Positions 1 through 64,000 of a DNA stretch of 64,000 nt are shown piece after piece. Under the pieces are notes generated by a model. It worked only from the letters and a program-made list of their open reading frames with translations, was not told where the DNA came from and ran no database searches. Within the stretch, counting starts at the first letter, position 1; every line of letters starts with the position of its first letter. The position numbers were made by a program, and so were the translations under genes. Origin of the DNA: Shimia sp. (GTDB taxonomy: Bacteria; Pseudomonadota; Alphaproteobacteria; Rhodobacterales; Rhodobacteraceae); the NCBI RefSeq assembly GCF_022448905.1, contig NZ_JAKVCW010000006.1, forward strand, positions 124,001 through 188,000, in the 5' to 3' direction.

Positions 1-187
1 CCTCGGCAGAGCGATTGGTCCGCGCGCAATGCTTGTCCAAGTCTGGCGTCAGACCATTCACCAGCCGCGCCCCGTCAAACACATTGGAGCCCAGCCACGC
101 GCCATGATCGGCGGCGCGGATGATCGACAGATCTCCGTCATGCCAAGAGCCGTTGTAATAGGTGCGGATGTTCGTGCCGGTCGCCAT
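1..187 (-). CDS. Branched-chain amino acid aminotransferase (class IV), 5' part only
   Basis: Only the first 62 codons lie in the window; the rest runs off the left edge. The N-terminus reads MATGTNIRTYYNGSWHDG and continues through ADHGAWLGSNVFDGARLV. This matches the start of class IV (fold type IV) PLP aminotransferases of the branched-chain type, in which the DGAR segment lies near the start of the catalytic domain. The start is supported by AAAAGGACC a few bases upstream on the minus strand. The family moves an amino group between branched-chain amino acids and 2-oxoglutarate in the cytoplasm. The PLP lysine lies outside the window, so D-amino-acid transaminase or 4-amino-4-deoxychorismate lyase cannot be fully excluded. 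Confidence 0.7.
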   Translation of the reverse strand, partial: MATGTNIRTYYNGSWHDGDLSIIRAADHGAWLGSNVFDGARLVNGLTPDLDKHCARTNRSAE

Positions 188-285
188 GGCGCAGGTCCTT
201 TTGCTGATTTGAGCGCGAGACTAGGCCGCGCTTGCCGCAACGTCCAGTGGGTCGCGACAGGAAGGAACGCGACGTTTCGGCCCAA

Positions 286-315
286 GCAAAAAGGCCGCAG
301 GAAAATCCTGCGGCC
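286..315 (-). terminator. Rho-independent terminator of the DUF2125 gene
   Basis: A perfect 10-bp stem (GGCCGCAGGA pairing with TCCTGCGGCC) with a 3-nt loop lies 27 bases past the stop of the minus-strand gene. Read on the minus strand it is followed by TTTTTGC, a good intrinsic terminator. Confidence 0.8.
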
Positions 316-341
316 TTGAATGCTTTGTGATGGTGAAGCGC

Positions 342-1850
342 TTACTTAAGGCGCTGCCCATTGGCCAGAACCTGACCTTTGTCGTTGACTTCAATCTTGG
401 AGACCAGCGTGTCGTCACCGTCACCCGGCTGGGTGAACATGCCCATCATCATGCGCGCGCCCATCGCCTGATCTTCTGGCAGTAGGCCCATGGAGATCAG
501 CTTGTCCATCAGGCCATTGATACCTGCAATCTTGATATCAACGCTGCCTTGAGGACGGGGCAGGCCGTCAAAGCTCTCCAGATCAGTGTTGTCGAAGGTG
601 AAGCTGCCCGCGCCTTCCACAGCCGCACCGGCCAGGTTCAGCTGGATGTCGTTGATGCTCAGGGAGTTCAGCTCACCCGGGATTTCCGGGCTGTCTTCGT
701 CCAGTGTCAGGATGTCCATCGCCACGGTGGCCAGACCGCTCACATCAACAATCAGGTTGGCCGGATCACGCGGCAGCACCTGTCCAGGGTCAAACATGCC
801 CCAAAGCATCTCGGACACGCTCAGGTCCAACAGTTTAACGGTCAGGCCAAAGTCCTGCTGTTCTTCCGAGGCGGCCAGTGGCACGGAGAAACCATAGCCC
901 ATTTCGCCAAAGCTCACATCAATCGGCAGCGGGAACTCGCTGCTGGAGATGTTCACGGCCACATCGGAGATCGTGCCGTCATAAGACATGATGTCGCTGT
1001 TCATCTCGACACCTACGACACCGGCACCGCTGGTGTAGGACATCGCCACAGGGTCATCGCCGTCCATGGCGTTCATGCTGAAGGTCGAAGACTCCAGCGC
1101 GTAGCTGCCATCCACATCAAACCCATCCGCAAAGAACGCCGCAACATCCTCACCGTATTCGCCGGTTGGCACGCTGGCGGAACCGTCCAATTTCAGCCCC
1201 GCAACGGAGAGGTTCACGTCAAAGGCGTCACCGGAATCCGGGTCCGTACCTTTGGCCACAAGGCTCACGTTGCCAATGGTGCCGGTTTGGACGCTCTTGA
1301 TCACGTCTCCAAACGTGGTCTGCGAGCGACCAGCCAGATCGGCCATGGTCAGCGCAATATCCATGTCCGGCACGGTCTCGCCGTCCACAACAATGCTGTC
1401 CACGGTCAGGTCCAGCTTGCTGGCGGCATAATCATAGACCATGGCGTCAACGGTACCGGACACGATGTTGTTCATGTCGGCAGAGCTCATGGTCAGGGTG
1501 ATTTCGACGTTTTCATCGTCCTCAACCACATTCACCTTGATCGGCGCGTTTTCTGGTAGAAGCACGCGCACGGTGCCGTCGCCCACGTTCTCAAAGGACA
1601 TGGTGCCCATGTCGATGGCCACGGTAACGTCCTCTTCAGGAACCGCCACGGTCATCACCAGATCATTCACGCTCAGCACGTCGCCACTGGTGCTTTCGTT
1701 TGCGGTGATCTCGTAGCCAAAACCGGTCATCGAGTCGCGCCAGCTGCCCCAGACTTCCTCTGCGGTGACATCTGCCCAGGCGGCCTGAGCGCAAAATACC
1801 GTGGCCAAAGCCGTGGTTGTGAAAATGCGGGGTGCTGAAATCTGCATCAA
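342..1850 (-). CDS. DUF2125 domain-containing exported protein
   Basis: 502 aa with an N-terminal signal peptide (hydrophobic stretch TTALATVFCAQAAWA, predicted cleavage after AWA) followed by a long, acidic, beta-rich protein with repeated V-D-[VI] strands. It resembles alphaproteobacterial DUF2125 proteins, which are exported to the periplasm and whose role is unknown. Its size is within the family range. It is a single gene with its own terminator, divergent from the crotonase-like gene; the 219-bp gap presumably holds both promoters. The start is the first ATG before the signal peptide; a second Met follows directly and may be the true start. Confidence 0.75.
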   Translation of the reverse strand: MMQISAPRIFTTTALATVFCAQAAWADVTAEEVWGSWRDSMTGFGYEITANESTSGDVLSVNDLVMTVAVPEEDVTVAIDMGTMSFENVGDGTVRVLLPENAPIKVNVVEDDENVEITLTMSSADMNNIVSGTVDAMVYDYAASKLDLTVDSIVVDGETVPDMDIALTMADLAGRSQTTFGDVIKSVQTGTIGNVSLVAKGTDPDSGDAFDVNLSVAGLKLDGSASVPTGEYGEDVAAFFADGFDVDGSYALESSTFSMNAMDGDDPVAMSYTSGAGVVGVEMNSDIMSYDGTISDVAVNISSSEFPLPIDVSFGEMGYGFSVPLAASEEQQDFGLTVKLLDLSVSEMLWGMFDPGQVLPRDPANLIVDVSGLATVAMDILTLDEDSPEIPGELNSLSINDIQLNLAGAAVEGAGSFTFDNTDLESFDGLPRPQGSVDIKIAGINGLMDKLISMGLLPEDQAMGARMMMGMFTQPGDGDDTLVSKIEVNDKGQVLANGQRLK

Positions 1851-2069
1851 CTTATCTACCTTTTCAAAGCCTTCCTCCTAAGACTGGGTCTTCGGTGGGG
1901 CAGGGTCAAGGGTCAAACCAGCGGGTTTTTTCGCTGGGGGTGGACGCCTTGCCTTGATCGCCTTACTTCAAGGGAAATCAAACATTCCAAAGGGTTGTTT
2001 ACTGACACTTGTCGGCAAAAATCAGCCTCCCGCCGCCAAATCCGGGCCTTTGCCCAAAGTGAGACAGAC

Positions 2070-2681
2070 ATGATTGACCTGACCAAAGACAAAAACGGCC
2101 TCTGGGTGGTGACCATCAATCGGCCGGAAAAAGCCAATTCCCTGACCGAAGCCATGCTCACAGAGCTTGCCGAAATCGCTGAGTCGGCTCAGGACGCCCG
2201 CGCGCTGATCTTCACCGGCGCCGGCAAGGTCTTCTCTGCTGGCGCCGATCTGGACGAAGCCCGCGCTGGGCTGGCCACCAGCCCGGTTTGGGAGCGGTTG
2301 TCCTGCGCCGTTGCGGCGCTGCCCGGCCTGACCATCGCAGCCCTAAACGGCACTTTGGCAGGCGGTGCCAACGGTATGGCCTTGGCCTGTGACATCCGCA
2401 TCGCGGCACCTCATGCCAAGTTTTTCTATCCGGTGATGAAACTTGGCTACCTGCCGCAGCCCTCTGATCCGGCCCGTCTCGCAGCATTGGTCGGCCCCGC
2501 CCGCGCCAAGCTCATGTTGATGGGTGGTCAGAAACTCTCCGCGGAGGAGGCGCTCACCTATGGTCTGATTGAGCGCATTGTGCCCGCAGAAGACGTGCTC
2601 ACCGTAGCGCGCGACATTGCGGCGGACACTTTGGCGGCTAAGCCGGAGATCGCATCCGGCATCAAGCAGATGTGTCTCTAA
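2070..2681 (+). CDS. Enoyl-CoA hydratase/isomerase (crotonase) family protein, short form
   Basis: 203 aa, shorter than the usual ~255-260 aa of this family. The crotonase core is clear: TINRPEKANSL near residue 15, the oxyanion-hole stretch FSAGADLDEA, then AGGANGMALACDIRIA and KLGYLPQP. The two glutamates that activate water in true hydratases (E144 and E164 of rat crotonase) appear as N and V here, so classical hydration is unlikely; isomerase, hydrolase or binding roles remain possible. The ATG at 2070 is preceded by GTGAGACAG. The reading frame is open back to 1995, but residues before 2070 do not resemble the family. Confidence 0.75.
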   Translation: MIDLTKDKNGLWVVTINRPEKANSLTEAMLTELAEIAESAQDARALIFTGAGKVFSAGADLDEARAGLATSPVWERLSCAVAALPGLTIAALNGTLAGGANGMALACDIRIAAPHAKFFYPVMKLGYLPQPSDPARLAALVGPARAKLMLMGGQKLSAEEALTYGLIERIVPAEDVLTVARDIAADTLAAKPEIASGIKQMCL

Positions 2682-2708
2682 AATACCCAGTTTCCCGCAT
2701 GTATCATT

Positions 2709-2729
2709 TTGGTCATGTTTTTGGACCAA
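2709..2729. promoter_or_regulatory. Possible operator upstream of dld
   Basis: Inverted repeat TTGGTC(N9)GACCAA; the right half is itself the 9-bp palindrome TTGGACCAA. It lies about 110 bp before the dld start and just after the stop of the preceding gene. Palindromes with TTGG/CCAA arms are typical of GntR-family regulators such as LldR and PdhR that control lactate or pyruvate genes, although their usual spacer is shorter. No regulator gene is adjacent. This is an inference from sequence symmetry only. Confidence 0.3.
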
Positions 2730-2837
2730 TTCGCGTGTGTTCTTGACCCTACGGCACAGCTGTCGCAAACCGCACCCGCCGGTGCCATTGGCATGTTTCA
2801 TCCACACCGGCAGATGTATTTAAGGTGTGAGGGTCTC

Positions 2838-4520
2838 ATGAGCGAAGATCAGTTGATCGCGCAGCTGCGCAAAATTGTTGGCAAACGTCACGTCCTGACC
2901 GGCGCACGCCGCACGCAACGCTTCCGCAAAGGCTTCCGTTCCGGCGAAGGTGACGCCCTCGCTGTGGTGCAGCCAGCGAAGCTTCTGGAGCAATGGCAGG
3001 TGCTGCAAGCCTGTGTGGCGGCCGACAAAATTGTCATCATGCAGGCCGCCAACACCGGCCTGACCGAAGGCTCCACCCCCAAAGGCACCTATGACCGTGA
3101 GGTTGTGCTGATCAACACCCGTCGCATGGACGACATCCAGCTCATCAAAGACGGCAAACAGGTGATTTCCTTCCCCGGCTCAACACTGTTCAAGCTGGAA
3201 AAACTGCTCGCGCCCATTGGCCATCAGCCGCATTCGGTGATTGGCTCCTCCTGCATCGGCGCCTCTGTGGTGGGCGGTGTCTGCAACAACTCCGGCGGCT
3301 CGCTTGTGGAGCGTGGTCCCAGTTACACCGAGCTCTCCGTCTATGCCCAGATCACCGAGGCGGGCGAACTGCAGCTGGTCAACCATCTCGGCATCGACCT
3401 CGGCGCGACGCCAGAGGAAATCCTGACCAATCTGCAATCCGGCAACTTCACCGCCGAAGACATCCACGATGACAACCGTCGGGCTTCCGACACTGACTAC
3501 GCCCGCCGCGTTCGGGATGTCGACGCCAACAGCCCGGCGCGCTTCAACGCTGACAAATCCCGCCTTTATGAGGCCGCAGGCTGTGCCGGGAAACTCGCCG
3601 TCTTTGCCGTGCGCCTGGACACCTATGCCAAGAACGATGCGGAAAAGACCTTCTACGTGGCTGCCTCGGATACGGCGGCACTTGGCACTCTGCGCCGTCG
3701 CATTCTGAAGGACTTCAAAACCCTGCCGGTCAGCGCCGAGTACCTGCATGAGGATGTGTTCGACCTCTCTGATTTCTATGGCAAAGACACGATGGTGATG
3801 ATCGACAAGCTGGGCACCGATCGTTTGCCCACTTTCTTTGCCCTCAAAGGCACCGTGGACGCCCGCCTGCAAAACGTGCCGGGCCTGACGCATTTCACCG
3901 ACAAGTTCATGCAGTTCGCCGCCAGCCTCTGGCCCAATGTGGTGCCCAAACGCATGCGCGCCTTCCGCAAGGCTTATCCGCACCATCTGATCCTGAAGAT
4001 GCGGGATGGCGGCATCGACGAAGCCCGCGCGCTCCTGACGGAAATGACCTCCAACGGCGCGCTCGACTTCTTTGAATGTGACGACCGTGAAGCCAAAATG
4101 GCCGGTCTTCTCCGTTTTGCCGCCGCTGGTGCCGCCGTGCGTTACATGAATGTGCACAGCGCAGAGGTCGAAGACATCATCGCGCTCGACATTGCCCTGC
4201 GCCGCAACGATGAGGATTGGTTCGAAACCCTGCCCAAGGAAATCGACGAACAACTGGTCAGCAAGCTCTACTACGGCCACTTCATGTGCCACGTGCTGCA
4301 TCAAGATTATATCGTGAAAAAGGGCTGCGATCCCAAAGCGCTCAAGGCGGCGATGCTTGATCTTTTGGACCAACGCGGGGCTGAGTATCCAGCCGAACAC
4401 AATGTTGGCCATCTTTATCCAGCAAAGCCGGGCCTCGCGAAATTCTACAAATCTCTAGACCCGACCAACAGCCTGAACCCCGGCATCGGGAAGATGTCGC
4501 GCAACAAACACTACAGCTGA
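2838..4520 (+). CDS. dld: Quinone-dependent D-lactate dehydrogenase
   Basis: 560 aa, close to E. coli Dld (571 aa). The enzyme is a peripheral membrane flavoprotein that oxidises D-lactate to pyruvate and passes electrons to quinone. The FAD_binding_4 (PCMH) fold covers about residues 30-200, with VIMQAANTGLTEGSTP and VIGSSCIGASVVGGVCNNSG as the pyrophosphate-binding segments. A membrane-binding/C-terminal domain follows, with the conserved end HLYPAKPGLAKFY and DPTNSLNPGIGKMS. The start at 2838 is chosen because of AAGGTGTGAGGG just upstream and agreement with family N-termini; earlier in-frame ATGs exist but add unrelated residues. It is a single gene convergent with the HNH gene. Confidence 0.92.
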   Translation: MSEDQLIAQLRKIVGKRHVLTGARRTQRFRKGFRSGEGDALAVVQPAKLLEQWQVLQACVAADKIVIMQAANTGLTEGSTPKGTYDREVVLINTRRMDDIQLIKDGKQVISFPGSTLFKLEKLLAPIGHQPHSVIGSSCIGASVVGGVCNNSGGSLVERGPSYTELSVYAQITEAGELQLVNHLGIDLGATPEEILTNLQSGNFTAEDIHDDNRRASDTDYARRVRDVDANSPARFNADKSRLYEAAGCAGKLAVFAVRLDTYAKNDAEKTFYVAASDTAALGTLRRRILKDFKTLPVSAEYLHEDVFDLSDFYGKDTMVMIDKLGTDRLPTFFALKGTVDARLQNVPGLTHFTDKFMQFAASLWPNVVPKRMRAFRKAYPHHLILKMRDGGIDEARALLTEMTSNGALDFFECDDREAKMAGLLRFAAAGAAVRYMNVHSAEVEDIIALDIALRRNDEDWFETLPKEIDEQLVSKLYYGHFMCHVLHQDYIVKKGCDPKALKAAMLDLLDQRGAEYPAEHNVGHLYPAKPGLAKFYKSLDPTNSLNPGIGKMSRNKHYS

Positions 4521-4522
4521 AT

Positions 4523-4840
4523 TCAGCGCTTTCGTCGCCCGCCCGGCGTTTTGGAGTGAAACCCCGGCGGGCGCTTGCTGACCCAGGTGATAAACTTGGC
4601 CAGCCTTGGATGGGTTTGCAGTATCTCAATCGAGTTATAGACCTGCGCCAGCTCGGTTTCCGTCAGGGTCGCGTGGATTTCATTGTGACAGATCTGGTGC
4701 AACAAAGCGGTTGGCCCGCCTTTCCCGCCGCGCAATCGCGGGATCAGGTGGTGCTTGGACTGGCGCGCCTCCGGTGGAATAGGACGGCCACAGAGCGGGC
4801 AAATCGGGTCGCGCGTCGCGTCTGATGCCGCATCTGCCAC
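4523..4840 (-). CDS. HNH endonuclease domain protein
   Basis: 105 aa. The order CPLCGRP...SKHHLIPRLRGGKGG...LLHQICHNEIHATL gives the two-cysteine knuckle, the HH pair and the closing N...H of a small HNH nuclease fold. Proteins of this size with the same layout occur widely in alphaproteobacteria and their substrate is unknown. The C-terminus is basic (RRKR). It ends two bases from the stop of dld (convergent). No restriction or phage gene is near, so there is no support for a restriction role. Confidence 0.75.
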   Translation of the reverse strand: MADAASDATRDPICPLCGRPIPPEARQSKHHLIPRLRGGKGGPTALLHQICHNEIHATLTETELAQVYNSIEILQTHPRLAKFITWVSKRPPGFHSKTPGGRRKR

Positions 4841-4926
4841 GTTTTTCCCCCCGTTTTTGATTGAGTTACCAATGCCCGCAAGGCAAGAGGATACTCAAAG
4901 CGCCCATTTCAGCAAGTGGACCTCTC

Positions 4927-6240
4927 ATGGACGGCACAGCCTTACTCAACTCAGCTCTCGAACATATCGACCGTCTGTGGGGCATTGCCCAAGGCTGGCT
5001 GCTCAGCCCCGCCGCTTGGTCGCAATTTGGCCTGCTGCTCGTGGCCTACCTTGCCGCGCTCTATGCCAGCCGCAAGCTGCACCCGCTGCTGGATCGCTGG
5101 CTCACCCCGCCAGAGGGGCAAGACAGCTACATCGCCCGCGCCCGCCGCTTTGTGTCGATGTTCCTGCCGCTATTGCTGCCGCTTCTGGCCTACGTCTTCA
5201 TCGGCATAGGTGAAAACGTGACGCGCTCGCTGTTTGGTTCCGGCGCGGTGATCGCCTTTGGGAAACGGGTGTTCCTGTTCTTGGCTGTGCGTATTCTGGT
5301 CAAGGAAATCATCGCTGATCCAGTGATGAAAGTGCTGGGACGCTACCTGCTTGTGCCCGTCGCTGGCCTCTACGCGCTGGGCATTCTGGATGAGGTCATG
5401 GCCTATCTGGACGCCACGGTTGTGCCGCTGGGCAACCTCTCCTTCTCCGTGCTATTTGCCATCCGCTTTGTTGTTGTGGCGAGCGCGATCTTCTGGCTCG
5501 GCCGCTGGTCCAACGAGCAATCCAGCCAGTTCATCAAGAAACAGGACGAGATGCGCCCGGCCATGCGCGAGCTCATCGCCAAAACCTTGGAAATCGGCAT
5601 CTTTGGGGTCGCCTTCCTGCTGGTGATGAACATCATGGGCATCAACCTCACCTCCCTCGCGGTGCTCACCGGTGTGATTGGTGTGGGCCTTGGTTTTGGC
5701 CTGCAAAAAATTGCCTCCAACTTCATCTCCGGCGTGATCCTCCTGCTGGAAGGCCAGGCCACGGTGGGCGACTATGTGGAGTTGGATGGCGGTGAGGCTG
5801 GCACCATCATCAAAATGACCGCCCGCGCCACCATTCTGGAAACCTATGATGGGCGCTGGATTGTGGTGCCCAACGAGGATTTCATCACCACCCGCGTGGT
5901 GAACTACTCCGACTCTGGCTCTGCCAATCGCTACGAGGCGCCTTTCTCGGTCAGCTACGACACCGATATCAACAAAGTGCCGGACATTATCGAGGCCGCC
6001 GTCGCCAAACACCCCGGCGTGTTGAACGACCCGTTCCCGCCAGATTGCGAGCTGCGCGGCTTTGGCGACAACGGTGTGGATTTCGCCGTGGAGTTCTGGG
6101 TCGAAGGTATTGATGATGGCCGCAACAAATTCACCTCTGATGTGCTCTTCCTGATCTGGAACGCGCTCAAGGACGAAGGCATCACCATACCGTATCCGCA
6201 GCGTGTGGTGGAACTCAAAACACCGCTGCCAACCGCGTGA
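4927..6240 (+). CDS. Mechanosensitive ion channel family protein (MscS type)
   Basis: 437 aa inner-membrane protein with about five or six hydrophobic segments in the N-terminal half, then an MscS-like pore helix and cytoplasmic beta domain: LTGVIGVGLGFGLQKIASNFISG followed by LLEGQATVGDYVEL and WIVVPNEDFITTRVVNYS. Family members open under membrane tension and release solutes on osmotic downshock. The ATG at 4927 gives the family-like N-terminus; the frame is open 66 bases further upstream. The stop overlaps the GTG start of the next gene (GTGA), so the two are co-translated. Confidence 0.85.
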   Translation: MDGTALLNSALEHIDRLWGIAQGWLLSPAAWSQFGLLLVAYLAALYASRKLHPLLDRWLTPPEGQDSYIARARRFVSMFLPLLLPLLAYVFIGIGENVTRSLFGSGAVIAFGKRVFLFLAVRILVKEIIADPVMKVLGRYLLVPVAGLYALGILDEVMAYLDATVVPLGNLSFSVLFAIRFVVVASAIFWLGRWSNEQSSQFIKKQDEMRPAMRELIAKTLEIGIFGVAFLLVMNIMGINLTSLAVLTGVIGVGLGFGLQKIASNFISGVILLLEGQATVGDYVELDGGEAGTIIKMTARATILETYDGRWIVVPNEDFITTRVVNYSDSGSANRYEAPFSVSYDTDINKVPDIIEAAVAKHPGVLNDPFPPDCELRGFGDNGVDFAVEFWVEGIDDGRNKFTSDVLFLIWNALKDEGITIPYPQRVVELKTPLPTA

Positions 6241-7394
6241 GTGATGCGCTGATCATAGGCGCTGGCCCCGCGGGTCTCATGGCGGCTGACGTGATCTCCG
6301 CGGCGGGCCATACGGTTGTGGTGGCCGAGTCCAAGCCTTCGGTCGCGCGTAAGTTCCTGATGGCGGGCAAGTCCGGTCTCAATCTGACCAAAGACGAGCC
6401 GTTTGAGACCTTCCTGAGCCACTATCACGAGGCCGCCCCCACTCTGCGCCCGATGCTGGAGGCCTTTGGCCCCAAGGATGTCACCGTCTGGGCTGAAGCC
6501 CTGGGGCAGGAGATGTTCACGGGGTCATCTGGTCGTGTCTTTCCCAAAGTCATGAAAGCCTCGCCGCTCCTGCGGGCCTGGCTCAAACGGTTGTCAGACC
6601 AAAATGTCGACATCCGCACACGCTGGCGCTGGACCGGCGGAAGCTATCGTTTTGACACACCGACCGGCTCACAGGAGATCAGCCCCAAGGTCTGCGTTCT
6701 TGCCTGCGGCGGTGCCAGCTGGGCGCGTCTTGGCTCTGACGGCGCATGGGCTGACTGGCTCAAAGCGCCTGTCGCGCCCTTCCGGCCCGCCAACATGGGC
6801 TTTGAAGTCGACTGGTCCCCACATATGGAACGCCACTTCGGCACGCCGATCAAAAACGTAACCCTCTCTGCGGGCGATATCTCCCTACGCGCAGAGTTTG
6901 TCATCTCCGAGCGAGGCCTTGAAGGCGGCGGCATCTACGCCGTCTCCCGCCAAATGCGCGAAGGGGCGTCGCTCACGCTCGACCTTTTGCCGGACATGAG
7001 TGTGGACGACATCCAAGCCCGATTGTCCCGCCCCAAAGGCAAAATGAGCCGCGCCAACTTCCTGCGCAAAGCGCTGAAGCTCTCACCGGAGAAACAGGCC
7101 TTGCTGATGGAGTTTGGCCAGCCGCTGCCAGAGGACCTAGCCCCACTTATCAAGGCTCTGCCGGTCACCCACACAGGCCCACGTCCCATGGATGAAGCGA
7201 TCAGCACCGCAGGCGGCCTGCGCTTCGATGCTGTAGATGCATCCCTCATGCTCAAGGATCATCCAGGCACCTTTGCGGCAGGTGAGATGCTGGATTGGGA
7301 AGCCCCCACTGGCGGCTACCTGCTGACCGCCTGCCTCGCCACTGGCCGCTGGGCTGGTTTAGGTGCCACAAACTGGCTGACACGCGCCGCCTAG
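6237..7394 (+). CDS. HI0933-like flavoprotein (TIGR03862 type, NAD(P)/FAD-dependent oxidoreductase)
   Basis: 385 aa. The N-terminal dinucleotide fold is ALIIGAGPAGLMAADVISAAG, followed by the family hallmark KFLMAGKSGLNLTKDEP and the late FAD motif GTFAAGEMLDWEAPTGGYLL. This is the HI0933/YhiN-like family (TIGR03862 branch); its substrate is not established. It starts with GTG and overlaps the channel gene by four bases. It converges on the GST gene, with a copy of the intergenic repeat between them. Confidence 0.82.
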   Translation: MSDALIIGAGPAGLMAADVISAAGHTVVVAESKPSVARKFLMAGKSGLNLTKDEPFETFLSHYHEAAPTLRPMLEAFGPKDVTVWAEALGQEMFTGSSGRVFPKVMKASPLLRAWLKRLSDQNVDIRTRWRWTGGSYRFDTPTGSQEISPKVCVLACGGASWARLGSDGAWADWLKAPVAPFRPANMGFEVDWSPHMERHFGTPIKNVTLSAGDISLRAEFVISERGLEGGGIYAVSRQMREGASLTLDLLPDMSVDDIQARLSRPKGKMSRANFLRKALKLSPEKQALLMEFGQPLPEDLAPLIKALPVTHTGPRPMDEAISTAGGLRFDAVDASLMLKDHPGTFAAGEMLDWEAPTGGYLLTACLATGRWAGLGATNWLTRAA

Positions 7395-7404
7395 CTTTCT
7401 CATT

Positions 7405-7457
7405 CGACAAATATCCCGGGGTGAATTGGCCGCAGGCCAAGAGGGGCTGGCCTCTCA
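7405..7457 (-). repeat. Two-hairpin intergenic repeat, copy A
   Basis: On the minus strand this reads GAGAGGCCAGCCCCTC, then TTGGCC-TGC-GGCCAA (perfect 6-bp hairpin), then CACCCCGGGATATTT and GAATGAGAAA. The same order and the same closing box occur at 22129 and 24837. This copy starts at the stop codon of the GST gene, between convergent genes. It could act as a terminator or mRNA end structure. Confidence 0.7.
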
Positions 7458-8045
7458 CTTTTTCTTCGGCAGCAGGCGCTGAAACGCCTCACGGCTCCGC
7501 GTAACCTTGATGTAGCCCAGCAGCTCCTCATTGTCGGTCGGGAACCCCTCAAACTTCGCCCAAGTGGCGCAGTGGGTCAGGATGATATCCGGCACGGTCA
7601 TCTCTTCCCCCATCAGATAGGTGCCCTGCCGACGCCGCAGCACGTTCTTCAAGCCGCGACTGTACTCCCACATCAGTGTCTCTTTCACCGCAGGCACCTT
7701 GCGCTCGTCTGGCAGGATGAAGTTGTGACGGCTCGCGGTCCAAAGCGCCGCTTCAATTTCATCCAGGATCTGCTGTGTGAAACTGTCCTGATGCGCCCGC
7801 GCGATGCTGCCAGCCGGGTAGGTCAGTGCGTTATGTTTATCCGCCAAATAGGTCAGGATCGCGGTGCTGTCGATGATCGCCGCATCACCGTCTTTCAGGA
7901 TGGGAATTTTGCCCGAAGGATTGAGCGCGCTCACCACCTCGGAATGCGGCTTTTCCGGAGACAGTTTGTAAGGCTGGCCCAGCTCTTCCAACATCCAAAC
8001 CACCCGGAACGCGCGGCTGGTGGGGCTTCCGATCACTTCATACAT
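7455..8045 (-). CDS. Glutathione S-transferase family protein
   Basis: 196 aa. A thioredoxin-like N-terminal domain (YEVIGSPTSRAFRVVWMLEE, then LNPSGKIPILKDGDAAIIDSTAI with the cis-Pro and the GSH-contacting D-S pair) is followed by an all-helical C-terminal domain (about residues 85-196). Family enzymes conjugate or reduce substrates with glutathione in the cytoplasm. The likely catalytic serine is in the SPTSRA segment. The ATG at 8045 has GAGGAT directly upstream; in-frame codons further out do not resemble the family. The specific substrate is unknown. Confidence 0.85.
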   Translation of the reverse strand: MYEVIGSPTSRAFRVVWMLEELGQPYKLSPEKPHSEVVSALNPSGKIPILKDGDAAIIDSTAILTYLADKHNALTYPAGSIARAHQDSFTQQILDEIEAALWTASRHNFILPDERKVPAVKETLMWEYSRGLKNVLRRRQGTYLMGEEMTVPDIILTHCATWAKFEGFPTDNEELLGYIKVTRSREAFQRLLPKKK

Positions 8046-8099
8046 GGCATCCTCCCTGCTCATTGAGGGGAGACTGCCCGCCGATTTCTCCTGAAACAA

Positions 8100-8122
8100 G
8101 CGTCCCGTGTTTTCGTGACGCC
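8100..8122 (-). terminator. Weak terminator-like hairpin after holA
   Basis: On the minus strand GCGTC and GACGC pair around an A-rich loop with one internal mismatch, followed by TTGTTTC, about 10 bases past the holA stop. The short stem makes this a weak call. Confidence 0.3.
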
Positions 8123-8132
8123 TCGTCGCGCG

Positions 8133-9164
8133 TTACCGCCCGCGCTGGCCCAGCATCGCCAGTCGCAGGAATAACCGCTCCACCAGCGCCATCTCCGGCG
8201 CCCGCTGTCCGGCGGACCGCAGCTGCAAATCGGTGTCGGTCAGGCCGGTCAACGCCTGCTCCAGCTTGGGTGCGCCCCAGCTCGACGCCTGTCGCACCAT
8301 ACGATCCCGACGCGGCCCAAAAATCGGTGGGCGCATCCGGGCAATGCCCGCCGCTGCCCCACCGGGGTCTGCCGCCGCACCATAGAGCGCCCGGAAATGC
8401 CGGGTGGCCGAGATGATCAGCAATACGGGGTTCACGCCTTGCGCTTCCAGCTTGCGCAGCACCGGGCCAATCTCCCGCGCACGGCCTTCCGCGACGATGT
8501 TCAAGATGTCATCCAACGCGGCTTCTGTGGACACGGGCGCGCAGGCCGCCACCTCTTCAGAGGTCACCGGCAAGTCGTCCTTGAACTTATAAAGCGCCAG
8601 TTTTTCACAGGTCTGCCGAAAATCGCCGGGGTCCAGCTCACGCGCCAGATTGAACAGGTCGGTCATCGCTTCCTGCTCAACATTGCCAAGACCGGCAGCC
8701 TTCAAGTCGGCCTCGATCTCCTCGCGGCTGGGCGGATCGTTGTAAATCCCCACCGCATAGGCATTGCGATGGGTCTCAAACGCCTTGCGCATCTTAGAAC
8801 TGGCCTTGAGCTGCCCAGCGGTCACCACAATCTGTGCATCACCTTCGGCCCAATCCTCGAGCGCGCTCAGAATCGCCGGTGCCCCAGCATCTGTCGCGCC
8901 TTCGACAAACACCACGCGTGGTCCGGGAAAGAAGCTCACTTCCTTGATGGCATCCAGCACGGCGGCTTTGTCTTTGCGCAAATCCGCCCCGGGAATGCGC
9001 GTCAACCGCATTTCCTCTTCACCCTGCGGGCCAATCAAAGCGGCAATCACCTCTTGGCGCTTCAGCGCCACGCGCATCGCGTCGGGCCCGTAAATCAACA
9101 GGCCGGTGCGATCTGCCTCGGGGGTGCCAAAATACCGGTTGGCGTCGCGCGCAGAAAGCTTCAT
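8133..9164 (-). CDS. holA: DNA polymerase III subunit delta
   Basis: 343 aa, the normal size for HolA. It loads the beta sliding clamp as part of the clamp-loader complex. Family features visible are the N-terminal LLIYGPDAMRV (degenerate P-loop region), VVFVEGATDAG and VVTAGQLKASSKMRKAFE in the ATPase-like domain, LARELDPGDFRQTCEKLALY in the middle, and the C-terminal collar helices (ALVERLFLRLAML). Its ATG overlaps the stop of lptE by four bases, placing it last in the leuS-lptE-holA operon, an order common in alphaproteobacteria. Confidence 0.9.
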   Translation of the reverse strand: MKLSARDANRYFGTPEADRTGLLIYGPDAMRVALKRQEVIAALIGPQGEEEMRLTRIPGADLRKDKAAVLDAIKEVSFFPGPRVVFVEGATDAGAPAILSALEDWAEGDAQIVVTAGQLKASSKMRKAFETHRNAYAVGIYNDPPSREEIEADLKAAGLGNVEQEAMTDLFNLARELDPGDFRQTCEKLALYKFKDDLPVTSEEVAACAPVSTEAALDDILNIVAEGRAREIGPVLRKLEAQGVNPVLLIISATRHFRALYGAAADPGGAAAGIARMRPPIFGPRRDRMVRQASSWGAPKLEQALTGLTDTDLQLRSAGQRAPEMALVERLFLRLAMLGQRGR

Positions 9165-9667
9165 GCCGTCTCAGACGCCGCATAGGCCTGAAGATCGACC
9201 ACAATCCGATCCGCCAGAATCACCATCAGCCGTTCATAAGCGTCGTCTTTTGCAGCCAGCTCCGAAACCGTGCTGCCGCTGGCCGAATAGCTTGTGAAGC
9301 TCGACACCTTGCCGGTGGTCAGCACCTCTTTGTTGTCCATCCCGCGCAAAGCGTAAGTCACGGAACCAATGACATCAAAGCGGTTGGTCACCTGGGCAGA
9401 GGTGCGGCCCACGCCACGTTCATCCAGATGCAACGCCAACGATAGCCCATACTCTGGTGCGCCACCCGGTTGCCCCAAACGATTTTCCAGCTCACGCACC
9501 AACACGTAACTTTCATTGGCCTTGGGCTCATCCACCAGCACATTGTTGAGCAGCATCGAGGCCGCCCCATCCGTGCCATAGACAGGCTCAAATCCACAGC
9601 CGCTCAGGGAGGTGCCCCCCAACGCGGCTGCAGACAACATAAAGAAGCGGCGGTTAAACGACGACAT
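9161..9667 (-). CDS. lptE: LPS-assembly lipoprotein LptE
   Basis: 168 aa. The signal is [20 protein letters not shown], with a lipobox ending LSGC and twin arginines that suggest possible Tat export. The mature part begins [10 protein letters not shown], the alphaproteobacterial LptE start, and has the expected small size. LptE plugs the LptD barrel and helps deliver LPS to the outer surface. It overlaps the 3' end of leuS by 14 bases and the start of holA by four, so translation is tightly coupled. Confidence 0.85.
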
Positions 9668-12230
9668 TCACAATCCGACCGGGGACAACAATCATCTTTT
9701 TGGGCTGGGCCCCATCCAGCGCTCGGACAACAGCTTCATGCGCCAGCGCCAGCTTTTCAACCTCTTCTTTTGGCAGGTCTTTGGCCACGGTGATCTCACC
9801 CCGGCGTTTGCCGTTGATCTGGATCGGAAGCGTCACATTGGCCTCAACCAGCATCGCCTCATCGGCTTTCGGCCATGGTGCGTTTACGATCAGGCCTTCG
9901 CCGCCCTGATGCGCCCAGATATCTTCCGCGAGGTGCGGCGTCATTGGCGACATCAGCTGTGCCAGGGTCATGATCGCTTCGCGTTTCGCCGCCTTACCCG
10001 CCTTGGATTTGGCAATGGTGTTGGTGAAGGCATAAAGCTTCGCAATCGAGGCGTTGAAACCAAAGCTTTCCACACCCAGCGTCACATCGCGGATTGCTTT
10101 ATGCGTCTCACGCAGCAACTCGTCGTCACCTTGCCCCTTGGCACCGTCGTCCATCTCGCCAATCTTGTCGCAGAGGTTCCAGACGCGGGTCAGGTGCTTG
10201 TAGGCCGCTTCCGCGCCGGAAGCCGTCCACTCCACATCGCGCTCGGGTGGACTGTCAGACAGTACAAACCACCGCGCGGTGTCAGCGCCAAAGGCGGTGA
10301 TGATGTCGACGGGGTCCACGACATTGTTCTTGGACTTGGACATCTTGGCAGAAGGAATGACCTCTACCTTCTCGCCGGTCTCTTTCACAAAGGTGCCACC
10401 GTCACGTTCTTCCACTTCCGCAGGATAGTGATAGATCGCGCGGCCGTTTTCGTCGGTGCGCTCTGCGTTCTTATAGATCGCGTGTGTCACCATGCCTTGG
10501 GTGAACAGCGCGTCAAACGGCTCTTTTGCGCTTTCTGGCAGGTGGCCACAGATGTGCATCGCCCGTGCAAAGAAACGCGAATAGAGCAGGTGCAAAATCG
10601 CGTGTTCAATGCCGCCGATGTACTGATCGACGTTCATCCAATACGCCGCATCTTCGGCCACGGTTGGCGTGTCTGCCTTAGGTGCAGTGAAGCGAGCAAA
10701 GTACCAGGAGCTGTCCACAAAGGTGTCCATAGTGTCGGTTTCACGCTTCGCAGGCGCACCGCAGTTAGGGCACTTACAATCGCGCCAGCTAGGATGACGG
10801 TCCAGCGGGTTGCCCGGCACAGAGAAATCAATCGCCTTGCCGTCTTCATCATAGGGCAGCGCAATTGGCAGGTTCTCTTTCTTCTCCGGCACCACGCCGC
10901 ACTCATCACAATGCATAACCGGAATCGGGCAGCCCCAATAGCGCTGACGGCTCAGACCCCAGTCACGCAGGCGGAAGTTGGTCACACCTTTGCCCCAACC
11001 GGCATTCTCGGCAAAATCGATGGTCACATCGATGGCTTCCTGTCCGGTGGCCTCATCCAGACCGGCAAAATGGTTTTGCCATTTCACCTTCTCTTCTTTG
11101 CCGGGCACAAACGCGGTGTTCTCCACCGGTGTCTCGTCGCCAATCGCAAAGAAGGTGTCGACCACGGGCAGGTCATATTTGCGGCAGAAATCCAAATCGC
11201 GCTGATCATGCGCCGGGCAAGCAAAGATCGCGCCGGTACCGTAGTCCATCAAAATGAAGTTCGCGATCCAAACCGGCAGCTCCCACTCGGGGTTCAGCGG
11301 GTGCTTCACGCGAATGCCAGTGTCATAGCCCAGCTTCTCTGCAGTCTCGATGGCCTCTTCCGTGGTGCCGCCCTTGCGGCACTCCGCAACAAAGGCTGCC
11401 ACGTCTGGGTTCGCCGCTTCCAATTCTTTGGCAATTGGGTGGTCTGGCGAAATCCCCACAAAGGAGGCGCCCATCAGCGTGTCGGGGCGAGTCGTATAAA
11501 CAGTGATCGGCGCGCCACCATCCACACGCTCAAAGCCAAATTCCAGACCGCGCGACTTGCCGATCCAGTTCTCCTGCATCAGCCGCACTTTCGCAGGCCA
11601 ATTGTCCAGCCCGTCCAGCGCGGTCAGCAACTCGTCGGAATAGTCGGAAATCTTGAAGAACCACTGCGTCAGCTCACGCCGCTCCACCAACGCACCTGAG
11701 CGCCAGCCACGGCCGTTCTCCACCTGCTCGTTGGCTAGCACGGTCATGTCGACCGGGTCCCAGTTCACCACCGCGTTTTTGCGGTAGACGAGACCTTTCT
11801 CAAGGAAATCAAGGAACAACGCCTGCTGCTGACCGTAATAATCCTCGTCGCAAGTGGCAAACATGCGCGACCAGTCCAGCGACAGGCCCAGCGGCTTCAT
11901 CTGCTCAACCATCGTGTCGATGTTGGAGTAGGTCCAATCCTTCGGGTGGCCGCCAGAGGCCATCGCCGCGTTTTCCGCTGGCATACCAAACGCGTCAAAC
12001 CCCATCGGGTGCAGCACATTGTGACCGGTGGAGATTTTGTAGCGCGCGATCACGTCGCCCATGGTGTAATTGCGCACGTGCCCCATGTGCAGCTTGCCCG
12101 ACGGGTAGGGGAACATCTCCAGCACGTAATACTTGGGCTTGCTCTCATCCCGAACGGCCTTGAAGGTCTCGGTCTTGGCCCAGGCCTCTTGCCAGCGGGC
12201 TTCAATCTCTGCGGGGCTATAGCGCGACAT
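9654..12230 (-). CDS. leuS: Leucine--tRNA ligase
   Basis: 858 aa, typical for bacterial LeuRS. It charges tRNA-Leu in the cytoplasm. Class I motifs are present: [20 protein letters not shown] (HMGH signature) and [12 protein letters not shown] (KMSKS). The CP1 editing domain lies between, with [12 protein letters not shown], and zinc-site cysteines are seen in CDECG and CPNCGAP. The ATG at 12230 begins [14 protein letters not shown], matching family starts; an earlier in-frame Met at 12248 adds only six residues. It is the first gene of the leuS-lptE-holA operon, divergent from the glycosyltransferase. Confidence 0.96.
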
Positions 12231-12418
12231 GCGGTGGCACCTTTTCATCTATTCGTGTCAGCCACTTCAAAAGCGTGGCGCGGGTTGCGCAAGGTGATAG
12301 GCCGCCCGCGCGCCTTGGTCCAGTCACAAGCGCCGCAATTTGACCTATCACATGGCTTACCGTGGCCTATTTTCGCGCTATACACCTCTAACAAGAATAT
12401 TTGAGACAGGTTGTTGGC

Positions 12419-13681
12419 GTGAAAATCCTCTTCATTCACCAGAATTTCCCGGGACAGTTCAAACATCTGGCACCGGAGTTGGTTGCGCGCGGCCATGACG
12501 TGCGCTCGATCACTTTGCGCGCGAAACAGCGCGGCACCTGGCAGGGGGTGGAACTCTACCCCTATCAAATCAAACGCAAACCGGCGCAGGGCTTGCACCC
12601 GTGGATGGTCGATTTTGAAACCAAAGTTCTGCGCGCCGAGGCTTGTTATGCCGCCGCGCGCAATATCCGCGATCAGGAAGGCTACACGCCGGATGTGATT
12701 GTCGCCCATCCGGGCTGGGGTGAGTCGATGTTTTTGCGCGATCTTTGGCCGACCGCGCGCATTGGTCTCTATTGCGAGCTTTATTATGCGCTCCATGACA
12801 CCGACACGCATTTTGACTCGGAATTCCCCAAGCGCAATGCCGACACTGATTCCATCCGCCTGCGGCTGAAGAACCTCAACAATATGATGCATCATCAGTC
12901 TGCGGACCTTGGCATCAGTCCAACCCAGTTTCAGGCAAACACCTTCCCGCCGGAATACAAAGACATCATCAGTGTGATTCACGATGGCATCGATACAGAT
13001 GTGGTGAAGCCGAATCCGGACGCCTCCCTAACGTTGCAGGATGGCACGGTTCTGACCCGCGAAGACGAGGTCATCACCTTTGTGAACCGCAACCTGGAGC
13101 CTTACCGCGGCTATCACGTCTTTATGCGCGCGCTGCCGGAGCTGCTCAAACAGCGCCCAAACGCCCGTGTGCTTATCGTGGGCGGCGATGAGGTGAGCTA
13201 CGGCGCAGCCCCACCGAAAGGTCAAACCTGGAAGCAAATCTACATCGACGAAGTGCGCGGCAAAATTCCGACCCCCAACTGGGAGCGCGTACATTTCCTC
13301 GGCAAAGTGCCTTACGACCAATTCCTCTCCATGCTGCAAATCAGCAAGGCCCATGTCTACCTGACCTATCCCTTTGTGCTCAGTTGGTCTTTGATGGAGG
13401 CCATGGCCATCGGCGCGCCGATTGTCGCCAGCGACACTGCACCTGTGACCGAAGTCATCACTCATGGTGAAACCGGCCGCTTGTTCCCATTCTTTGATGG
13501 CGAGCGCATGATCGAAGAAATCTGCACCGTGCTGGATGACCCCGACATGTGCGCCGAGATGGCCAAAGCCTCCCGTGCCTATGCGGTAGAGAATTATGAT
13601 TTGCAGAGCTGCTGTCTGCCCAAGCAACTGGAGTGGATTCAAAAGCTGCACGATATGCCTCCGGGCGCATTGCGTAGCTGA
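12419..13681 (+). CDS. Glycosyltransferase family 4 protein
   Basis: 420 aa GT-B fold protein. The N-terminal Rossmann domain starts KILFIHQNFPGQFKHLAPEL; the C-terminal GT4 domain has NRNLEPYRGYHVFMRALPEL, VLIVGGDEVSYG and VHFLGKVPYDQFLSML. The acceptor/nucleotide segment YLTYPFVLSWSLMEAMAIGAPIVAS supplies the E-x7-E-like pattern. It probably transfers a sugar from an activated donor to an envelope or cell-surface polymer; neither is identifiable. The GTG start at 12419 sits nine bases after GAGACAGG. It stands alone, with no polysaccharide cluster around it. Confidence 0.8.
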   Translation: MKILFIHQNFPGQFKHLAPELVARGHDVRSITLRAKQRGTWQGVELYPYQIKRKPAQGLHPWMVDFETKVLRAEACYAAARNIRDQEGYTPDVIVAHPGWGESMFLRDLWPTARIGLYCELYYALHDTDTHFDSEFPKRNADTDSIRLRLKNLNNMMHHQSADLGISPTQFQANTFPPEYKDIISVIHDGIDTDVVKPNPDASLTLQDGTVLTREDEVITFVNRNLEPYRGYHVFMRALPELLKQRPNARVLIVGGDEVSYGAAPPKGQTWKQIYIDEVRGKIPTPNWERVHFLGKVPYDQFLSMLQISKAHVYLTYPFVLSWSLMEAMAIGAPIVASDTAPVTEVITHGETGRLFPFFDGERMIEEICTVLDDPDMCAEMAKASRAYAVENYDLQSCCLPKQLEWIQKLHDMPPGALRS

Positions 13682-13684
13682 AAC

Positions 13685-13717
13685 AAAAAAACCGCAGCCT
13701 CAAGACTGCGGTTTTTT
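13685..13717. terminator. Bidirectional terminator between the glycosyltransferase and DUF3576 genes
   Basis: AAAAAACCGCAG and CTGCGGTTTTTT form a perfect stem around an 8-nt loop, giving a U-tract on either strand. It serves both convergent genes. Confidence 0.85.
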
Positions 13718-13737
13718 GAGAATCACTGGAAGTCAGA

Positions 13738-14214
13738 TCAAATCTTGCGATCGGCAATCCGAATCTGCCGCGCCCGCGTGAGAATCGCATCTTCCACCGC
13801 GCGCGCCGTGCTTTCCGGCACCGCCCGTCCGCCACTGGATTGCAACGCCACATTCAAAGACCGCGCGTCGAGCGAAGAATCACGGATGTAAATCGTGGCG
13901 CGGTAAGAGCGTCCACCACCAGGAGGGGTGCCATAGCCAGTAGAGATCACGCCGCTAAACGGGTCCACCGTCTGAATCGGCAAGAAGTCCAGAACTTCCA
14001 TTGAGGCCGCCCAAAGGTATTTGTTCACCCGAACGGTCTCATCTGAGTTGTCCGGACCAAAGATGTCCCAGATGGTCTCACGTTCCTGACTGTATTCGGT
14101 GGTGCGGCCGTCGGCCAAAAGGCCAGTGGGGTTTTTGTCCCGGTTGCCACAGGCGCTGAGAGACAGCGCAGCAACAAGAGCGGCCAGCAGGACGGGGCGA
14201 CGGGTAAGTTCCAT
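13738..14214 (-). CDS. DUF3576 domain-containing lipoprotein
   Basis: 158 aa. The signal peptide ends in the lipobox ALSLSAC, so the mature protein is a lipid-anchored periplasmic or outer-membrane protein. The body (TIWDIFGPDNSDETVRVNKY, then DPFSGVISTGYGTPPGGG and YRATIYIRDSSLDARSL) is the conserved DUF3576 core found in alphaproteobacteria. Function is unknown. It forms its own transcription unit, with a long untranslated region beyond its start shared with the porin promoter. Confidence 0.8.
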   Translation of the reverse strand: MELTRRPVLLAALVAALSLSACGNRDKNPTGLLADGRTTEYSQERETIWDIFGPDNSDETVRVNKYLWAASMEVLDFLPIQTVDPFSGVISTGYGTPPGGGRSYRATIYIRDSSLDARSLNVALQSSGGRAVPESTARAVEDAILTRARQIRIADRKI

Positions 14215-14525
14215 AAAACTGCCTCAAGACGTGGTTTGTACCCGTCCTAGCCAACCCCCGCGCGTTGGGCAAGAGTCTTACGCCTTATATAAGGGCACGC
14301 CTCACGCAGCAGCGAAATCGCCCAAGCCTGCGTATTGGTTAATGTATCGGCGGTTTTTTGCTTGGGAAAATGGACTGTGACATGTCTGCACCACGTCTGG
14401 TCATCTTCTCTTAAACCTTCGCGCGGTGCTTGCCAAAACACCCTGAAAAGAGCGAGAGACTACGGCATACCCAATCAGGGATTCTCCGGGTTGGGCGCAT
14501 GAATTGGAAATCCGAGGGAAAAATC
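14215..14525. promoter_or_regulatory. 311-bp intergenic region with divergent promoters and porin leader
   Basis: No coding sequence is supported here. It separates the divergent DUF3576 and porin genes. It contains the perfect 12-bp palindrome CCTTATATAAGG at 14283-14294 and, near the porin, CCCAA (14470-14474) paired with TTGGG (14491-14495) as a small possible leader hairpin. The porin Shine-Dalgarno GAGGGAAA lies just before 14526. The length suggests a regulated porin promoter with a long untranslated leader; which elements are used cannot be told from sequence alone. Confidence 0.45.
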
Positions 14526-15446
14526 ATGAAAAAGATTCTCTTCGCTTCTACTGCACTGGTCGCCACCGCGGGCATGGCAGCAGCAGAACTGACCTGGTCC
14601 GGCTCCGGCCGCTTGGGTGTTGTATACACTGAAGACGCAGCAAACGACACCGTTCTGGATCACCGCTTCCGTCTGACCGTGAACGGCGTGACCGAAACTG
14701 ACGGTGGCGTTAAGTTTGAAGGTCGTATTCGTTGGCAAGCTGACGACACCGCAACCAACGGTGGCGGCGCAACCGGCGGCGCAGGCGCAGCTGGCTTCGC
14801 GATCTCCACTGGTGGTCTCCGCGTTGACGTTGGTCACGTATCTGACGTGTTCGACTCTGGTGATGTGATCAACTGGGGTGGTTACGGCGTTGGCTACACT
14901 GGTTTCCTGGACCAGGCAGCGAACTTCTCTAACTTCGAAAAGCGTGGCTTCGGCAACGGTGCTCGTCAGGTTCAGACCATCAAAGCTCTGTACACTGTAT
15001 CTGACTTCACAGTGTCCGCTTCCTACACTCTGAACGACACCTCCATCGCAGGTTCCGACGAAGCATGGCAGATCGGTGCTGGCTACAGCTTCGGTGCACA
15101 CCGCATCGGCGCAATGTACGGTGACAACGCTGACTCCAACCCTCTGGCGGGCAAGCAGTGGGCAATCGGTGCTAACGGTTCCTTCGGTGACTTCGCATAC
15201 GCGGTTCTGGTTGGTGATAACGACACCACCGATGACACCATGTACGGTCTGTCCGGTTCCTACGCCGTTTCCGCAGCTGGCTCCATCTCCGCATTCGTCT
15301 CCGGTGGCGGCGGCTCTGGTGTAGACACTTCCTACGGTATTGGCTACTCCCACTCCCTGGGTGGCGGTGTATCCCTGGCCGCAGGTGTTGGTTCCGGCAC
15401 CGACGGCAAGACCAAAGCAGACGCAGGCGTGACCTTCAGCTTCTAA
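14526..15446 (+). CDS. Outer-membrane porin
   Basis: 306 aa. The signal peptide MKKILFASTALVATAGMAAA is followed by ELTWSGSGRLGVVYTED, the typical first strand of alphaproteobacterial (Rhodobacter-type) general porins, and by alternating polar/hydrophobic strands and glycine-rich loops. The last residue is phenylalanine (TFSF), the C-terminal signal used by the BAM complex. Codon choice favours GGT, GCA and GCT more than neighbouring genes, as expected for a highly expressed gene. GAGGGAAA fixes the start; a strong terminator follows. Confidence 0.9.
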   Translation: MKKILFASTALVATAGMAAAELTWSGSGRLGVVYTEDAANDTVLDHRFRLTVNGVTETDGGVKFEGRIRWQADDTATNGGGATGGAGAAGFAISTGGLRVDVGHVSDVFDSGDVINWGGYGVGYTGFLDQAANFSNFEKRGFGNGARQVQTIKALYTVSDFTVSASYTLNDTSIAGSDEAWQIGAGYSFGAHRIGAMYGDNADSNPLAGKQWAIGANGSFGDFAYAVLVGDNDTTDDTMYGLSGSYAVSAAGSISAFVSGGGGSGVDTSYGIGYSHSLGGGVSLAAGVGSGTDGKTKADAGVTFSF

Positions 15447-15469
15447 TAGCTGAGAGACGTCAAGTCTTT

Positions 15470-15504
15470 GGGGCGGGCTCGCAAGAGCCTGCCCCTTTCT
15501 TTTT
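15470..15504 (+). terminator. Strong terminator of the porin gene
   Basis: GGGGCGGGCTC pairs with GAGCCTGCCCC (one G-T wobble) around a GCAA tetraloop and is followed by TTTCTTTTT. Confidence 0.92.
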
Positions 15505-15552
15505 GTGCAAAACCATGGTTTTTGCAGAGCCGTATCAACAGAAGGCCTGCCC

Positions 15553-16203
15553 ATGTCGCTCTCCGAAATTCAAAGCCGCATCGCCAAAGCTGAAACCGCC
15601 GCCGGACGTCCCGCTGGCGACACCAAGCTGATTGCAGTCAGCAAGCGCCAGCCTGATGACGTTGTTGAGGCGGTGCTGAAGCAGGGCCACCGGCTGTTTG
15701 GGGAAAACCAGGTGCAGGAAGCTGCGGGCAAATGGCCAACCTTCCGCGAAACCTATCCCGATGCCGAGGTGCACCTGCTGGGGCCGCTGCAAACCAACAA
15801 GGCCCGTCAGGCACTGGGTCTGTTCAGCGCCATCCACTCACTTGATCGTCCCAAACTGGCCAAAACCCTGGCTCGCCTCGCGCAGGAAGAAGGCACCTGT
15901 CCCGAGCTGTTCGTTCAGGTCAACACCGGCGAAGAAGAGCAGAAATCCGGCGTGCTGCTGGCGGAAGTGGACAGTTTTGTCGCCGACTGCCGTGCGATGG
16001 ATTTGCCGGTTGTCGGCCTGATGTGCATCCCGCCTGTGGACGAGGAGCCGTCTTTGCATTTTGCGCTGCTCGCCAAACTGGCTGCCCGCAATGGTCTTGC
16101 TGGTTTGTCTATGGGCATGAGCGGCGACTATGAGCGCGCCGTGGCGCTTGGCGCCACCCATGTGCGGGTGGGCTCTGCAATCTTTGGCGCACGCGACTAC
16201 TAG
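15553..16203 (+). CDS. YggS family PLP-binding protein (PLP homeostasis protein)
   Basis: 216 aa, close to the ~230 aa family size. The alanine-racemase-like barrel starts with LIAVSKRQPDDVV, where the lysine binds PLP, followed by GHRLFGENQVQEA, HLLGPLQTNKAR and SMGMSGDYERAVALGATHVRVGSAIFG, which holds the phosphate site. The family (YggS/PROSC) buffers PLP and influences amino-acid pools; no catalytic activity is firmly known. The ATG at 15553 is chosen by family agreement and AGAAGGCC upstream. Its stop overlaps that of the convergent L,D-transpeptidase gene. Confidence 0.9.
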   Translation: MSLSEIQSRIAKAETAAGRPAGDTKLIAVSKRQPDDVVEAVLKQGHRLFGENQVQEAAGKWPTFRETYPDAEVHLLGPLQTNKARQALGLFSAIHSLDRPKLAKTLARLAQEEGTCPELFVQVNTGEEEQKSGVLLAEVDSFVADCRAMDLPVVGLMCIPPVDEEPSLHFALLAKLAARNGLAGLSMGMSGDYERAVALGATHVRVGSAIFGARDY

Positions 16204-16700
16204 TTAGGTTTCACGATCACTCGCGTGCCCGGCGCTGCTCGGGCCGCGATCCAGTGTAAGTGTTTGCGCTCAAAAGCAATACAGCCTTCGGTTGGAAAAC
16301 CCGGCCGCCGCCATTGGTGCAGGAAAATGGCCGATCCTTTGCCGGCCTGCGCCTGCGGCCAATTCCAATCGGTCAGCAGGATCACATCATACAGCGGATC
16401 TGCCCGCCGCAGTTTCTCATGACTTGGCGCATAAGGCGTACGCACCATCTGGTTGTAGTCCAGATCCTCACTGGCATCCGACCACAGGTCATCTTTGCCT
16501 ATGGCGGTTGCCCATGGGGCGGGCTGCACAAGTCGGTCGGCGCGATAGAGAAGGCCCGTGATGTGATGCACGCCCACCGGCGTCGCGCCATCGCCCTCGA
16601 GTTTGTCCCGCCGAATACCCCCCTTGCCAATGCTGCAGGGGAAATACCGTCCCATAAACCGCACGCCGCGCGGGGTCAGAACCAGATCATGGGGGCTCAC
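16200..16700 (-). CDS. L,D-transpeptidase (YkuD) domain protein without an evident signal peptide
   Basis: 166 aa, essentially one YkuD domain. The catalytic segment is HQWRRPGFPTEGCIAFERKH, with the conserved His and the nucleophilic Cys in the GC pair. YkuD enzymes cross-link peptidoglycan or attach proteins to it in the periplasm. The N-terminus (MSPHDLVLTPRGVRFMGRYF) is not a normal signal peptide, so either export is by an unusual route or the activity differs. Its ATG overlaps the ribA stop by four bases, an odd pairing that suggests shared transcription rather than shared function. Confidence 0.8.
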   Translation of the reverse strand: MSPHDLVLTPRGVRFMGRYFPCSIGKGGIRRDKLEGDGATPVGVHHITGLLYRADRLVQPAPWATAIGKDDLWSDASEDLDYNQMVRTPYAPSHEKLRRADPLYDVILLTDWNWPQAQAGKGSAIFLHQWRRPGFPTEGCIAFERKHLHWIAARAAPGTRVIVKPN

Positions 16701-17788
16701 AGCATATGTCCCGACTTCTGCGCTTTGGTCGCCAAATATGCTTGGTTGTGCGCGTTCTCTCCCACCTTCAGCGCCACCCGTTCCGCCACAGCCACACCGG
16801 CGTTTTCCATCATGGCAATCTTGCGGGGGTTGTTGGTCAGCAAGCGCACAGAGGAGAACCCCATCTCCTGCAGGATCTTTGCGCCAATGCGGAAGTCTCG
16901 TTCATCATCCTCAAAGCCCAAACGGTGATTGGCCTCCACCGTGTCAAATCCTTGATCTTGCAGGAAATACGCCCGCATCTTGTTGGCTAGGCCAATGCCG
17001 CGGCCTTCCTGGTTGAGGTATAGTAGTACGCCGTTGCCCTCGGCCCCCATATGCCCAAGGGCTGCATGCAATTGCGGACCGCAATCACATTTCAAACTGC
17101 CCAGCACATCCCCAGTGAAACAGGCTGAATGCAGCCGCGCCAACACCGGCGCATCTCGGTCCGGGCGACCAATCTCAATCGCGTAGTGCTCCGCTCCGCC
17201 GTCTTCTGGCCGAAAAATATGCAACCGCCCGGCCTCGGCTGCCGCCATCGGCAGGCGCGCATGCACCACAGGATGAAGCGGGCTGGTGGCTGCCAAATGT
17301 GGGGCCGCCAAAGCGGACGGGATCACCGTCAACCCATGCTCCAATGCAAAATCGCCTGCTGCGCTCAGTTCCACGGTCAACGCCGCGGGCAACAGCTGCG
17401 CCGACTTCACCAGCTTCACGGCTGCGCGATGCAACGCCGCATCGCCTGTGCGCGCGGTGGCCAGCGGGCCCTTCATCGGTGTCTTCAGATCATCTTCCGG
17501 GCTGACAATGCCCTTGATCCAACGCAGATCTGCCTCCGTAGGCAGCGCCACCCGGGCAATATCGCCGTCATAGGCCCGTGCTTTGAGCGTCTCCGCCCGC
17601 CGCGCGGTCAGCGTCAAATCCGGCGCCGCACCCAGCGCCCGCACAGCCGCCAACCGTTCATCTGTGAGCGTTTCTGCCGCGAGCACCAACAAGGGCGTGC
17701 CTGCACCGGTCAGCACAATCGGCACACCCATGCGCAAATCTGCCCGCGCGCGGGCCAATCGCTCGATAATGTCAGGGGCAAAACTCAT
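16697..17788 (-). CDS. ribA: GTP cyclohydrolase II with long N-terminal extension
   Basis: 363 aa; the catalytic GCHII domain is the C-terminal ~200 residues. It opens the imidazole ring of GTP, releasing formate and pyrophosphate, as the first step of riboflavin synthesis. Zinc ligands are in LHSACFTGDVLGSLKCDCG (Cys...CysxCys) and the catalytic stretch is NQEGRGIGLANKMRAY. The first ~165 residues are not the RibB synthase and have no motif I can name; long RibA forms occur in related alphaproteobacteria. The ATG at 17788 (MSFAPDIIERLARARADL) is chosen over an upstream in-frame Met because that extension looks non-coding. Confidence 0.88.
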   Translation of the reverse strand: MSFAPDIIERLARARADLRMGVPIVLTGAGTPLLVLAAETLTDERLAAVRALGAAPDLTLTARRAETLKARAYDGDIARVALPTEADLRWIKGIVSPEDDLKTPMKGPLATARTGDAALHRAAVKLVKSAQLLPAALTVELSAAGDFALEHGLTVIPSALAAPHLAATSPLHPVVHARLPMAAAEAGRLHIFRPEDGGAEHYAIEIGRPDRDAPVLARLHSACFTGDVLGSLKCDCGPQLHAALGHMGAEGNGVLLYLNQEGRGIGLANKMRAYFLQDQGFDTVEANHRLGFEDDERDFRIGAKILQEMGFSSVRLLTNNPRKIAMMENAGVAVAERVALKVGENAHNQAYLATKAQKSGHML

Positions 17789-17951
17789 GCGAACCTCTGT
17801 CTTCAGCCAATCCCATGTAGCCTCTTCTGCAGCAATATGAAACATTTGGTGGTGCTGAAACACGAGGGCGTGAGCAGATTGCAGCAATTCTTGTTCTGAT
17901 CGTGAAGCCTCCTCACATGGCTACCAAGCAACGCATTACGGAGAGACGCAC

Positions 17952-18638
17952 ATGGCACAGTTGAAAAAGATCCTGCTGGTAGATGACGACGAAGATCTGC
18001 GCGAGGCGCTTTCTGAGCAACTTGTGATGACCGAGGATTTTGACGTGTTTGAAGCCGGCAACGGTGCCGAGGCGATGGGCCGCGTCAAAGAAGGTCTTTA
18101 TGACATCATCATTCTCGATGTGGGTCTGCCGGATACCGATGGCCGTGAGCTCTGCCGTCTGATGCGCAAGCAGGGCGTGAAAAGCCCGATCTTGATGCTG
18201 ACTGGCCATGACAGCGACGCCGACACGATTCTGGGCCTCGATTCGGGTGCCAACGATTACGTGACCAAGCCCTTTAAGTTTCCCGTCCTGCTTGCGCGGA
18301 TTCGTGCGCAGCTGCGTCAGCATGAACAGTCCGAGGACGCGGTGTTCCAGCTTGGGCCATACACGTTTAAGCCCTCTATGAAGCTGCTGATCCGCGAGGA
18401 TGAGAGCAAGGTGCGCCTGACCGAAAAAGAGACAAACATCCTGAAGTTTCTCTATCGCGCCACCGAAGGTGTTGTGGCCCGTGATGTGCTGCTCCACGAG
18501 GTCTGGGGGTACAACGCCGGTGTCACCACCCACACGCTGGAGACTCATATTTACCGCCTGCGCCAGAAGATCGAGCCGGATCCCTCAAACGCGCGGCTTC
18601 TGATCACAGAGTCCGGTGGCTACCGCCTGGTGGCATAA
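17952..18638 (+). CDS. cenR: OmpR-family response regulator, CenR type
   Basis: 228 aa. The receiver domain (residues ~5-120) has the acidic pocket LLVDDDEDL, the phospho-acceptor in IIILDVGLPDTDG, the Thr in ILMLTGHDSD and the Lys in NDYVTKPFKFP. The C-terminal winged helix (~130-228) ends with THTLETHIYRLRQKIEPDPS and LLITESGGYRL. From memory it is nearly identical to CenR of Rhodobacter, an essential regulator of envelope and division genes. No histidine kinase is adjacent, as expected for CenR. GGAGAGACGCAC precedes the start. A hairpin and an FNR box follow. Confidence 0.85.
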   Translation: MAQLKKILLVDDDEDLREALSEQLVMTEDFDVFEAGNGAEAMGRVKEGLYDIIILDVGLPDTDGRELCRLMRKQGVKSPILMLTGHDSDADTILGLDSGANDYVTKPFKFPVLLARIRAQLRQHEQSEDAVFQLGPYTFKPSMKLLIREDESKVRLTEKETNILKFLYRATEGVVARDVLLHEVWGYNAGVTTHTLETHIYRLRQKIEPDPSNARLLITESGGYRLVA

Positions 18639-18650
18639 TCTTGCGCATTT

Positions 18651-18681
18651 CTCCGTGCCGCCCTTTGGAAACGGCGCGGAG
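18651..18681 (+). terminator. Hairpin after cenR
   Basis: CTCCGTGCCG pairs with CGGCGCGGAG over 10 bp (one G-T pair) around an 11-nt loop, starting 12 bases past the cenR stop. No T-tract follows, so it may stabilise the mRNA 3' end or act as a Rho-dependent stop rather than an intrinsic terminator. Confidence 0.45.
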
Positions 18682-18698
18682 ATACTAAATATGTTACG

Positions 18699-18712
18699 TT
18701 GATGTGGATCAA
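18699..18712 (+). promoter_or_regulatory. Perfect FNR/FnrL-type box
   Basis: TTGATGTGGATCAA matches the FNR consensus TTGAT-N4-ATCAA at all ten defined positions. FnrL is the oxygen-sensing activator in Rhodobacterales. If it works as a class II site (centre near -41.5), transcription would start around 18747, inside the intergenic region and well before xth at 18927. A terminator at 18799-18826 lies between, so the box probably does not serve xth. Confidence 0.65.
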
Positions 18713-18744
18713 AGCAATATCTGAGACACATCATTTACAAGTGA

Positions 18745-18826
18745 CCTAAGAGTTCCCGCCCATGTCCGGGTAATGACATGAACCTCCCTGTTGGACTGGC
18801 CCGAGCTCCGGCTCGGGCGCTTTTTT
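18745..18826 (+). ncRNA. Candidate FNR-controlled small RNA
   Basis: No ORF with family support covers this segment, yet it has the order of parts of a trans-acting bacterial small RNA. A 5' stem-loop has CATGTC (18761-18766) paired with GACATG (18775-18780). An unpaired stretch carries CCTCCC (18783-18788), complementary to Shine-Dalgarno sequences. A strong intrinsic terminator ends it. A perfect FNR box sits at the right distance upstream. The 5' end is inferred from class II FNR geometry, so it may be off by several bases. An alternative is a long cenR 3' UTR. Confidence 0.4.
18799..18826 (+). terminator. Strong intrinsic terminator upstream of xth
   Basis: GCCCGAGC pairs perfectly with GCTCGGGC around a TCCG loop, followed by GCTTTTTT. 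It is 160 bp past cenR with no gene directly before it, which is why a small RNA is proposed. Confidence 0.88.
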
Positions 18827-18926
18827 CTCCCCCTTCTCACATTCCCCCAAATGCGCAGGATTTCGCATTGGCACTCTGCCCCCACATGGCTAGGGTCGCG
18901 AGGAGAACAAAACGGGAGCGCGCCAC

Positions 18927-19715
18927 ATGTCTTTCACCCTTGCCACCTGGAACATCAACTCGGTGCGCCTGCGCGAGCCAATTGTGCTCAAGCTCATGCA
19001 AGAGGAGGCGCCGGACGTTCTCTGCCTGCAGGAATGCAAAAGCCCGGTGGACAAAATCCCAACCGAGGCTTTCGCGGAATTGGGCTACACCCACATGGTG
19101 GCGCGTGGCCAAAAGGGCTACAACGGCGTAGCCATTTTCTCCAAGATCCCAATGGTCGAAGCGGGCAGCGAAGACTTTGCCGACCTTGGCCACGCGCGCC
19201 ACATTGCAGGCACGCTGGAAAACGGCGTGACCGTGCACAACTTCTATGTGCCCGCAGGCGGCGACGTGCCGGACCGGGAAAAGAACGAAAAGTTTGGCCA
19301 AAAGCTCGACTACCTCGCGGACATGCGCGACTGGTTCCGCAAGGAACAGCTCAAGAAATCGATCATGGTGGGCGATCTGAACATCGCGCCGCGCGAGGAT
19401 GACGTTTGGGATCACAAGAAACTTCTGAAGGTGGTCAGCCATACGCCCATCGAGGTGGAGAAGCTGGCCGAAACCCAGGACGCTGGCGGCTGGGTCGACA
19501 TCACTCGTCAAGACATTCCTGAGGGCAACCTCTACAGCTGGTGGTCTTACCGCGCCCGCGATTGGGACGCGGCAGACAAAGGCCGTCGTCTCGATCACAT
19601 CTGGGCCACTGATGATATCTCCAACGCGGGCCACTCCAGCCGCGTGCTGCGCGATGCCCGTGGATGGGAAAAGCCGTCCGACCACGCGCCGGTCTTTGCG
19701 ACCTTTGATCTGTAA
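18927..19715 (+). CDS. xth: Exodeoxyribonuclease III
   Basis: 262 aa, the usual size. The enzyme is an AP endonuclease and 3'-5' exonuclease in base-excision repair. The catalytic residues are all visible: N in LATWNINSVR, E in CLQECKSP, D and N in MVGDLNIAPRED, and the final D and H in RRLDHIWAT and KPSDHAPVFATF. The start codon follows GGAGCGCGCCAC. It is a single gene, convergent with the broken membrane-protein gene. Confidence 0.93.
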   Translation: MSFTLATWNINSVRLREPIVLKLMQEEAPDVLCLQECKSPVDKIPTEAFAELGYTHMVARGQKGYNGVAIFSKIPMVEAGSEDFADLGHARHIAGTLENGVTVHNFYVPAGGDVPDREKNEKFGQKLDYLADMRDWFRKEQLKKSIMVGDLNIAPREDDVWDHKKLLKVVSHTPIEVEKLAETQDAGGWVDITRQDIPEGNLYSWWSYRARDWDAADKGRRLDHIWATDDISNAGHSSRVLRDARGWEKPSDHAPVFATFDL

Positions 19716-19721
19716 GACCGC

Positions 19722-20239
19722 TTATCGCGCCCACGCCGCATAATCGGGGTGGGCGTCCTTCATGTCTTGGTAGAGCCAGACCATACGGTCAACAAACCAC
19801 AGCTTGCCGCCAATCATCAGGCTGAGCCCAAATAACGTCATGCCAAGATCAAGCTGCCAGAGCCCCCAGATCCACGGCACCATACCAACGCCGGACACCA
19901 CGCCAAGCGCGATGGCCCATCGCGTATGATGACTGGGGATCGGTACTGTCTTTCGGTTGAGAAATACCCGCTCGCCAAAGGTGCCGTGTGCGGCCCAATT
20001 TTCGGTGGAGCTTGGGGGCGCAAAGGCACGAGGGTTCCACCAGGTCCATAAAACCACCAGCGCCACAGGCAGCAACGCACCCCGCCAAGCCAAACGCGGG
20101 AATAAATCGCCAACGTCATTAGTGGCAAAATCGACATACGCGAGTACACACTCCACGGATTGGCGTGCCGTGCCCAGGCCGCATCGTCCATCGCCATCAT
20201 ACGTTCAGAGAGTGCAAAGATGTCCCATTTTGAGGGCAT
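19722..20239 (-). pseudogene. Frameshifted small membrane protein (DUF6653-like)
   Basis: Translation from the ATG at 20239, which has GAGAGGAG upstream, gives MPSKWDIFALSERMMAMDD and continues to YSRVWLG; it then leaves the coding frame. The expected continuation, ALLPVALVVLWTWWNPRAF and on to DRMVWLYQDMKDAHPDYAAW, lies in another frame from about 20080 to 19722. The break is at a run of four C on the plus strand (20080-20083). The joined product would be about 170 aa with three or four hydrophobic helices. I recall this family as DUF6653, with limited certainty. A real mutation and a base-calling error are both possible. Confidence 0.7.
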
Positions 20240-20314
20240 ATCCGGCCAACTCCTCTCTTGGTTTCTGCTGCGCTCCCCTCCATATAGGGAGCAAGTTCCA
20301 GACGGAGAACAAAG

Positions 20315-21241
20315 ATGATGGATATTCTTGGCGGAGGCGCCCCAACCGCGCCCGCAGCAGGCGATTTGATCAAGGACGTGTCTGAGGCCACTTTCATGGC
20401 CGAGGTTGTGGATGCCTCCATGACCGTGCCGGTGATTGTGGATTTCTGGGCACCCTGGTGTGGCCCATGCAAAACCCTTGGCCCGGCCCTTGAGGCGGCC
20501 GTGACCGCGGCCGGTGGCGCAGTGAAAATGGCCAAGGTCAATGTCGACGAAAACCAGATGATCGCGGGCCAAATGCGCGTGCAATCGATCCCAACCGTCT
20601 ATGCTTTCTGGCAAGGCCAGCCGGTGGACGGCTTTCAGGGCGCACTGCCCGGCAGCGAGATCGAGGCTTTTGTGGCACGTGTAATTGAAGCCGCAGGCGG
20701 CGAGTTGCCGGACGGCGGTCTGGCGGATGCGCTGGCCGCCGCCGAAGAAATGCTGACCGAAGGCGATGCGACTTCTGCGGCAGAGACCTTCGCAGCGATT
20801 GCCGAGCAAGACCCGGAAAATGCCGAAGCCTTTGCTGGCTTGGCGCGGTCCTATCTGGCGCTGGAGCAGGTGGATCAGGCTGAGGCTGTGATCAACGGCG
20901 TGCCGGAAGCCATCTCCGCCGCTGCCGAAATCGAAGCCGTACGCGCCCAGATCGAACTGGCCCGTCAGGCGGAAAACGCCGGTCCAGTGGCCGAACTGCG
21001 CGCCGCCGTGGACGCGGACCCGGACAATCACCAGGCCCGTCTGGATCTGGCACAGGCGCTGCACGGCGCGGATCAGGTCGAGGAAGCGGTGAACGAGCTT
21101 CTGGAACTCTTCCGCCGTGATCGCGAATGGAACGACGGCGCCGCCAAAGCGCAGCTTTTCACCATCTTTGAGGCGCTCAAGCCCAATGATCCGGTGGTGC
21201 TGAACGGTCGCCGCAAGCTCAGCTCGATGATCTTCGCCTGA
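20315..21241 (+). CDS. Thioredoxin-TPR co-chaperone (CnoX/YbbN-like)
   Basis: 308 aa. A thioredoxin domain (~20-125) holds VDFWAPWCGPCKTLGPALEA with an intact CxxC; in E. coli CnoX the motif is SxxC, so this protein may keep redox activity. The rest is helical TPR-like repeats rich in alanine and glutamate (AEAFAGLARSYLALEQVDQA and similar). CnoX protects chlorine-stressed proteins and hands them to GroEL. The start is ATG ATG at 20315/20318 after GACGGAGAAC. It heads a thioredoxin/TPR-LON-Trm112 cluster that recurs in related genomes. Confidence 0.85.
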   Translation: MMDILGGGAPTAPAAGDLIKDVSEATFMAEVVDASMTVPVIVDFWAPWCGPCKTLGPALEAAVTAAGGAVKMAKVNVDENQMIAGQMRVQSIPTVYAFWQGQPVDGFQGALPGSEIEAFVARVIEAAGGELPDGGLADALAAAEEMLTEGDATSAAETFAAIAEQDPENAEAFAGLARSYLALEQVDQAEAVINGVPEAISAAAEIEAVRAQIELARQAENAGPVAELRAAVDADPDNHQARLDLAQALHGADQVEEAVNELLELFRRDREWNDGAAKAQLFTIFEALKPNDPVVLNGRRKLSSMIFA

Positions 21242-21283
21242 TCCCGCTTTGCGGATGAAAGAAACCGGAGTAGGCTGGCCGCC

Positions 21284-21928
21284 ATGATCAAAGCCGCTGA
21301 CCTGCCGGAGACACTGTCTGTGTTTCCCTTGCCCGGGGCGCTGTTGTTGCCCCGGTCGCGCCTGCCGCTACATATTTTTGAGCCGCGTTACCTCGCCATG
21401 ATGGACGACGCGCTCAAGAATCGCGAGCGTCTGATTGGCATGGTGCAACCCAACGAGGTGCCCGGCCGGGACGACAACGGTCTGCACACCATCGGCTGTG
21501 TGGGCCGCATCACCCAGTTTTCTGAAACCGACGACAATCGTTATCTGATCACGCTCACCGGCGTGTCGCGCTTCCGTGTGTTGGAAGAAATCGACGGGTT
21601 CACTCCGTACCGTCGCTGCAAGGTGAGCTGGGACGGCTTTGCCCGTGACCTTGGCCCAACGGAGCACGACACCGGTTTTCAGCGCCCGGTCTTTATGGAC
21701 CTTCTCAAACGCTATTTTGAGCAGCTTGACCTGTCGACTGATTGGGACACACTCAAAGACGCGGATGACGAGCTGCTGATCAACTCCCTGTCGATGCTGC
21801 TGGAATTTACCGCGGAGGACAAACAGGCCTTGCTGGAGGCGCCGTCTTTGTCCACACGTCGGGAAACCCTTGTGACCCTATTGGAATTTGCGCTACGTGG
21901 CGGCGCTGGAGAGGACTTGATGCAATGA
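21284..21928 (+). CDS. LON peptidase substrate-binding domain protein
   Basis: 214 aa. It matches the N-terminal substrate-binding domain of Lon proteases (PF02190): [32 protein letters not shown] and the helical end LLEFALRG. There is no AAA+ or Ser-Lys protease domain, so it is a stand-alone domain whose partner is unknown. GAAACCGGAG precedes its start. The ATG of the Trm112 gene overlaps its stop by four bases. Confidence 0.85.
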
Positions 21929-22119
21929 ACGCCCAAACACCCCCAGGTCCGGAATTTGACCGTCGTATGTTGGAGGCGCTGATCTGCCCCCAGACTCGCA
22001 CCCGGCTGGAATATGATGCGGCGCGTCAGGAGTTGGTGTCTAAAGCTGCCAATCTAGCCTTTCCGATCCGTGAAGGCATTCCGGTCATGTTGATTGACGA
22101 AGCGCGCGTGCTGGACTGA
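21925..22119 (+). CDS. Trm112 family protein
   Basis: 64 aa. The pattern [20 protein letters not shown], then [20 protein letters not shown], is that of small Trm112-like proteins. In eukaryotes Trm112 activates several methyltransferases; bacterial homologues are stand-alone and unexplained. Only one cysteine of the first zinc knuckle remains, as in many bacterial members. It overlaps the LON-domain gene by four bases. Confidence 0.85.
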
Positions 22120-22128
22120 TCCCCAAAA

Positions 22129-22187
22129 GGGAGGGGGCCAGCCCCCTCTTGGCTGCGCCAAGTCACCCCCGGGATATTTTGAGAATG
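22129..22187 (+). repeat. Two-hairpin intergenic repeat, copy B
   Basis: GAGGGGG-CCAG-CCCCCTC forms a first hairpin, CTTGGC-TGC-GCCAAG a second, followed by TCACCCCCGGGATATTTT and GAATGAG. It lies between the convergent Trm112 and UbiH-type genes. The closing box CCCCGGGATATTT is shared with copies A and C. Confidence 0.75.
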
Positions 22188-22197
22188 AGAAAACGCC

Positions 22198-23412
22198 TTA
22201 GCGCATCAGCTTGGGCAATTCGCCGTTTAATCCAGCCGCTTCACGCATAAAGGTCCGGCGCAGACCGGGCATTGCCCCCACCAGTCCCATGCCCACATCG
22301 CGCGCGGCGCGCAGCAGGGGATTGTCGTTGGAAAACAGCTTGTTGGTTAGGTCTGTCGCCGCCACCAATGTGGCCGTATCAAACCGCCGCCACTCCTGAT
22401 ACCGCGCCAGCACCAGCTCTGAGGCACAGTCCTCGCCGCGCTGCTGCGCCTCGGTCAGAGTCTGTGCCAGTGCCGCGACATCTCGTAGACCAGCGTTGAG
22501 ACCCTGCCCGGCGATCGGGTGCATGCCATGGGCCGCGTCGCCCACCAGGGCCACACGTTCCGCGATGAACTCATTGGCCACCGACAGGCTCAAAGGGTAG
22601 GTGAAGCGGTTGCCGGTGAGTGTGATCTCGCCCAGAAAATCGCCAAAGCGCGGGCGCAGAACCGCCATGTAGTCTTCATCGGAAAGCGCATGGATCGCGG
22701 CGGCGTTTTCATCTGTTTCGGACCAGACAATCGAGCACGTGTTGCCCGGTAGTGGCAGGATCGCCAGCGGACCCGGCGGCATGAAAAACTGATGCGCAAC
22801 GCCGTTGTGCGGCAATTCATGTTTGATGGCGCAGACCAAAGCCGTTTGGCCATAGCCCCAGCCGGTACGTTTGATCCCCGCGCGCTTGCCCACGCCGGTT
22901 TGTCGCCCGTCACAGCCGACAAGCAGCTTGGCGCGATGTGTACGGCCGTCATTGAAGGTCGCGGTGACGCCAGAGGTGTCCACGGCTTGATCCGTGACCG
23001 AGGTGCCAGAGATCAATGTGATGCGAGGCTCCGCTTCCATGGCCTCCAGAAAGGCGCGGTAGAGGAACCGATCTTCGAGCATAAAGCCCATTGGGCCTTC
23101 TTCGATCTCGGTGTGATCAAAATGCAGGAAAAACGGCGCCGGCCCTTCGCCCGCGCGGCCATCGCTGACTTTGATGTCGCGCATCGGCTCGGAGTGGTCC
23201 GCGACTTTGTCCCAGACGCCAATGGCCGTCAACAACCGCTTGGAGGCCAGCGCCAGCGCATAGCCGCGCCCGTCAAAGTTGCTGCCTGCGCGTTCGGGCG
23301 CGGGGCGCGCGTCTACCACGGTCACGTCAAAGCCGGCCTGCGCCAGCGCCAGAGCTAGGGCCGGGCCGTTCAGCCCGCCACCGGCAATCAGAATGTCGCT
23401 GTCAAATGTCAT
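22198..23412 (-). CDS. UbiH/UbiF/COQ6-family FAD-dependent monooxygenase
   Basis: 404 aa. The N-terminal FAD fold DILIAGGGLNGPALALALAQ, the middle KLLVGCDGRQTGVGKRAGI (DG motif) and the C-terminal RVALVGDAAHGMHPIAGQGL (GD motif) are diagnostic of aromatic-ring hydroxylases in the ubiquinone pathway. It probably adds a hydroxyl group to a polyprenyl benzoquinone precursor at the membrane; the ring position (UbiH, UbiF, UbiI or UbiL) cannot be assigned without a tree. It diverges from the amidase gene with about 84 bp between. Confidence 0.85.
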   Translation of the reverse strand: MTFDSDILIAGGGLNGPALALALAQAGFDVTVVDARPAPERAGSNFDGRGYALALASKRLLTAIGVWDKVADHSEPMRDIKVSDGRAGEGPAPFFLHFDHTEIEEGPMGFMLEDRFLYRAFLEAMEAEPRITLISGTSVTDQAVDTSGVTATFNDGRTHRAKLLVGCDGRQTGVGKRAGIKRTGWGYGQTALVCAIKHELPHNGVAHQFFMPPGPLAILPLPGNTCSIVWSETDENAAAIHALSDEDYMAVLRPRFGDFLGEITLTGNRFTYPLSLSVANEFIAERVALVGDAAHGMHPIAGQGLNAGLRDVAALAQTLTEAQQRGEDCASELVLARYQEWRRFDTATLVAATDLTNKLFSNDNPLLRAARDVGMGLVGAMPGLRRTFMREAAGLNGELPKLMR

Positions 23413-23496
23413 GGGGCCAATATGGGGCTCTCGCAGGGATTGTCCATGCGCGTTTGCGCCGCTACCGTCGCTCCAACCACAAATTCGGAGAGCAAA

Positions 23497-24831
23497 ATGT
23501 TGGATTGGCTGGAGAAAAGCGCAGCGGACCTGGGGCGGGGCATTGAAAGCGGGGCGATTGACCCCGTGGCTCTAACCCAAGCCTTCTTGGGCGCGATTGA
23601 CGGCCATGACGCGCGGGATCGGATTTATGCCCAAGTGACCGCCGAACGCGCCTTGGCCGAAGCTGAAGCCGCCGCCGAACGCGCCCGCGTGGGGCGGCGC
23701 CTGTCGCCCTTGGACGGTGTGCCGATCAGCTGGAAAGATCTGTTTGACACCGCCGGTGTGGCCACGGAGGCCGGGTCTGCTTTGCTCAAAGACCGCGTGC
23801 CGACCCGTGACGCTGAAGTCTTGCGCAATGCCACCGCCGCAGGCCTGATCTGTCTGGGCAAAACCCATATGAGCGAGCTGGCGTTTTCCGGCATTGGCCT
23901 CAACCCGATCACCGCCACACCGCCCTGCGTGAACGATCCCGGCGCGGTGCCGGGGGGGTCCTCCTCCGGCGCAGCGGCCTCGGTGGCCTTTGGTCTGGCG
24001 GCGGCAGGCATTGGCTCTGACACCGGCGGTTCCGTGCGCATACCGGCGGCGTGGAACGATCTGGTGGGCCTCAAAACCACCGCAGGGCGTGTGTCGTGCG
24101 ACGGCACCGTGCCGCTTTGCCGTAAGTTTGACACCGTGGGTCCGTTGACCCGCACCGTGGAAGATGCGGCGCTGCTCTTGGGCATTCTGGAAGGTAAACC
24201 CGTGCCGGACCTGCGCGGCGTGTCGCTCGCAGGCACCCGCATGGCTGTGCTTGAAACCGTGGCGCTGGATCAGGTGCGCGAAGCGCCACTTGCGGGGTTT
24301 GAGCGCACTCTTCACCGCCTGCGCGAAGCGGGCGTAGAGCTCGAGTTTCTGAAGGCCGAGGAGATTGCTGAGGCAATGGCGCTCTCCGCGCCGCTGTTTA
24401 CCGCAGAGGCCTATGGCGAGTGGAGAGAGGTGATCGAGGCTGCGCCGGACAAGATGTTCGCGCAGATTTTGGAACGGTTCCGCTCTGGCGCGGCGTTCAG
24501 TGGCCCGGACTATGTGGCCGCCTGGCACAAGCTTGATGCCCATCGCGCCACCTGGAATGCGCGGATTGCGGGCTATGACGCGGTGCTCTTGCCCACAGCA
24601 CCAATCCTGCCGCCCAACATCGAGCGGTTGATGCATGACCAAGAGTATTATGTGACCGAAAACCTGCTGGCCCTGCGCAACACGCGCATTGGCAACCTGA
24701 TGGGCTCTGCGGCGATCACCTTGCCAACCGGCGTGCCAAGCTGTGGCCTGATGATGCTGGGGCAGGGCGGCTCGGAAGAGCGTCTCTTGCGGTTGGCGGC
24801 GGCGGCAGAACCGCTGTTTGGGCATCCCTGA
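23497..24831 (+). CDS. Amidase signature family protein
   Basis: 444 aa. The Ser-cisSer-Lys triad is intact: Lys in PISWKDLFDTAG, the serines in PGGSSSGAAASVAFGLA and GSDTGGSVRIPA. Family members hydrolyse C-N bonds of amides; GatA-like transamidase function is less likely because no gatB or gatC is near. The substrate is unknown. GGAGAGCAAA before 23497 decides the start; the open frame upstream (to 23422) has no family match. A repeat copy lies just past the stop. Confidence 0.87.
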   Translation: MLDWLEKSAADLGRGIESGAIDPVALTQAFLGAIDGHDARDRIYAQVTAERALAEAEAAAERARVGRRLSPLDGVPISWKDLFDTAGVATEAGSALLKDRVPTRDAEVLRNATAAGLICLGKTHMSELAFSGIGLNPITATPPCVNDPGAVPGGSSSGAAASVAFGLAAAGIGSDTGGSVRIPAAWNDLVGLKTTAGRVSCDGTVPLCRKFDTVGPLTRTVEDAALLLGILEGKPVPDLRGVSLAGTRMAVLETVALDQVREAPLAGFERTLHRLREAGVELEFLKAEEIAEAMALSAPLFTAEAYGEWREVIEAAPDKMFAQILERFRSGAAFSGPDYVAAWHKLDAHRATWNARIAGYDAVLLPTAPILPPNIERLMHDQEYYVTENLLALRNTRIGNLMGSAAITLPTGVPSCGLMMLGQGGSEERLLRLAAAAEPLFGHP

Positions 24832-24836
24832 CAGGG

Positions 24837-24892
24837 GCGAGGGGGCCAGCCCCCTCACTTGCGTCTTGCGCAAGTTCTCCCCCGGGATATTT
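24837..24892 (+). repeat. Two-hairpin intergenic repeat, copy C
   Basis: GAGGGGG-CCAG-CCCCCTC is followed by ACTTGCG-TCTTG-CGCAAGT, then CTCCCCCGGGATATTT. The first hairpin and the closing box match copy B exactly, while the second hairpin has different bases that still pair, which points to selection for structure. It lies between two genes transcribed in the same direction. Confidence 0.75.
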
Positions 24893-24941
24893 AGGGACTG
24901 TGAAGCCTGAGGCGACAGATCGCTTTGGTATGGAGAGCGAT

Positions 24942-26042
24942 ATGCGCAAGTTTGAGATTTTTGTGGTCACCGCGCCGGGGTTGGAAAAGCCTTTGGCGGC
25001 AGAGATCGCCGAGGCCGGGTTTAAGAAGCCCAAGATGATGCCCGGCGGCGTACGCTTTCGCGGCAATTGGCAGGATGTCTGGCGCGCCAACCTGGCCCTG
25101 CGCGGCGCGGCACGCGTATTGGCGCGGGTCGATAATTTTCAATGTATGCACCTGAAGCAATTGGAGCGGCAGATCAGCGAGATGGCCTGGTCGCAGTATC
25201 TGCGCGCCGATGTGCCGGTGAAGGTCGAGGTGGCGACCCAGAAGTCGAAAATCTACCACGCTGGTGCCGCCAAGGAGCGCATTGAAAAAGGTCTGGTCAC
25301 GGCGCTTGGCGTGCCATTGTCGGCGGAGGCCGAAGTCGTGCTGAAGGTGCGCATCGACAACAATATGGTGACACTGTCGCTGGATACCTCTGGTGAAAGC
25401 CTGCACAAACGCGGCCACAAGGCGGCGGTGGCGAAAGCCCCGATGCGGGAAAACATGGCCGAGATGTTCCTGCGTCAGATGGGGTTTGACGGCAGTCAGA
25501 CGGTCTATGACCCGATGTGTGGCTCTGGCACCTTTGTGATCGAGGCGGCCGAGATCGCCGCTGGGCTTTTGCCGGGACGCTCCCGGCGGTTTGCCTTTGA
25601 ACAGTTGGCTACTTTTGATGCTGAGGCCTATGAAGCCTTGAAGGCGGTGGCGCCACAGGGGGCGGCAAGCTGTTTCTTTGGCTCCGACAAGGACGCCGGA
25701 GCCATCCGCATGGCAACCGAGAACGCAGACCGGGCCGGCGTGGCGGAGCTTTGCAGTTTTGAACAAAAGAGTGCCGGCGACATCACCCCACCGGACGGAC
25801 CGCCCGGCATTGTGATTGTGAACCCACCCTATGGCGCGCGCATTGGCGACAAAAAGGGGCTGTTTGCCCTGCACGCCAGCTTTGGCAAGGCGCTCTCCGC
25901 CCGCTTCTCCGGCTGGCAGGTGGGTATAATCACCACAGACGCCGGGCTGGCGAAAGCCACAGACTTGCCGCTTGAGACCCCATTTGCCACGGTGGCGCAT
26001 GGTGGATTGAAAGTGCGCCTCTACACTTGTGAGGTGCCTTAA
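24942..26042 (+). CDS. THUMP-domain class I SAM-dependent RNA methyltransferase (RlmL-like)
   Basis: 366 aa. An N-terminal THUMP/ferredoxin-like region (~1-160) precedes a Rossmann methyltransferase with VYDPMCGSGTFVIEAAEIAAG (SAM loop) and IVIVNPPYGARIG (the NPPY motif of N-methyltransferases on rRNA or tRNA). It resembles the N-terminal half of E. coli RlmL, which makes m2G2445 in 23S rRNA; the exact site here is not proven. GGAGAG just before 24942 supports this start; GTG at 24900 and ATG at 24930 are in-frame alternatives. Confidence 0.85.
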   Translation: MRKFEIFVVTAPGLEKPLAAEIAEAGFKKPKMMPGGVRFRGNWQDVWRANLALRGAARVLARVDNFQCMHLKQLERQISEMAWSQYLRADVPVKVEVATQKSKIYHAGAAKERIEKGLVTALGVPLSAEAEVVLKVRIDNNMVTLSLDTSGESLHKRGHKAAVAKAPMRENMAEMFLRQMGFDGSQTVYDPMCGSGTFVIEAAEIAAGLLPGRSRRFAFEQLATFDAEAYEALKAVAPQGAASCFFGSDKDAGAIRMATENADRAGVAELCSFEQKSAGDITPPDGPPGIVIVNPPYGARIGDKKGLFALHASFGKALSARFSGWQVGIITTDAGLAKATDLPLETPFATVAHGGLKVRLYTCEVP

Positions 26043-26057
26043 CGCAAAAGGTGCGGG

Positions 26058-26783
26058 ATGAGTGACGGGGTGTTTGATGCAAAAGTGGCCGCTACCTATG
26101 ATGCGGACCATGGTGGCACGGATCCCGCGCACATTGCGCAAACCGTCGATGTTCTCGCAGATCTCGCCGACGGCGGCGGCGCGTTGGAGTTTGCCATCGG
26201 CACCGGCCGCATCGCGCTGCCATTGGCGGCCAAAGACGTGCCTGTGAGCGGCAATGAGCTTTCGGCAGCCATGGTCGCCGAGATGCGCAAGAAACCCGGC
26301 GGCGCGTATATCCCGGTTGTGATCGGCGACATGTGTGAGGTGCGCTCTGAGGGCACCTTCTCGTTGGTTTTTTGGGTGTTCAACACCATCGACAACCTGA
26401 CCACGCAAGACGCGCAAGTGGCTTGTTTCCAAAACGCCGCCGCGCATCTCGATCCGGGTGGGCGGTTTGTGATCGAGACACAGTTGCCACCGCTGCAGCG
26501 CTTGCCGTTTGGCGAAACCCGCCTGCCGTTTGCCCATGAGCCGGACCACTGGGGCGTCGATGAATTTGACGTCACAACTCAATCCTACAGCTCGCATCAC
26601 CTCTGGATAAAAGACGGCCAAGCGCAGCACCTCTCGGTGCCCTTCCGCTACGCCTGGCCATCCGAAATGGACCTCATGGCGCGGATAGCTGGCATGACTT
26701 TGGAGCATCGGTGGGCGGATTGGGATCGGTCGTTGTTTACCAAGGACAGCACCAAACACGTTTCGGTCTGGCGGAAGTTGTGA
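26058..26783 (+). CDS. Class I SAM-dependent methyltransferase
   Basis: 241 aa. Motif I is ALEFAIGTGRIALPLAAKD, followed by an acidic post-I strand, the motif V-like VIGDMCEV and VFWVFNTIDNLTT, and a late beta-rich end. It belongs to the broad methyltransferase_11/25 group, so the substrate cannot be read from sequence. It follows the RNA methyltransferase by 15 bases and its stop overlaps the GTG start of the kinase-like gene; all three are probably co-transcribed. Confidence 0.8.
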   Translation: MSDGVFDAKVAATYDADHGGTDPAHIAQTVDVLADLADGGGALEFAIGTGRIALPLAAKDVPVSGNELSAAMVAEMRKKPGGAYIPVVIGDMCEVRSEGTFSLVFWVFNTIDNLTTQDAQVACFQNAAAHLDPGGRFVIETQLPPLQRLPFGETRLPFAHEPDHWGVDEFDVTTQSYSSHHLWIKDGQAQHLSVPFRYAWPSEMDLMARIAGMTLEHRWADWDRSLFTKDSTKHVSVWRKL

Positions 26784-27493
26784 GCCAACCGCCCAGAGAC
26801 CTTTGGAATTGCGCTGCATGCATTGAGCCGCTGGCGGGCGGGCACCGCAATCAAGCTTGGCGCACTCGCGGTTTGGCACAGGAGTTGGTGTTCAAATCCA
26901 CCACCCGTGGCGAAGTGGCTCTAGAGTGGCTCGGCCCTGTTCAAGACGTGGCGCGGCGCTGTGGGTTTGTGGTGCCGCAGATGCTGCGGAGCGCAAGCGG
27001 TCGGTACGTTGACGCGGGCTGGACCTGTGAGACATTTGTTGAGGGGGAGGTCGTCCCACGCGAAGGTCTTGCAGACGTGGCGGTCCTGCTGACTTCCTTT
27101 CACGCGCAGACGCAAGGCTGGTTGCAACGGCCTGAGTTCCTTTCCTCAACCGGGTTGCTCTCTCAAGATCGCGGGGGCGATGTCGATCTGGCGCAGATGC
27201 CGCCGGAGGTGGTCACGCTATGTCGCGCTGCGTGGCGGGCGGTGGCTGACAGCGTGACCGGCGTTGTGCATGGCGACCTCGCTCCGGGCAATGTGTTGCA
27301 GCTACCCGACGGCCGCTTCGCATTGCTGGATTGGGATGAATGCCGGGTGGATCTGCCGCTGTTTGACACTGCGCCACATGCGCCCAAATCGGAGGCCGAG
27401 ACACGGGCGCATCTCGCGTGGGAGGTGGCCTGTAGCTGGCGACGCGAGCCGGATTATGGCCGCGACTTGGTCCAACACCTGAGCAACACATAG
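26780..27493 (+). CDS. Aminoglycoside phosphotransferase (APH) family protein
   Basis: 237 aa. The kinase catalytic loop VVHGDLAPGNVL supplies the catalytic Asp and Asn, and FALLDWDECRVD the metal-binding Asp. The N-terminal lobe is short, with LAGGHRNQAWR as a glycine-loop remnant and ELVFKSTT holding a likely ATP lysine. Such small APH proteins phosphorylate varied metabolites; antibiotic resistance should not be inferred. The GTG start overlaps the previous stop (GTGA). The C-terminus ends shortly before the tail of dnaE2 on the other strand. Confidence 0.75.
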   Translation: MSQPPRDLWNCAACIEPLAGGHRNQAWRTRGLAQELVFKSTTRGEVALEWLGPVQDVARRCGFVVPQMLRSASGRYVDAGWTCETFVEGEVVPREGLADVAVLLTSFHAQTQGWLQRPEFLSSTGLLSQDRGGDVDLAQMPPEVVTLCRAAWRAVADSVTGVVHGDLAPGNVLQLPDGRFALLDWDECRVDLPLFDTAPHAPKSEAETRAHLAWEVACSWRREPDYGRDLVQHLSNT

Positions 27494-27516
27494 GGCGTTG
27501 CGTTAACCCAATTCCG

Positions 27517-27566
27517 CCGCAAAACGCGCCTCCGCAAAACAGTCGTGATACCGACAAAATACCGAC
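27517..27566. repeat. Short direct repeats past the end of dnaE2
   Basis: CCGCAAAAC occurs twice 15 bases apart (27517 and 27532), and ATACCGAC twice 11 bases apart (27548 and 27559). They fill the gap between the kinase-like gene and the truncated dnaE2, a place where a deletion may have occurred. They could also be chance. Confidence 0.4.
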
Positions 27567-27584
27567 GTGGTTTTGAGGCCAATT

Positions 27585-30506
27585 TTAGTCCGTTAACGCC
27601 TGGTTCGGCTCCCCCGGGGTCAGGATGTGCCGCAAGAGCGCCATCGGGTGTTTGCGCAGGGTCAGACGCATCGCCACATAGTCCTCCACCACCTGCTCGC
27701 CCATCGACATCTCCGGCAGGATCGCCGCAGGCTCCAGAATGCCTTCGCCGTCCATATCCCCTGCAAACAAAGGCAATGGCTTGTCCGATTTGATCGCTTT
27801 GGCCTCCCACAACGCCTCCCGCCGCTTGAGCCCCAAGGAGGCAAAGGCATCCGCCTCCGCCAGCCGCGTCAGCACGTGCGGATCAATGCCCGCGCGGCGC
27901 CAGACATCCTCCACGGTTTGATACCCATTCCCCCGCGCCGCCGTGATCCAGCTGGCGTCCTCCTCCCGCAGCCGCCGCACCTGCCGGAAGCCCAAGCGCA
28001 GCGCCAATCCGCCGCGTCCGTCCGGCTCCATGACATTGTCCCAAAAGCTCTCGTTGATATCCACGGGGCGGACCTCAACGCCATGCTCGCGCGCGTCCCT
28101 AACGATTTGAGCTGGCGCATAAAATCCCATCGGCTGGCTGTTTAAGAGCGCGCAGGCAAAGATGCCGGGGTGGTGGCATTTGATCCAGGCCGAGGCATAA
28201 ACCAAAAGCGCGAAAGAGGCCGCGTGGCTCTCGGGAAAACCATAAGAGCCAAAGCCCTCAATCTGCGAAAAACAGCGTGCGGCGAAGTCTTCCTCATAGC
28301 CGTTTTTCTTCATCCCGCGCATGAAACGCTCGCGGAATTCGCTGACATTGCCGTGCTTTTTGAAGGTCGCCAAAGAGCGCCGGAGCCGGTCGGCTTCTTC
28401 CGGTGTGAACCCGGCGCCAATGATGGCAATCTGCATCGCCTGTTCCTGAAACAACGGCACGCCCAAGGTCTTGCCCAGCACCTCGCCCAACGCGTCAGAA
28501 GGGAAGGTCACACTTTCCTCGCCATTGCGGCGCCGGATGTAGGGATGCACCATGTCGCCCTGAATGGGGCCGGGGCGGATGATGGCCACTTCGATCACCA
28601 GATCATAGAAATTGCGCGGTTTCATACGCGGCAGAAAATTCATCTGCGCCCGGCTTTCGACCTGAAATACCCCAATGCTGTCCGCCTTACACAGCATGTC
28701 ATAAACCGCTGAATCCTCTGGTGGAATCGTCGACAGTGCCAAGTCCATGCCATGGTGACGCCTGAGCATGTCAAAGCCTTTGCGGATGCAGGTCAACATG
28801 CCAAGGCTCAGCACATCGACCTTCAAAATCCCAAGGCTCTCAATGTCATCCTTGTCCCAGCAAATGACCGTGCGGTCCTCCATGCTGGCGTTCTCAATTG
28901 GCACCAATTCATCCAGCCGCCCCTCGGTCATGATGAAGCCGCCCACATGCTGCGAAAGGTGACGCGGGAAGCCGATGATCTCCTGCACCAGCGCCATGGT
29001 CTGCGCCAACCTCCGGTCATTTGGGTCGAGGCCAATCTCGCGCATCCGCGCATCCTGCACCGCATCGGTGGAGAAGAACCCCCAAAGCTGCGACGACAGT
29101 GCAGAGATGGTGTCTTCCGTCAGCCCCATGGCCCGCCCGACCTCCCGGATCGCGCGTTTGCCGCGGTAATGCACCACGGTGGCACAGAGCCCTGCGCGGT
29201 GGCGTCCATAGCGTTCATAGATGTGCTGGATCACCTCTTCGCGGCGCTCATGTTCAAAGTCGACATCAATGTCAGGCGGCTCATCGCGGGCCTCGCTGAC
29301 AAAGCGCTCAAACACCATGGTGCCAATTTCGGGCGACACAGACGTCACCCCAAGACAGAAACAAACCACTGAATTCGCGGCACTTCCCCGCCCTTGGCAG
29401 AGGATGTCTCGCGATCGGGCAAAATGCACCACATCGCGCACGGTCAGGAAATAAGGTTCGTATTTGAGCTTGCCGATCAGGGCGAGCTCATGCTCCAGCA
29501 TGTCACGCACTTTGTCTGGCGCGCCATGTGGGTAGCGCCAGCGCAGGCCTTCGTAAGCCAGCCGATGCAGCCGGTCTGTGGGCGTTTCGCCTTGGGTCAC
29601 CTCACTGGGGTATTCATAGCGCAGCTCATCCAGCGAGAAAGTACAGCGCTGCATCAGCCAGTCTGTGCGCTCTAATGCCGCCTCATGTCCCGCAAATAGG
29701 CGGCCCATTTCCTCCGCACTGCGCAACCGCCGTTCGCCATTGGTCTGCGCCTCTGCGCCGAGGCTATCGACGCGACAGCCCTGCCGAACGGCGGTCACCA
29801 CATCGGCCAAGCGCCGCCGTCCCCCGTGATGCATCACCGGCAGCGTGGTGGCCACCAGTGGCAGGCCCAGCTGTGCAGCATGCTGTGCGCGGGTGGCAAA
29901 GCGGGTGGCATCCTCGCCGTCATATCCTGGCGCCAACGCCAGTTGCAGCCGCCCGGCAAAGCGGCGCGTCAGCTGTGGCACCAGTTTGGCCCAGTCACAC
30001 GCGCCGTGCGGTTTGCGGTGCGTGTGCGGATAGGGGTGCAGGATCAGCTGCAATCCGGTGCCAAACTCCAGAAGATCGCCCAGATGTAGGATACAGCTGC
30101 CTTTTTCGGCCCGCAGCCGCCCTTTGGACAGCAGGCGACACAGGCTCGCCCAGCCCTGACGGTTTTCCGGTAGCGCCGTGATGGGCGGCGCATCGCTGAA
30201 CTCCAGCCGGGTGGCAGGCATCAGGCGTGGGGTGGCATAGATCGGCGCGCTGGGCGGGGGGGCAATGTGCTCGGGGCAGGGGGGGCCAATCAGCCCTGTT
30301 GCATGATCAAAGTTGCGCCGTTCTCGCACTTTACGGGCAATTTCACGCGCTTCGGTATGACTGCGTACAATGCCCGCCACGCTGTTCACATCGGCAATGG
30401 CAATGGCGTCCAACCCAGCCATAGCGGCACGCCGCATATACTCCTCCGGATGGGATGCTCCGGTGAGAAACGTGAAGTTCGACGTGATGCAAAGCTCGGC
30501 AACCAT
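27585..30506 (-). CDS. dnaE2: Error-prone DNA polymerase DnaE2, apparently C-terminally shortened
   Basis: 973 aa. DnaE2 is the C-family polymerase that, with ImuA/ImuB, performs damage-induced mutagenic synthesis. The PHP domain starts ELCITSNFTFLTGASHPEEY; the palm has the catalytic aspartates in PPDIDVDFEHERREEV; the fingers include GRGSAANSVVCFCLGVTSV. The C-terminus ends RHILTPGEPNQALTD, about where DnaE2 proteins I know enter an OB-fold of ~100 residues. No match to it was seen downstream in any frame. No imuA/imuB is adjacent. The ATG at 30506 begins the family sequence. Confidence 0.88.
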   Translation of the reverse strand: MVAELCITSNFTFLTGASHPEEYMRRAAMAGLDAIAIADVNSVAGIVRSHTEAREIARKVRERRNFDHATGLIGPPCPEHIAPPPSAPIYATPRLMPATRLEFSDAPPITALPENRQGWASLCRLLSKGRLRAEKGSCILHLGDLLEFGTGLQLILHPYPHTHRKPHGACDWAKLVPQLTRRFAGRLQLALAPGYDGEDATRFATRAQHAAQLGLPLVATTLPVMHHGGRRRLADVVTAVRQGCRVDSLGAEAQTNGERRLRSAEEMGRLFAGHEAALERTDWLMQRCTFSLDELRYEYPSEVTQGETPTDRLHRLAYEGLRWRYPHGAPDKVRDMLEHELALIGKLKYEPYFLTVRDVVHFARSRDILCQGRGSAANSVVCFCLGVTSVSPEIGTMVFERFVSEARDEPPDIDVDFEHERREEVIQHIYERYGRHRAGLCATVVHYRGKRAIREVGRAMGLTEDTISALSSQLWGFFSTDAVQDARMREIGLDPNDRRLAQTMALVQEIIGFPRHLSQHVGGFIMTEGRLDELVPIENASMEDRTVICWDKDDIESLGILKVDVLSLGMLTCIRKGFDMLRRHHGMDLALSTIPPEDSAVYDMLCKADSIGVFQVESRAQMNFLPRMKPRNFYDLVIEVAIIRPGPIQGDMVHPYIRRRNGEESVTFPSDALGEVLGKTLGVPLFQEQAMQIAIIGAGFTPEEADRLRRSLATFKKHGNVSEFRERFMRGMKKNGYEEDFAARCFSQIEGFGSYGFPESHAASFALLVYASAWIKCHHPGIFACALLNSQPMGFYAPAQIVRDAREHGVEVRPVDINESFWDNVMEPDGRGGLALRLGFRQVRRLREEDASWITAARGNGYQTVEDVWRRAGIDPHVLTRLAEADAFASLGLKRREALWEAKAIKSDKPLPLFAGDMDGEGILEPAAILPEMSMGEQVVEDYVAMRLTLRKHPMALLRHILTPGEPNQALTD

Positions 30507-30522
30507 GAGAATCACTATTATA

Positions 30523-30632
30523 TTCACGCTTTGTTCTTTTTGGGAGTCTGCGAAAAAATCTGCATGCGTGAAAAAATGTTTTGAAATTTCACGAAACTGG
30601 TGCAGCGTGAAATTCGAGGGAAAAATTTCACG
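30523..30632. promoter_or_regulatory. Operator array: five CGTGAA/TTCACG half-sites upstream of the XRE-cupin gene
   Basis: Two 27-bp inverted repeats are present. 30606-30632 is CGTGAAATT(N9)AATTTCACG with perfect 9-bp arms. 30567-30593 is CGTGAAA(N13)TTTCACG. A fifth half-site, TTCACG, is at 30523-30528. The last four half-sites alternate in orientation and start 19-20 bp apart, about two helical turns. The array ends 17 bp before the regulator's ATG and lies in the shared region with dnaE2, as expected for an autoregulatory operator. Confidence 0.65.
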
Positions 30633-30649
30633 ACCGGGATTCGCGCCAT

Positions 30650-31222
30650 ATGCTGCATAATGTGCCACAAGATGTGCAAACGCTGGGGGCGGATCTGCGC
30701 GCCCTGCGCAAGGCACGCGGCCTGACCCTGACCGAGATGGCAGAGGCGTTGGACCGCTCTGTCGGCTGGCTCAGTCAGGTGGAACGCGACAAATCCGAAC
30801 CCACCATTTCCGACTTGCGCCAAATCGCCAAAGTGCTTGGCGTGCCGATGTCGATGCTGTTTGGTCAGTCTTCTGCCCCGGCACATGAGCAGGGCTACGT
30901 TGTGCGCTCTGGTGCCCGCCGTCCCATGGGGGGCAGCGAGGAAGGTCTGATCGAAGAGCTGCTCTCCCCCGATCTGACCGACGATTTTGAAATGGTACAC
31001 TCCACCTTTGCGCCGCACTCTTCCATGCAAGAGCCGACCATGCGCCCAACGCAAGAGGTTGGCTATGTCATCTCTGGCCGGTTAGAGCTGCGCATAGGGG
31101 ACCAGAGTTTCTCTGTTGGGCCGGGTGACAGCTTCCGCATTCGTGGGGAGGAATACCACTGGGCCAATCCCCATGACGAAGCTTGCGTGGCGATCTGGGT
31201 GATCGCGCCACCCGTGTACTAA
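30650..31222 (+). CDS. XRE-family transcriptional regulator with C-terminal cupin domain
   Basis: 190 aa. The helix-turn-helix covers ~12-67 (LRALRKARGLTLTEMAEALD, VGWLSQVERDKSEPTISDLR) and the cupin ~105-185 (EVGYVISGRLELRIGDQSFS, then GPGDSFRIRGEEYHW). This architecture is usual for regulators that sense a small metabolite through the cupin, such as PuuR-like proteins. It stands first in a same-strand run of six genes including two DMGDH-like flavoproteins and a homocysteine methyltransferase, so a methylated amine or its product is the likely signal. The inverted repeats upstream are the probable binding sites. Confidence 0.88.
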   Translation: MLHNVPQDVQTLGADLRALRKARGLTLTEMAEALDRSVGWLSQVERDKSEPTISDLRQIAKVLGVPMSMLFGQSSAPAHEQGYVVRSGARRPMGGSEEGLIEELLSPDLTDDFEMVHSTFAPHSSMQEPTMRPTQEVGYVISGRLELRIGDQSFSVGPGDSFRIRGEEYHWANPHDEACVAIWVIAPPVY

Positions 31223-31232
31223 GGACAATACG

Positions 31233-31604
31233 ATGCTGAAGGGATCCTGCCTCTGTGGCGACATCACATTCGAAACCAAAGCGGCACCACAAGGCGCTTC
31301 CATGTGCCATTGCAGCCAATGCCGCAAACAATCGGGCGGCATCTGGTCGTCGGCCTATGTCGCAGAGACTGATCTCACCATCACCGGCGAGGTGCTCTGG
31401 TACGAGGCCAGCGCAAGCACCAAGCGTGGCAGCTGCCCGCGCTGTGGGTCGTTCCTGTTCTGGAAAGCTCATGATGAGGACACAACCAGCTTTGCCCTTG
31501 GCGCCGTGGATGGCCCAACCGGTCTGGAACTGACCAAACACATCTTTGTCCGCGACAAAGGCGATTACTACGCAATCGCTGATGACGTGCCACAACGAGA
31601 CTGA
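31233..31604 (+). CDS. GFA family protein (glutathione-dependent formaldehyde-activating-like)
   Basis: 123 aa. The zinc-binding cysteine pattern is complete: GSCLCGDITFE, CHCSQCRKQSGG and GSCPRCGSFLFWK. The Paracoccus prototype speeds formation of S-hydroxymethylglutathione from formaldehyde, though most relatives are untested. It lies ten bases after the regulator and upstream of two demethylating-dehydrogenase-like genes whose reactions release formaldehyde units, so a detoxifying role fits. ACAATACGATG gives a weak ribosome site. Confidence 0.82.
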   Translation: MLKGSCLCGDITFETKAAPQGASMCHCSQCRKQSGGIWSSAYVAETDLTITGEVLWYEASASTKRGSCPRCGSFLFWKAHDEDTTSFALGAVDGPTGLELTKHIFVRDKGDYYAIADDVPQRD

Positions 31605-31606
31605 CC

Positions 31607-32230
31607 ATGTTGGAAACCTTCGCAAACATGGACAGTGTCACGCTCTGGGCTTTCATGGCGGCGTCACTGGTGATGTATCTCACCCCCGGCGCAGACATGA
31701 TGTTTACCATCGCCAGCGGCATTTCCGGCGGCCCCAAAGCGGGGCTGGCCGCAACAGTAGGAGTGACGCTGGGGCTTGTGGCCCACATCACCCTAGCGGC
31801 AGCGGGGTTGGCAGTGCTGATCGCGGCCTCTCCCACAGCCTTGTTGGCCATCCGCTATGCGGGGGCGGCCTATCTGGTGGTGCTGGCCTATCAGGCTTGG
31901 ACGGCAAAACCTGTGTCTGACGAGGTCGAAGGCCGCGCCAACATCCTGCGCGCCGTGCGCCGCGGGTTTCTCACCAACATTCTGAATCCCAAGATCATCC
32001 TCTTCATTCTGGCGTTCTTGCCACAGTTCACCACGGCAGAAGCGGGTCCGATCTGGCAACAGATTGTGATCCTGGGCGTGATGTTTGCCACCGGCGGCTT
32101 TCTGGTGGTCTCGATGATCGGGCTGTCAGCTGGGATCGTTGGCGCAAAGCTCAAACAAGCCACGGGCATTCTAAACAAAATCGCCGCCGTCATCTTTGGC
32201 GGATTGGCAGCAAAACTAGTCTTTGACTGA
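31607..32230 (+). CDS. LysE family translocator (amino-acid/metabolite exporter)
   Basis: 207 aa, six predicted membrane helices. The N-terminal signature is SLVMYLTPGADMMFTIASGI with the conserved TPG, and the middle RRGFLTNILNPKIILFILAF contains the family's NPK. LysE/RhtB proteins export amino acids such as lysine, homoserine or threonine. Starting two bases after the GFA stop, it is co-transcribed with the regulator and the flavoprotein that follows. The cargo may be an amino acid produced by the demethylation pathway; this is inference. Confidence 0.87.
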   Translation: MLETFANMDSVTLWAFMAASLVMYLTPGADMMFTIASGISGGPKAGLAATVGVTLGLVAHITLAAAGLAVLIAASPTALLAIRYAGAAYLVVLAYQAWTAKPVSDEVEGRANILRAVRRGFLTNILNPKIILFILAFLPQFTTAEAGPIWQQIVILGVMFATGGFLVVSMIGLSAGIVGAKLKQATGILNKIAAVIFGGLAAKLVFD

Positions 32231-32241
32231 GGGAGATGGTC

Positions 32242-34692
32242 ATGTCTGATTTTCCAAGCAAGGCCCGTGTGGTCATCATTGGTGGCGGTGTTGTGGGCAC
32301 CTCAAGCCTGTATCATTTGGCCAAGAAAGGCTGGACCGATTGTGTCTTGCTGGAAAAGAACGAACTGACTGCTGGCTCCACCTGGCATGCCGCGGGTAAT
32401 GTGCCGACCTTCTCCAACAGTTGGGCGATCATGAACATGCAGCGCTACTCCACAGAGCTGTATGCCCGGCTTGGGGAAGAGGTGGACTATCCCATGAACT
32501 ACCACCAGTCGGGGTCCATCCGGCTGGCACACACCAAAGAGCGCGTGCAGGAATTTGAGCGGGCCATGTCCATGGCCAAATACCAAGGCATTCCGATGGA
32601 GATGTGGACTCCGGAAGAGGCCAAGGAACGCTATCCTTTCCTGGAAACTCATGACCTCGAAGGCGTCCTCTATGACCCCACTGACGGTGACATTGACCCG
32701 GCGCAGCTGACCCAAGCGTTGGCCAAAGGCGCGCGCGACATGGGCCAGAAAATCCTGCGTTTCTGTCCGGCGACCGGCGTGACGCAGCAAGAAGACAAGA
32801 GCTGGATTGTCCATACGGACAAAGGTGACATCGCCTGTGATTATGTGGTCAACGCGGCTGGGTACTATGCGCAGCGTGTGGGTGAATGGTTTAAACCCTA
32901 TGGCGGGCGCACTGTGCCAATGATGGTAATGAGCCACCAGTACCTGCTGACGGAAGAAATCCCAGAAGTCGAAGACTGGTCCAAAGCCAATGGAGGCAAA
33001 AAACTGCCGCTGCTGCGCGACGTGGACGTGTCCTACTACCTGCGGCAGGAAAAGCACGGCTACAACCTCGGCCCTTATGAACCGAACTGTAAGGCGCATT
33101 GGGACACAGAGGCCGACCCGATGCCCGATGACTTCTCCTTCCAACTCTGGTCTGACGATCTCGACCGGATTGAAGACATTGTCACCGACGCCATGGAGCG
33201 TGTGCCTTTGATGCAAACTTCCGGCGTGAGCCGCGTGATCAACGGCCCGATCCCATATGCGCCTGACGGCCTCCCGCTAATTGGTCCCATGCCGGGTGTG
33301 GAAAATGCCTTTGAAAACTGCGTGTTCACCTTCGGCATCGCCCAAGGCGGTGGCGCGGGCAAAGTGCTCGCCGAATGGATCGTGGATGGCCACACCGAGT
33401 GGGACATGTGGGCCGTCGATCCGCGCCGCTACACTGACTACACAGATCACGATTACTGCGTGAAGAAAGGCATGGAGGTCTACGGAAACGAATACGCCAT
33501 GCACTTCCCGCATCACGAATGGCCCGCCGCCCGGGACAAGAAGCTCTCCCCCGTCCATGACCGGGTTGTCGCATCTGGCGGTGTTATGGGGGCCTATAAC
33601 GGATGGGAGCGAGCGAATTGGTACGCCAAAGATGGCGATGACACGTCGCTCGCTGCCACCCACACCTGGGGCCGCTCCGGTCCTTGGGAACAACGTGTGA
33701 AAGAAGAATGTGAAGCCGTGCGCGACCATTGCGGAGTGCTCGACTTGCCGGGGTTCTCCCGCTTCGCGCTGAATGGTGAGGGGGCGGCAGAATGGCTGCG
33801 TGGTATGATCACTGGTGCCCTGCCTAAAGTCGGGCGCATCAACCTTGCTTATTTTTCGGACGATCGCGGACGTATCCTTACAGAGATGTCGGTGCTGCGC
33901 CACGCCGAAGACGCGTTTATCCTGATCACGGCGGCGACTGCGCAGTGGCATGATTTTGAGCTGCTCAAGCACAATCTGCCCGAGGGGCTGGAACTGATCG
34001 ATTGCACCCGCGACATGAGTACGCTGATTGTGACCGGTCCGAAGTCGCGCGACATCCTGTCGGGGCTCAGCGACGCGGATCTGTCTCTGGGGTGGTTGAC
34101 GCATCAAAAAGCAACAGTGGCTGGCGCGAAGGTAATTTTGGTCCGGGTGTCCTTTGCCGGAGAATTGGGCTGGGAAGTGCATGCACCGTTTGCGGATATG
34201 CCCGCAATCTACGACGCAATCCGCGATGCAGGGGCAACGCCTTTTGGCATGTATGCCCTGAACTCCCTGCGTTTGGAAAAAGGCTACCGCGCTTGGAAGG
34301 GCGACCTGTCCACCGATTACTCTCTGCTTGAAGGTGGACTGGGGCGGTTTGTGAAACTCGACAAGCCACAGGATTTCCCGGGCAAAGCCGCGATCCAGAA
34401 CGAAAAACAGCAAGGCGTGCAAAAGTCCTTTGTCACCTTGAAGGTCGACGCTGGCGACGCAGACGCGCCTTACATGTCCTGTATCTACCACGGTGACCAA
34501 ATTGTCGGGGAAACTACATCCGGCGGCTGGGGTTACCGCGTGAACGCGTCCATCGCGCTGGGCATGGTGAAGGCCGAACTCGCAGTGCCGGGCACCGAGC
34601 TATTGGTGGAAATCTACGGTGAGAAATGCCGTGCCGTGGTGCAGGAAGACCAACCTATGTGGGACCCAAAAAACGAAAGACTGCGGGCATGA
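32242..34692 (+). CDS. Dimethylglycine/sarcosine dehydrogenase-like flavoprotein with GcvT domain (first copy)
   Basis: 816 aa. The N-terminal DAO-type FAD domain starts RVVIIGGGVVGTSSLYHLAK; TAGSTWHAAGN carries the histidine to which FAD is covalently attached in mammalian DMGDH. An FAO_M-type linker (~370-425) leads to a GcvT folate-binding domain (~430-800), with FAGELGWEVHAPF and NSLRLEKGYRAWKGD. Such enzymes oxidise N-methyl groups and pass the one-carbon unit to tetrahydrofolate. GGGAG six bases before 32242 favours that ATG over 32236. Its stop overlaps the methyltransferase start. Confidence 0.85.
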   Translation: MSDFPSKARVVIIGGGVVGTSSLYHLAKKGWTDCVLLEKNELTAGSTWHAAGNVPTFSNSWAIMNMQRYSTELYARLGEEVDYPMNYHQSGSIRLAHTKERVQEFERAMSMAKYQGIPMEMWTPEEAKERYPFLETHDLEGVLYDPTDGDIDPAQLTQALAKGARDMGQKILRFCPATGVTQQEDKSWIVHTDKGDIACDYVVNAAGYYAQRVGEWFKPYGGRTVPMMVMSHQYLLTEEIPEVEDWSKANGGKKLPLLRDVDVSYYLRQEKHGYNLGPYEPNCKAHWDTEADPMPDDFSFQLWSDDLDRIEDIVTDAMERVPLMQTSGVSRVINGPIPYAPDGLPLIGPMPGVENAFENCVFTFGIAQGGGAGKVLAEWIVDGHTEWDMWAVDPRRYTDYTDHDYCVKKGMEVYGNEYAMHFPHHEWPAARDKKLSPVHDRVVASGGVMGAYNGWERANWYAKDGDDTSLAATHTWGRSGPWEQRVKEECEAVRDHCGVLDLPGFSRFALNGEGAAEWLRGMITGALPKVGRINLAYFSDDRGRILTEMSVLRHAEDAFILITAATAQWHDFELLKHNLPEGLELIDCTRDMSTLIVTGPKSRDILSGLSDADLSLGWLTHQKATVAGAKVILVRVSFAGELGWEVHAPFADMPAIYDAIRDAGATPFGMYALNSLRLEKGYRAWKGDLSTDYSLLEGGLGRFVKLDKPQDFPGKAAIQNEKQQGVQKSFVTLKVDAGDADAPYMSCIYHGDQIVGETTSGGWGYRVNASIALGMVKAELAVPGTELLVEIYGEKCRAVVQEDQPMWDPKNERLRA

Positions 34693-35591
34693 GTGACATC
34701 ATCCTGAAAGACGGCGGCACAGGGCAGGAGCTTTTGGCGCGCTCGTCCATGCCGCCGCATCCGCTCTGGTCGTGCAAGGTCATGATGGAAGAGCCGGAGA
34801 TTGTGCAAAGCGTACACGCGGACTACATCCGGGCTGGCGCGCGTGTGATCACGCTGAATACCTATTCGGTCACACCGGAGCGGCTGAGCCGCGAAGGCGA
34901 GCCGGACATGTTTGCGCCGTTGCAGCGGAGAGCTTTAAATCTCGCTAATGCGGCGCGTGAAGAGGTCGGCATTGACGGTGTTAAACTGGCCGCCTGCCTG
35001 CCGCCGTTACATGGCTCCTATCGTCCCGATATGTCCAAGTCTCATGCGGACCTTTTGCCCTTCTATCAAGAAGTAGCCAACGCGCAAGCAGACGGTTGCG
35101 ATCTGGTCGTTGCAGAAACTCTTTCGAGCGTTTCTGAAGTCACTGCAGCCGCACAAGCCGGTGTTGAAACCAGTCTGCCCACATGGGTGTTTATGACGCT
35201 CAATGACGACGACAGCGGCACTTTGCGCTCTGGCGAGCCTTTGTCGGAGGCGCTGTCGGCGCTGGACGACATCGCCGTTGCGGGTTTGGGGATCAACTGC
35301 TGCAAACCCGAAGTTCTAGAGGCCAACCTGCCCACCGTCTTGGCAACAGGCCGCCCGACGGGTGCCTATGCCAACGGTTTTACCGGAATTGACGCTTTGG
35401 AGATTGGCGGCACTGTTGATGGGCTCAAGGCCCGCAAAGACCTAACACCAGCGGCGCATGCAGATCTGGCGATGCCGTGGGTCGCACAGGGTCTGCACTT
35501 TATCGGCGGTTGCTGCGAAGTTGGCCCCGCCCATATTGCAGAACTGGCACAACGCCTAACGACGGCTGGTCACACAATCGTCGGCGAGTGA
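34689..35591 (+). CDS. Homocysteine S-methyltransferase family protein (betaine-homocysteine methyltransferase-like)
   Basis: 300 aa. The N-terminus has the LKDGGTGQELLAR motif of the S-methyl_trans barrel. The three zinc-binding cysteines are visible in GLGINCCKPEVL and FIGGCCEVGPAHI. The family transfers a methyl group from glycine betaine, S-methylmethionine or DMSP-type donors to homocysteine, giving methionine. Lying between two DMGDH-like genes, betaine as donor (product dimethylglycine) is the simplest reading. It overlaps the preceding gene by four bases. Confidence 0.82.
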   Translation: MSDIILKDGGTGQELLARSSMPPHPLWSCKVMMEEPEIVQSVHADYIRAGARVITLNTYSVTPERLSREGEPDMFAPLQRRALNLANAAREEVGIDGVKLAACLPPLHGSYRPDMSKSHADLLPFYQEVANAQADGCDLVVAETLSSVSEVTAAAQAGVETSLPTWVFMTLNDDDSGTLRSGEPLSEALSALDDIAVAGLGINCCKPEVLEANLPTVLATGRPTGAYANGFTGIDALEIGGTVDGLKARKDLTPAAHADLAMPWVAQGLHFIGGCCEVGPAHIAELAQRLTTAGHTIVGE

Positions 35592-35612
35592 CCACGCCTT
35601 ATCGACAGTATC

Positions 35613-35631
35613 ACGGGGGCACAGCCCCCGT
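35613..35631 (+). other. GC-rich hairpin between the methyltransferase and second flavoprotein genes
   Basis: ACGGGGGC pairs perfectly with GCCCCCGT around a 3-nt ACA loop, 22 bases past one stop and 24 before the next start. There is no T-tract, so it more likely adjusts mRNA stability or translation within the operon than ends it. It resembles the first hairpin of the intergenic repeats but lacks their closing box. Confidence 0.5.
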
Positions 35632-35654
35632 CACATCACCAAAGGACTTAGCTT

Positions 35655-38105
35655 ATGGTTGATCTCCCGAACAAAGCCCGCGTGGTCATCATCGGTGGCG
35701 GGGTTGTGGGCTGTTCTGTGGCCTATCACCTCGCCAAACTGGGCTGGAAAGACGTCGTTTTGCTGGAGCGCAAACAGCTCACCTCCGGCACAACATGGCA
35801 CGCGGCTGGCCTCATCGCGCAACTGCGGGCCACAGCCAATATGACCAAGCTCGCGAAATATTCCCAAGAGCTCTACGGCAATCTTGAAGCCGAAACCGGC
35901 GTCGCCACAGGTTTCAAGCGCTGTGGCTCGATCACCGTCGCGCTCACCGATGAACGTAAAGAAGAGATCTTCCGCCAGGCCGCCATGGCCCGCGCGTTTG
36001 GGGTGGAGGTTGAGGAGATTTCTCCGACCGAAGTCAAAGCCCGTTATGAGCATCTCAACATCGACGATGTCACCGCGGGTGTGTACCTGCCGCTCGACGG
36101 TCAAGGCGATCCAGCCAACATCGCGCTGGCACTTGCCAAAGGTGCGCGTCAAATGGGCGCAATGGTCAAAGAACGGGTGAAAGTGACCAATATCGCCAAG
36201 TCGGGCCGCAAGGTGACGGGCGTCGATTGGGTGTCGGACAACGGCGAAGAGCAAGGCCATATCGCTTGCGACATGATTGTGAACTGTGCAGGCATGTGGG
36301 GACACGAGGTTGGCCGCATGGCAGGCGTGAATGTGCCCCTGCACGCCTGTGAGCATTTCTATATCGTCACTGAAAACATCCCACAGCTCACCCAAATGCC
36401 GGTCCTGCGTGTCCCGGATGAATGCGCCTACTATAAGGAAGACGCAGGGAAAATCTTGCTAGGGGCCTTTGAACCAAACGCCAAACCTTGGGCTATGAAC
36501 GGTATCCCGGACAGTTTCGAGTTTGACCAGCTGCCAGAGGATTTCGACCACTTTGAGCCTATTCTCGAAGTGGCGGTGAACCGTATGCCAATGTTGGCCG
36601 AAGCGGGCATTCACACTTTCTTCAACGGCCCCGAAAGCTTCACACCGGATGATGCCTACCATCTCGGTCTTGCGCCAGAGATGGACAACCTTTGGGTGGC
36701 CGCTGGTTTCAACTCGATCGGCATCCAATCGGCGGGCGGCGCGGGCATGGCGCTGGCGCAATGGATGACGGACGGCGAGAAACCATTTGATCTGGGCGAT
36801 GTGGATATCAGCCGCATGCAGCCGTTTCAGGGCAACAAAACCTATCTGTTTGAGCGCTCCAAGGAAACTTTGGGCCTGCTCTATGCGGATCACTTCCCTT
36901 ATCGCCAGAAGGCCACCGCGCGCGGTGTGCGCCGGACACCGTTCCACCATCATCTGAAAGAACAGGGTGCGGTCTTTGGCGAGCTCGCCGGCTGGGAACG
37001 CGCCAACTGGTTTGCCAACGAAGGCCAGGAACGCGCATATCAATACACGTGGAAACGCCAGAACTGGTTTGAGAATTCCGCCGCCGAGCACCGTGCCATC
37101 CGTGAGAATGTTGGCATGTACGACATGTCCTCCTTTGGCAAAATCCGCGTCGAAGGCCCAGATGCCGAGGCCTTCATGAACTACGTGGGCGGAGGCGACT
37201 ACTCGGTGCCCAACGGCAAGATTGTCTACACCCAGTTCCTCAACCGTCGCGGCGGGATTGAGGCTGACGTGACCGTGACCCGCCTGACCGAAATCGCCTA
37301 TCTGGTGGTGACCCCGGCGGCGACACGACTGGCGGATCAAATCTGGATGGAGCGCCACAAAGGTGACTTCAACGTGGTGATCACCGACGTGACACCGGGC
37401 GAAGGTGTGCTGGCGATCATGGGGCCAAATTCCCGCAAGCTGCTGGAAAAAGTTTCCCCTGCCGATTTCTCCAACGCGACCAACCCCTTTGGCACCGCAC
37501 AGGAAATCGAGCTGGGCATGGGTCTCGCCCGCGCGCACCGCGTGACCTATGTGGGCGAACTTGGTTGGGAGATCTACGTGTCCTCCGACATGGCGGGCCA
37601 CGCCTTTGAAACGCTCTGGGAAGCAGGGCAAGACATGGGGCTGAAGCTCTGTGGCATGCACATGATGGACAGCTGCCGCATTGAAAAAGGCTTCCGCCAT
37701 TTCGGCCACGACATCACCTGCGAAGACCACGTGGTGGACGCGGGTCTCGGCTTTGCGGTGAAAACCGACAAGCCGGACTTCATCGGCCGGGAGGCTGTGA
37801 TTGCCCGCAAGGAAAGCGGCCCGCAAAACCGGATGCTGCAGTTCAAGCTGACCGATCCGGAGCCGCTGCTGTTCCACAACGAGCCAATCCTGCGGGACGG
37901 TGAATATGTCGGATACCTGACCTCCGGCAACTACGGCCACACTTTGGGTGGCGCGATGGGGCTAGGGTATGTGCCATGTGCCGGAGAGAAAGCCGTCGAA
38001 GTGCTCGCCTCGACCTATGAGATCGACGTCATGGGCACCAAGGTGAGGGCCGAAGCCTCGCTGAAGCCGATGTACGATGCAAAATCGGAACGCGTCAAAG
38101 TCTAA
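35655..38105 (+). CDS. Dimethylglycine/sarcosine dehydrogenase-like flavoprotein with GcvT domain (second copy)
   Basis: 816 aa, a clear paralogue of the gene at 32242 with the same domain order and length. The FAD motif is RVVIIGGGVVGCSVAYHLAK; the covalent-FAD region is TSGTTWHAAGLIAQLR, closest to mammalian DMGDH/SARDH. The GcvT part has TYVGELGWEIYVS and DSCRIEKGFRHFGHDI. Two such enzymes in one locus would suit successive removal of two N-methyl groups (dimethylglycine to sarcosine to glycine); which copy does which step is unknown. A terminator-like hairpin follows. Confidence 0.86.
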   Translation: MVDLPNKARVVIIGGGVVGCSVAYHLAKLGWKDVVLLERKQLTSGTTWHAAGLIAQLRATANMTKLAKYSQELYGNLEAETGVATGFKRCGSITVALTDERKEEIFRQAAMARAFGVEVEEISPTEVKARYEHLNIDDVTAGVYLPLDGQGDPANIALALAKGARQMGAMVKERVKVTNIAKSGRKVTGVDWVSDNGEEQGHIACDMIVNCAGMWGHEVGRMAGVNVPLHACEHFYIVTENIPQLTQMPVLRVPDECAYYKEDAGKILLGAFEPNAKPWAMNGIPDSFEFDQLPEDFDHFEPILEVAVNRMPMLAEAGIHTFFNGPESFTPDDAYHLGLAPEMDNLWVAAGFNSIGIQSAGGAGMALAQWMTDGEKPFDLGDVDISRMQPFQGNKTYLFERSKETLGLLYADHFPYRQKATARGVRRTPFHHHLKEQGAVFGELAGWERANWFANEGQERAYQYTWKRQNWFENSAAEHRAIRENVGMYDMSSFGKIRVEGPDAEAFMNYVGGGDYSVPNGKIVYTQFLNRRGGIEADVTVTRLTEIAYLVVTPAATRLADQIWMERHKGDFNVVITDVTPGEGVLAIMGPNSRKLLEKVSPADFSNATNPFGTAQEIELGMGLARAHRVTYVGELGWEIYVSSDMAGHAFETLWEAGQDMGLKLCGMHMMDSCRIEKGFRHFGHDITCEDHVVDAGLGFAVKTDKPDFIGREAVIARKESGPQNRMLQFKLTDPEPLLFHNEPILRDGEYVGYLTSGNYGHTLGGAMGLGYVPCAGEKAVEVLASTYEIDVMGTKVRAEASLKPMYDAKSERVKV

Positions 38106-38130
38106 GCCACCTCCGCATTGCTGAGTTCTG

Positions 38131-38160
38131 AAAGGGCCATCACGTTTCGTGATGGCCTTT
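38131..38160 (+). terminator. Terminator after the one-carbon gene cluster
   Basis: GGCCATCACG pairs with CGTGATGGCC around TTT, extended by AAAG/CTTT with one bulged G. It lies 26 bases past the flavoprotein stop and is followed only by a short T run. Confidence 0.7.
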
Positions 38161-38232
38161 CGCACGAAAAGTGGCGTTTCCTTCTGCCTTGCTCAGCGCT
38201 ACCAAAGAGCGTCGCGGCAGGAGGAACCGATC

Positions 38233-39141
38233 ATGGCCACACGTGCAGAACAGCCGGAAAACGTCGATACCCCCCAAGGGTTGGCCTATGCGATGACCGC
38301 CTATCTCCTCTGGGGGTTCTTGCCGCTTTATATGAAGCTTGTAGCCCATATGCCCGCGCTTGAAGTGGTGGCGCATCGGGTGATCTGGTCCGTGCCCATC
38401 GCAGGGCTGGTTCTCATTGTTCTGCGCCGCACCTCAGATCTTGTCGCCGCCCTGCGCAACCCGCGCACGCTGGCGATGGGCTGCCTCACCGCTGCGCTGA
38501 TCACGGTGAACTGGGGTGTCTATGTCTGGTCCATCGCCAATGACCGCGCGCTGGATGCGGCACTTGGCTACTACATCAACCCGCTGTTCAGCATCGCTTT
38601 GGCCGCCATCCTGCTCGGCGAACGCCTGACCCGTCTGCAGTGGGTCGCTGTCGCCTTGGCCGCCGCCGCCGTCGTCGTGCTCTGGGTCGATGCTGGCAGC
38701 CTGCCGTGGGCCGCTTTGGCGCTCACGGTCTCTTGGGGCTTCTACGCTTTCTTCAAAAAATCCCTGCCCATTGGCCCCAACCAAGGCTTTCTGCTCGAGG
38801 TGATCATCCTCACCATCCCTGCCACGGGCTACCTGCTTTGGCTCACCGCACAGGGGCAGGGGCACTTTGGTGGCAGCACCCGAGACACATTCTTGCTCTT
38901 GGGCTGCGGCGTGGTCACCGCTGTGCCGCTGTTGTTCTATGCCAACGGCGCCAAACTCATGCGGCTTTCCACCATCGGGATCATGCAATACATCGCGCCG
39001 ACAATGATCTTCCTGATGGCAGTCTTCGTGTTCAACGAACCCTTCGGCCAAGCCCGCATGATTGCCTTCCCACTGATCTGGGCCGCTTTGGTGGTCTATT
39101 CCATCCCGATGATCCGCGACCTGCGCAACGCGCGGCGGTGA
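38233..39141 (+). CDS. rarD: EamA family transporter RarD
   Basis: 302 aa with ten predicted membrane helices in two EamA halves. RarD features are AYLLWGFLPLYMKLVAHMPA near the start, NWGVYVWSIANDRALDAALG, GYYINPLFSIALAAILLGER and the late IMQYIAPTMIFLMAVFVFNE. Substrates of RarD are not established. AGGAGGAA precedes the ATG at 38233. The stop abuts that of the convergent SGNH hydrolase gene with no bases between. Confidence 0.88.
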   Translation: MATRAEQPENVDTPQGLAYAMTAYLLWGFLPLYMKLVAHMPALEVVAHRVIWSVPIAGLVLIVLRRTSDLVAALRNPRTLAMGCLTAALITVNWGVYVWSIANDRALDAALGYYINPLFSIALAAILLGERLTRLQWVAVALAAAAVVVLWVDAGSLPWAALALTVSWGFYAFFKKSLPIGPNQGFLLEVIILTIPATGYLLWLTAQGQGHFGGSTRDTFLLLGCGVVTAVPLLFYANGAKLMRLSTIGIMQYIAPTMIFLMAVFVFNEPFGQARMIAFPLIWAALVVYSIPMIRDLRNARR

Positions 39142-39858
39142 TCAGACTTTGAAATGCTGGCGAATGTGGGCGGCAATCATCTGCCCCCACAACGCATAGG
39201 CCTCTTCCGAGGGATGATAGCCATCTGAGGCCTGAAACCGGCTTTCAAAGGGAATTTCTATCGGCAGATGTGTCATCACCTGATGGGTGTCACACAGCTC
39301 CGCCAAGGCCTGATCCAGCCGCTGCGCCTGCTGCCCCAGCACCCAGCGCAAAGGTTGCGGCAGCTCCGGATAGGCCCCCATAGGCGGCAATCCCGAGGCC
39401 ACAATCAGCTTTGCCCCGAAGCGGTTCACCAATCGTTTTGCCAGTTGCTTTTGCCGCGCTTGCCAAAACCCTCGGCTGCTGCCCCGCGTCACGTCATTCA
39501 CCCCAAGTGCTGAGACCACAACATCAAACGGCGCAGGCTCCACCTGTGCCAGCCGGTCCAAGACAATGCTTGTGGTCGCACTGGTTTCACCAATCAGTTT
39601 CCAGCTCACCGCAAAGTCTTTGGCCAAAGCCGCCACAAGCTGCCCGGACAGGGCCGCCTCCTGTGAGCGCGCACCGACACCCGCCGCAGAGCTGTCCCCA
39701 ATGATCAGCAAGCGCAAAGCCACGCCAGATCCGGCACAGCCGTCCCGCGCCCCCGGCGGTTCCGACAGTGTGTTGGCGCGTCGCCGCACGCCAAGCCCCT
39801 GCACCACCAAAAGCGGCGCAAGCGGGAGGCGCAGGATCTGATCCAGAGCGACAGGCAT
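39142..39858 (-). CDS. SGNH/GDSL-type hydrolase (arylesterase-like)
   Basis: 238 aa. Block I is LRLLIIGDSSAAGVGARS with the catalytic serine, block III is VVSALGVNDVTRGSS, and the Asp-x-x-His pair is in SDGYHPSEEAY. It is an esterase or lipase of unknown substrate. The N-terminus (ALDQILRLPLAPLLVVQGLG) may be a weak signal or anchor. Its start is six bases from the end of the NTF2-like gene, so the two are likely one transcription unit. Confidence 0.8.
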   Translation of the reverse strand: MPVALDQILRLPLAPLLVVQGLGVRRRANTLSEPPGARDGCAGSGVALRLLIIGDSSAAGVGARSQEAALSGQLVAALAKDFAVSWKLIGETSATTSIVLDRLAQVEPAPFDVVVSALGVNDVTRGSSRGFWQARQKQLAKRLVNRFGAKLIVASGLPPMGAYPELPQPLRWVLGQQAQRLDQALAELCDTHQVMTHLPIEIPFESRFQASDGYHPSEEAYALWGQMIAAHIRQHFKV

Positions 39859-39864
39859 CGAGGC

Positions 39865-40275
39865 TCAGCTCATGGCATCTTTGAACTTGAGAAACCGCAC
39901 ATCCGTCATCACCCGCTTGTTCATCGCTTCGCGCAGCGCGCCGATTGTTTTGTAGGGTCGCATGACCACCTCAAAATGCTGAATGTCACCGGCTTCGTTC
40001 AAGGTGATCAGGTCGACACCGACACAGTCCAAATCGCCAACTTTGCATTGAAACTCCAAGGCCCAGTCATTCCCATCCCCCATCACGCGGCGATAGCGGA
40101 ACTCACTGAACACCTGTCCCACATGTCCCAACACAGCGGCAACGGCGTCCCGCCCAGTCCAAGTCGCCCAATAGGTCGGCGGTTGAAACGTGGCGTCCTC
40201 CGCCAGCAGGCCCTTGATGTCCTCCTCGTTGCCTTTGGCAACAACCTCCTGCATGCGCACGATTGTTGGGTGCAT
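39865..40275 (-). CDS. NTF2-like (SnoaL-type) nuclear transport factor 2 family protein
   Basis: 136 aa cone-shaped alpha+beta fold: helices VVAKGNEEDIKGLLAEDATF, then TWTGRDAVAAVLGHV, then strands WALEFQCKVGDLDCVGVDLI and IQHFEVVMRPYKTI. Members are enzymes or ligand binders of many kinds and no function can be assigned. The start at 40275 is supported by GGAGAGGA upstream. It is transcribed with the SGNH hydrolase and divergent from the pseudouridine synthase gene. Confidence 0.75.
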   Translation of the reverse strand: MHPTIVRMQEVVAKGNEEDIKGLLAEDATFQPPTYWATWTGRDAVAAVLGHVGQVFSEFRYRRVMGDGNDWALEFQCKVGDLDCVGVDLITLNEAGDIQHFEVVMRPYKTIGALREAMNKRVMTDVRFLKFKDAMS

Positions 40276-40383
40276 GGGGTCCTCTCCCTCAATTCTCGTT
40301 AAAGACAGCCTGCCCATCCCCGCGCGTAACTCAAGGTTGACGTCGGGTTGCCGCGCGCCTGCCAAAGCCCTATGTCGGGCGCC

Positions 40384-41037
40384 ATGACAGAGATCACACC
40401 ATATGACCCGCCGACGGACCCGCTTGTTGTCTTGCATGAGGACAGCGATATCGTGGTGGTAGACAAACCGTCCGGCCTGTTGTCGGTGCCGGGGCGGGGC
40501 GAGCATCTGGCGGATTGCCTTCTGACCCGCGTGCAGGCGGCGTTTCCCACGGCGCTTCTGGTGCATCGTCTGGACCGCGATACGTCTGGCGTGATGGTTT
40601 TTGGCCTCACACCCCATGCGCAGCGCAACCTGTCCAAACAGTTTGAAGAGCGCAAAACCAAGAAAACCTATGTGGCCCGCGTCTGGGGGAAGGTGGCTGA
40701 GAAAACCGGCACAGTGGATTTGCCGCTGATCGTCGATTGGCCCAACCGTCCACGTCAGATGGTGGACCATGAAAACGGCAAACCTGCGATCACCGATTGG
40801 CGGGTGTTGAAGGTCAAAGGCAATGAAACTCGGGTGCGGCTGACCCCCAAAACTGGGCGCAGCCACCAGCTACGTGTGCACATGCTCGCGCTGGGCCATG
40901 TGATCCTAGGGGACCCACTTTATGCCGAGGGGGAGGCACGCGATTTCGAGCGCTTGATGCTGCACTCAGAAGAGCTGCGCATCAATCACCCCGAAAGCGG
41001 CAAAGGCATGTCTTTCCGCGCCAAAGCGCCGTTTTAG
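40384..41037 (+). CDS. RluA family pseudouridine synthase
   Basis: 217 aa. The conserved catalytic segment is LVHRLDRDTSGVMVFG (Asp in RLDRDTSG), preceded by VVVDKPSGLLSVPGRG and followed by TGRSHQLRVHMLALGHVILG. No S4 domain is present, so it is RluA-like rather than RluC/D-like. E. coli RluA modifies 23S U746 and tRNA U32; the target here is assumed similar. The ATG at 40384 is chosen by family fit; 40372 is another option. It overlaps the stop of msrC (convergent). Confidence 0.87.
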   Translation: MTEITPYDPPTDPLVVLHEDSDIVVVDKPSGLLSVPGRGEHLADCLLTRVQAAFPTALLVHRLDRDTSGVMVFGLTPHAQRNLSKQFEERKTKKTYVARVWGKVAEKTGTVDLPLIVDWPNRPRQMVDHENGKPAITDWRVLKVKGNETRVRLTPKTGRSHQLRVHMLALGHVILGDPLYAEGEARDFERLMLHSEELRINHPESGKGMSFRAKAPF

Positions 41038-41492
41038 GCCGCGTCTTTGAAAGTCGCGGCCAAGATCTCGGCCATCTGATCCGCGTCTTCCTGCGTAAAC
41101 GCGTCGGGCTGATCGCTGTCGATGTCAAACACGCCCAGCAACTCACCAGCGCCGTTCCAGACCGGCAGCACCAGCTCAGACCGGGTTGAGGAAGCACAGG
41201 CAATGTGCCCCGGAAACGCGTCTACATCTGGCACCAGCTGCACCTCACCCGTCCGCGCCGCCGCGCCGCAAACGCCACGCGCAAAGGGGATCACCAAACA
41301 GCCGTGGCCACCTTGGTACGGCCCAATCTTAAGCAGTTCCGGCGCCACCACGCGGTAAAACCCGGTCCAATCAAAGCGATCATCCGCGTGATGCACTTCG
41401 CAGGCCACGGTCGCCATGAGCGCCACCGCATCGGTTTCGCCCTCCGTCAGCGAGGCAATGGTTTTGGACAGGGTGGTGTAGTCGATGCGCAT
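41034..41492 (-). CDS. msrC: Free methionine-(R)-sulfoxide reductase (GAF domain)
   Basis: 152 aa, a single GAF domain. The three cysteines used by fRMsr enzymes are placed as expected in GGHGCLVIPFARGVCGAAAR and FPGHIACASSTRSELVLPV. The enzyme reduces free Met-R-sulfoxide through thioredoxin. The E. coli homologue (YebR/MsrC) has the same layout. It converges on the pseudouridine synthase gene with a four-base overlap and is about 66 bases downstream of the aminotransferase gene on the same strand. Confidence 0.88.
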   Translation of the reverse strand: MRIDYTTLSKTIASLTEGETDAVALMATVACEVHHADDRFDWTGFYRVVAPELLKIGPYQGGHGCLVIPFARGVCGAAARTGEVQLVPDVDAFPGHIACASSTRSELVLPVWNGAGELLGVFDIDSDQPDAFTQEDADQMAEILAATFKDAA

Positions 41493-41558
41493 GGCAAAAC
41501 CTCAAAAGAAAAATCGCGCGCAAGGCAGGCCCCGCGCGCGACTGAATAGATGGGGCGC

Positions 41559-42743
41559 TTAAACGCCTGCGTCCACGATGGCTTTCGCCAGAACCGGCAC
41601 GGTGTGGGCGTTCAGGCCCGCAATATTCATGCGGCTGTCGCCCACCATGTAGATCGCATTGTCCACGCGAATTTTTTCCACCAGATCCGGCGTGGTACCC
41701 AGACGAGAGAACATGCCCCGGTGCTGCGCCAGGAAGCCAAAACGGTCGGAGCCAGACAGGCGCTGCAATTCGCTCGCCAGTTGCTCACGCAGGGCCAGCA
41801 TGCCCAAACGGGTCTCTTCCAACTCCGCCATCCAGTCCGCTTTCAGCTCAGGGTCGGTTAGGATCGTGGTCACAACCCGCGCGCCGTGATCCGGCGGGAA
41901 GGAGAAGTTCTGACGGTTCAGGTGGTTAAGGTTGCCCTGAGTCACCGCGGTGTTCTCCGCCTTCTCGCTCATCGCAATCAACAGACCGGTGCGCTCACGG
42001 TAGATGCCAAAGTTCTTGGAGCAAGACGCCGCGATCAGCAGCTCTGGCACAGATTTTGCCACCAACCGGGTTGCCGCCGCGTCCTCTTCAAGACCATCGC
42101 CAAAGCCTTGATAGGCAATATCGATCATCGGCGTGCAGCCCTTTTCGTTGATCAGGTCCACAACTTCCTGCCACTGTGTCAGGTTCAAGTTGGCGCCAGT
42201 TGGATTGTGGCAGCAGCCGTGCAGCAGCACAACGTCGTCGCTGGTCACATCTGCCAGATCTTCCATCATACCCGCGAAGTTCACGCCACGGGTCTCGTCG
42301 TCAAAATAGCGGTACTTCACCATTTCGATGCCCAGATAGCCCAGAATGCTGACGTGGTTTGGCCAGGTTGGATCAGACACAAACACACGCGCCTTCGGGT
42401 TGGCCATTTTGATCAACTCAAACGCCTGACGGATCGCGCCGGTGCCACCGGGCGTGGCCACAGCTGCCAAACGGTCGCGCTCTACGGCACCGGCCAGCAA
42501 CATGTCGATCATCGCATCGGCATAGGCCGGATCCCCGGCCAGGCCTGTGTATGCTTTGGAGGTCTGCTCTTCGATGATCTTGCGCTCAGCGGCCTTCACG
42601 GCACGCATCACCGGGGTCACCCCTTCGGCGTTTTTGTACACGCCCACTCCCAGATCCACTTTGGTGGGACGTGGGTCGTCGCGGTACATGGCCATCAGGC
42701 CGAGAATTTTGTCTTTGGGCTGCTCTTTGAGGTTGGTGAGCAT
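41559..42743 (-). CDS. Class I aspartate/aromatic amino acid aminotransferase
   Basis: 394 aa. The PLP lysine is in AASCSKNFGIYRERTG, the DIAYQGFG segment holds the Asp that binds the pyridine N, and GCCHNPTGANL the substrate-binding Asn; the pattern is AspC/TyrB. It moves amino groups between aspartate or aromatic amino acids and 2-oxoglutarate; specificity cannot be told by eye. The ATG at 42743 overlaps the stop of sseA by one base (ATGA), so the two are co-translated. Confidence 0.9.
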   Translation of the reverse strand: MLTNLKEQPKDKILGLMAMYRDDPRPTKVDLGVGVYKNAEGVTPVMRAVKAAERKIIEEQTSKAYTGLAGDPAYADAMIDMLLAGAVERDRLAAVATPGGTGAIRQAFELIKMANPKARVFVSDPTWPNHVSILGYLGIEMVKYRYFDDETRGVNFAGMMEDLADVTSDDVVLLHGCCHNPTGANLNLTQWQEVVDLINEKGCTPMIDIAYQGFGDGLEEDAAATRLVAKSVPELLIAASCSKNFGIYRERTGLLIAMSEKAENTAVTQGNLNHLNRQNFSFPPDHGARVVTTILTDPELKADWMAELEETRLGMLALREQLASELQRLSGSDRFGFLAQHRGMFSRLGTTPDLVEKIRVDNAIYMVGDSRMNIAGLNAHTVPVLAKAIVDAGV

Positions 42744-43594
42744 CACGCTTCTCCGGTTGCTACGGGCAGGGTGGGGAAGGCCCCCCATTCGGCCCATGAT
42801 CCATCATAAAGGGAATGGTCGGTCTTGCCGAACCGCTCCATCGCAAGGCACAGGATCGCGGCTGTCACACCGGAGCCACAGGTTGTGATGGCGGGTTTGG
42901 AAAGGTCAATATCGGCGGCTTCAAACACCGCACGCAGCTCTTCGGGTGACTTCATCACCCCGTTGTCGAGCAGGGTGGCGTAGTGCACGTTTTTGCTGCC
43001 CGGGATATGCCCGGCGCGCAGACCCGCGCGCGGCTCCGGCTCCGCGCCAGCAAAGCGCGACGGCCCGCGGGCGTCGATGATCTCGTGATCGGCCAGTTTG
43101 GCCGCGTGGGACACCTGCGTCACGTCCCGCACCATGTGGTTTTGGCGGCGCACGGTCATGTGGCGGTCGCGGATCACCGGTGGCATGTCATCCGTTGGGC
43201 GCCCTTCGGCAATCCACTTCGGCAGTCCGCCATCGAGCACGGCCACGTCTTTCTGCCCCATCAGCTTGAATAGCCACCAGACACGCGCCGCAGAGAAAAT
43301 GCCGTTTCCGTCGTAGACCACAATCTGATGTCCGTCACCCACACCCATAGCGCGCAGGCGGGACATGAATTTTTCAACCGGCGGCACCATATGCGGCAGG
43401 TCGCTGCGCCCGTCGGAAATATCGTCAATGTCAAAGAAGCGCGCGCCGGGAATATGCACGTCGGCAAACTCTTCGCGGCCATTCCGCCCCATGTCCGGAA
43501 GGTACCAAGAGGCATCCAAAATGCGCAAATCTGGGTCTTTGAGATGAGCGGCCAACCACTCGGTCGAAACAAGCGTTTTGGGATCGTCGGACAT
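42743..43594 (-). CDS. sseA: 3-mercaptopyruvate sulfurtransferase
   Basis: 283 aa, two rhodanese domains. The active loop in the C-terminal domain is CGSGVTAAILCLA, with the CGSGVTA motif that separates mercaptopyruvate sulfurtransferase from thiosulfate sulfurtransferase (CRKGVTA). The enzyme transfers sulfur from 3-mercaptopyruvate to thiol acceptors. The next gene encodes an aminotransferase that could make mercaptopyruvate from cysteine, so the pair fits cysteine transamination and desulfuration. Confidence 0.9.
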   Translation of the reverse strand: MSDDPKTLVSTEWLAAHLKDPDLRILDASWYLPDMGRNGREEFADVHIPGARFFDIDDISDGRSDLPHMVPPVEKFMSRLRAMGVGDGHQIVVYDGNGIFSAARVWWLFKLMGQKDVAVLDGGLPKWIAEGRPTDDMPPVIRDRHMTVRRQNHMVRDVTQVSHAAKLADHEIIDARGPSRFAGAEPEPRAGLRAGHIPGSKNVHYATLLDNGVMKSPEELRAVFEAADIDLSKPAITTCGSGVTAAILCLAMERFGKTDHSLYDGSWAEWGAFPTLPVATGEA

Positions 43595-43759
43595 GTTATC
43601 CCTCTTCTGTCACGTCTGTGTCATTGCCTACAACCGGTGTGGTCGAGAGGCAAGAGTGGCCTCGCAACACACGACAAAGTAATGAGGCCCTTTGCGCAAT
43701 TTCCTTGAACTGACACGCCGCTTGGTTCGTAAATAAGAAGAGCGAACAGGGAAGAATTG

Positions 43760-44482
43760 ATGCAGGACGTGGTGGTGATTTTGGGCAGCGGTCCCAATGC
43801 AACGGAGGCGCAAAGCTGGTCTCGCGACATGTTTGACCACTTGGTGGTGCTTAACAACGCGTGGCGGGTGCGCGACGACTGGAGCCATTTTATTCATCCG
43901 GAAGACTTCCCTGAACAGCGCCATCCGCCCAGCAAAACCGAAGATCAGGTCGAAGTCACCTATCAAAGCTACGTCCCGCAGAACAACGTTTTTGGTGGGG
44001 TTTTGTTTGCCGGTGGGACCATGGCGTTCACCGCCGCCTATTGGGCACTTGGCGCTTTTCGCCCCAAGGTTTTGGCCTTTATCGGTTGCGACATGGTTTA
44101 CCCCACGGTGGGCCACACGCATTTCTATGGAACCGGGACGGCCGATCCGCTGCGTGAAGACGTCTCGTTACAAAGTTTGGAGGCCAAAGCCGCGCGCTTG
44201 GGTCTCATTGCGGCCTATCACGGCTGCCAATGTGTGAACCTGTCCCGCTTGGACAGTGTGCTGCCGTATGAGCGGTTCCATGTGGCTCAACTGCGCGACA
44301 TCGCGGCGCCAGTGGTGCGCCCCGTGTTTGCGGTTGATAAAATCCAGCGGGCCGAAGCGGCGCTGGACTACGATGCACCAAGCGGTCGGTATTGGAAAAT
44401 CGCCCACAAGATCGATCCAAGCAAAATCGCTGAGATCGATCAGATGTGGCTGCAAGCTTACGAAGAGATCTATTCGCCGTGA
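43760..44482 (+). CDS. Conserved protein of unknown function, GT42/DUF115-like features
   Basis: 240 aa. It starts [13 protein letters not shown], followed by [12 protein letters not shown]; later [20 protein letters not shown] leads into [15 protein letters not shown] and THFYGTG. The order (N-terminal G-x-GP loop, a hydrophobic strand ending in Asn, a small-residue helix, then a strand ending in acidic residues and HFYG) resembles CstI-type sialyltransferases (GT42) and DUF115/MptE-like proteins, but this is pattern likeness only. AGGGAAG precedes 43760; TTG at 43757 is also possible. Its end overlaps smpB by 13 bases. Confidence 0.6.
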
Positions 44483-44949
44483 CGTAGCAGGCGCTGCTTC
44501 TGGCGACCCCAGTCGCGCTTGGCGTCTGCCGCTCGCTTGTCGTGGTTTTTCTTACCCTTGGCGATGCCAATCTTCATTTTCACAAAGCCTTTGTGATTGA
44601 AGTACATCACCATCGGCACCAGCGTCATACCTTTGCGTTGGGTGGCATTCCACAGATCAGACAGCTGTTTTTTGCTGACCAAAAGTTTGCGTTTGCGCCG
44701 CTCTAAATGCGGGAACATAGCCCGCTCATACGGCGCAATGTAGGAGTTCACCAACCACAGCTCGCCGTCTTCCACAGCCGCATAGCTCTCTGCGATGTTA
44801 CCGGATTTCTCCCGCAAAGACTTCACCTCAGACCCTGACAAGACAATGCCCACCTCGATGTCGTCATCGATGGCATAGTCAAACCGTGCCCGCCGGTTTT
44901 CGGCGATCACTTTGTAATTCGGATCAGAGTTCTTTTGCTTCTTGGCCAT
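44470..44949 (-). CDS. smpB: SsrA-binding protein
   Basis: 159 aa, standard SmpB size. It binds tmRNA and rescues stalled ribosomes. Visible features are the [20 protein letters not shown] start, [39 protein letters not shown], and the basic C-terminal tail [20 protein letters not shown] that lies in the decoding site. The ATG at 44949 ([13 protein letters not shown]) is the family start; the open frame upstream is not conserved. Confidence 0.95.
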
Positions 44950-45122
44950 AATGCACGTGGCATAGCGCGCCCGCGCAGCAGTGTCCATGGGCGGCAAAGC
45001 GGAGGGTGGCGCAGAGGACACAAGCCCAAAATTGGACGGCATTTTAGTAGACGCATCTCAAGCCTTTGGGTAACTTGGGACAAAACGGGGCGCAATGATC
45101 CCGATATTGAGGCAGTACGAAT

Positions 45123-46304
45123 ATGACTTTCCCCGAGCGGTTCTCGAACCTACCGGCTTATGCGTTTCCGCGCCTGCGGGCGCTCATTGACCATTTGGAG
45201 CCTGGCGGCCCGGTGGTGTATATGACCATTGGCGAGCCCAAACATCCGTTCCCTTCTTGGGTGACGGATGAAATTGTTGCGCATGCCGAGGGTTTTAACC
45301 GCTATCCCCCCAATGATGGGGCCCCCGAGCTACAAGCCGCAATTGCCGGCTGGATTTACCGCCGATATGGCGTGAAAGTAGACGCGTCTACGCAAGTCAT
45401 GGCGCTCAATGGTACCCGCGAAGGTCTGTACAACGCGGCCATGGCGCTGTGCCCGGAGCAGAAAAACGGACAGCAACCGCTGATCCTCACGCCAAATCCG
45501 TTTTATCAGGTTTATGCTGTAGCCGCGCAGTCCGTGGGTGCTGAAGCGCGCTTTGTGCCTGCAACCGACGCCAGCGGTCACCTGCCTGACATCGCCTCTC
45601 TATCGGACGAGGATCTTAACCGCGTCTCTATCGCCTACGTCTGTTCCCCGGCCAATCCGCAGGGCGCGGTGGCAGATCGCGATTATTGGAAAGCGTTGAT
45701 TGCGCTGGCCGAAAAACACGAATTCCAGATTTTTGCCGATGAGTGCTACTCGGAAATCTATCGTGAAACACCACCTCCCGGTGCGCTTGAGGTGGCCAAG
45801 GAAGTGGGCGCTGACCCAGAGCGCCTGTTGATTTTCCATTCGCTGAGCAAGCGCAGCAACCTGCCAGGTCTTCGCTCCGGTTTTGTTGCCGGTGGCCCGG
45901 AAAGCCTGCGTCGCATCAAGCAACTGCGTGCCTATTCCGGTGCGCCGCTGCCGCTGCCGCTGCAAAAGGCGGCTGAAAAAGTCTGGAACGACGAGGCTCA
46001 TGTGGTCGAAAACCGCCGCCTTTATGCGGAGAAGTTTGACGTAGCCGACGAAATCTTTGCGGACGTGCCAGGCTACAAAAGCCCAGACGCAGGGTTCTTC
46101 CTATGGATTCCGGTCGAAGACGGTGAGGCGGCCGCGATCAAAGCGTGGACAGAAACGGGTATCAGGGTGTTGCCCGGCGCCTATCTGAGCCGCGACGTGA
46201 ACGGGGAAAACCCCGGCAAAGGATATATCCGGGTTGCACTAGTGGCTCCAAAAAACGAAGTGGCAGACGCGCTGACCAAGCTGCGTAACTGCCTCTACGG
46301 ATAA
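45123..46304 (+). CDS. Class I/II aminotransferase, succinyldiaminopimelate transaminase-like
   Basis: 393 aa. PLP contacts visible are CSPANPQGAVA (Asn), IFADECYSEIY (Asp/Tyr) and HSLSKRSNLPGLRSGF (the Schiff-base lysine). The N-terminal IGEPKHPFPSWV and the NRYPPNDGAPELQAAI segment suit the DapC branch, which makes N-succinyl-diaminopimelate in lysine and peptidoglycan synthesis. Other aminotransferases share these motifs, so the gene name is not given. It lies 18 bases before ftsK and may be co-transcribed with it. Confidence 0.8.
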   Translation: MTFPERFSNLPAYAFPRLRALIDHLEPGGPVVYMTIGEPKHPFPSWVTDEIVAHAEGFNRYPPNDGAPELQAAIAGWIYRRYGVKVDASTQVMALNGTREGLYNAAMALCPEQKNGQQPLILTPNPFYQVYAVAAQSVGAEARFVPATDASGHLPDIASLSDEDLNRVSIAYVCSPANPQGAVADRDYWKALIALAEKHEFQIFADECYSEIYRETPPPGALEVAKEVGADPERLLIFHSLSKRSNLPGLRSGFVAGGPESLRRIKQLRAYSGAPLPLPLQKAAEKVWNDEAHVVENRRLYAEKFDVADEIFADVPGYKSPDAGFFLWIPVEDGEAAAIKAWTETGIRVLPGAYLSRDVNGENPGKGYIRVALVAPKNEVADALTKLRNCLYG

Positions 46305-46322
46305 GAATAAACGAGGTGGATC

Positions 46323-49253
46323 ATGGCATATCAAGCGCGCGGACGCGGACCCTTGTTGGATAGCGCAACCCAGGCCGCAGTGGAAAAACGCGGCAAAGAG
46401 CTCATTGGCATCGCGCTGATCGTTGTGGCGCTGTTGCTGGCAGCGACGATCCTGTCGTATTCGCCCACCGATCCCAGCTGGATCTCCGTGACTGATGCCC
46501 CGGTAGAAAACCTGCTGGGCCGCCTTGGCGCATCCATCGCAGCGCCGCTGTTCATCATCGTGGGCTGGGGCAGCTTTGGTTTGCCACTGATCCTGGGTGT
46601 TTGGGGTGTGCGTTTTGCTTTCCACTTTGGCGAAGAACGCGCGCAAAGCCGGATCATCTTTGCGCCGATCATGTTGGCTTTGGCATCGATCTATGCGTCA
46701 ACGCTCGCGCCTGGAGCTGAATGGATTCACGCGTTTGGCCTAGGCGGTCTGTTTGGCGACACCATCACCGGTGCGCTGCTGACCATCTTGCCTATCGGTG
46801 CGCAGTCCGGTGTGAAGCTCATGTCCATGCTGGCTGGTGTGGTGTTTGTGCTCTCCAGCGCCTTTGTACTTGGCTTCACCCGCAATGAGCTTGGCAATAT
46901 GGCCCGCCGTTTCATGATTGGCCTTGTGCTGACCTATGACGCCATCATGCGTCTCCTGGGCCGTGGTGCCACCGGTGCCGTGCATGCCGCCAAATCCGCG
47001 CAGGCCCGCCGTGTTGAACGCCGCGAAGAGGCGCAGGCGCATTACGCGGCAGAGCAGGCTGCTTGGGAAGAAGAAAGCCTGGTCGAAGATGTGGTGGATG
47101 AGCCTTACGTTCCGGTTGAAGACGAGCGTCCCAAACCGCGCCTGCGCATGCCTACCCTGATCAAGCGGGCAGACCCTGCGCCGGAGCCCATGCCGGAGCC
47201 TGAGCTGGTCGAAAACGTTTTTGCCGATGATTGGGACGTGAAGCCCGAAGAAGAGCGGATCAGTGCCAAGATCGCTGACGTGATGCGCACTCGAGCGCGC
47301 CGTGGCGCGGCAATTGCTCCGCCAGAGCTACATTCTGACAAACCGCTGACCAAGGGTCGCGGGCGTGGTCCGGATCCGTTGTTGCTGGATGAAGGCCCGG
47401 AAGAGCATCATGTGCCACTGCAAGCGGAACCGCCGCTGACTGCAGGTCCGATCCTGACCCGCGCAGAACCGCCGCTCTCCGCACCTGTCGCCACACCTGC
47501 AGCCGCAGCGCCGACAATTTCACCTGCGGCCGCGCCGTTTGCAGAGCCTGTCGCGATGGAGCCAGCGCCCATGGTGGAACCTGTGTCACAATCTGTGCCG
47601 CAACAGCCGCGCATGGCGCCGATTCCAACGCCGGAACCCAAAAAGGTTGTGCAGCCACGGGTCAACAAAACCGTGCAACCTTCGACCCGCGCCAAAGCCG
47701 AGGCGCAGCCATCGCTGGCTTTTGAAGAAACCCATTCCGAGTTTGAGCTTCCTCCACTGGGCCTGCTGGAGAACCCGTTGGAAATTCAGCGCCATCACCT
47801 CTCTGACGACGCGTTGGAAGAAAACGCGCGCATGCTGGAGTCCGTGCTGGATGACTACGGCGTCAAAGGCGAAATCGTCTCCGTGCGCCCCGGTCCGGTT
47901 GTGACCATGTATGAGCTGGAGCCTGCGCCCGGCCTCAAAGCAAGCCGTGTCATTGGCCTGTCCGACGACATCGCCCGCTCCATGTCGGCACTGTCTGCCC
48001 GTGTTTCCACGGTGCCGGGCCGCTCGGTGATCGGTATCGAACTGCCTAACGAAAACCGCGAAAAAGTGGTGCTGCGCGAGATCCTCGCTGCCCGCGACTT
48101 TGGCGACAGCAACATGAAGCTGCCGTTGGCGCTGGGGAAAGACATTGGCGGCGACCCCGTTGTGGCCAACCTCGCAAAGATGCCGCACCTGCTGATCGCT
48201 GGGACCACCGGCTCCGGTAAATCCGTGGCGATCAACACCATGATCCTGTCGTTGCTCTACCGTCTGACACCGGACGAGTGCCGGCTGATCATGATCGACC
48301 CGAAAATGCTCGAACTGTCGGTCTATGACGGCATTCCGCACCTGCTCTCTCCGGTTGTGACCGATCCGAAAAAGGCGGTTGTCGCTCTGAAATGGGTCGT
48401 GGGCGAGATGGAAGAGCGTTATCGCAAAATGTCCAAAATGGGCGTGCGCAACATCGACGGCTACAACAGCCGCGTGGCGGATGCGCTGGCCAAAGGCGAG
48501 ACTTTCTCCCGCACGGTGCAAACCGGCTTTGACGATGACACCGGTGAACCTGTGTTTGAGACCGAAGAGATTATCCCGGAGAAAATGCCCTACATCGTCG
48601 TCATCGTCGACGAGATGGCCGACCTGATGATGGTCGCGGGCAAAGAGATCGAAGCCTGCATCCAGCGTCTAGCGCAAATGGCGCGGGCCTCCGGCATCCA
48701 CCTGATCATGGCGACCCAACGTCCGTCCGTGGACGTGATCACCGGCACCATCAAAGCCAACTTCCCGACCCGGATTTCCTTCCAGGTGACGTCGAAAATC
48801 GACAGCCGGACGATCCTCGGCGAAATGGGCGCGGAACAGCTCCTGGGCATGGGCGACATGCTCTACATGGCCGGTGGTGCCAAGATCACCCGCTGCCATG
48901 GTCCGTTTGTGAGCGACGAGGAAGTCGAAGAGATTGTAAACCACCTCAAGAGCTTTGGCCCGCCAGAGTACATCGGTGGTGTGATCGACGGTCCGGCTGA
49001 CGACAAGGCAGACAACATCGACGCCGTGCTGGGCCTGAACACCGGCGGAAACACCAACGGCGAAGATGCGCTTTATGACTCCGCTGTGGCGATTGTCATT
49101 CAGGACCGCAAATGCTCAACCTCCTACATCCAGCGCAAGCTGGCGATTGGCTACAACAAAGCCGCGCGTCTTGTGGAGCAGATGGAAGAAGAGGGCCTTG
49201 TCAGCCCAGCCAACCATGTGGGCAAACGGGAAATCCTGGTGCCTGAGCAGTGA
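46323..49253 (+). CDS. ftsK: DNA translocase FtsK
   Basis: 976 aa. Four N-terminal membrane helices (~25-200) are followed by a linker rich in proline, alanine and glutamate (~230-470), then the FtsK/SpoIIIE motor with Walker [16 protein letters not shown] and Walker [15 protein letters not shown], and the C-terminal winged-helix gamma domain ([20 protein letters not shown]) that reads KOPS sequences. It moves chromosome ends through the division septum and promotes dimer resolution. Linker length varies freely in the family. lolA follows by 72 bases, an order seen in relatives. Confidence 0.95.
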
Positions 49254-49325
49254 TGCTCAGGTCCAATCAAATTTTTTTGTAACGCGTATCAGGGTAAGCG
49301 GGCCAAGCGCCCCTATATTGAACCT

Positions 49326-49931
49326 ATGACCAAACTCAAAACCATTGCCACCGCTGCGATTCTGTCTCTGGCCACTGCCATGCCCGCCATGGCGGAAAAA
49401 CTCTCGCTCAATCAGATCAGCAACTATTTCAACACCCTGAAAACCGCGAAATCTGACTTCATGCAGATTTCCGATGATGGCTCAGTGCAAACCGGCACTC
49501 TGTTTATCCAGCGCCCCGGCAAGATGCGCTTTGAATATGACCCGCCGCAAAAAGCTTTGGTTCTGGCGTCCAATAATGCCGTCGCGATCTTTGACAATCG
49601 TGCCAAAGGCGCCCCGGAGACCTACCCTTTGGGCCGCACGCCCTTGTCCATTATTCTCGCCCGCAAAGTGAACCTGCAGTCCGCCAACGCTGTAATTGGC
49701 CATACCTACGACGGTAAGCACACCATTGTGACGGCGCAGGATCCCAAGAATCCCGACATTGGCCGCATTCAGATGAAGTTCTCCGCCTCGCCGGTCACGC
49801 TTGATGAATGGGTGATTCAGGATGCGCACGGCGGGCGCACCACAATTCGCCTGGGTGATACCGAAACCGGTATGAGCTACCCGCGGGCTTTGTTTGACAT
49901 TGATACGGAGCGCAGCAAGCGCCGCCGCTGA
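49326..49931 (+). CDS. lolA: Outer-membrane lipoprotein carrier protein LolA
   Basis: 201 aa. Signal peptide KTIATAAILSLATAMPAMA, then the LolA fold: LNQISNYFNTLKTAKSDFMQ, GTLFIQRPGKMRFEYDPP and a late strand RTTIRLGDTETGMSYPRALF. LolA carries lipoproteins through the periplasm from LolCDE to the outer membrane. Alphaproteobacteria usually lack LolB, and none is seen here. It follows ftsK on the same strand. Confidence 0.9.
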   Translation: MTKLKTIATAAILSLATAMPAMAEKLSLNQISNYFNTLKTAKSDFMQISDDGSVQTGTLFIQRPGKMRFEYDPPQKALVLASNNAVAIFDNRAKGAPETYPLGRTPLSIILARKVNLQSANAVIGHTYDGKHTIVTAQDPKNPDIGRIQMKFSASPVTLDEWVIQDAHGGRTTIRLGDTETGMSYPRALFDIDTERSKRRR

Positions 49932-49943
49932 TCTTCGGAGCGC

Positions 49944-50168
49944 TTAGGCAATGATGTCCGGCGTCAGCCGGTCTTCAATCCGCGAGATAATGTCTTTCAG
50001 GCGCAGCTTCTGCTTCTTCAACCGCTGGATCGTCAACTGATCGCCGGTGCCACGATCCACCAAGGCGTTGATCGCCTCATCAAGATCGCGGTGTTCCTGC
50101 TTGAACACCTCCAACTCGACACGCAAAACGTCGTCGGTTTTCATTGCGAGATCAGTGGTGGCGTTCAT
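49944..50168 (-). CDS. YdcH/DUF465 family protein
   Basis: 74 aa, almost wholly helical: VLRVELEVFKQEHRDLDEAI followed by LTIQRLKKQKLRLKDIISRI, the DUF465 pattern of two helices with the conserved HRDLD and LKKQKL(R/A)LKD parts. Function is unknown; the helices probably form a coiled coil. It converges on lolA with 12 bases between and diverges from the hsp20 operon. Confidence 0.85.
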   Translation of the reverse strand: MNATTDLAMKTDDVLRVELEVFKQEHRDLDEAINALVDRGTGDQLTIQRLKKQKLRLKDIISRIEDRLTPDIIA

Positions 50169-50280
50169 CTTTGGGTCCTTAGCCTAAGCGGACTCCTAAG
50201 ATAGGGCTTTCCGCGCCCGCTGAAAAGAAGGCGATTTGTCCATTTTTTTGAGACCTTGTTTAGCATTCGATAGCGCGACA

Positions 50281-50309
50281 CTTGCAGCACAGGTCAGGCT
50301 GCCCCATAT
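50281..50309 (+). promoter_or_regulatory. Probable heat-shock (RpoH) promoter of hsp20
   Basis: CTTGCA, a 15-bp spacer, then CCCCATAT resembles the alphaproteobacterial sigma-32 pattern CTTG...CCCATNT. It lies about 70 bp before the hsp20 start and fits the known heat induction of small heat-shock genes. Call based on sequence likeness. Confidence 0.55.
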
Positions 50310-50377
50310 TCAAAAGGCACATTGGTTGCCAGAAAGGGATCTTTGTGCGGACTGTCGCTTTGCACAAGGACGTGTCG

Positions 50378-50788
50378 ATGACCAAACTATCTTTGGGGTC
50401 TCACCCCCACATGCTGGGCTTTGAACAGCTCGAACGCCTTTTGGAACGGACCGCCAAGTCCTCCGAAGGCTACCCGCCCTTTAACATCGAACAAACCGCA
50501 GACTATGCCTATCGCATCACGCTGGCTGTCGCTGGCTTTCGCGAGGAGGATCTGAGCATCACGGTGGAAGATCGCCAATTGGTGATCCGTGGCCGCTCCT
50601 CTGATGACGCGAGCGAGCGGGTGTTCCTGCACCGAGGTATCGCCTCTCGCCAATTTCAGCGCAGCTTTGTGCTCGCCGACGGCGTCGAAGTGGGCGAAGC
50701 GTCGATGGAAAACGGCCTGTTGCACATCGATCTATCCCACGCGCGGCCAGAGACAGTTGTTCAGACGATCCAAATCAAGAAAGGATAA
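50378..50788 (+). CDS. Hsp20/alpha-crystallin family small heat-shock protein
   Basis: 136 aa. The alpha-crystallin domain runs ~28-130: YPPFNIEQTADYAYRITLAV, EDLSITVEDRQLVIRGR, then GIASRQFQRSFVLADGVEVG and ENGLLHIDL. It is an ATP-independent holdase of the IbpA type. The start at 50378 follows AAGGA; upstream in-frame codons are not conserved. The short DUF1150 gene follows after three bases, a pairing typical of Rhodobacterales and their relatives. Confidence 0.9.
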   Translation: MTKLSLGSHPHMLGFEQLERLLERTAKSSEGYPPFNIEQTADYAYRITLAVAGFREEDLSITVEDRQLVIRGRSSDDASERVFLHRGIASRQFQRSFVLADGVEVGEASMENGLLHIDLSHARPETVVQTIQIKKG

Positions 50789-50791
50789 CCC

Positions 50792-51019
50792 ATGCATAAT
50801 GTTGACCTGCTGACCCATTTCACCGATGATCGCACCGTCTATGTGCGTGAGGTCATGGTGTCCGACCTGCCCGAAGAGATGCAGGAAGAAGCGGACGGGG
50901 CCGAAACCCTGTTTGCAGTGCACGCCACAGATGGTGAGCGGCTGGCACTGGTGAAAGAGCGCGGCTTGGCCTTTGTTCTGGCGCGCCAGAACAACTATTC
51001 GCCAGTGACCGTGCACTAA
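50792..51019 (+). CDS. DUF1150 family protein
   Basis: 75 aa. The sequence (VYVREVMVSDLPEEMQEEAD, then LFAVHATDGERLALVKERG and FVLARQNNYSPVTVH) is the whole DUF1150 domain. Function is unknown; the constant pairing with hsp20 suggests a role in heat-shock response or chaperone assistance. It is co-transcribed with hsp20, and a short GC-rich hairpin follows. Confidence 0.88.
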   Translation: MHNVDLLTHFTDDRTVYVREVMVSDLPEEMQEEADGAETLFAVHATDGERLALVKERGLAFVLARQNNYSPVTVH

Positions 51020-51044
51020 GCACGCCGCACATTCTGAGTAATTG

Positions 51045-51066
51045 GAGGGCGCCGTTTGGCGCCTTC
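51045..51066. terminator. Hairpin between DUF1150 and the small exported-protein gene
   Basis: GGCGCC-GTTT-GGCGCC, extended by GAG/TTC with one wobble, is followed by ATTCG. It overlaps the stop of the convergent gene and could end transcription from both sides. Confidence 0.45.
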
Positions 51067-51418
51067 ATTCGTTTAGGGATACGGCTACCGTGTCCTCGCC
51101 CCACCCATCCAGATTGCACTTGCTGCGCACATGGATCGTGGTGATTTCCGGTGGGATCCAAACGCGGGATAGGCTGCGGGTAAACGGCTGCTCGTTTACG
51201 TGAGGGTGCGCCAAAACCCGCGTGCCAAGCACTTGACCGTTTTCAGTCTCAATGCGCCAGCCATCTGCATAATGGTCCCAGCCTGTGTCCGGATGTTCAA
51301 GGGTGACATCAAACCGCCAGCCTGCATCGCTTTGGGTGGCTTTCACATCGGTGATCTGGGCCGGATCGGCCAGCGCCGTCTTCGCGGCAAAAACTATCGG
51401 TACAACAAAATATCGCAT
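51065..51418 (-). CDS. Small exported protein of unknown function
   Basis: 117 aa. A probable signal peptide (MRYFVVPIVFAAKTALA) precedes a beta-rich domain with conserved-looking W residues (DAGWRFDVTLEHPDTGWDHY and YADGWRIETENGQVLGTRVL). It resembles short hypothetical proteins common in Rhodobacterales; no function is known. It stands about 100 bases downstream (on the plus map) of DUF1150 and convergent with it. Confidence 0.6.
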   Translation of the reverse strand: MRYFVVPIVFAAKTALADPAQITDVKATQSDAGWRFDVTLEHPDTGWDHYADGWRIETENGQVLGTRVLAHPHVNEQPFTRSLSRVWIPPEITTIHVRSKCNLDGWGEDTVAVSLNE

Positions 51419-51463
51419 GTTGGGAGGGTAGCAGCCCGGCGTCTCACTGTCGTGGTTTTACCT

Positions 51464-51497
51464 GACAAAAAGAAACCCGGGCCGCGATGGCCCGGGT
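51464..51497 (-). terminator. Terminator of glnK-amtB
   Basis: ACCCGGGCC pairs perfectly with GGCCCGGGT around a 5-nt loop. On the minus strand a T-rich tract (TTTCTTTTTGT) follows. It lies 27 bases past the amtB stop. Confidence 0.88.
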
Positions 51498-51523
51498 CAA
51501 ATTTTCGTGTCTCTTGGGGCTGT

Positions 51524-52861
51524 TTAGCCTTTGGAGAACTCTGGGTAGGCTTCCATGCCCAGTTCTGCCATGTCCAAACCGTTGATCTCGGTCTCTTCGT
51601 CAACCCGCAGACCCATGGTGGCTTTCAGGATGAACCAGACGATTGCAGAGACAACCACGGTGAAGAGCCCGACCACAACGATGGCGTAGAGCTGGGTGCC
51701 GAGGGACGCGTCACCGTTGGTGAACACAACCGCGATGGTGCCCCAGATGCCGGCGATCAGGTGCACCGGGATGGCGCCAACCACGTCGTCGATTTTCAGC
51801 TTGTCCAGGAATGGAACCGCGAAGACCACGATCACGCCGCCAACTGCACCGATCAGAGTTGCTGCGCCCAGGGACGGGGTCAGCGGCTCTGCAGTGATGG
51901 ACACGAGGCCGGCCAGTGCGCCGTTCAAAACCATGGTCAGGTCAGGCTTTTTGTACATGATCTGGGTCAGGATCAGAGCTGCGATTGCGCCGCCTGCTGC
52001 CGCTGTGTTGGTGTTGGCAAAGATGCGGGACACGTCTGCAACGTCACCCACGGTGCCCATTGCCAGCTGCGAGCCGCCGTTGAAGCCGAACCAGCCGAGC
52101 CACAGGATGAATGTACCCAGAGTGGCGAGCGTCAGGTTGGAGCCTGGGATTGGCACGGTACGGCCTTCTTTGTTGTACTTGCCGATACGTGGGCCGAGGA
52201 TGATGGCGCCGGTCAGAGCGGCCCAGCCACCTACGGAGTGCACAACGGTCGAACCCGCGAAGTCCAGGAAGCCAGCTGCATCCAAGAAGCCGCCGCCCCA
52301 TTTCCAGGACGCCTGCAGTGGGTAGATCACGGCGGTCAGAACGATCGTGAAGATCAGGAATGGCCACAGCTTGATACGCTCTGCCAGAGTACCGGACACG
52401 ATGGACGCGGTGGTGGCACAGAACATCAGCTGGAAGAAGAAGTCGGAACCGGTGGAGGCGTAGGAGTAGTCATCCGCCGCATCAGAGGTGACACCAACCG
52501 CTTCCAGAACACCGGGGCCCCAGACGCCGGACAGGATGCCGTCCACAGACCATGTGCCCAGCGGGTACATCAGGTTGTAGCCGATCAGGTAGTAGAAGAT
52601 GGCTGCGAGCGAGAACAAAGAGATGTTCTTGATCAGCTGCATGGTCACGTTTTTGGAGCGGACAAGCCCCGCTTCCAGCATGGCGAAGCCTGCCGCCATC
52701 CAGAACACGAGGAAGCCACCCACAAGGAACAGCAGAGAGTTAAGAATAAAGACAGTGTCGGTGGAGGCATTCACGCCCGGCACCGGACCTTCTTCGGCCA
52801 GGCCTAGGCTCGGCAGCGCGATCAGCGCGGCGGGCAGGGCCAGTTTTGCGAGGGTATTCAT
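51524..52861 (-). CDS. amtB: Ammonium transporter
   Basis: 445 aa with an N-terminal cleavable signal-like segment and eleven membrane helices. Amt features: MLEAGLVRSKN (loop after helix 1), the Phe gate FFFQLMFCATTASIVSGTLA, the pore His in VVHSVGGWAALTGAIILGPR and HLIAGIWGTIAV. The trimer conducts ammonium inward and is blocked by GlnK. glnK lies directly upstream with 25 bases between, the common glnK-amtB operon; a strong terminator ends it. Confidence 0.94.
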   Translation of the reverse strand: MNTLAKLALPAALIALPSLGLAEEGPVPGVNASTDTVFILNSLLFLVGGFLVFWMAAGFAMLEAGLVRSKNVTMQLIKNISLFSLAAIFYYLIGYNLMYPLGTWSVDGILSGVWGPGVLEAVGVTSDAADDYSYASTGSDFFFQLMFCATTASIVSGTLAERIKLWPFLIFTIVLTAVIYPLQASWKWGGGFLDAAGFLDFAGSTVVHSVGGWAALTGAIILGPRIGKYNKEGRTVPIPGSNLTLATLGTFILWLGWFGFNGGSQLAMGTVGDVADVSRIFANTNTAAAGGAIAALILTQIMYKKPDLTMVLNGALAGLVSITAEPLTPSLGAATLIGAVGGVIVVFAVPFLDKLKIDDVVGAIPVHLIAGIWGTIAVVFTNGDASLGTQLYAIVVVGLFTVVVSAIVWFILKATMGLRVDEETEINGLDMAELGMEAYPEFSKG

Positions 52862-52886
52862 CAGTGTATTCCTTCCTTGCGGCGCC

Positions 52887-53333
<447 letters not shown>

Positions 53334-53483
53334 TTAGTTTGAGAGGTGAAAAAATGGGCACAAAGGTTAATTTGCGCGAAAATTGGGCATCAAAAGAACG
53401 GATTTGACCGCTTCGGTGGGTCTACATCGGGGGGCACACAGGTTAAAATGCCCCAAAAGAACATCCCGGGCAGTGGGCAGATC

Positions 53484-55667
53484 ATGAGTGATTCAAGACG
53501 TCGGAAACCACCTTTGGTGGCGGACAAGCGCTACTCGCGCAAATCCGCCAAACCCGCGCGCAAGCCGACCAAATCCAAAGCCAAGCCTGCCCCAAAGCGT
53601 CCTGCCCGACGTAAGGCGGCCCCGAAGCGTCCGCGCAAACAGTCGCGCAATCCCATTGTCCGGTTCTTCAGTAATATCATCCGCTGGATCCTGCGCCTGA
53701 TCTGGACCGTTGTCTGGCGCACCTCCGTGGTGATCGGCATCATGGTTGGCTTGGCTGTGACCTATGTCTATGCGACCTTGCCTGAGGTAGACGAGTTGCT
53801 GGATGGCCGCGCGCGCGGCTCGGTCACGTTGCTGGACCGTGACGACAAGGTCTTTGCTTGGCGCGGGGACCAGTTTGGCGGCGTTGTGACCGCGGACACC
53901 GTGTCTAAACACCTCAAAAACGCGGTCATCGCCACCGAGGACAAACGCTTCTATCGCCACTTCGGCGTTAGTCCCCGTGGCATTGCCAGTGCTGTGCGCA
54001 TTAACCTGAGCGAAGGTCGGGGGCCATTGTCCGGTCACGGCGGCTCCACATTGACCCAGCAGACGGCAAAACTTCTGTGTCTTGGCGTGGAATACGACGC
54101 CAGCGAATGGGAAAGCGAAGCCGAATATGTGCGCGATTGCCGTCGCGGCTCTTTGGGGCGGAAGGTGAAAGAAGCTATCTACGCCATGGCGATGGAGGTC
54201 AAATACACCAAGGATGAAATCCTCTCCGTCTACCTCAACCGCGCCTATATGGGCGGCGGCGCTTACGGAGCTGAGGCCGCGTCTCAGCGCTACTTTGGCA
54301 AACCTGCCGCCAATCTAACACCGGCCGAGGGCGCTATGATTGCCGGTCTCTTGACTGCGCCGTCCTCTCTTGCGCCCACAGCAAACTTGCAGCGCTCCCA
54401 GGACCGCGCTGCCACAATTCTGCGTCTGATGAATGAGCAGGACTACCTGTCCGACAAGGACACCAAATATTATCAAACCAACCCTGCAACCCTGTCCAAG
54501 GCGGCCGAAGCAAAGGCGGGCGGCTACTTTGCCGATTGGGTTATGTCCTCCGGTCCAGAGTTCTTCACCCGCAACACCACTGAAGATGTGATCCTGAAAA
54601 CCACCATGGATCCGCGCATCCAAAAGGCTGCGGAAGATGGCCTGAAGTGGGTGTTTGAAAACAAGGTGCGGGAAGGCTCCAAAGCTCAAGCGGCCATTGT
54701 GGTTATGTCCGCCGATGGTGCCGTGCGCGCGATGGTCGGCGGTCGCAAAACCAAAGTCTCTGGTGCCTTCAACCGCGCCACACAGGCCAAGCGACAAACC
54801 GGCAGTGCGTTCAAACCCTTTGTTTATGCAACCGCTCTGGAGTTGGGGGGGCATTACGATGATAGCGTTGTGGACGAACCTTATTGCCTCAACATCGCCG
54901 GGTCCGGACAATGGTGCCCCAAGAACTACACTGGCAAACACTACGGCGAAGTCTCGCTGACTTTTGCTCTGATGAATTCGCTCAATATTCCAGCCGTGAA
55001 AGTCTCTGAGAAGGCAGGGCGCGAAAACGTCCGCACCGTGGCCAGTATGTTTGGCATTGAAAGCGATCTGGCCGCAGGCCCGGCGCTTGCGCTGGGCGCA
55101 TCAGAAAGCAGCCTGCTGGAAATGACCGGCGCCTATGCCGGGATCCTCAACGGCGGCTCCTCCGTGACGCCTTACGGCCTCGTTGAACTGCGCCTGTTGG
55201 GAGAAGACAACGCCCTGATGGGCACCGGCGGCGGTATTGGTGAGCGGGTGATCTCAGACGCCGCTGCGCGGGAACTCATCTGGATGATGGAAAAAGTGGT
55301 CAGCGAAGGCACTGGCGGACGCGCCAAAATGGACGGCTGGCAGGTGGCCGGTAAAACGGGCACCACACAAGCAGCTCGCGATGCCTGGTTCATTGGCTTC
55401 ACCAATGAATATGTCGCTGGTGTCTGGATGGGCTATGACGACAACACGCCGCTGACCGGGGTTACCGGTGGCGGTCTGCCTGCGGAAATCTGGCGCGAGG
55501 CCATGGTGCGTGTGCATGAGGGTCTGACGCCAACACCTCTGCCAGCCTTCACGCCAGTGCCTCAGAAAAGGCCGGCACAGACAGGTGGAAATCGTCAGCG
55601 CAAAGGACAGGGGATCGATGATGTCGTGAATGGCATCCTGCGCGACATCTTTGGCGGCGGGAACTGA
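53484..55667 (+). CDS. Class A penicillin-binding protein (PBP1A family)
   Basis: 727 aa. A very basic cytoplasmic tail (~10-60, many K/R/P) precedes a single membrane anchor (VVIGIMVGLAVTYVYATL), a glycosyltransferase 51 domain (AVIATEDKRFYRHFGVSPRG, GGSTLTQQTAKLL) and the transpeptidase domain with RQTGSAFKPFVYATAL (Ser nucleophile), SLN in ALMNSLNIPA and KTGTTQ. It polymerises and cross-links peptidoglycan. The ATG at 53484 follows GGGCAG; the open frame upstream (to 53346) is outside the family. Confidence 0.9.
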   Translation: MSDSRRRKPPLVADKRYSRKSAKPARKPTKSKAKPAPKRPARRKAAPKRPRKQSRNPIVRFFSNIIRWILRLIWTVVWRTSVVIGIMVGLAVTYVYATLPEVDELLDGRARGSVTLLDRDDKVFAWRGDQFGGVVTADTVSKHLKNAVIATEDKRFYRHFGVSPRGIASAVRINLSEGRGPLSGHGGSTLTQQTAKLLCLGVEYDASEWESEAEYVRDCRRGSLGRKVKEAIYAMAMEVKYTKDEILSVYLNRAYMGGGAYGAEAASQRYFGKPAANLTPAEGAMIAGLLTAPSSLAPTANLQRSQDRAATILRLMNEQDYLSDKDTKYYQTNPATLSKAAEAKAGGYFADWVMSSGPEFFTRNTTEDVILKTTMDPRIQKAAEDGLKWVFENKVREGSKAQAAIVVMSADGAVRAMVGGRKTKVSGAFNRATQAKRQTGSAFKPFVYATALELGGHYDDSVVDEPYCLNIAGSGQWCPKNYTGKHYGEVSLTFALMNSLNIPAVKVSEKAGRENVRTVASMFGIESDLAAGPALALGASESSLLEMTGAYAGILNGGSSVTPYGLVELRLLGEDNALMGTGGGIGERVISDAAARELIWMMEKVVSEGTGGRAKMDGWQVAGKTGTTQAARDAWFIGFTNEYVAGVWMGYDDNTPLTGVTGGGLPAEIWREAMVRVHEGLTPTPLPAFTPVPQKRPAQTGGNRQRKGQGIDDVVNGILRDIFGGGN

Positions 55668-55674
55668 TCCCGCC
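55656..55674. terminator. Terminator-like hairpin at the end of the PBP gene
   Basis: GGCGGGA pairs perfectly with TCCCGCC around a 5-nt loop that contains the PBP stop codon. No T-tract follows. It lies between convergent genes. Confidence 0.35.
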
Positions 55675-55697
55675 TGCCTCGTGTCTAAAAGGGGCGC

Positions 55698-56306
55698 TTA
55701 GCCCGCTTTCTTGAGGTCCTGAATCAGCCCATTGATGTCGCCTTTGCGGCGATCCAGCATCGCGCCAATCTCTGCCTTCTCAGACAGGCGCAGGCTGATG
55801 CCTTCGATGATCAGATCAAAGAACTTGTTCTTGCCGGACTTGTCGGACACTAAAAACGCCACCTGAAACGGCTTTTGTCCTCGCAGGGTCACTTTGGCGC
55901 TCACCTCATAGAAGCTCTTGACCGGACGAGAGCCGGTCACTTCCACTTTGCCACCAACAAATTCGTTAAAGCGTTTGCCATATTTGCGGGAGATATAGCC
56001 CTGAAACGCCTTGGTGTAGCTGTTCAGCTGGCTTTTGCTCAGGCTGCGCGCATCCGGGCCAAGCGCGGAGCGGGCAATGATGCTCACGTCACCATACTTC
56101 ACAAAGATTTTCTCAAAGTCCTTGATCATCCGGTCCAGCGACTTGCCGGAAGAGATCACCTTGTTGATGTCGGCAACCGCTTTGTCGATCAGTGCTTTGG
56201 CCTGCGCATCGTTGAGCGCAAAGGCAGAAGTGGGCAAAGTCGCCACCGCACCAGCAGCGGCAGACAGGGCGACGAAATTGCGTCGGGTCAGCTTAGAAAT
56301 CTGCAT
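55698..56306 (-). CDS. mlaC: MlaC/Ttg2D-type phospholipid-binding exported protein
   Basis: 202 aa. The signal LTRRNFVALSAAAGAVATLP has a twin-arginine pattern, pointing to Tat export. The body (KALIDKAVADINKVISSGKS, FVKYGDVSIIARSALGPDAR, YTKAFQGYISRKYGKRFNEF) matches Tol_Tol_Ttg2/MlaC. MlaC shuttles phospholipids between the outer-membrane MlaA complex and the inner-membrane MlaFEDB. GAGGATCCCT before 56306 decides the start. It overlaps mlaA by 14 bases; the mlaFEDB genes are not in the window. Confidence 0.87.
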   Translation of the reverse strand: MQISKLTRRNFVALSAAAGAVATLPTSAFALNDAQAKALIDKAVADINKVISSGKSLDRMIKDFEKIFVKYGDVSIIARSALGPDARSLSKSQLNSYTKAFQGYISRKYGKRFNEFVGGKVEVTGSRPVKSFYEVSAKVTLRGQKPFQVAFLVSDKSGKNKFFDLIIEGISLRLSEKAEIGAMLDRRKGDINGLIQDLKKAG

Positions 56307-57063
56307 AGGGATCCTCATACGGGTCAAATTCCGGATCGACATAGGTCTCTTCGCCCTGATTTCCAAGACGGAAGCGGCGGTTTTGCAGGTAAAGAATACG
56401 TGCCTGCGCATAGCTGTCAGCGCTGTCGTAGAGGATCGAGTCGACGGTCGCGTCATACTCATAGCGCTCGCCCATCTTGTTCACGACATAGGCCACGCCG
56501 CCGATATAGCGCGTGGGTTCCCGGACCACGACAAAGAACGGGTCCAACATAATGTCAACGGCAAAGCCATAGGCATCACGGGTTGTGGAGGGCCCAAAGA
56601 ATGGCATCTCGGTGTAGGCCCCTTCACCGGCGCCCCAGACATGCAATGTCTCGCCAAAGTCGGTGTCATGGCGCTCCATGCCAGCCGCAGACGCAGGGTC
56701 AAACAGACCCGCAATGCCAAATGTGGAGTTGAATACAAAGCGAAACAGAGACGAGCCCGCTTCCGGTATCTTGCCTTGCAAGGTGTTGTTGATCACATCG
56801 TTGGGCAGCGACAAATGGTCGGCAAAGTTGGACACACCAGTGCGCACCGGCCTCGGAATGATGGTGCCGTAGCCGTTGGACGCGGGCGACAGCAAGATCG
56901 TATCGACACGTTTGTTGAACTCATGGATGCGCCGGTTGGCCGCTTCATTTGGATCATGGATGCCCGTGGGCGGGAGGTCCGATTTTGCGCATGCCGTTAG
57001 GGTTGTGCTGACGCAAAGGGTCAGTACAATGCTTCGCAACAAATTCTTGGGAACAAGTTTCAA
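56293..57063 (-). CDS. mlaA: MlaA/VacJ family lipoprotein
   Basis: 256 aa. Signal peptide with lipobox LTAC (residues ~19-25). Core VacJ sequence: DPNEAANRRIHEFNKRVDTI, VRTGVSNFADHLSLPNDVIN, FRFVFNSTFGIAGLFDPAS and TRDAYGFAVDIMLDPFF. MlaA forms a doughnut in the outer membrane that removes surface phospholipids. It is the first gene of the mlaA-mlaC pair; the C-terminus is acidic and repeats DP(Y/E). Divergent from the secretion genes. Confidence 0.9.
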   Translation of the reverse strand: MKLVPKNLLRSIVLTLCVSTTLTACAKSDLPPTGIHDPNEAANRRIHEFNKRVDTILLSPASNGYGTIIPRPVRTGVSNFADHLSLPNDVINNTLQGKIPEAGSSLFRFVFNSTFGIAGLFDPASAAGMERHDTDFGETLHVWGAGEGAYTEMPFFGPSTTRDAYGFAVDIMLDPFFVVVREPTRYIGGVAYVVNKMGERYEYDATVDSILYDSADSYAQARILYLQNRRFRLGNQGEETYVDPEFDPYEDPYADF

Positions 57064-57206
57064 AAGGCTACCACACGTCTTTCAATTCGCCACAACACTC
57101 CACCATTTAGATTAATCGATTGCTTACCCCAATGTCATAGTGATGTTCGTCACATGATGTGGCAGTTTGGGAACATAAGCCTGACCGCTTAACAGGCACA
57201 AGAACG

Positions 57207-57237
57207 CCGGACATCACATGTTTGTGGACTAGTCCGG
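57207..57237 (+). promoter_or_regulatory. Inverted repeat in the leader of the type I secretion operon
   Basis: CCGGAC (57207-57212) pairs with GTCCGG (57232-57237), with an inner CACA/TGTG pair. It ends 17 bases before the ATG at 57255. It may be an operator or a leader hairpin that affects ribosome access; nothing identifies the factor. Confidence 0.35.
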
Positions 57238-57254
57238 CATACAGGGACCGTTTG

Positions 57255-58988
57255 ATGACCACACAAGCTAAAGAACGCGGTTTGCAGGAACTTCGCTCCG
57301 TCCGGGCACAAAGTCGCGGCCTTTACTGGACCGTTGCGGTGTTCAGTTTTTTCGTAAACCTTCTGATGCTCACCGGACCGCTCTATATGCTGCAAGTGTA
57401 TGATCGGGTGCTGGGAAGTGGCTCTCGGGAAACGCTTTTTGCTTTGTCGCTTCTGGTGATGTTCCTCTACGGCCTGATGGGGCTGATCGATTTTGCCCGC
57501 GGCCGGATCATGGCCCGTGTTGGAGCGCGGTTTCAGGATGCCTTGGATCAGCGGGTCTTTGATGCGTCTCTGCGCCGGGCGTCGCTGGGAAAATCTACCG
57601 GCTCGGAAACGGCGCTTCAGGATCTGGAGTCGGTGCAACGGCTGTTGACCTCACCGGTTTTGACCTCTGTCTTTGACATGCCCTGGGCGCCGCTGTTCTT
57701 TTTTGGCATTGCCCTGTTCCATCCCTGGTTGGGGCTGCTGGCCATCGTTGGCGGCACAATGCTGATTCTAGCCGCTGTGTTTAACCAACTGGCCACCCGA
57801 CGCCATAACGAGCGCATGCTGGCCGCGACCCATAACGCCAACCGCATGTCGGCGCAGTTGCAGTCCGAGGCAGAGCTGGTCTCCGCTCTTGGCATGCGCA
57901 ATGCGGCTTTTGAGCGTTGGAAAACCGTACGCCGCATGTCGCTTCAGGAAACCATGAACACCGCGGACGTGGGCGGTGGCTTTACCACCTCGATCAAAAC
58001 GTTCCGCTTGTTTCTACAATCCGCCATGCTGGGACTCGGTGCTTATCTGGTGCTGGAAGGCGAAATCACCCCCGGTGCCATGATTGCCGGCTCTATCTTG
58101 TTGGGCCGCGCGCTGGCGCCAATCGAATTGGCCGTGAACCAATGGGCTGTCGTGCAACGCGCGCGCAAAGGCTGGAACAGCCTTGCGGAGCTTCTGGGCA
58201 CGGTGTCGCCAGTACAGCCGCGCACCGAATTGCCCACACCGGCGGCCAAGCTGCAATTGCAACAGGTCACCATCGTGCCCCCAGGCGAGTCACAAGCCAC
58301 ATTACGGATGATGGCCTTTGACGTAAATCCCGGCGAAGCAATTGGCGTGATTGGCTCGTCCGGTGCCGGCAAATCCACTTTGGCCAAGGCAATTACCGGC
58401 GTGTGGCGCCCTGCAGGTGGCAAAATCCGCCTCGATGGGGCCTCGCTGGAGCAATACGATCCGGCCGCACTGGGCCGCTACATTGGCTATCTGCCACAGC
58501 GCGTGGAACTGTTTGACGGCACCATTGCGGAAAACATCGCCCGTCTGGAAAAAGACGCGCCAGCTGAAAAAATCGTCGCCGCCGCCCAAAAAGCGGATGC
58601 ACACGAAATGATCCTGAAGCTGCCGGATGGGTACGAAACCCAGGTCGCCGCCCACGGCGGGCGACTGTCCGGTGGGCAGCTACAGCGTATTGGCCTTGCG
58701 CGCGCGATGTATTCCGATCCCGTGATCCTGGTGCTGGATGAGCCGAACTCCAACCTCGATAACGAAGGGTCCATGGCGCTCAACGCCGCGATCCGGAACA
58801 TGAAACGTGAGGGCAAAAGCGTGCTGATCATGGCGCACCGCCCGGCTGCCATTCAGGAATGTGACAAGCTCTTGGTGGTGGAACAGGGCCAGAAACGTAG
58901 CTTTGGTCCCAAAGACGAAGTGCTCAAGGAAGTGCTGCGCAACCACAATGAGGTCCGCAACTCTATCGGTCCGGGAGGCGTACAATGA
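57255..58988 (+). CDS. Type I secretion system permease/ATPase (PrtD/HlyB-type, no C39 domain)
   Basis: 577 aa. Five or six membrane helices occupy the first ~300 residues (LYWTVAVFSFFVNLLMLTGP onward). The nucleotide-binding domain has Walker A IGSSGAGKSTLAKAI, signature LSGGQLQRIGLARAM and Walker B PVILVLDEPNSNLDNEG. There is no N-terminal peptidase-like domain, as in PrtD exporters of RTX proteins. GGGACC precedes 57255. Its stop overlaps the HlyD gene by four bases. No TolC or substrate gene is near. Confidence 0.9.
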   Translation: MTTQAKERGLQELRSVRAQSRGLYWTVAVFSFFVNLLMLTGPLYMLQVYDRVLGSGSRETLFALSLLVMFLYGLMGLIDFARGRIMARVGARFQDALDQRVFDASLRRASLGKSTGSETALQDLESVQRLLTSPVLTSVFDMPWAPLFFFGIALFHPWLGLLAIVGGTMLILAAVFNQLATRRHNERMLAATHNANRMSAQLQSEAELVSALGMRNAAFERWKTVRRMSLQETMNTADVGGGFTTSIKTFRLFLQSAMLGLGAYLVLEGEITPGAMIAGSILLGRALAPIELAVNQWAVVQRARKGWNSLAELLGTVSPVQPRTELPTPAAKLQLQQVTIVPPGESQATLRMMAFDVNPGEAIGVIGSSGAGKSTLAKAITGVWRPAGGKIRLDGASLEQYDPAALGRYIGYLPQRVELFDGTIAENIARLEKDAPAEKIVAAAQKADAHEMILKLPDGYETQVAAHGGRLSGGQLQRIGLARAMYSDPVILVLDEPNSNLDNEGSMALNAAIRNMKREGKSVLIMAHRPAAIQECDKLLVVEQGQKRSFGPKDEVLKEVLRNHNEVRNSIGPGGVQ

Positions 58989-60289
58989 GCACAGAGAAAG
59001 CATGGAGCGCGCGCAAGCCGCTGTGGATTGGCGGCATTGCGCTAGCAACCTTGGTGATTGGCTTTGGGGCCTGGGCCGTGGGCACAGAGATCGCCGGGGC
59101 CATCGTTACCTCCGGCCGGGTTGAGGTGGACCGTAACCGTCAGATCGTGCAGCACATTGATGGCGGCGTGGTCACGGACATCAAGGTGGAGGAAGGTGAC
59201 CGCGTCGAGCCGGGCCAGATCCTGATGCAGCTCGACGAAGCCGAACTTACGCTGGAACTCACCGTGACCGAAGGCCAGCTTTGGGAGCTTATGGCCCGCC
59301 GTGGACGGCTCGAAGCGGAACGCGACGAAGCGCAGGACATTGTCTTTGACCCCGCCTTGGTGGAGATCGCGGAAACCTCGCAAGAGGCCGCTGGCTTGAT
59401 GACAGGTCAAAGCCGCCTGTTTGCCGCCCGCGCCGACACGCTCAACAAAAACCTCGATCAATTGGCCAAGCGCAAGGCGCAAATCCAAAGCCAGATTGTT
59501 GGCATCGACGCCCAAAATGTCGCCCTCACACAGCAGCTTGATCTGATTAAGGCGGAACTCAAAGACCAGCAGGCGCTGCTTGACAAAGGCCTTGCGCAAG
59601 CCACCCGCGTTCTGGCGCTACGCCGCGAAGAGGCCAACCTCGCTGGCCGCGTAGGTGAGTTGCAGGCCAATCGCGCACAGGCTGAAGGGCGCGTCACTGA
59701 AATTGAAATCGAGGCTTTGGCACTCGGCAGTTCGCGCCGCGAAGAGGCGATAACAACGCTGCGGGACCTGCGCTATCGTGAGTTGGAGCTGTCTGAGCGT
59801 CGCCGTCACTTGATTTCGAAAATTGAAAACCTCGACATCCGTGCCCCGGTGGCCGGTCTGGTTTACGGCCTACAGGTGTTCGCCTCCCAATCGGTCATCC
59901 AACCGGCTGAGCCGCTGATGTACATCGTGCCTCAGGACCGCCCGCTGGTCGCGGCAGTACAGGTGCCCACCATTCATGTGGATCAAGTCTATCCGGGCCA
60001 GTCTGTCACCCTTAAATTCTCCGCCTTTGATCAACGCACAACGCCTGATCTGGAGGGCAGCGTGGTGCATGTCTCAGCAGACGCCTTTCAGGATGATCAA
60101 ACCGGTGGGTCCTTTTATAAGGCGGAAATTGAATTGCTAGACGGCGAAGTGGAAAAACTGCCGGCCGAAGCCTCGCTTGTGCCGGGCATGCCTGTGGATG
60201 CGTTTTTCCGCACGCGGGACCGAACCCCTTGGGAGTATCTCACCAAGCCTTTGACCGATTATTTCGTCAGAGCCTTCCGAGAAAGCTGA
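58985..60289 (+). CDS. HlyD-family periplasmic adaptor of type I secretion
   Basis: 434 aa. One N-terminal membrane helix (GGIALATLVIGFGAWAVGTE), a short lipoyl-like half EVDRNRQIVQHIDGGVVTDI, a long coiled coil (~95-270), then the returning beta barrel with IRAPVAGLVYGLQVFASQ and PLMYIVPQDRPLVAAVQVPT. It links the ABC exporter to an outer-membrane TolC channel. Overlap with the ABC gene (ATGA) shows operon membership. Confidence 0.9.
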   Translation: MSTEKAWSARKPLWIGGIALATLVIGFGAWAVGTEIAGAIVTSGRVEVDRNRQIVQHIDGGVVTDIKVEEGDRVEPGQILMQLDEAELTLELTVTEGQLWELMARRGRLEAERDEAQDIVFDPALVEIAETSQEAAGLMTGQSRLFAARADTLNKNLDQLAKRKAQIQSQIVGIDAQNVALTQQLDLIKAELKDQQALLDKGLAQATRVLALRREEANLAGRVGELQANRAQAEGRVTEIEIEALALGSSRREEAITTLRDLRYRELELSERRRHLISKIENLDIRAPVAGLVYGLQVFASQSVIQPAEPLMYIVPQDRPLVAAVQVPTIHVDQVYPGQSVTLKFSAFDQRTTPDLEGSVVHVSADAFQDDQTGGSFYKAEIELLDGEVEKLPAEASLVPGMPVDAFFRTRDRTPWEYLTKPLTDYFVRAFRES

Positions 60290-60364
60290 GCCTGCATTTC
60301 ACGCTTTTCAATTCCCATTTCGCGGTCTAGCGTCAGCGCAAACATCGCATATGGAGAGCACGTG

Positions 60365-60826
60365 ATGAGCGCGATCGAAGCACGCCTGAAAGAACTGGGA
60401 ATTACACTGCCGGACGTGGCCGCCCCTGCGGCCAACTACGTGCCTTACGTGGTTGTGGGCGACATGGTCTATGTCTCCGGTCAAATCTCGATGACTGAAG
60501 CAGGGTTCACCACTGGCAAAGTCGGTGCAGACCTGACTACTGAGGAAGGCGTGGCCGCCGCGCGCACTTGCGCGGTGGGCCTTTTGGCTGCCCTGAAAGC
60601 GGCCTGTGGCGGGGACATTGATCGTCTGGTGCAGGTGGTCAAGCTGGTGGGCTTCGTGAACTCCACGCCTGACTTCACCGATCAACCGAAAGTCATCAAC
60701 GGCGCATCCGATTTTATGGTGGAGGCGCTGGGCGACAAAGGCCGCCATGCCCGGTCTGCGGTCTCTGCTGGCTCCTTGCCGTTTGGCGTGGCCGTGGAAA
60801 TCGAAGGCATCTTCCAGATCGCCTGA
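60365..60826 (+). CDS. RidA family protein
   Basis: 153 aa. The YjgF/RidA fold is visible: VVVGDMVYVSGQISMTEAGF, RTCAVGLLAALKAACGG, LVQVVKLVGFVNSTPDF and SAVSAGSLPFGVAVEIEGIF. This longer variant is the YjgF-like group common in alphaproteobacteria. RidA proteins clear reactive enamine/imine intermediates, but the active Arg of the archetype is not clearly present here. The ATG at 60365 follows GGAGAGC. The next gene starts one base after its stop. Confidence 0.85.
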   Translation: MSAIEARLKELGITLPDVAAPAANYVPYVVVGDMVYVSGQISMTEAGFTTGKVGADLTTEEGVAAARTCAVGLLAALKAACGGDIDRLVQVVKLVGFVNSTPDFTDQPKVINGASDFMVEALGDKGRHARSAVSAGSLPFGVAVEIEGIFQIA

Positions 60827-60827
60827 C

Positions 60828-61586
60828 ATGCTCGACAAACGGTTCTTTGATGCGCCCATCGCGCATCGGGCCCTGCATGACGTCACTCAAGGCCGCCCGG
60901 AAAACAGCCGGGCGGCCATTGAGGCGGCCATAGCGCAGGGTTTTTGCATTGAAATTGACCTGCAACTGTCCGCCGACGGTGTGGCCATGGCCTTCCATGA
61001 CTACCAATTGCAGCGCCTGGCCGACGCCAAGGGGGCCATTCGCCAACACACGGCAGCGGCGCTGGGCGCGATTCCGTTGATTGGCGGGGATGAAGGCATT
61101 CCCACCTTCGCCGAAGTGCTTGACCTGATCGCAGGCCGCGTGCCGCTGTTGGTGGAGTTTAAGGACCAAGACGGCATCATGGGGCCCAATGTCGGCACGC
61201 TTGAAGCCTCTGCTGCTGAGGCTGTGCAGGGGTACGCCGGCCCCTTGGCCTTCATGTCGTTCAATCCAAATAGCGTGGCTGCCTTGCGCGATCTTGCCCC
61301 TGATGTGCCCCGTGGTTTGACCACCGATCCCTTCCGAGACGAGGACTGGCCGCTCCTGCCTGAAGCGGTCCGCGCCCGCCTGCGTGCGATCCCGGATTAT
61401 GACGACGTTGGCGCCTGTTTTATCAGTCATAGTGTTGATGATCTGCAATCGGCCGAAGTTGCACGACTCAAGGCGCGCGGTGCCAATATCCTGTGCTGGA
61501 CTGTGACGTCGGCCAAGCAGGAGCAAGCGGCACGCCAGATCGTCGACAACGTCACTTTTGAAGGCTACGTGCCAGAGGGCAGCTAG
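60828..61586 (+). CDS. Glycerophosphodiester phosphodiesterase family protein
   Basis: 252 aa. The GDPD catalytic His and Glu/Asp residues are in IAHRALHDVTQGRPENSRA and FCIEIDLQLSADGVAMAFHD, followed by PTFAEVLDLIAGRVPLLVEF. The family splits glycerophosphodiesters into glycerol-3-phosphate and an alcohol. There is no signal peptide, so action is cytoplasmic. It follows ridA by one base and is co-transcribed with it. Confidence 0.85.
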   Translation: MLDKRFFDAPIAHRALHDVTQGRPENSRAAIEAAIAQGFCIEIDLQLSADGVAMAFHDYQLQRLADAKGAIRQHTAAALGAIPLIGGDEGIPTFAEVLDLIAGRVPLLVEFKDQDGIMGPNVGTLEASAAEAVQGYAGPLAFMSFNPNSVAALRDLAPDVPRGLTTDPFRDEDWPLLPEAVRARLRAIPDYDDVGACFISHSVDDLQSAEVARLKARGANILCWTVTSAKQEQAARQIVDNVTFEGYVPEGS

Positions 61587-61661
61587 AATTGGCTGCCCTA
61601 AAAGTGATTTGTCTCGCGCCCACCATCGTAGCAGGTACACTACTGACAAGGAGGCGCGCGC

Positions 61662-62849
61662 ATGGACGGTGATCCAATTGAAATCACATTGCATCAGTCG
61701 CTGGAGACCGTTTCCGCGGCCGATTGGGACGCCTGCGCCGACCCTACGCCAAACGGCACCGGGCGCGCGGAAAACCCCTTTGTCACCCATCGCTTCCTGC
61801 GGGCGCTTGAGGAAAGCGCCAGTGTCGGCTCCGGCACCGGCTGGCTGCCCCGCCACCTGACCGCCAAAGCGGGTGGCGAGGTCATCTCCGTCGCGCCGAT
61901 GTACATCAAACAGCACAGCCAGGGCGAATACGTCTTTGACCACAATTGGGCCCACGCCTACGAACAAGCAGGCGGGCGCTATTACCCGAAACTGCAAACC
62001 GCCGTGCCGTTTTCCCCCGTCACAGGCCGCCGCCTGATGACCCGCCCCGGCTGGGAGGCCACGGGCCAATCCGCGCTAGTCCAGGGCATGGTGCAGGTCG
62101 GCACAGACAATGGCCTCAGCGGTGCGCACATCACTTTTTGCACCGAAGAGGAGGCGCAAAACGGTCAGGAGATGGGCCTGCTCTATCGCACCGGGCAACA
62201 ATTCCACTGGCTCAATAACAATTACGTCAACTTTGACGCATTCCTCGCCGCACTCTCCTCCCGCAAACGCAAAAACATCCGCAAAGAGCGCAAACAGGCG
62301 CAGGCCTTTGGCGGCACCATCACCTGCCTGACCGGCGAGGACATCAAGCCGCACCACTGGGACTCCCTGTGGCGGTTTTACCAAGACACCGGCGCGCGCA
62401 AATGGGGCACGCCTTACCTGACCCGTGCCTTCTTTGACATCCTCCACCAAACGATGCGCGACGACACGCTGCTGATCTTTGCGGAGTGCGACGGCACCCC
62501 CGTGGCAGGCGCCATGAACATGATTGGCAGCGACACGCTCTTTGGCCGCTACTGGGGCTGCGTCGAACACCACCCGGCATTGCACTTCGAATTGTGCTAT
62601 TATCAGGCAATGGACTGGGCCATAGCGCAGGGGTTGGCCTCGGTGGAGGCGGGCGCACAAGGCGAGCACAAACTGGCGCGCGGCTACCTGCCGGTGACCA
62701 CCCACTCGCTGCACTGGATCCAGGACCCAGGGTTTCGCGACGCTATAGATCGCTACCTCCAAGAGGAGCGTGAAGCGGTCAGTCAGGATGTCGAAGTGCT
62801 CACCAACTATGGCCCGTTCAAACGCGGCAATGAGGAGGACCACGAATGA
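61662..62849 (+). CDS. FemAB-like GNAT family protein (PF04339 type)
   Basis: 395 aa. The sequence has the peptidogalycan/FemAB-like pattern: [17 protein letters not shown] near the start, [40 protein letters not shown] in the middle, and late [20 protein letters not shown]. It is common in proteobacteria as an unassigned GNAT-fold transferase; FemAB relatives add amino acids to peptidoglycan, but no such role is proven. Its stop overlaps the dehydratase start by four bases. Confidence 0.8.
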
Positions 62850-63148
62850 CCGAAAAACTCAGTCAGGCCGCCCGCGATGCGGTCATGGAGCCGCTGTTGC
62901 AGACCGGCTGGACCTATTGCGACGACCGCGACGCGATCCGCAAATCCTTTGAGTTTGAGAACTTTGTAGAGGCCTTTGGCTGGATGACCAAAGCCGCCAT
63001 CTGGGCCGAGAAATGGAACCACCACCCGGAATGGTCCAACGTTTACAAAACTGTAGACGTGTCTCTAACCACCCATGACGTGGGCGGTCTATCCGCTTTG
63101 GACGCCAAATTGGCGCGCAAAATGGATGTCTTGTTTGGCGAGGCCTAA
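62846..63148 (+). CDS. 4a-hydroxytetrahydrobiopterin dehydratase (pterin carbinolamine dehydratase)
   Basis: 100 aa, whole-family size. The active-site stretch is [20 protein letters not shown] with the conserved HHPEW, followed by [17 protein letters not shown]. The enzyme regenerates tetrahydropterin after phenylalanine hydroxylation; many bacteria keep it without phhA. Start overlaps the preceding stop (ATGA). Confidence 0.92.
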
Positions 63149-63153
63149 AGGAT

Positions 63154-63186
63154 AGGCCTGACACGCTCGCGCAGCACGTCAGGCCT
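63154..63186. terminator. Long inverted repeat between convergent genes
   Basis: AGGCCTGAC and GTCAGGCCT form a perfect 9-bp stem with a 15-nt loop between the dehydratase and peroxiredoxin stops. No clear T-tract follows on either strand. Confidence 0.4.
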
Positions 63187-63198
63187 CATATCAAAAGC

Positions 63199-63687
63199 TT
63201 ACAGAGCGGCAACCATGGTCTCACCCGCGCTGATCTCGCAGGTGCCCGGCGCCTCTTCGACGTTCAGGATCTTGAACTCGCCGTCTTCGATCATCGCCGC
63301 ATAGCGCTTGGAGCGGTTCACAAAGCCAATCGCTGGTACGCTGAAGTCCAACCCCATCGCGGTGGTCAACTCGCCGGTTGGGTCTGCCAACAGGGTCACT
63401 CCTGCGTCGGCCGCGTTGTGCGCTTTGTCCCAAGCATCCATCACAAATGGATCGTTGACCGACACACAAATCACCTCATCTACGCCTTTGTCTTTCAGCG
63501 CATCCACATTGCGCATGAAGCTTGGCAAATGCGCGCTGCTGCACGTCCCGGTGAACGCCCCTGGCAGGCCGAACAGCACAACCTTGCGGTCTTTGGTCAG
63601 GCTTTCCACCGACACCGGTTCCGGCCCTTCTGCACCAATCTTCATCAACGTGCCTTCGGGGATTTTGTCTCCGATCGAAATACTCAT
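63199..63687 (-). CDS. Peroxiredoxin (Prx5-like)
   Basis: 162 aa. The peroxidatic site is LFGLPGAFTGTCSSAHLPSF, with the PGAFT(x)xC order of the Prx5/hybrid-Prx group. NVDALKDKGVDEVICVSVND and GLDFSVPAIGFVNRSKRYAA follow the fold. It reduces hydrogen peroxide and organic peroxides in the cytoplasm using thiols. The ATG at 63687 is chosen by family N-termini; 63702 is another in-frame Met. Divergent from the reductase gene at the right edge. Confidence 0.9.
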   Translation of the reverse strand: MSISIGDKIPEGTLMKIGAEGPEPVSVESLTKDRKVVLFGLPGAFTGTCSSAHLPSFMRNVDALKDKGVDEVICVSVNDPFVMDAWDKAHNAADAGVTLLADPTGELTTAMGLDFSVPAIGFVNRSKRYAAMIEDGEFKILNVEEAPGTCEISAGETMVAAL

Positions 63688-63769
63688 TTGTGATACTCTC
63701 ATTGCGTTTCCCTGAACCTGCGATATAGGCTCGCCAGCGGCTAAGACAATGGGTTTGAGGGAGAGTGAC

Positions 63770-64000
63770 GTGACGCACATTGTTGTGATCGGAGCGGGGC
63801 AGGCAGGCGCGGCCTGTGTGGCCAAATTGCGCGCCAAAGGCTTTGAGGGCAAGATCACCCTGATCGGGGCCGAAACCGCCCCACCGTACCAACGTCCGCC
63901 GCTGTCCAAAAAGTACCTGTTGGGGGAAATGGACCTCGAACGCCTCTATCTGCGGCCAGAAAGTTATTACGCCGATCAAAACATCACCCTGCGCCTTGGC
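63770..64000 (+). CDS. NAD(P)/FAD-dependent oxidoreductase, ferredoxin-reductase type, 5' part only
   Basis: The first 77 codons are in the window and the rest runs off the right edge. HIVVIGAGQAGAACVAKLRA is the FAD-binding dinucleotide motif, and AETAPPYQRPPLSKKYLLGE is the conserved region of rhodocoxin/putidaredoxin-type ferredoxin reductases. The GTG at 63770 has GAGGGAGAG upstream; ATG 63749 is in frame and also possible. A redox-partner gene may lie beyond the edge. Confidence 0.75.
   Translation, partial: MTHIVVIGAGQAGAACVAKLRAKGFEGKITLIGAETAPPYQRPPLSKKYLLGEMDLERLYLRPESYYADQNITLRLG

Follow-up and report, generated by a model that had tools for sequence, protein, structure and literature searches.

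A conserved FNR-type box suggests a second, low-oxygen source for the 3′ UTR-derived small RNA SorX in Shimia and many of its relatives

What is a perfect FNR-type box doing between cenR and xth, just ahead of what looks like a small RNA (sRNA) gene? We addressed this question in a 64,000-nucleotide stretch of a Shimia sp. genome (contig NZ_JAKVCW010000006.1, positions 124,001–188,000; hereafter the window), for which an earlier note, made from the letters alone, had proposed an oxygen-controlled sRNA driven by the box. All of the elements that it named (box, hairpin, CCTCCC and terminator with T6, between cenR and xth) are found (Table 1); the terminator stem has eight pairs, seven of them G–C. 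The upstream gene encodes a protein with OmpR/PhoB-type response regulator matches in NCBIfam (0 of the 25 matches listed over cut-off), and its homologues in named records have 82–92% identity (best 80 of 591). We name its product CenR, given that RSP_0847 appears as CenR in PMC9275681 and given the synteny with the sRNA described below.

Table 1. Features of the cenR–xth interval and its flanking genes (positions of the window)
Feature	Position	Strand	Basis
cenR homologue (RSP_0847/OmpR-1 type response regulator), 3′ UTR parent gene	17952..18638	+	ORF and profile matches
FNR/FnrL-type box TTGATGTGGATCAA, TTGA-N6-TCAA dyad	18699..18712	+	sequence match; register conserved in relatives
Weak −10-like TTTACAA, spaced roughly as in class II	18734..18740	+	conserved columns in relatives
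Predicted start of FnrL-driven transcript (about ±2 nt)	18747	+	inferred from class II geometry
SorX sRNA (RF02784)	18753..18824	+	cmscan, full model 1–73
SorX 5′ hairpin, CATGTC (18761–18766) and GACATG (18775–18780)	18761..18780	+	sequence and pair-keeping changes
CCTCCC	18783..18788	+	read in sequence
Conserved CCTCCCTGTTGGA, mostly unpaired, presumed mRNA-pairing seed (anti-Shine-Dalgarno)	18783..18795	+	invariant in alignments
Intrinsic terminator, stem-loop 18799–18818, T6 at 18821–18826	18799..18826	+	sequence and folding
xth, exodeoxyribonuclease III; downstream gene, not part of the sRNA	18927..19715	+	TIGR00195 and TIGR00633 above cut-off

The segment certainly belongs to the SorX family. 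RF02784 matched at 18753–18824 over model positions 1–73 with 71.7 bits (gathering score, 46.6) and was the sole family to reach threshold in the window among the 4,227 Rfam families scanned. The earlier note knew of no description for this locus; the match rules out an undescribed sRNA. SorX lies here 3′ of the OmpR-type gene RSP_0847/cenR (18753, after the cenR homologue ending at 18638), and the order cenR then SorX is shared by the Rhodobacter sphaeroides locus L187. Across 14 sequences, compensatory changes on both sides were found in 10 of the 17 predicted SorX pairs, and the 5′ hairpin has such pair-keeping changes in four of its seven pairs. The CCTCCCTGTTGGA segment is invariant in SorX alignments of 14 and of nine rows, which were drawn from loci already carrying the core.

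SorX is cited as a 3′ UTR-derived sRNA that counters oxidative stress. In R. sphaeroides it is described as a 3′ UTR sRNA of RSP_0847 (cenR) matured by RNase E (PMC8625941, PMC9438474), as Hfq-dependent and inhibiting translation of potA (review, PMC9438474), and as an annotated co-transcript of RSP_0847 from an RpoHI/II promoter (PMC3320616); it is also given as the ‘former RSs2461’ (PMC5036791). RSP_0847 is named cenR and reported to be essential (PMC9275681). Within the literature searched, no paper contains the words SorX and CenR together, and the terms sRNA, small RNA and UTR have zero occurrences in the main text of the CenKR paper.

As judged from sequence, the box and the terminator are each weak evidence when taken alone, and their weight comes from comparison. 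Perfect TTGATNNNNATCAA sites number 12 in 4.29 Mb of genome, FNR-type dyads with at most one mismatch number two in the window (1.6 expected), and the region 17500–20200 holds three terminator-like sites (2.9 expected from shuffles). A one-mismatch FNR-type dyad, TTCATGTGGATCAA, is located elsewhere in the window, at 59973–59986.

For the comparison, 110 loci were chosen blind to the box: 80 cenR homologues from named records (best 80 of 591) and the 30 top SorX matches (24 of the genus and six of the family). The SorX core is present in 95 of these loci, with 102 cores in total. When every dyad of 4-base half-sites with spacers of 0–12 was counted upstream of SorX (3,328 dyads), TTGA-N6-TCAA was the commonest, occurring before 40 of the 102 cores and before 24 of 70 once similar upstream sequences had been removed. 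The next three dyads occur before 14, 9 and 7 cores and overlap a TTGA-N6-TCAA box in 14, 8 and 6 of these cases, respectively; the best dyads that do not overlap the box reach four of 102 cores. Among the named cenR loci (best 80 of 591), the SorX core follows within 450 nt in 65 of 80 and the exact box followed by the core is found in 20 of 80, with a one-mismatch box 70–95 nt before the core in six further loci (reversed dyad, 0).

The check in close relatives that the earlier note had suggested gives a mixed outcome: within the genus, 19 of 25 genomes carry the TTGA-N6-TCAA dyad ahead of SorX, whereas its exact form is absent from six (G003, G008, G012, G016, G021 and G024), in which cenR and SorX are still adjacent. 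In a family panel of 394 genomes, drawn evenly and with nearly one per genus, the box followed after 50–80 nt by CTCCCTGTTGGA was found in 67 genomes; the control dyad TTCA-N6-TGAA gave the same pattern in none of the 394, and the box with a shifted gap of 81–111 nt to CTCCCTGTTGGA in two. A small number of these 67 matches are likely to be accidental or unrelated, and a cenR-type C terminus was present just upstream in 28 of the 30 pattern-matching loci examined. The remaining 327 of the 394 family genomes are without the box-to-SorX pattern. Thirty of these were searched, a sample selected for the missing pattern and hence unfit for rates: SorX scored above cut-off in 28, and among the 21 loci with a recognisable cenR end (nine without one upstream were left out) the exact dyad was found in none and a one-mismatch dyad in four. 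On these sequence comparisons, the box is carried by many, though not most, relatives.

The box also keeps a near-constant distance to a promoter-like element. In 28 of 42 non-redundant loci with the box, an A–T element (TTTA, TTAT, TATA, TTAG or TTAA) starts 19–23 nt past it, compared with 0–5 of the 42 in seven other 5-nt windows. This is approximately the −10 position expected for a box at −41.5, where many relatives show CTTTAG, CTTTAA or TTATAT. The distance from box to SorX core is variable (49–107 nt); in L094, about 23 extra nucleotides lie downstream of the −10 and none before it. An element placed as a −10 for a box near −41.5, the arrangement of a class II promoter, is thus seen over the relatives and as a weak match in the window, where a scan with the sigma-70 consensus gave no promoter and the −10 (TTTACAA) is weak. 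Weak −10 elements are frequent in activator-dependent promoters. Adding 41.5 to the box centre (18705.5) gives the predicted start at 18747.

Loci with two SorX-like cores after cenR place the box in a particular way. In six of seven such loci (L062, L069, L078, L097, L112 and L113) it stands between the copies, and in none before the first copy; the seventh, L194, has no box. The second core of L069 has diverged, and L062, L069 and L078 have only a short sequence ahead of the second core, in which no typical 5′ hairpin was recognised by eye. L011 was rejected as a two-core locus, its second core being a false one from a wrong script count. A tandem SorX-like pair elsewhere (L224, G025:C9:60300–61300) has neither an FNR-type box nor a recognised cenR end and was left out of the count. 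Three more SorX-like RNAs occur in the genome of the window, L002 (C29:240518–240603), L003 (on C8) and L004 (on C12), with 52.0, 45.2 and 34.5 bits, respectively; they carry CTCCCTG ahead of the terminator, and TTGA-N6-TCAA is absent within about 130 nt upstream of them (103 nt examined for L004).

Binding of FnrL at SorX is already in print for one species. ChIP-seq in R. sphaeroides detected FnrL at the presumed promoters of RSs0019 and RSs2461, with the regulatory effect on the two not established by its authors (PMC4263372), and RSs2461 is SorX; in the literature searched, as far as the sources were available, we found no follow-up, no assigned class II promoter and no word on conservation of the FnrL site at SorX. 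We examined the genome G099, which is R. sphaeroides 2.4.1 or near-identical to it, given that its SorX match (C4:2598225–2598299) meets the published 5′ end at 2,598,224. Its cenR–SorX locus has a one-mismatch box, TTGCGTGAGATCAA, at 2598148–2598161, where it overlaps the stop codon of cenR; TATAAA lies at 2598184–2598189 and would occupy precisely −12 to −7 with the box centred at −41.5. By arithmetic with even base use, about 0.1 one-mismatch dyads would be expected across the 250 positions scanned. The published 116-nt pre-SorX starts at 2,598,182, that is, 14 nt upstream of the predicted class II start (2,598,196); given this mismatch, we did not take the pre-SorX 5′ end for the FnrL start, and the 116-nt precursor most likely derives from a longer cenR transcript. 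FnrL binding at the sRNA, its processing and its potA target are established by others in R. sphaeroides. A class II FnrL promoter at SorX is well supported by our comparison together with the ChIP-seq of the other group.

The genome of the window encodes FnrL (L126:1003–1776; NF045989, 458.8 bits, cut-off 300); CDSC and CARC occur close to its N terminus, and its recognition helix contains ETVSR. The search for Crp/Fnr proteins used the PF13545 family alone and returned, besides FnrL, one other nearly full-length match above cut-off, an FtrB-like protein (L127) that has ESLSR in the recognition helix, no N-terminal cysteine cluster and no score over any NCBIfam cut-off among the matches listed; of the two proteins scanned, FnrL alone passes an equivalog cut-off. 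One perfect FNR-type box is located about 125 bp upstream of the inferred start of hemA (5-aminolevulinate synthase; L117, ~1501), which is among the genes that FnrL ChIP listed in R. sphaeroides (PMC4263372). Ten proteins encoded near nine of the 12 perfect boxes were scanned, and hemA is the only one that we found in that list; the other neighbours are TldD, MurD, RseP, TsoY-type and alkanesulfonate-monooxygenase-type proteins and four without a match at E 1e-40. We know of none of these other neighbours as an FnrL target.

Could SorX do without the box? If it were solely a processed product of the cenR 3′ UTR, with a box that is there by chance or is non-functional, its biogenesis would match that published in R. 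sphaeroides, and the weak −10 of the window, the lack of the exact box in six of the 25 genus members and that of the exact pattern in most family genomes would all fit. We nevertheless consider this very unlikely, given the conserved register of box and −10 with control dyads near zero, the box between the copies in six of seven two-copy loci and the FnrL peak at RSs2461. The alternative that the earlier note itself had offered, a long cenR 3′ UTR with a chance box, divides along this line: its first half agrees with the published biogenesis in R. sphaeroides, whereas the comparative controls (dyad ranking, control dyad, gap shift and two-copy placement) rule out a chance box.

A real box might instead be read by a different Crp/Fnr protein, either a nitric-oxide regulator of the DNR/NnrR type or the FtrB-like protein, so that the signal would not be oxygen as such. 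DNR-type proteins may read the same dyad as FNR, a second Crp/Fnr-type protein with an ESLSR helix and no N-terminal cysteine cluster is present in the genome, and more could exist, PF13545 being the sole family searched; however, the equivalog cut-off is passed by FnrL alone of the two proteins scanned, and it is FnrL itself that sits at SorX in R. sphaeroides, which makes another reader highly improbable. It is also conceivable that FnrL, once on the box, activates no promoter and acts as a repressor of, or a roadblock to, cenR read-through into SorX. The box does lie inside the cenR 3′ UTR, and that of R. sphaeroides overlaps the cenR stop codon, yet a −10-like element conserved at the class II activation distance and a box positioned to serve the second copy in most two-copy loci leave a roadblock with hardly any probability.

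The conserved register of box and −10, together with the box, TATAAA and FnrL ChIP-seq peak of R. sphaeroides, indicates that SorX most likely has two sources, and we hold it very probable that these are the stress-driven cenR 3′ UTR and an FnrL class II promoter of its own. The first source would be cenR read-through cut by RNase E and inducible by stress, as published in R. sphaeroides and presumed here for the window. For the second, FnrL would occupy 18699–18712 at low oxygen and activate the class II promoter, with RNA polymerase using the weak −10 at about 18734–18740 and starting near 18747. The transcript would end at the T-run (18826) and so measure about 80 nt, leaving the CCTCCCTGTTGGA seed free; such an RNA most likely covers the ribosome-binding sites of target mRNAs, including those of transporters, and represses their translation. 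The RNA family and the box, with its conservation and geometry, are established for the window and its relatives, and the FnrL gene for the genome of the window; activation as opposed to repression, the start site, an anaerobic function and the targets are what we infer. Of the oxygen-controlled sRNA claimed in the earlier note, the sRNA, the class II position of the box and a register kept in many relatives hold up, whereas the novelty does not.

Candidate targets were sought by the seed. The pattern AACAGGGAG-N3..10-ATG occurs at 12 places in the genome, one of which is SorX's own complement; seven precede plausible ORFs, and six of these were run against Pfam. The six candidate genes (L173, L174, L175, L178, L179 and L182) are complementary to the SorX seed at the ribosome-binding site, with no control passed, and encode three solute-binding proteins (SBP_bac_1, DctP and OpuAC) and arginase-family, [2Fe-2S] and 6PGDH-type proteins. 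The same search in R. sphaeroides (gap 3–12) gave six places, none of them PotA-like by eye; it missed the known target potA, and this target prediction therefore bears no weight.

The box before SorX suggests that one RNA is made both under stress and on oxygen depletion. If so, a dual-source RNA would tie the essential regulator CenR to both oxidative stress and the transition to low oxygen, and a low-oxygen promoter would give meaning to an FnrL ChIP-seq peak of unestablished effect. The chances are about even that, in a large part of the Rhodobacteraceae, SorX is a low-oxygen sRNA driven from an FnrL promoter of its own, for which the processed stress 3′ UTR is one of two inputs, and that in some two-copy lineages the inputs have been divided, with the first copy remaining tied to cenR and the second coming under FnrL. 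The two-copy loci would then be a natural experiment on how duplication splits the two inputs of one sRNA.

The SorX of the window and that of R. sphaeroides have in common the RNA family, the site 3′ of cenR/RSP_0847, the hairpin, the seed and the terminator. The latter is described as a stress-induced, processed 3′ UTR sRNA, whereas the former is preceded by a perfect box; R. sphaeroides has a one-mismatch box followed by TATAAA at the distance expected for class II, a reported FnrL ChIP-seq peak and a published 116-nt precursor end that disagrees with the predicted FnrL start. A second match to the SorX model in R. sphaeroides (G099:C4:1632636–1632725, 43.6 bits, below cut-off) coincides with SorY, the published 5′ end of which is 1,632,642, a coincidence that points to a relationship between the two RNAs; SorY differs in having its own promoter, another locus and a score under the SorX gathering score. 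FnrS of Escherichia coli shows no sign of homology to SorX, the only one of 4,227 Rfam families to attain its threshold in the window, and RSs2461 is described as without sequence similarity to FnrS (PMC4263372). The likeness is one of logic: FnrS is an sRNA that FNR controls directly and that targets mRNAs in the absence of oxygen (PMC4263372), and SorX, with FnrL at its own promoter, would work in the same way.
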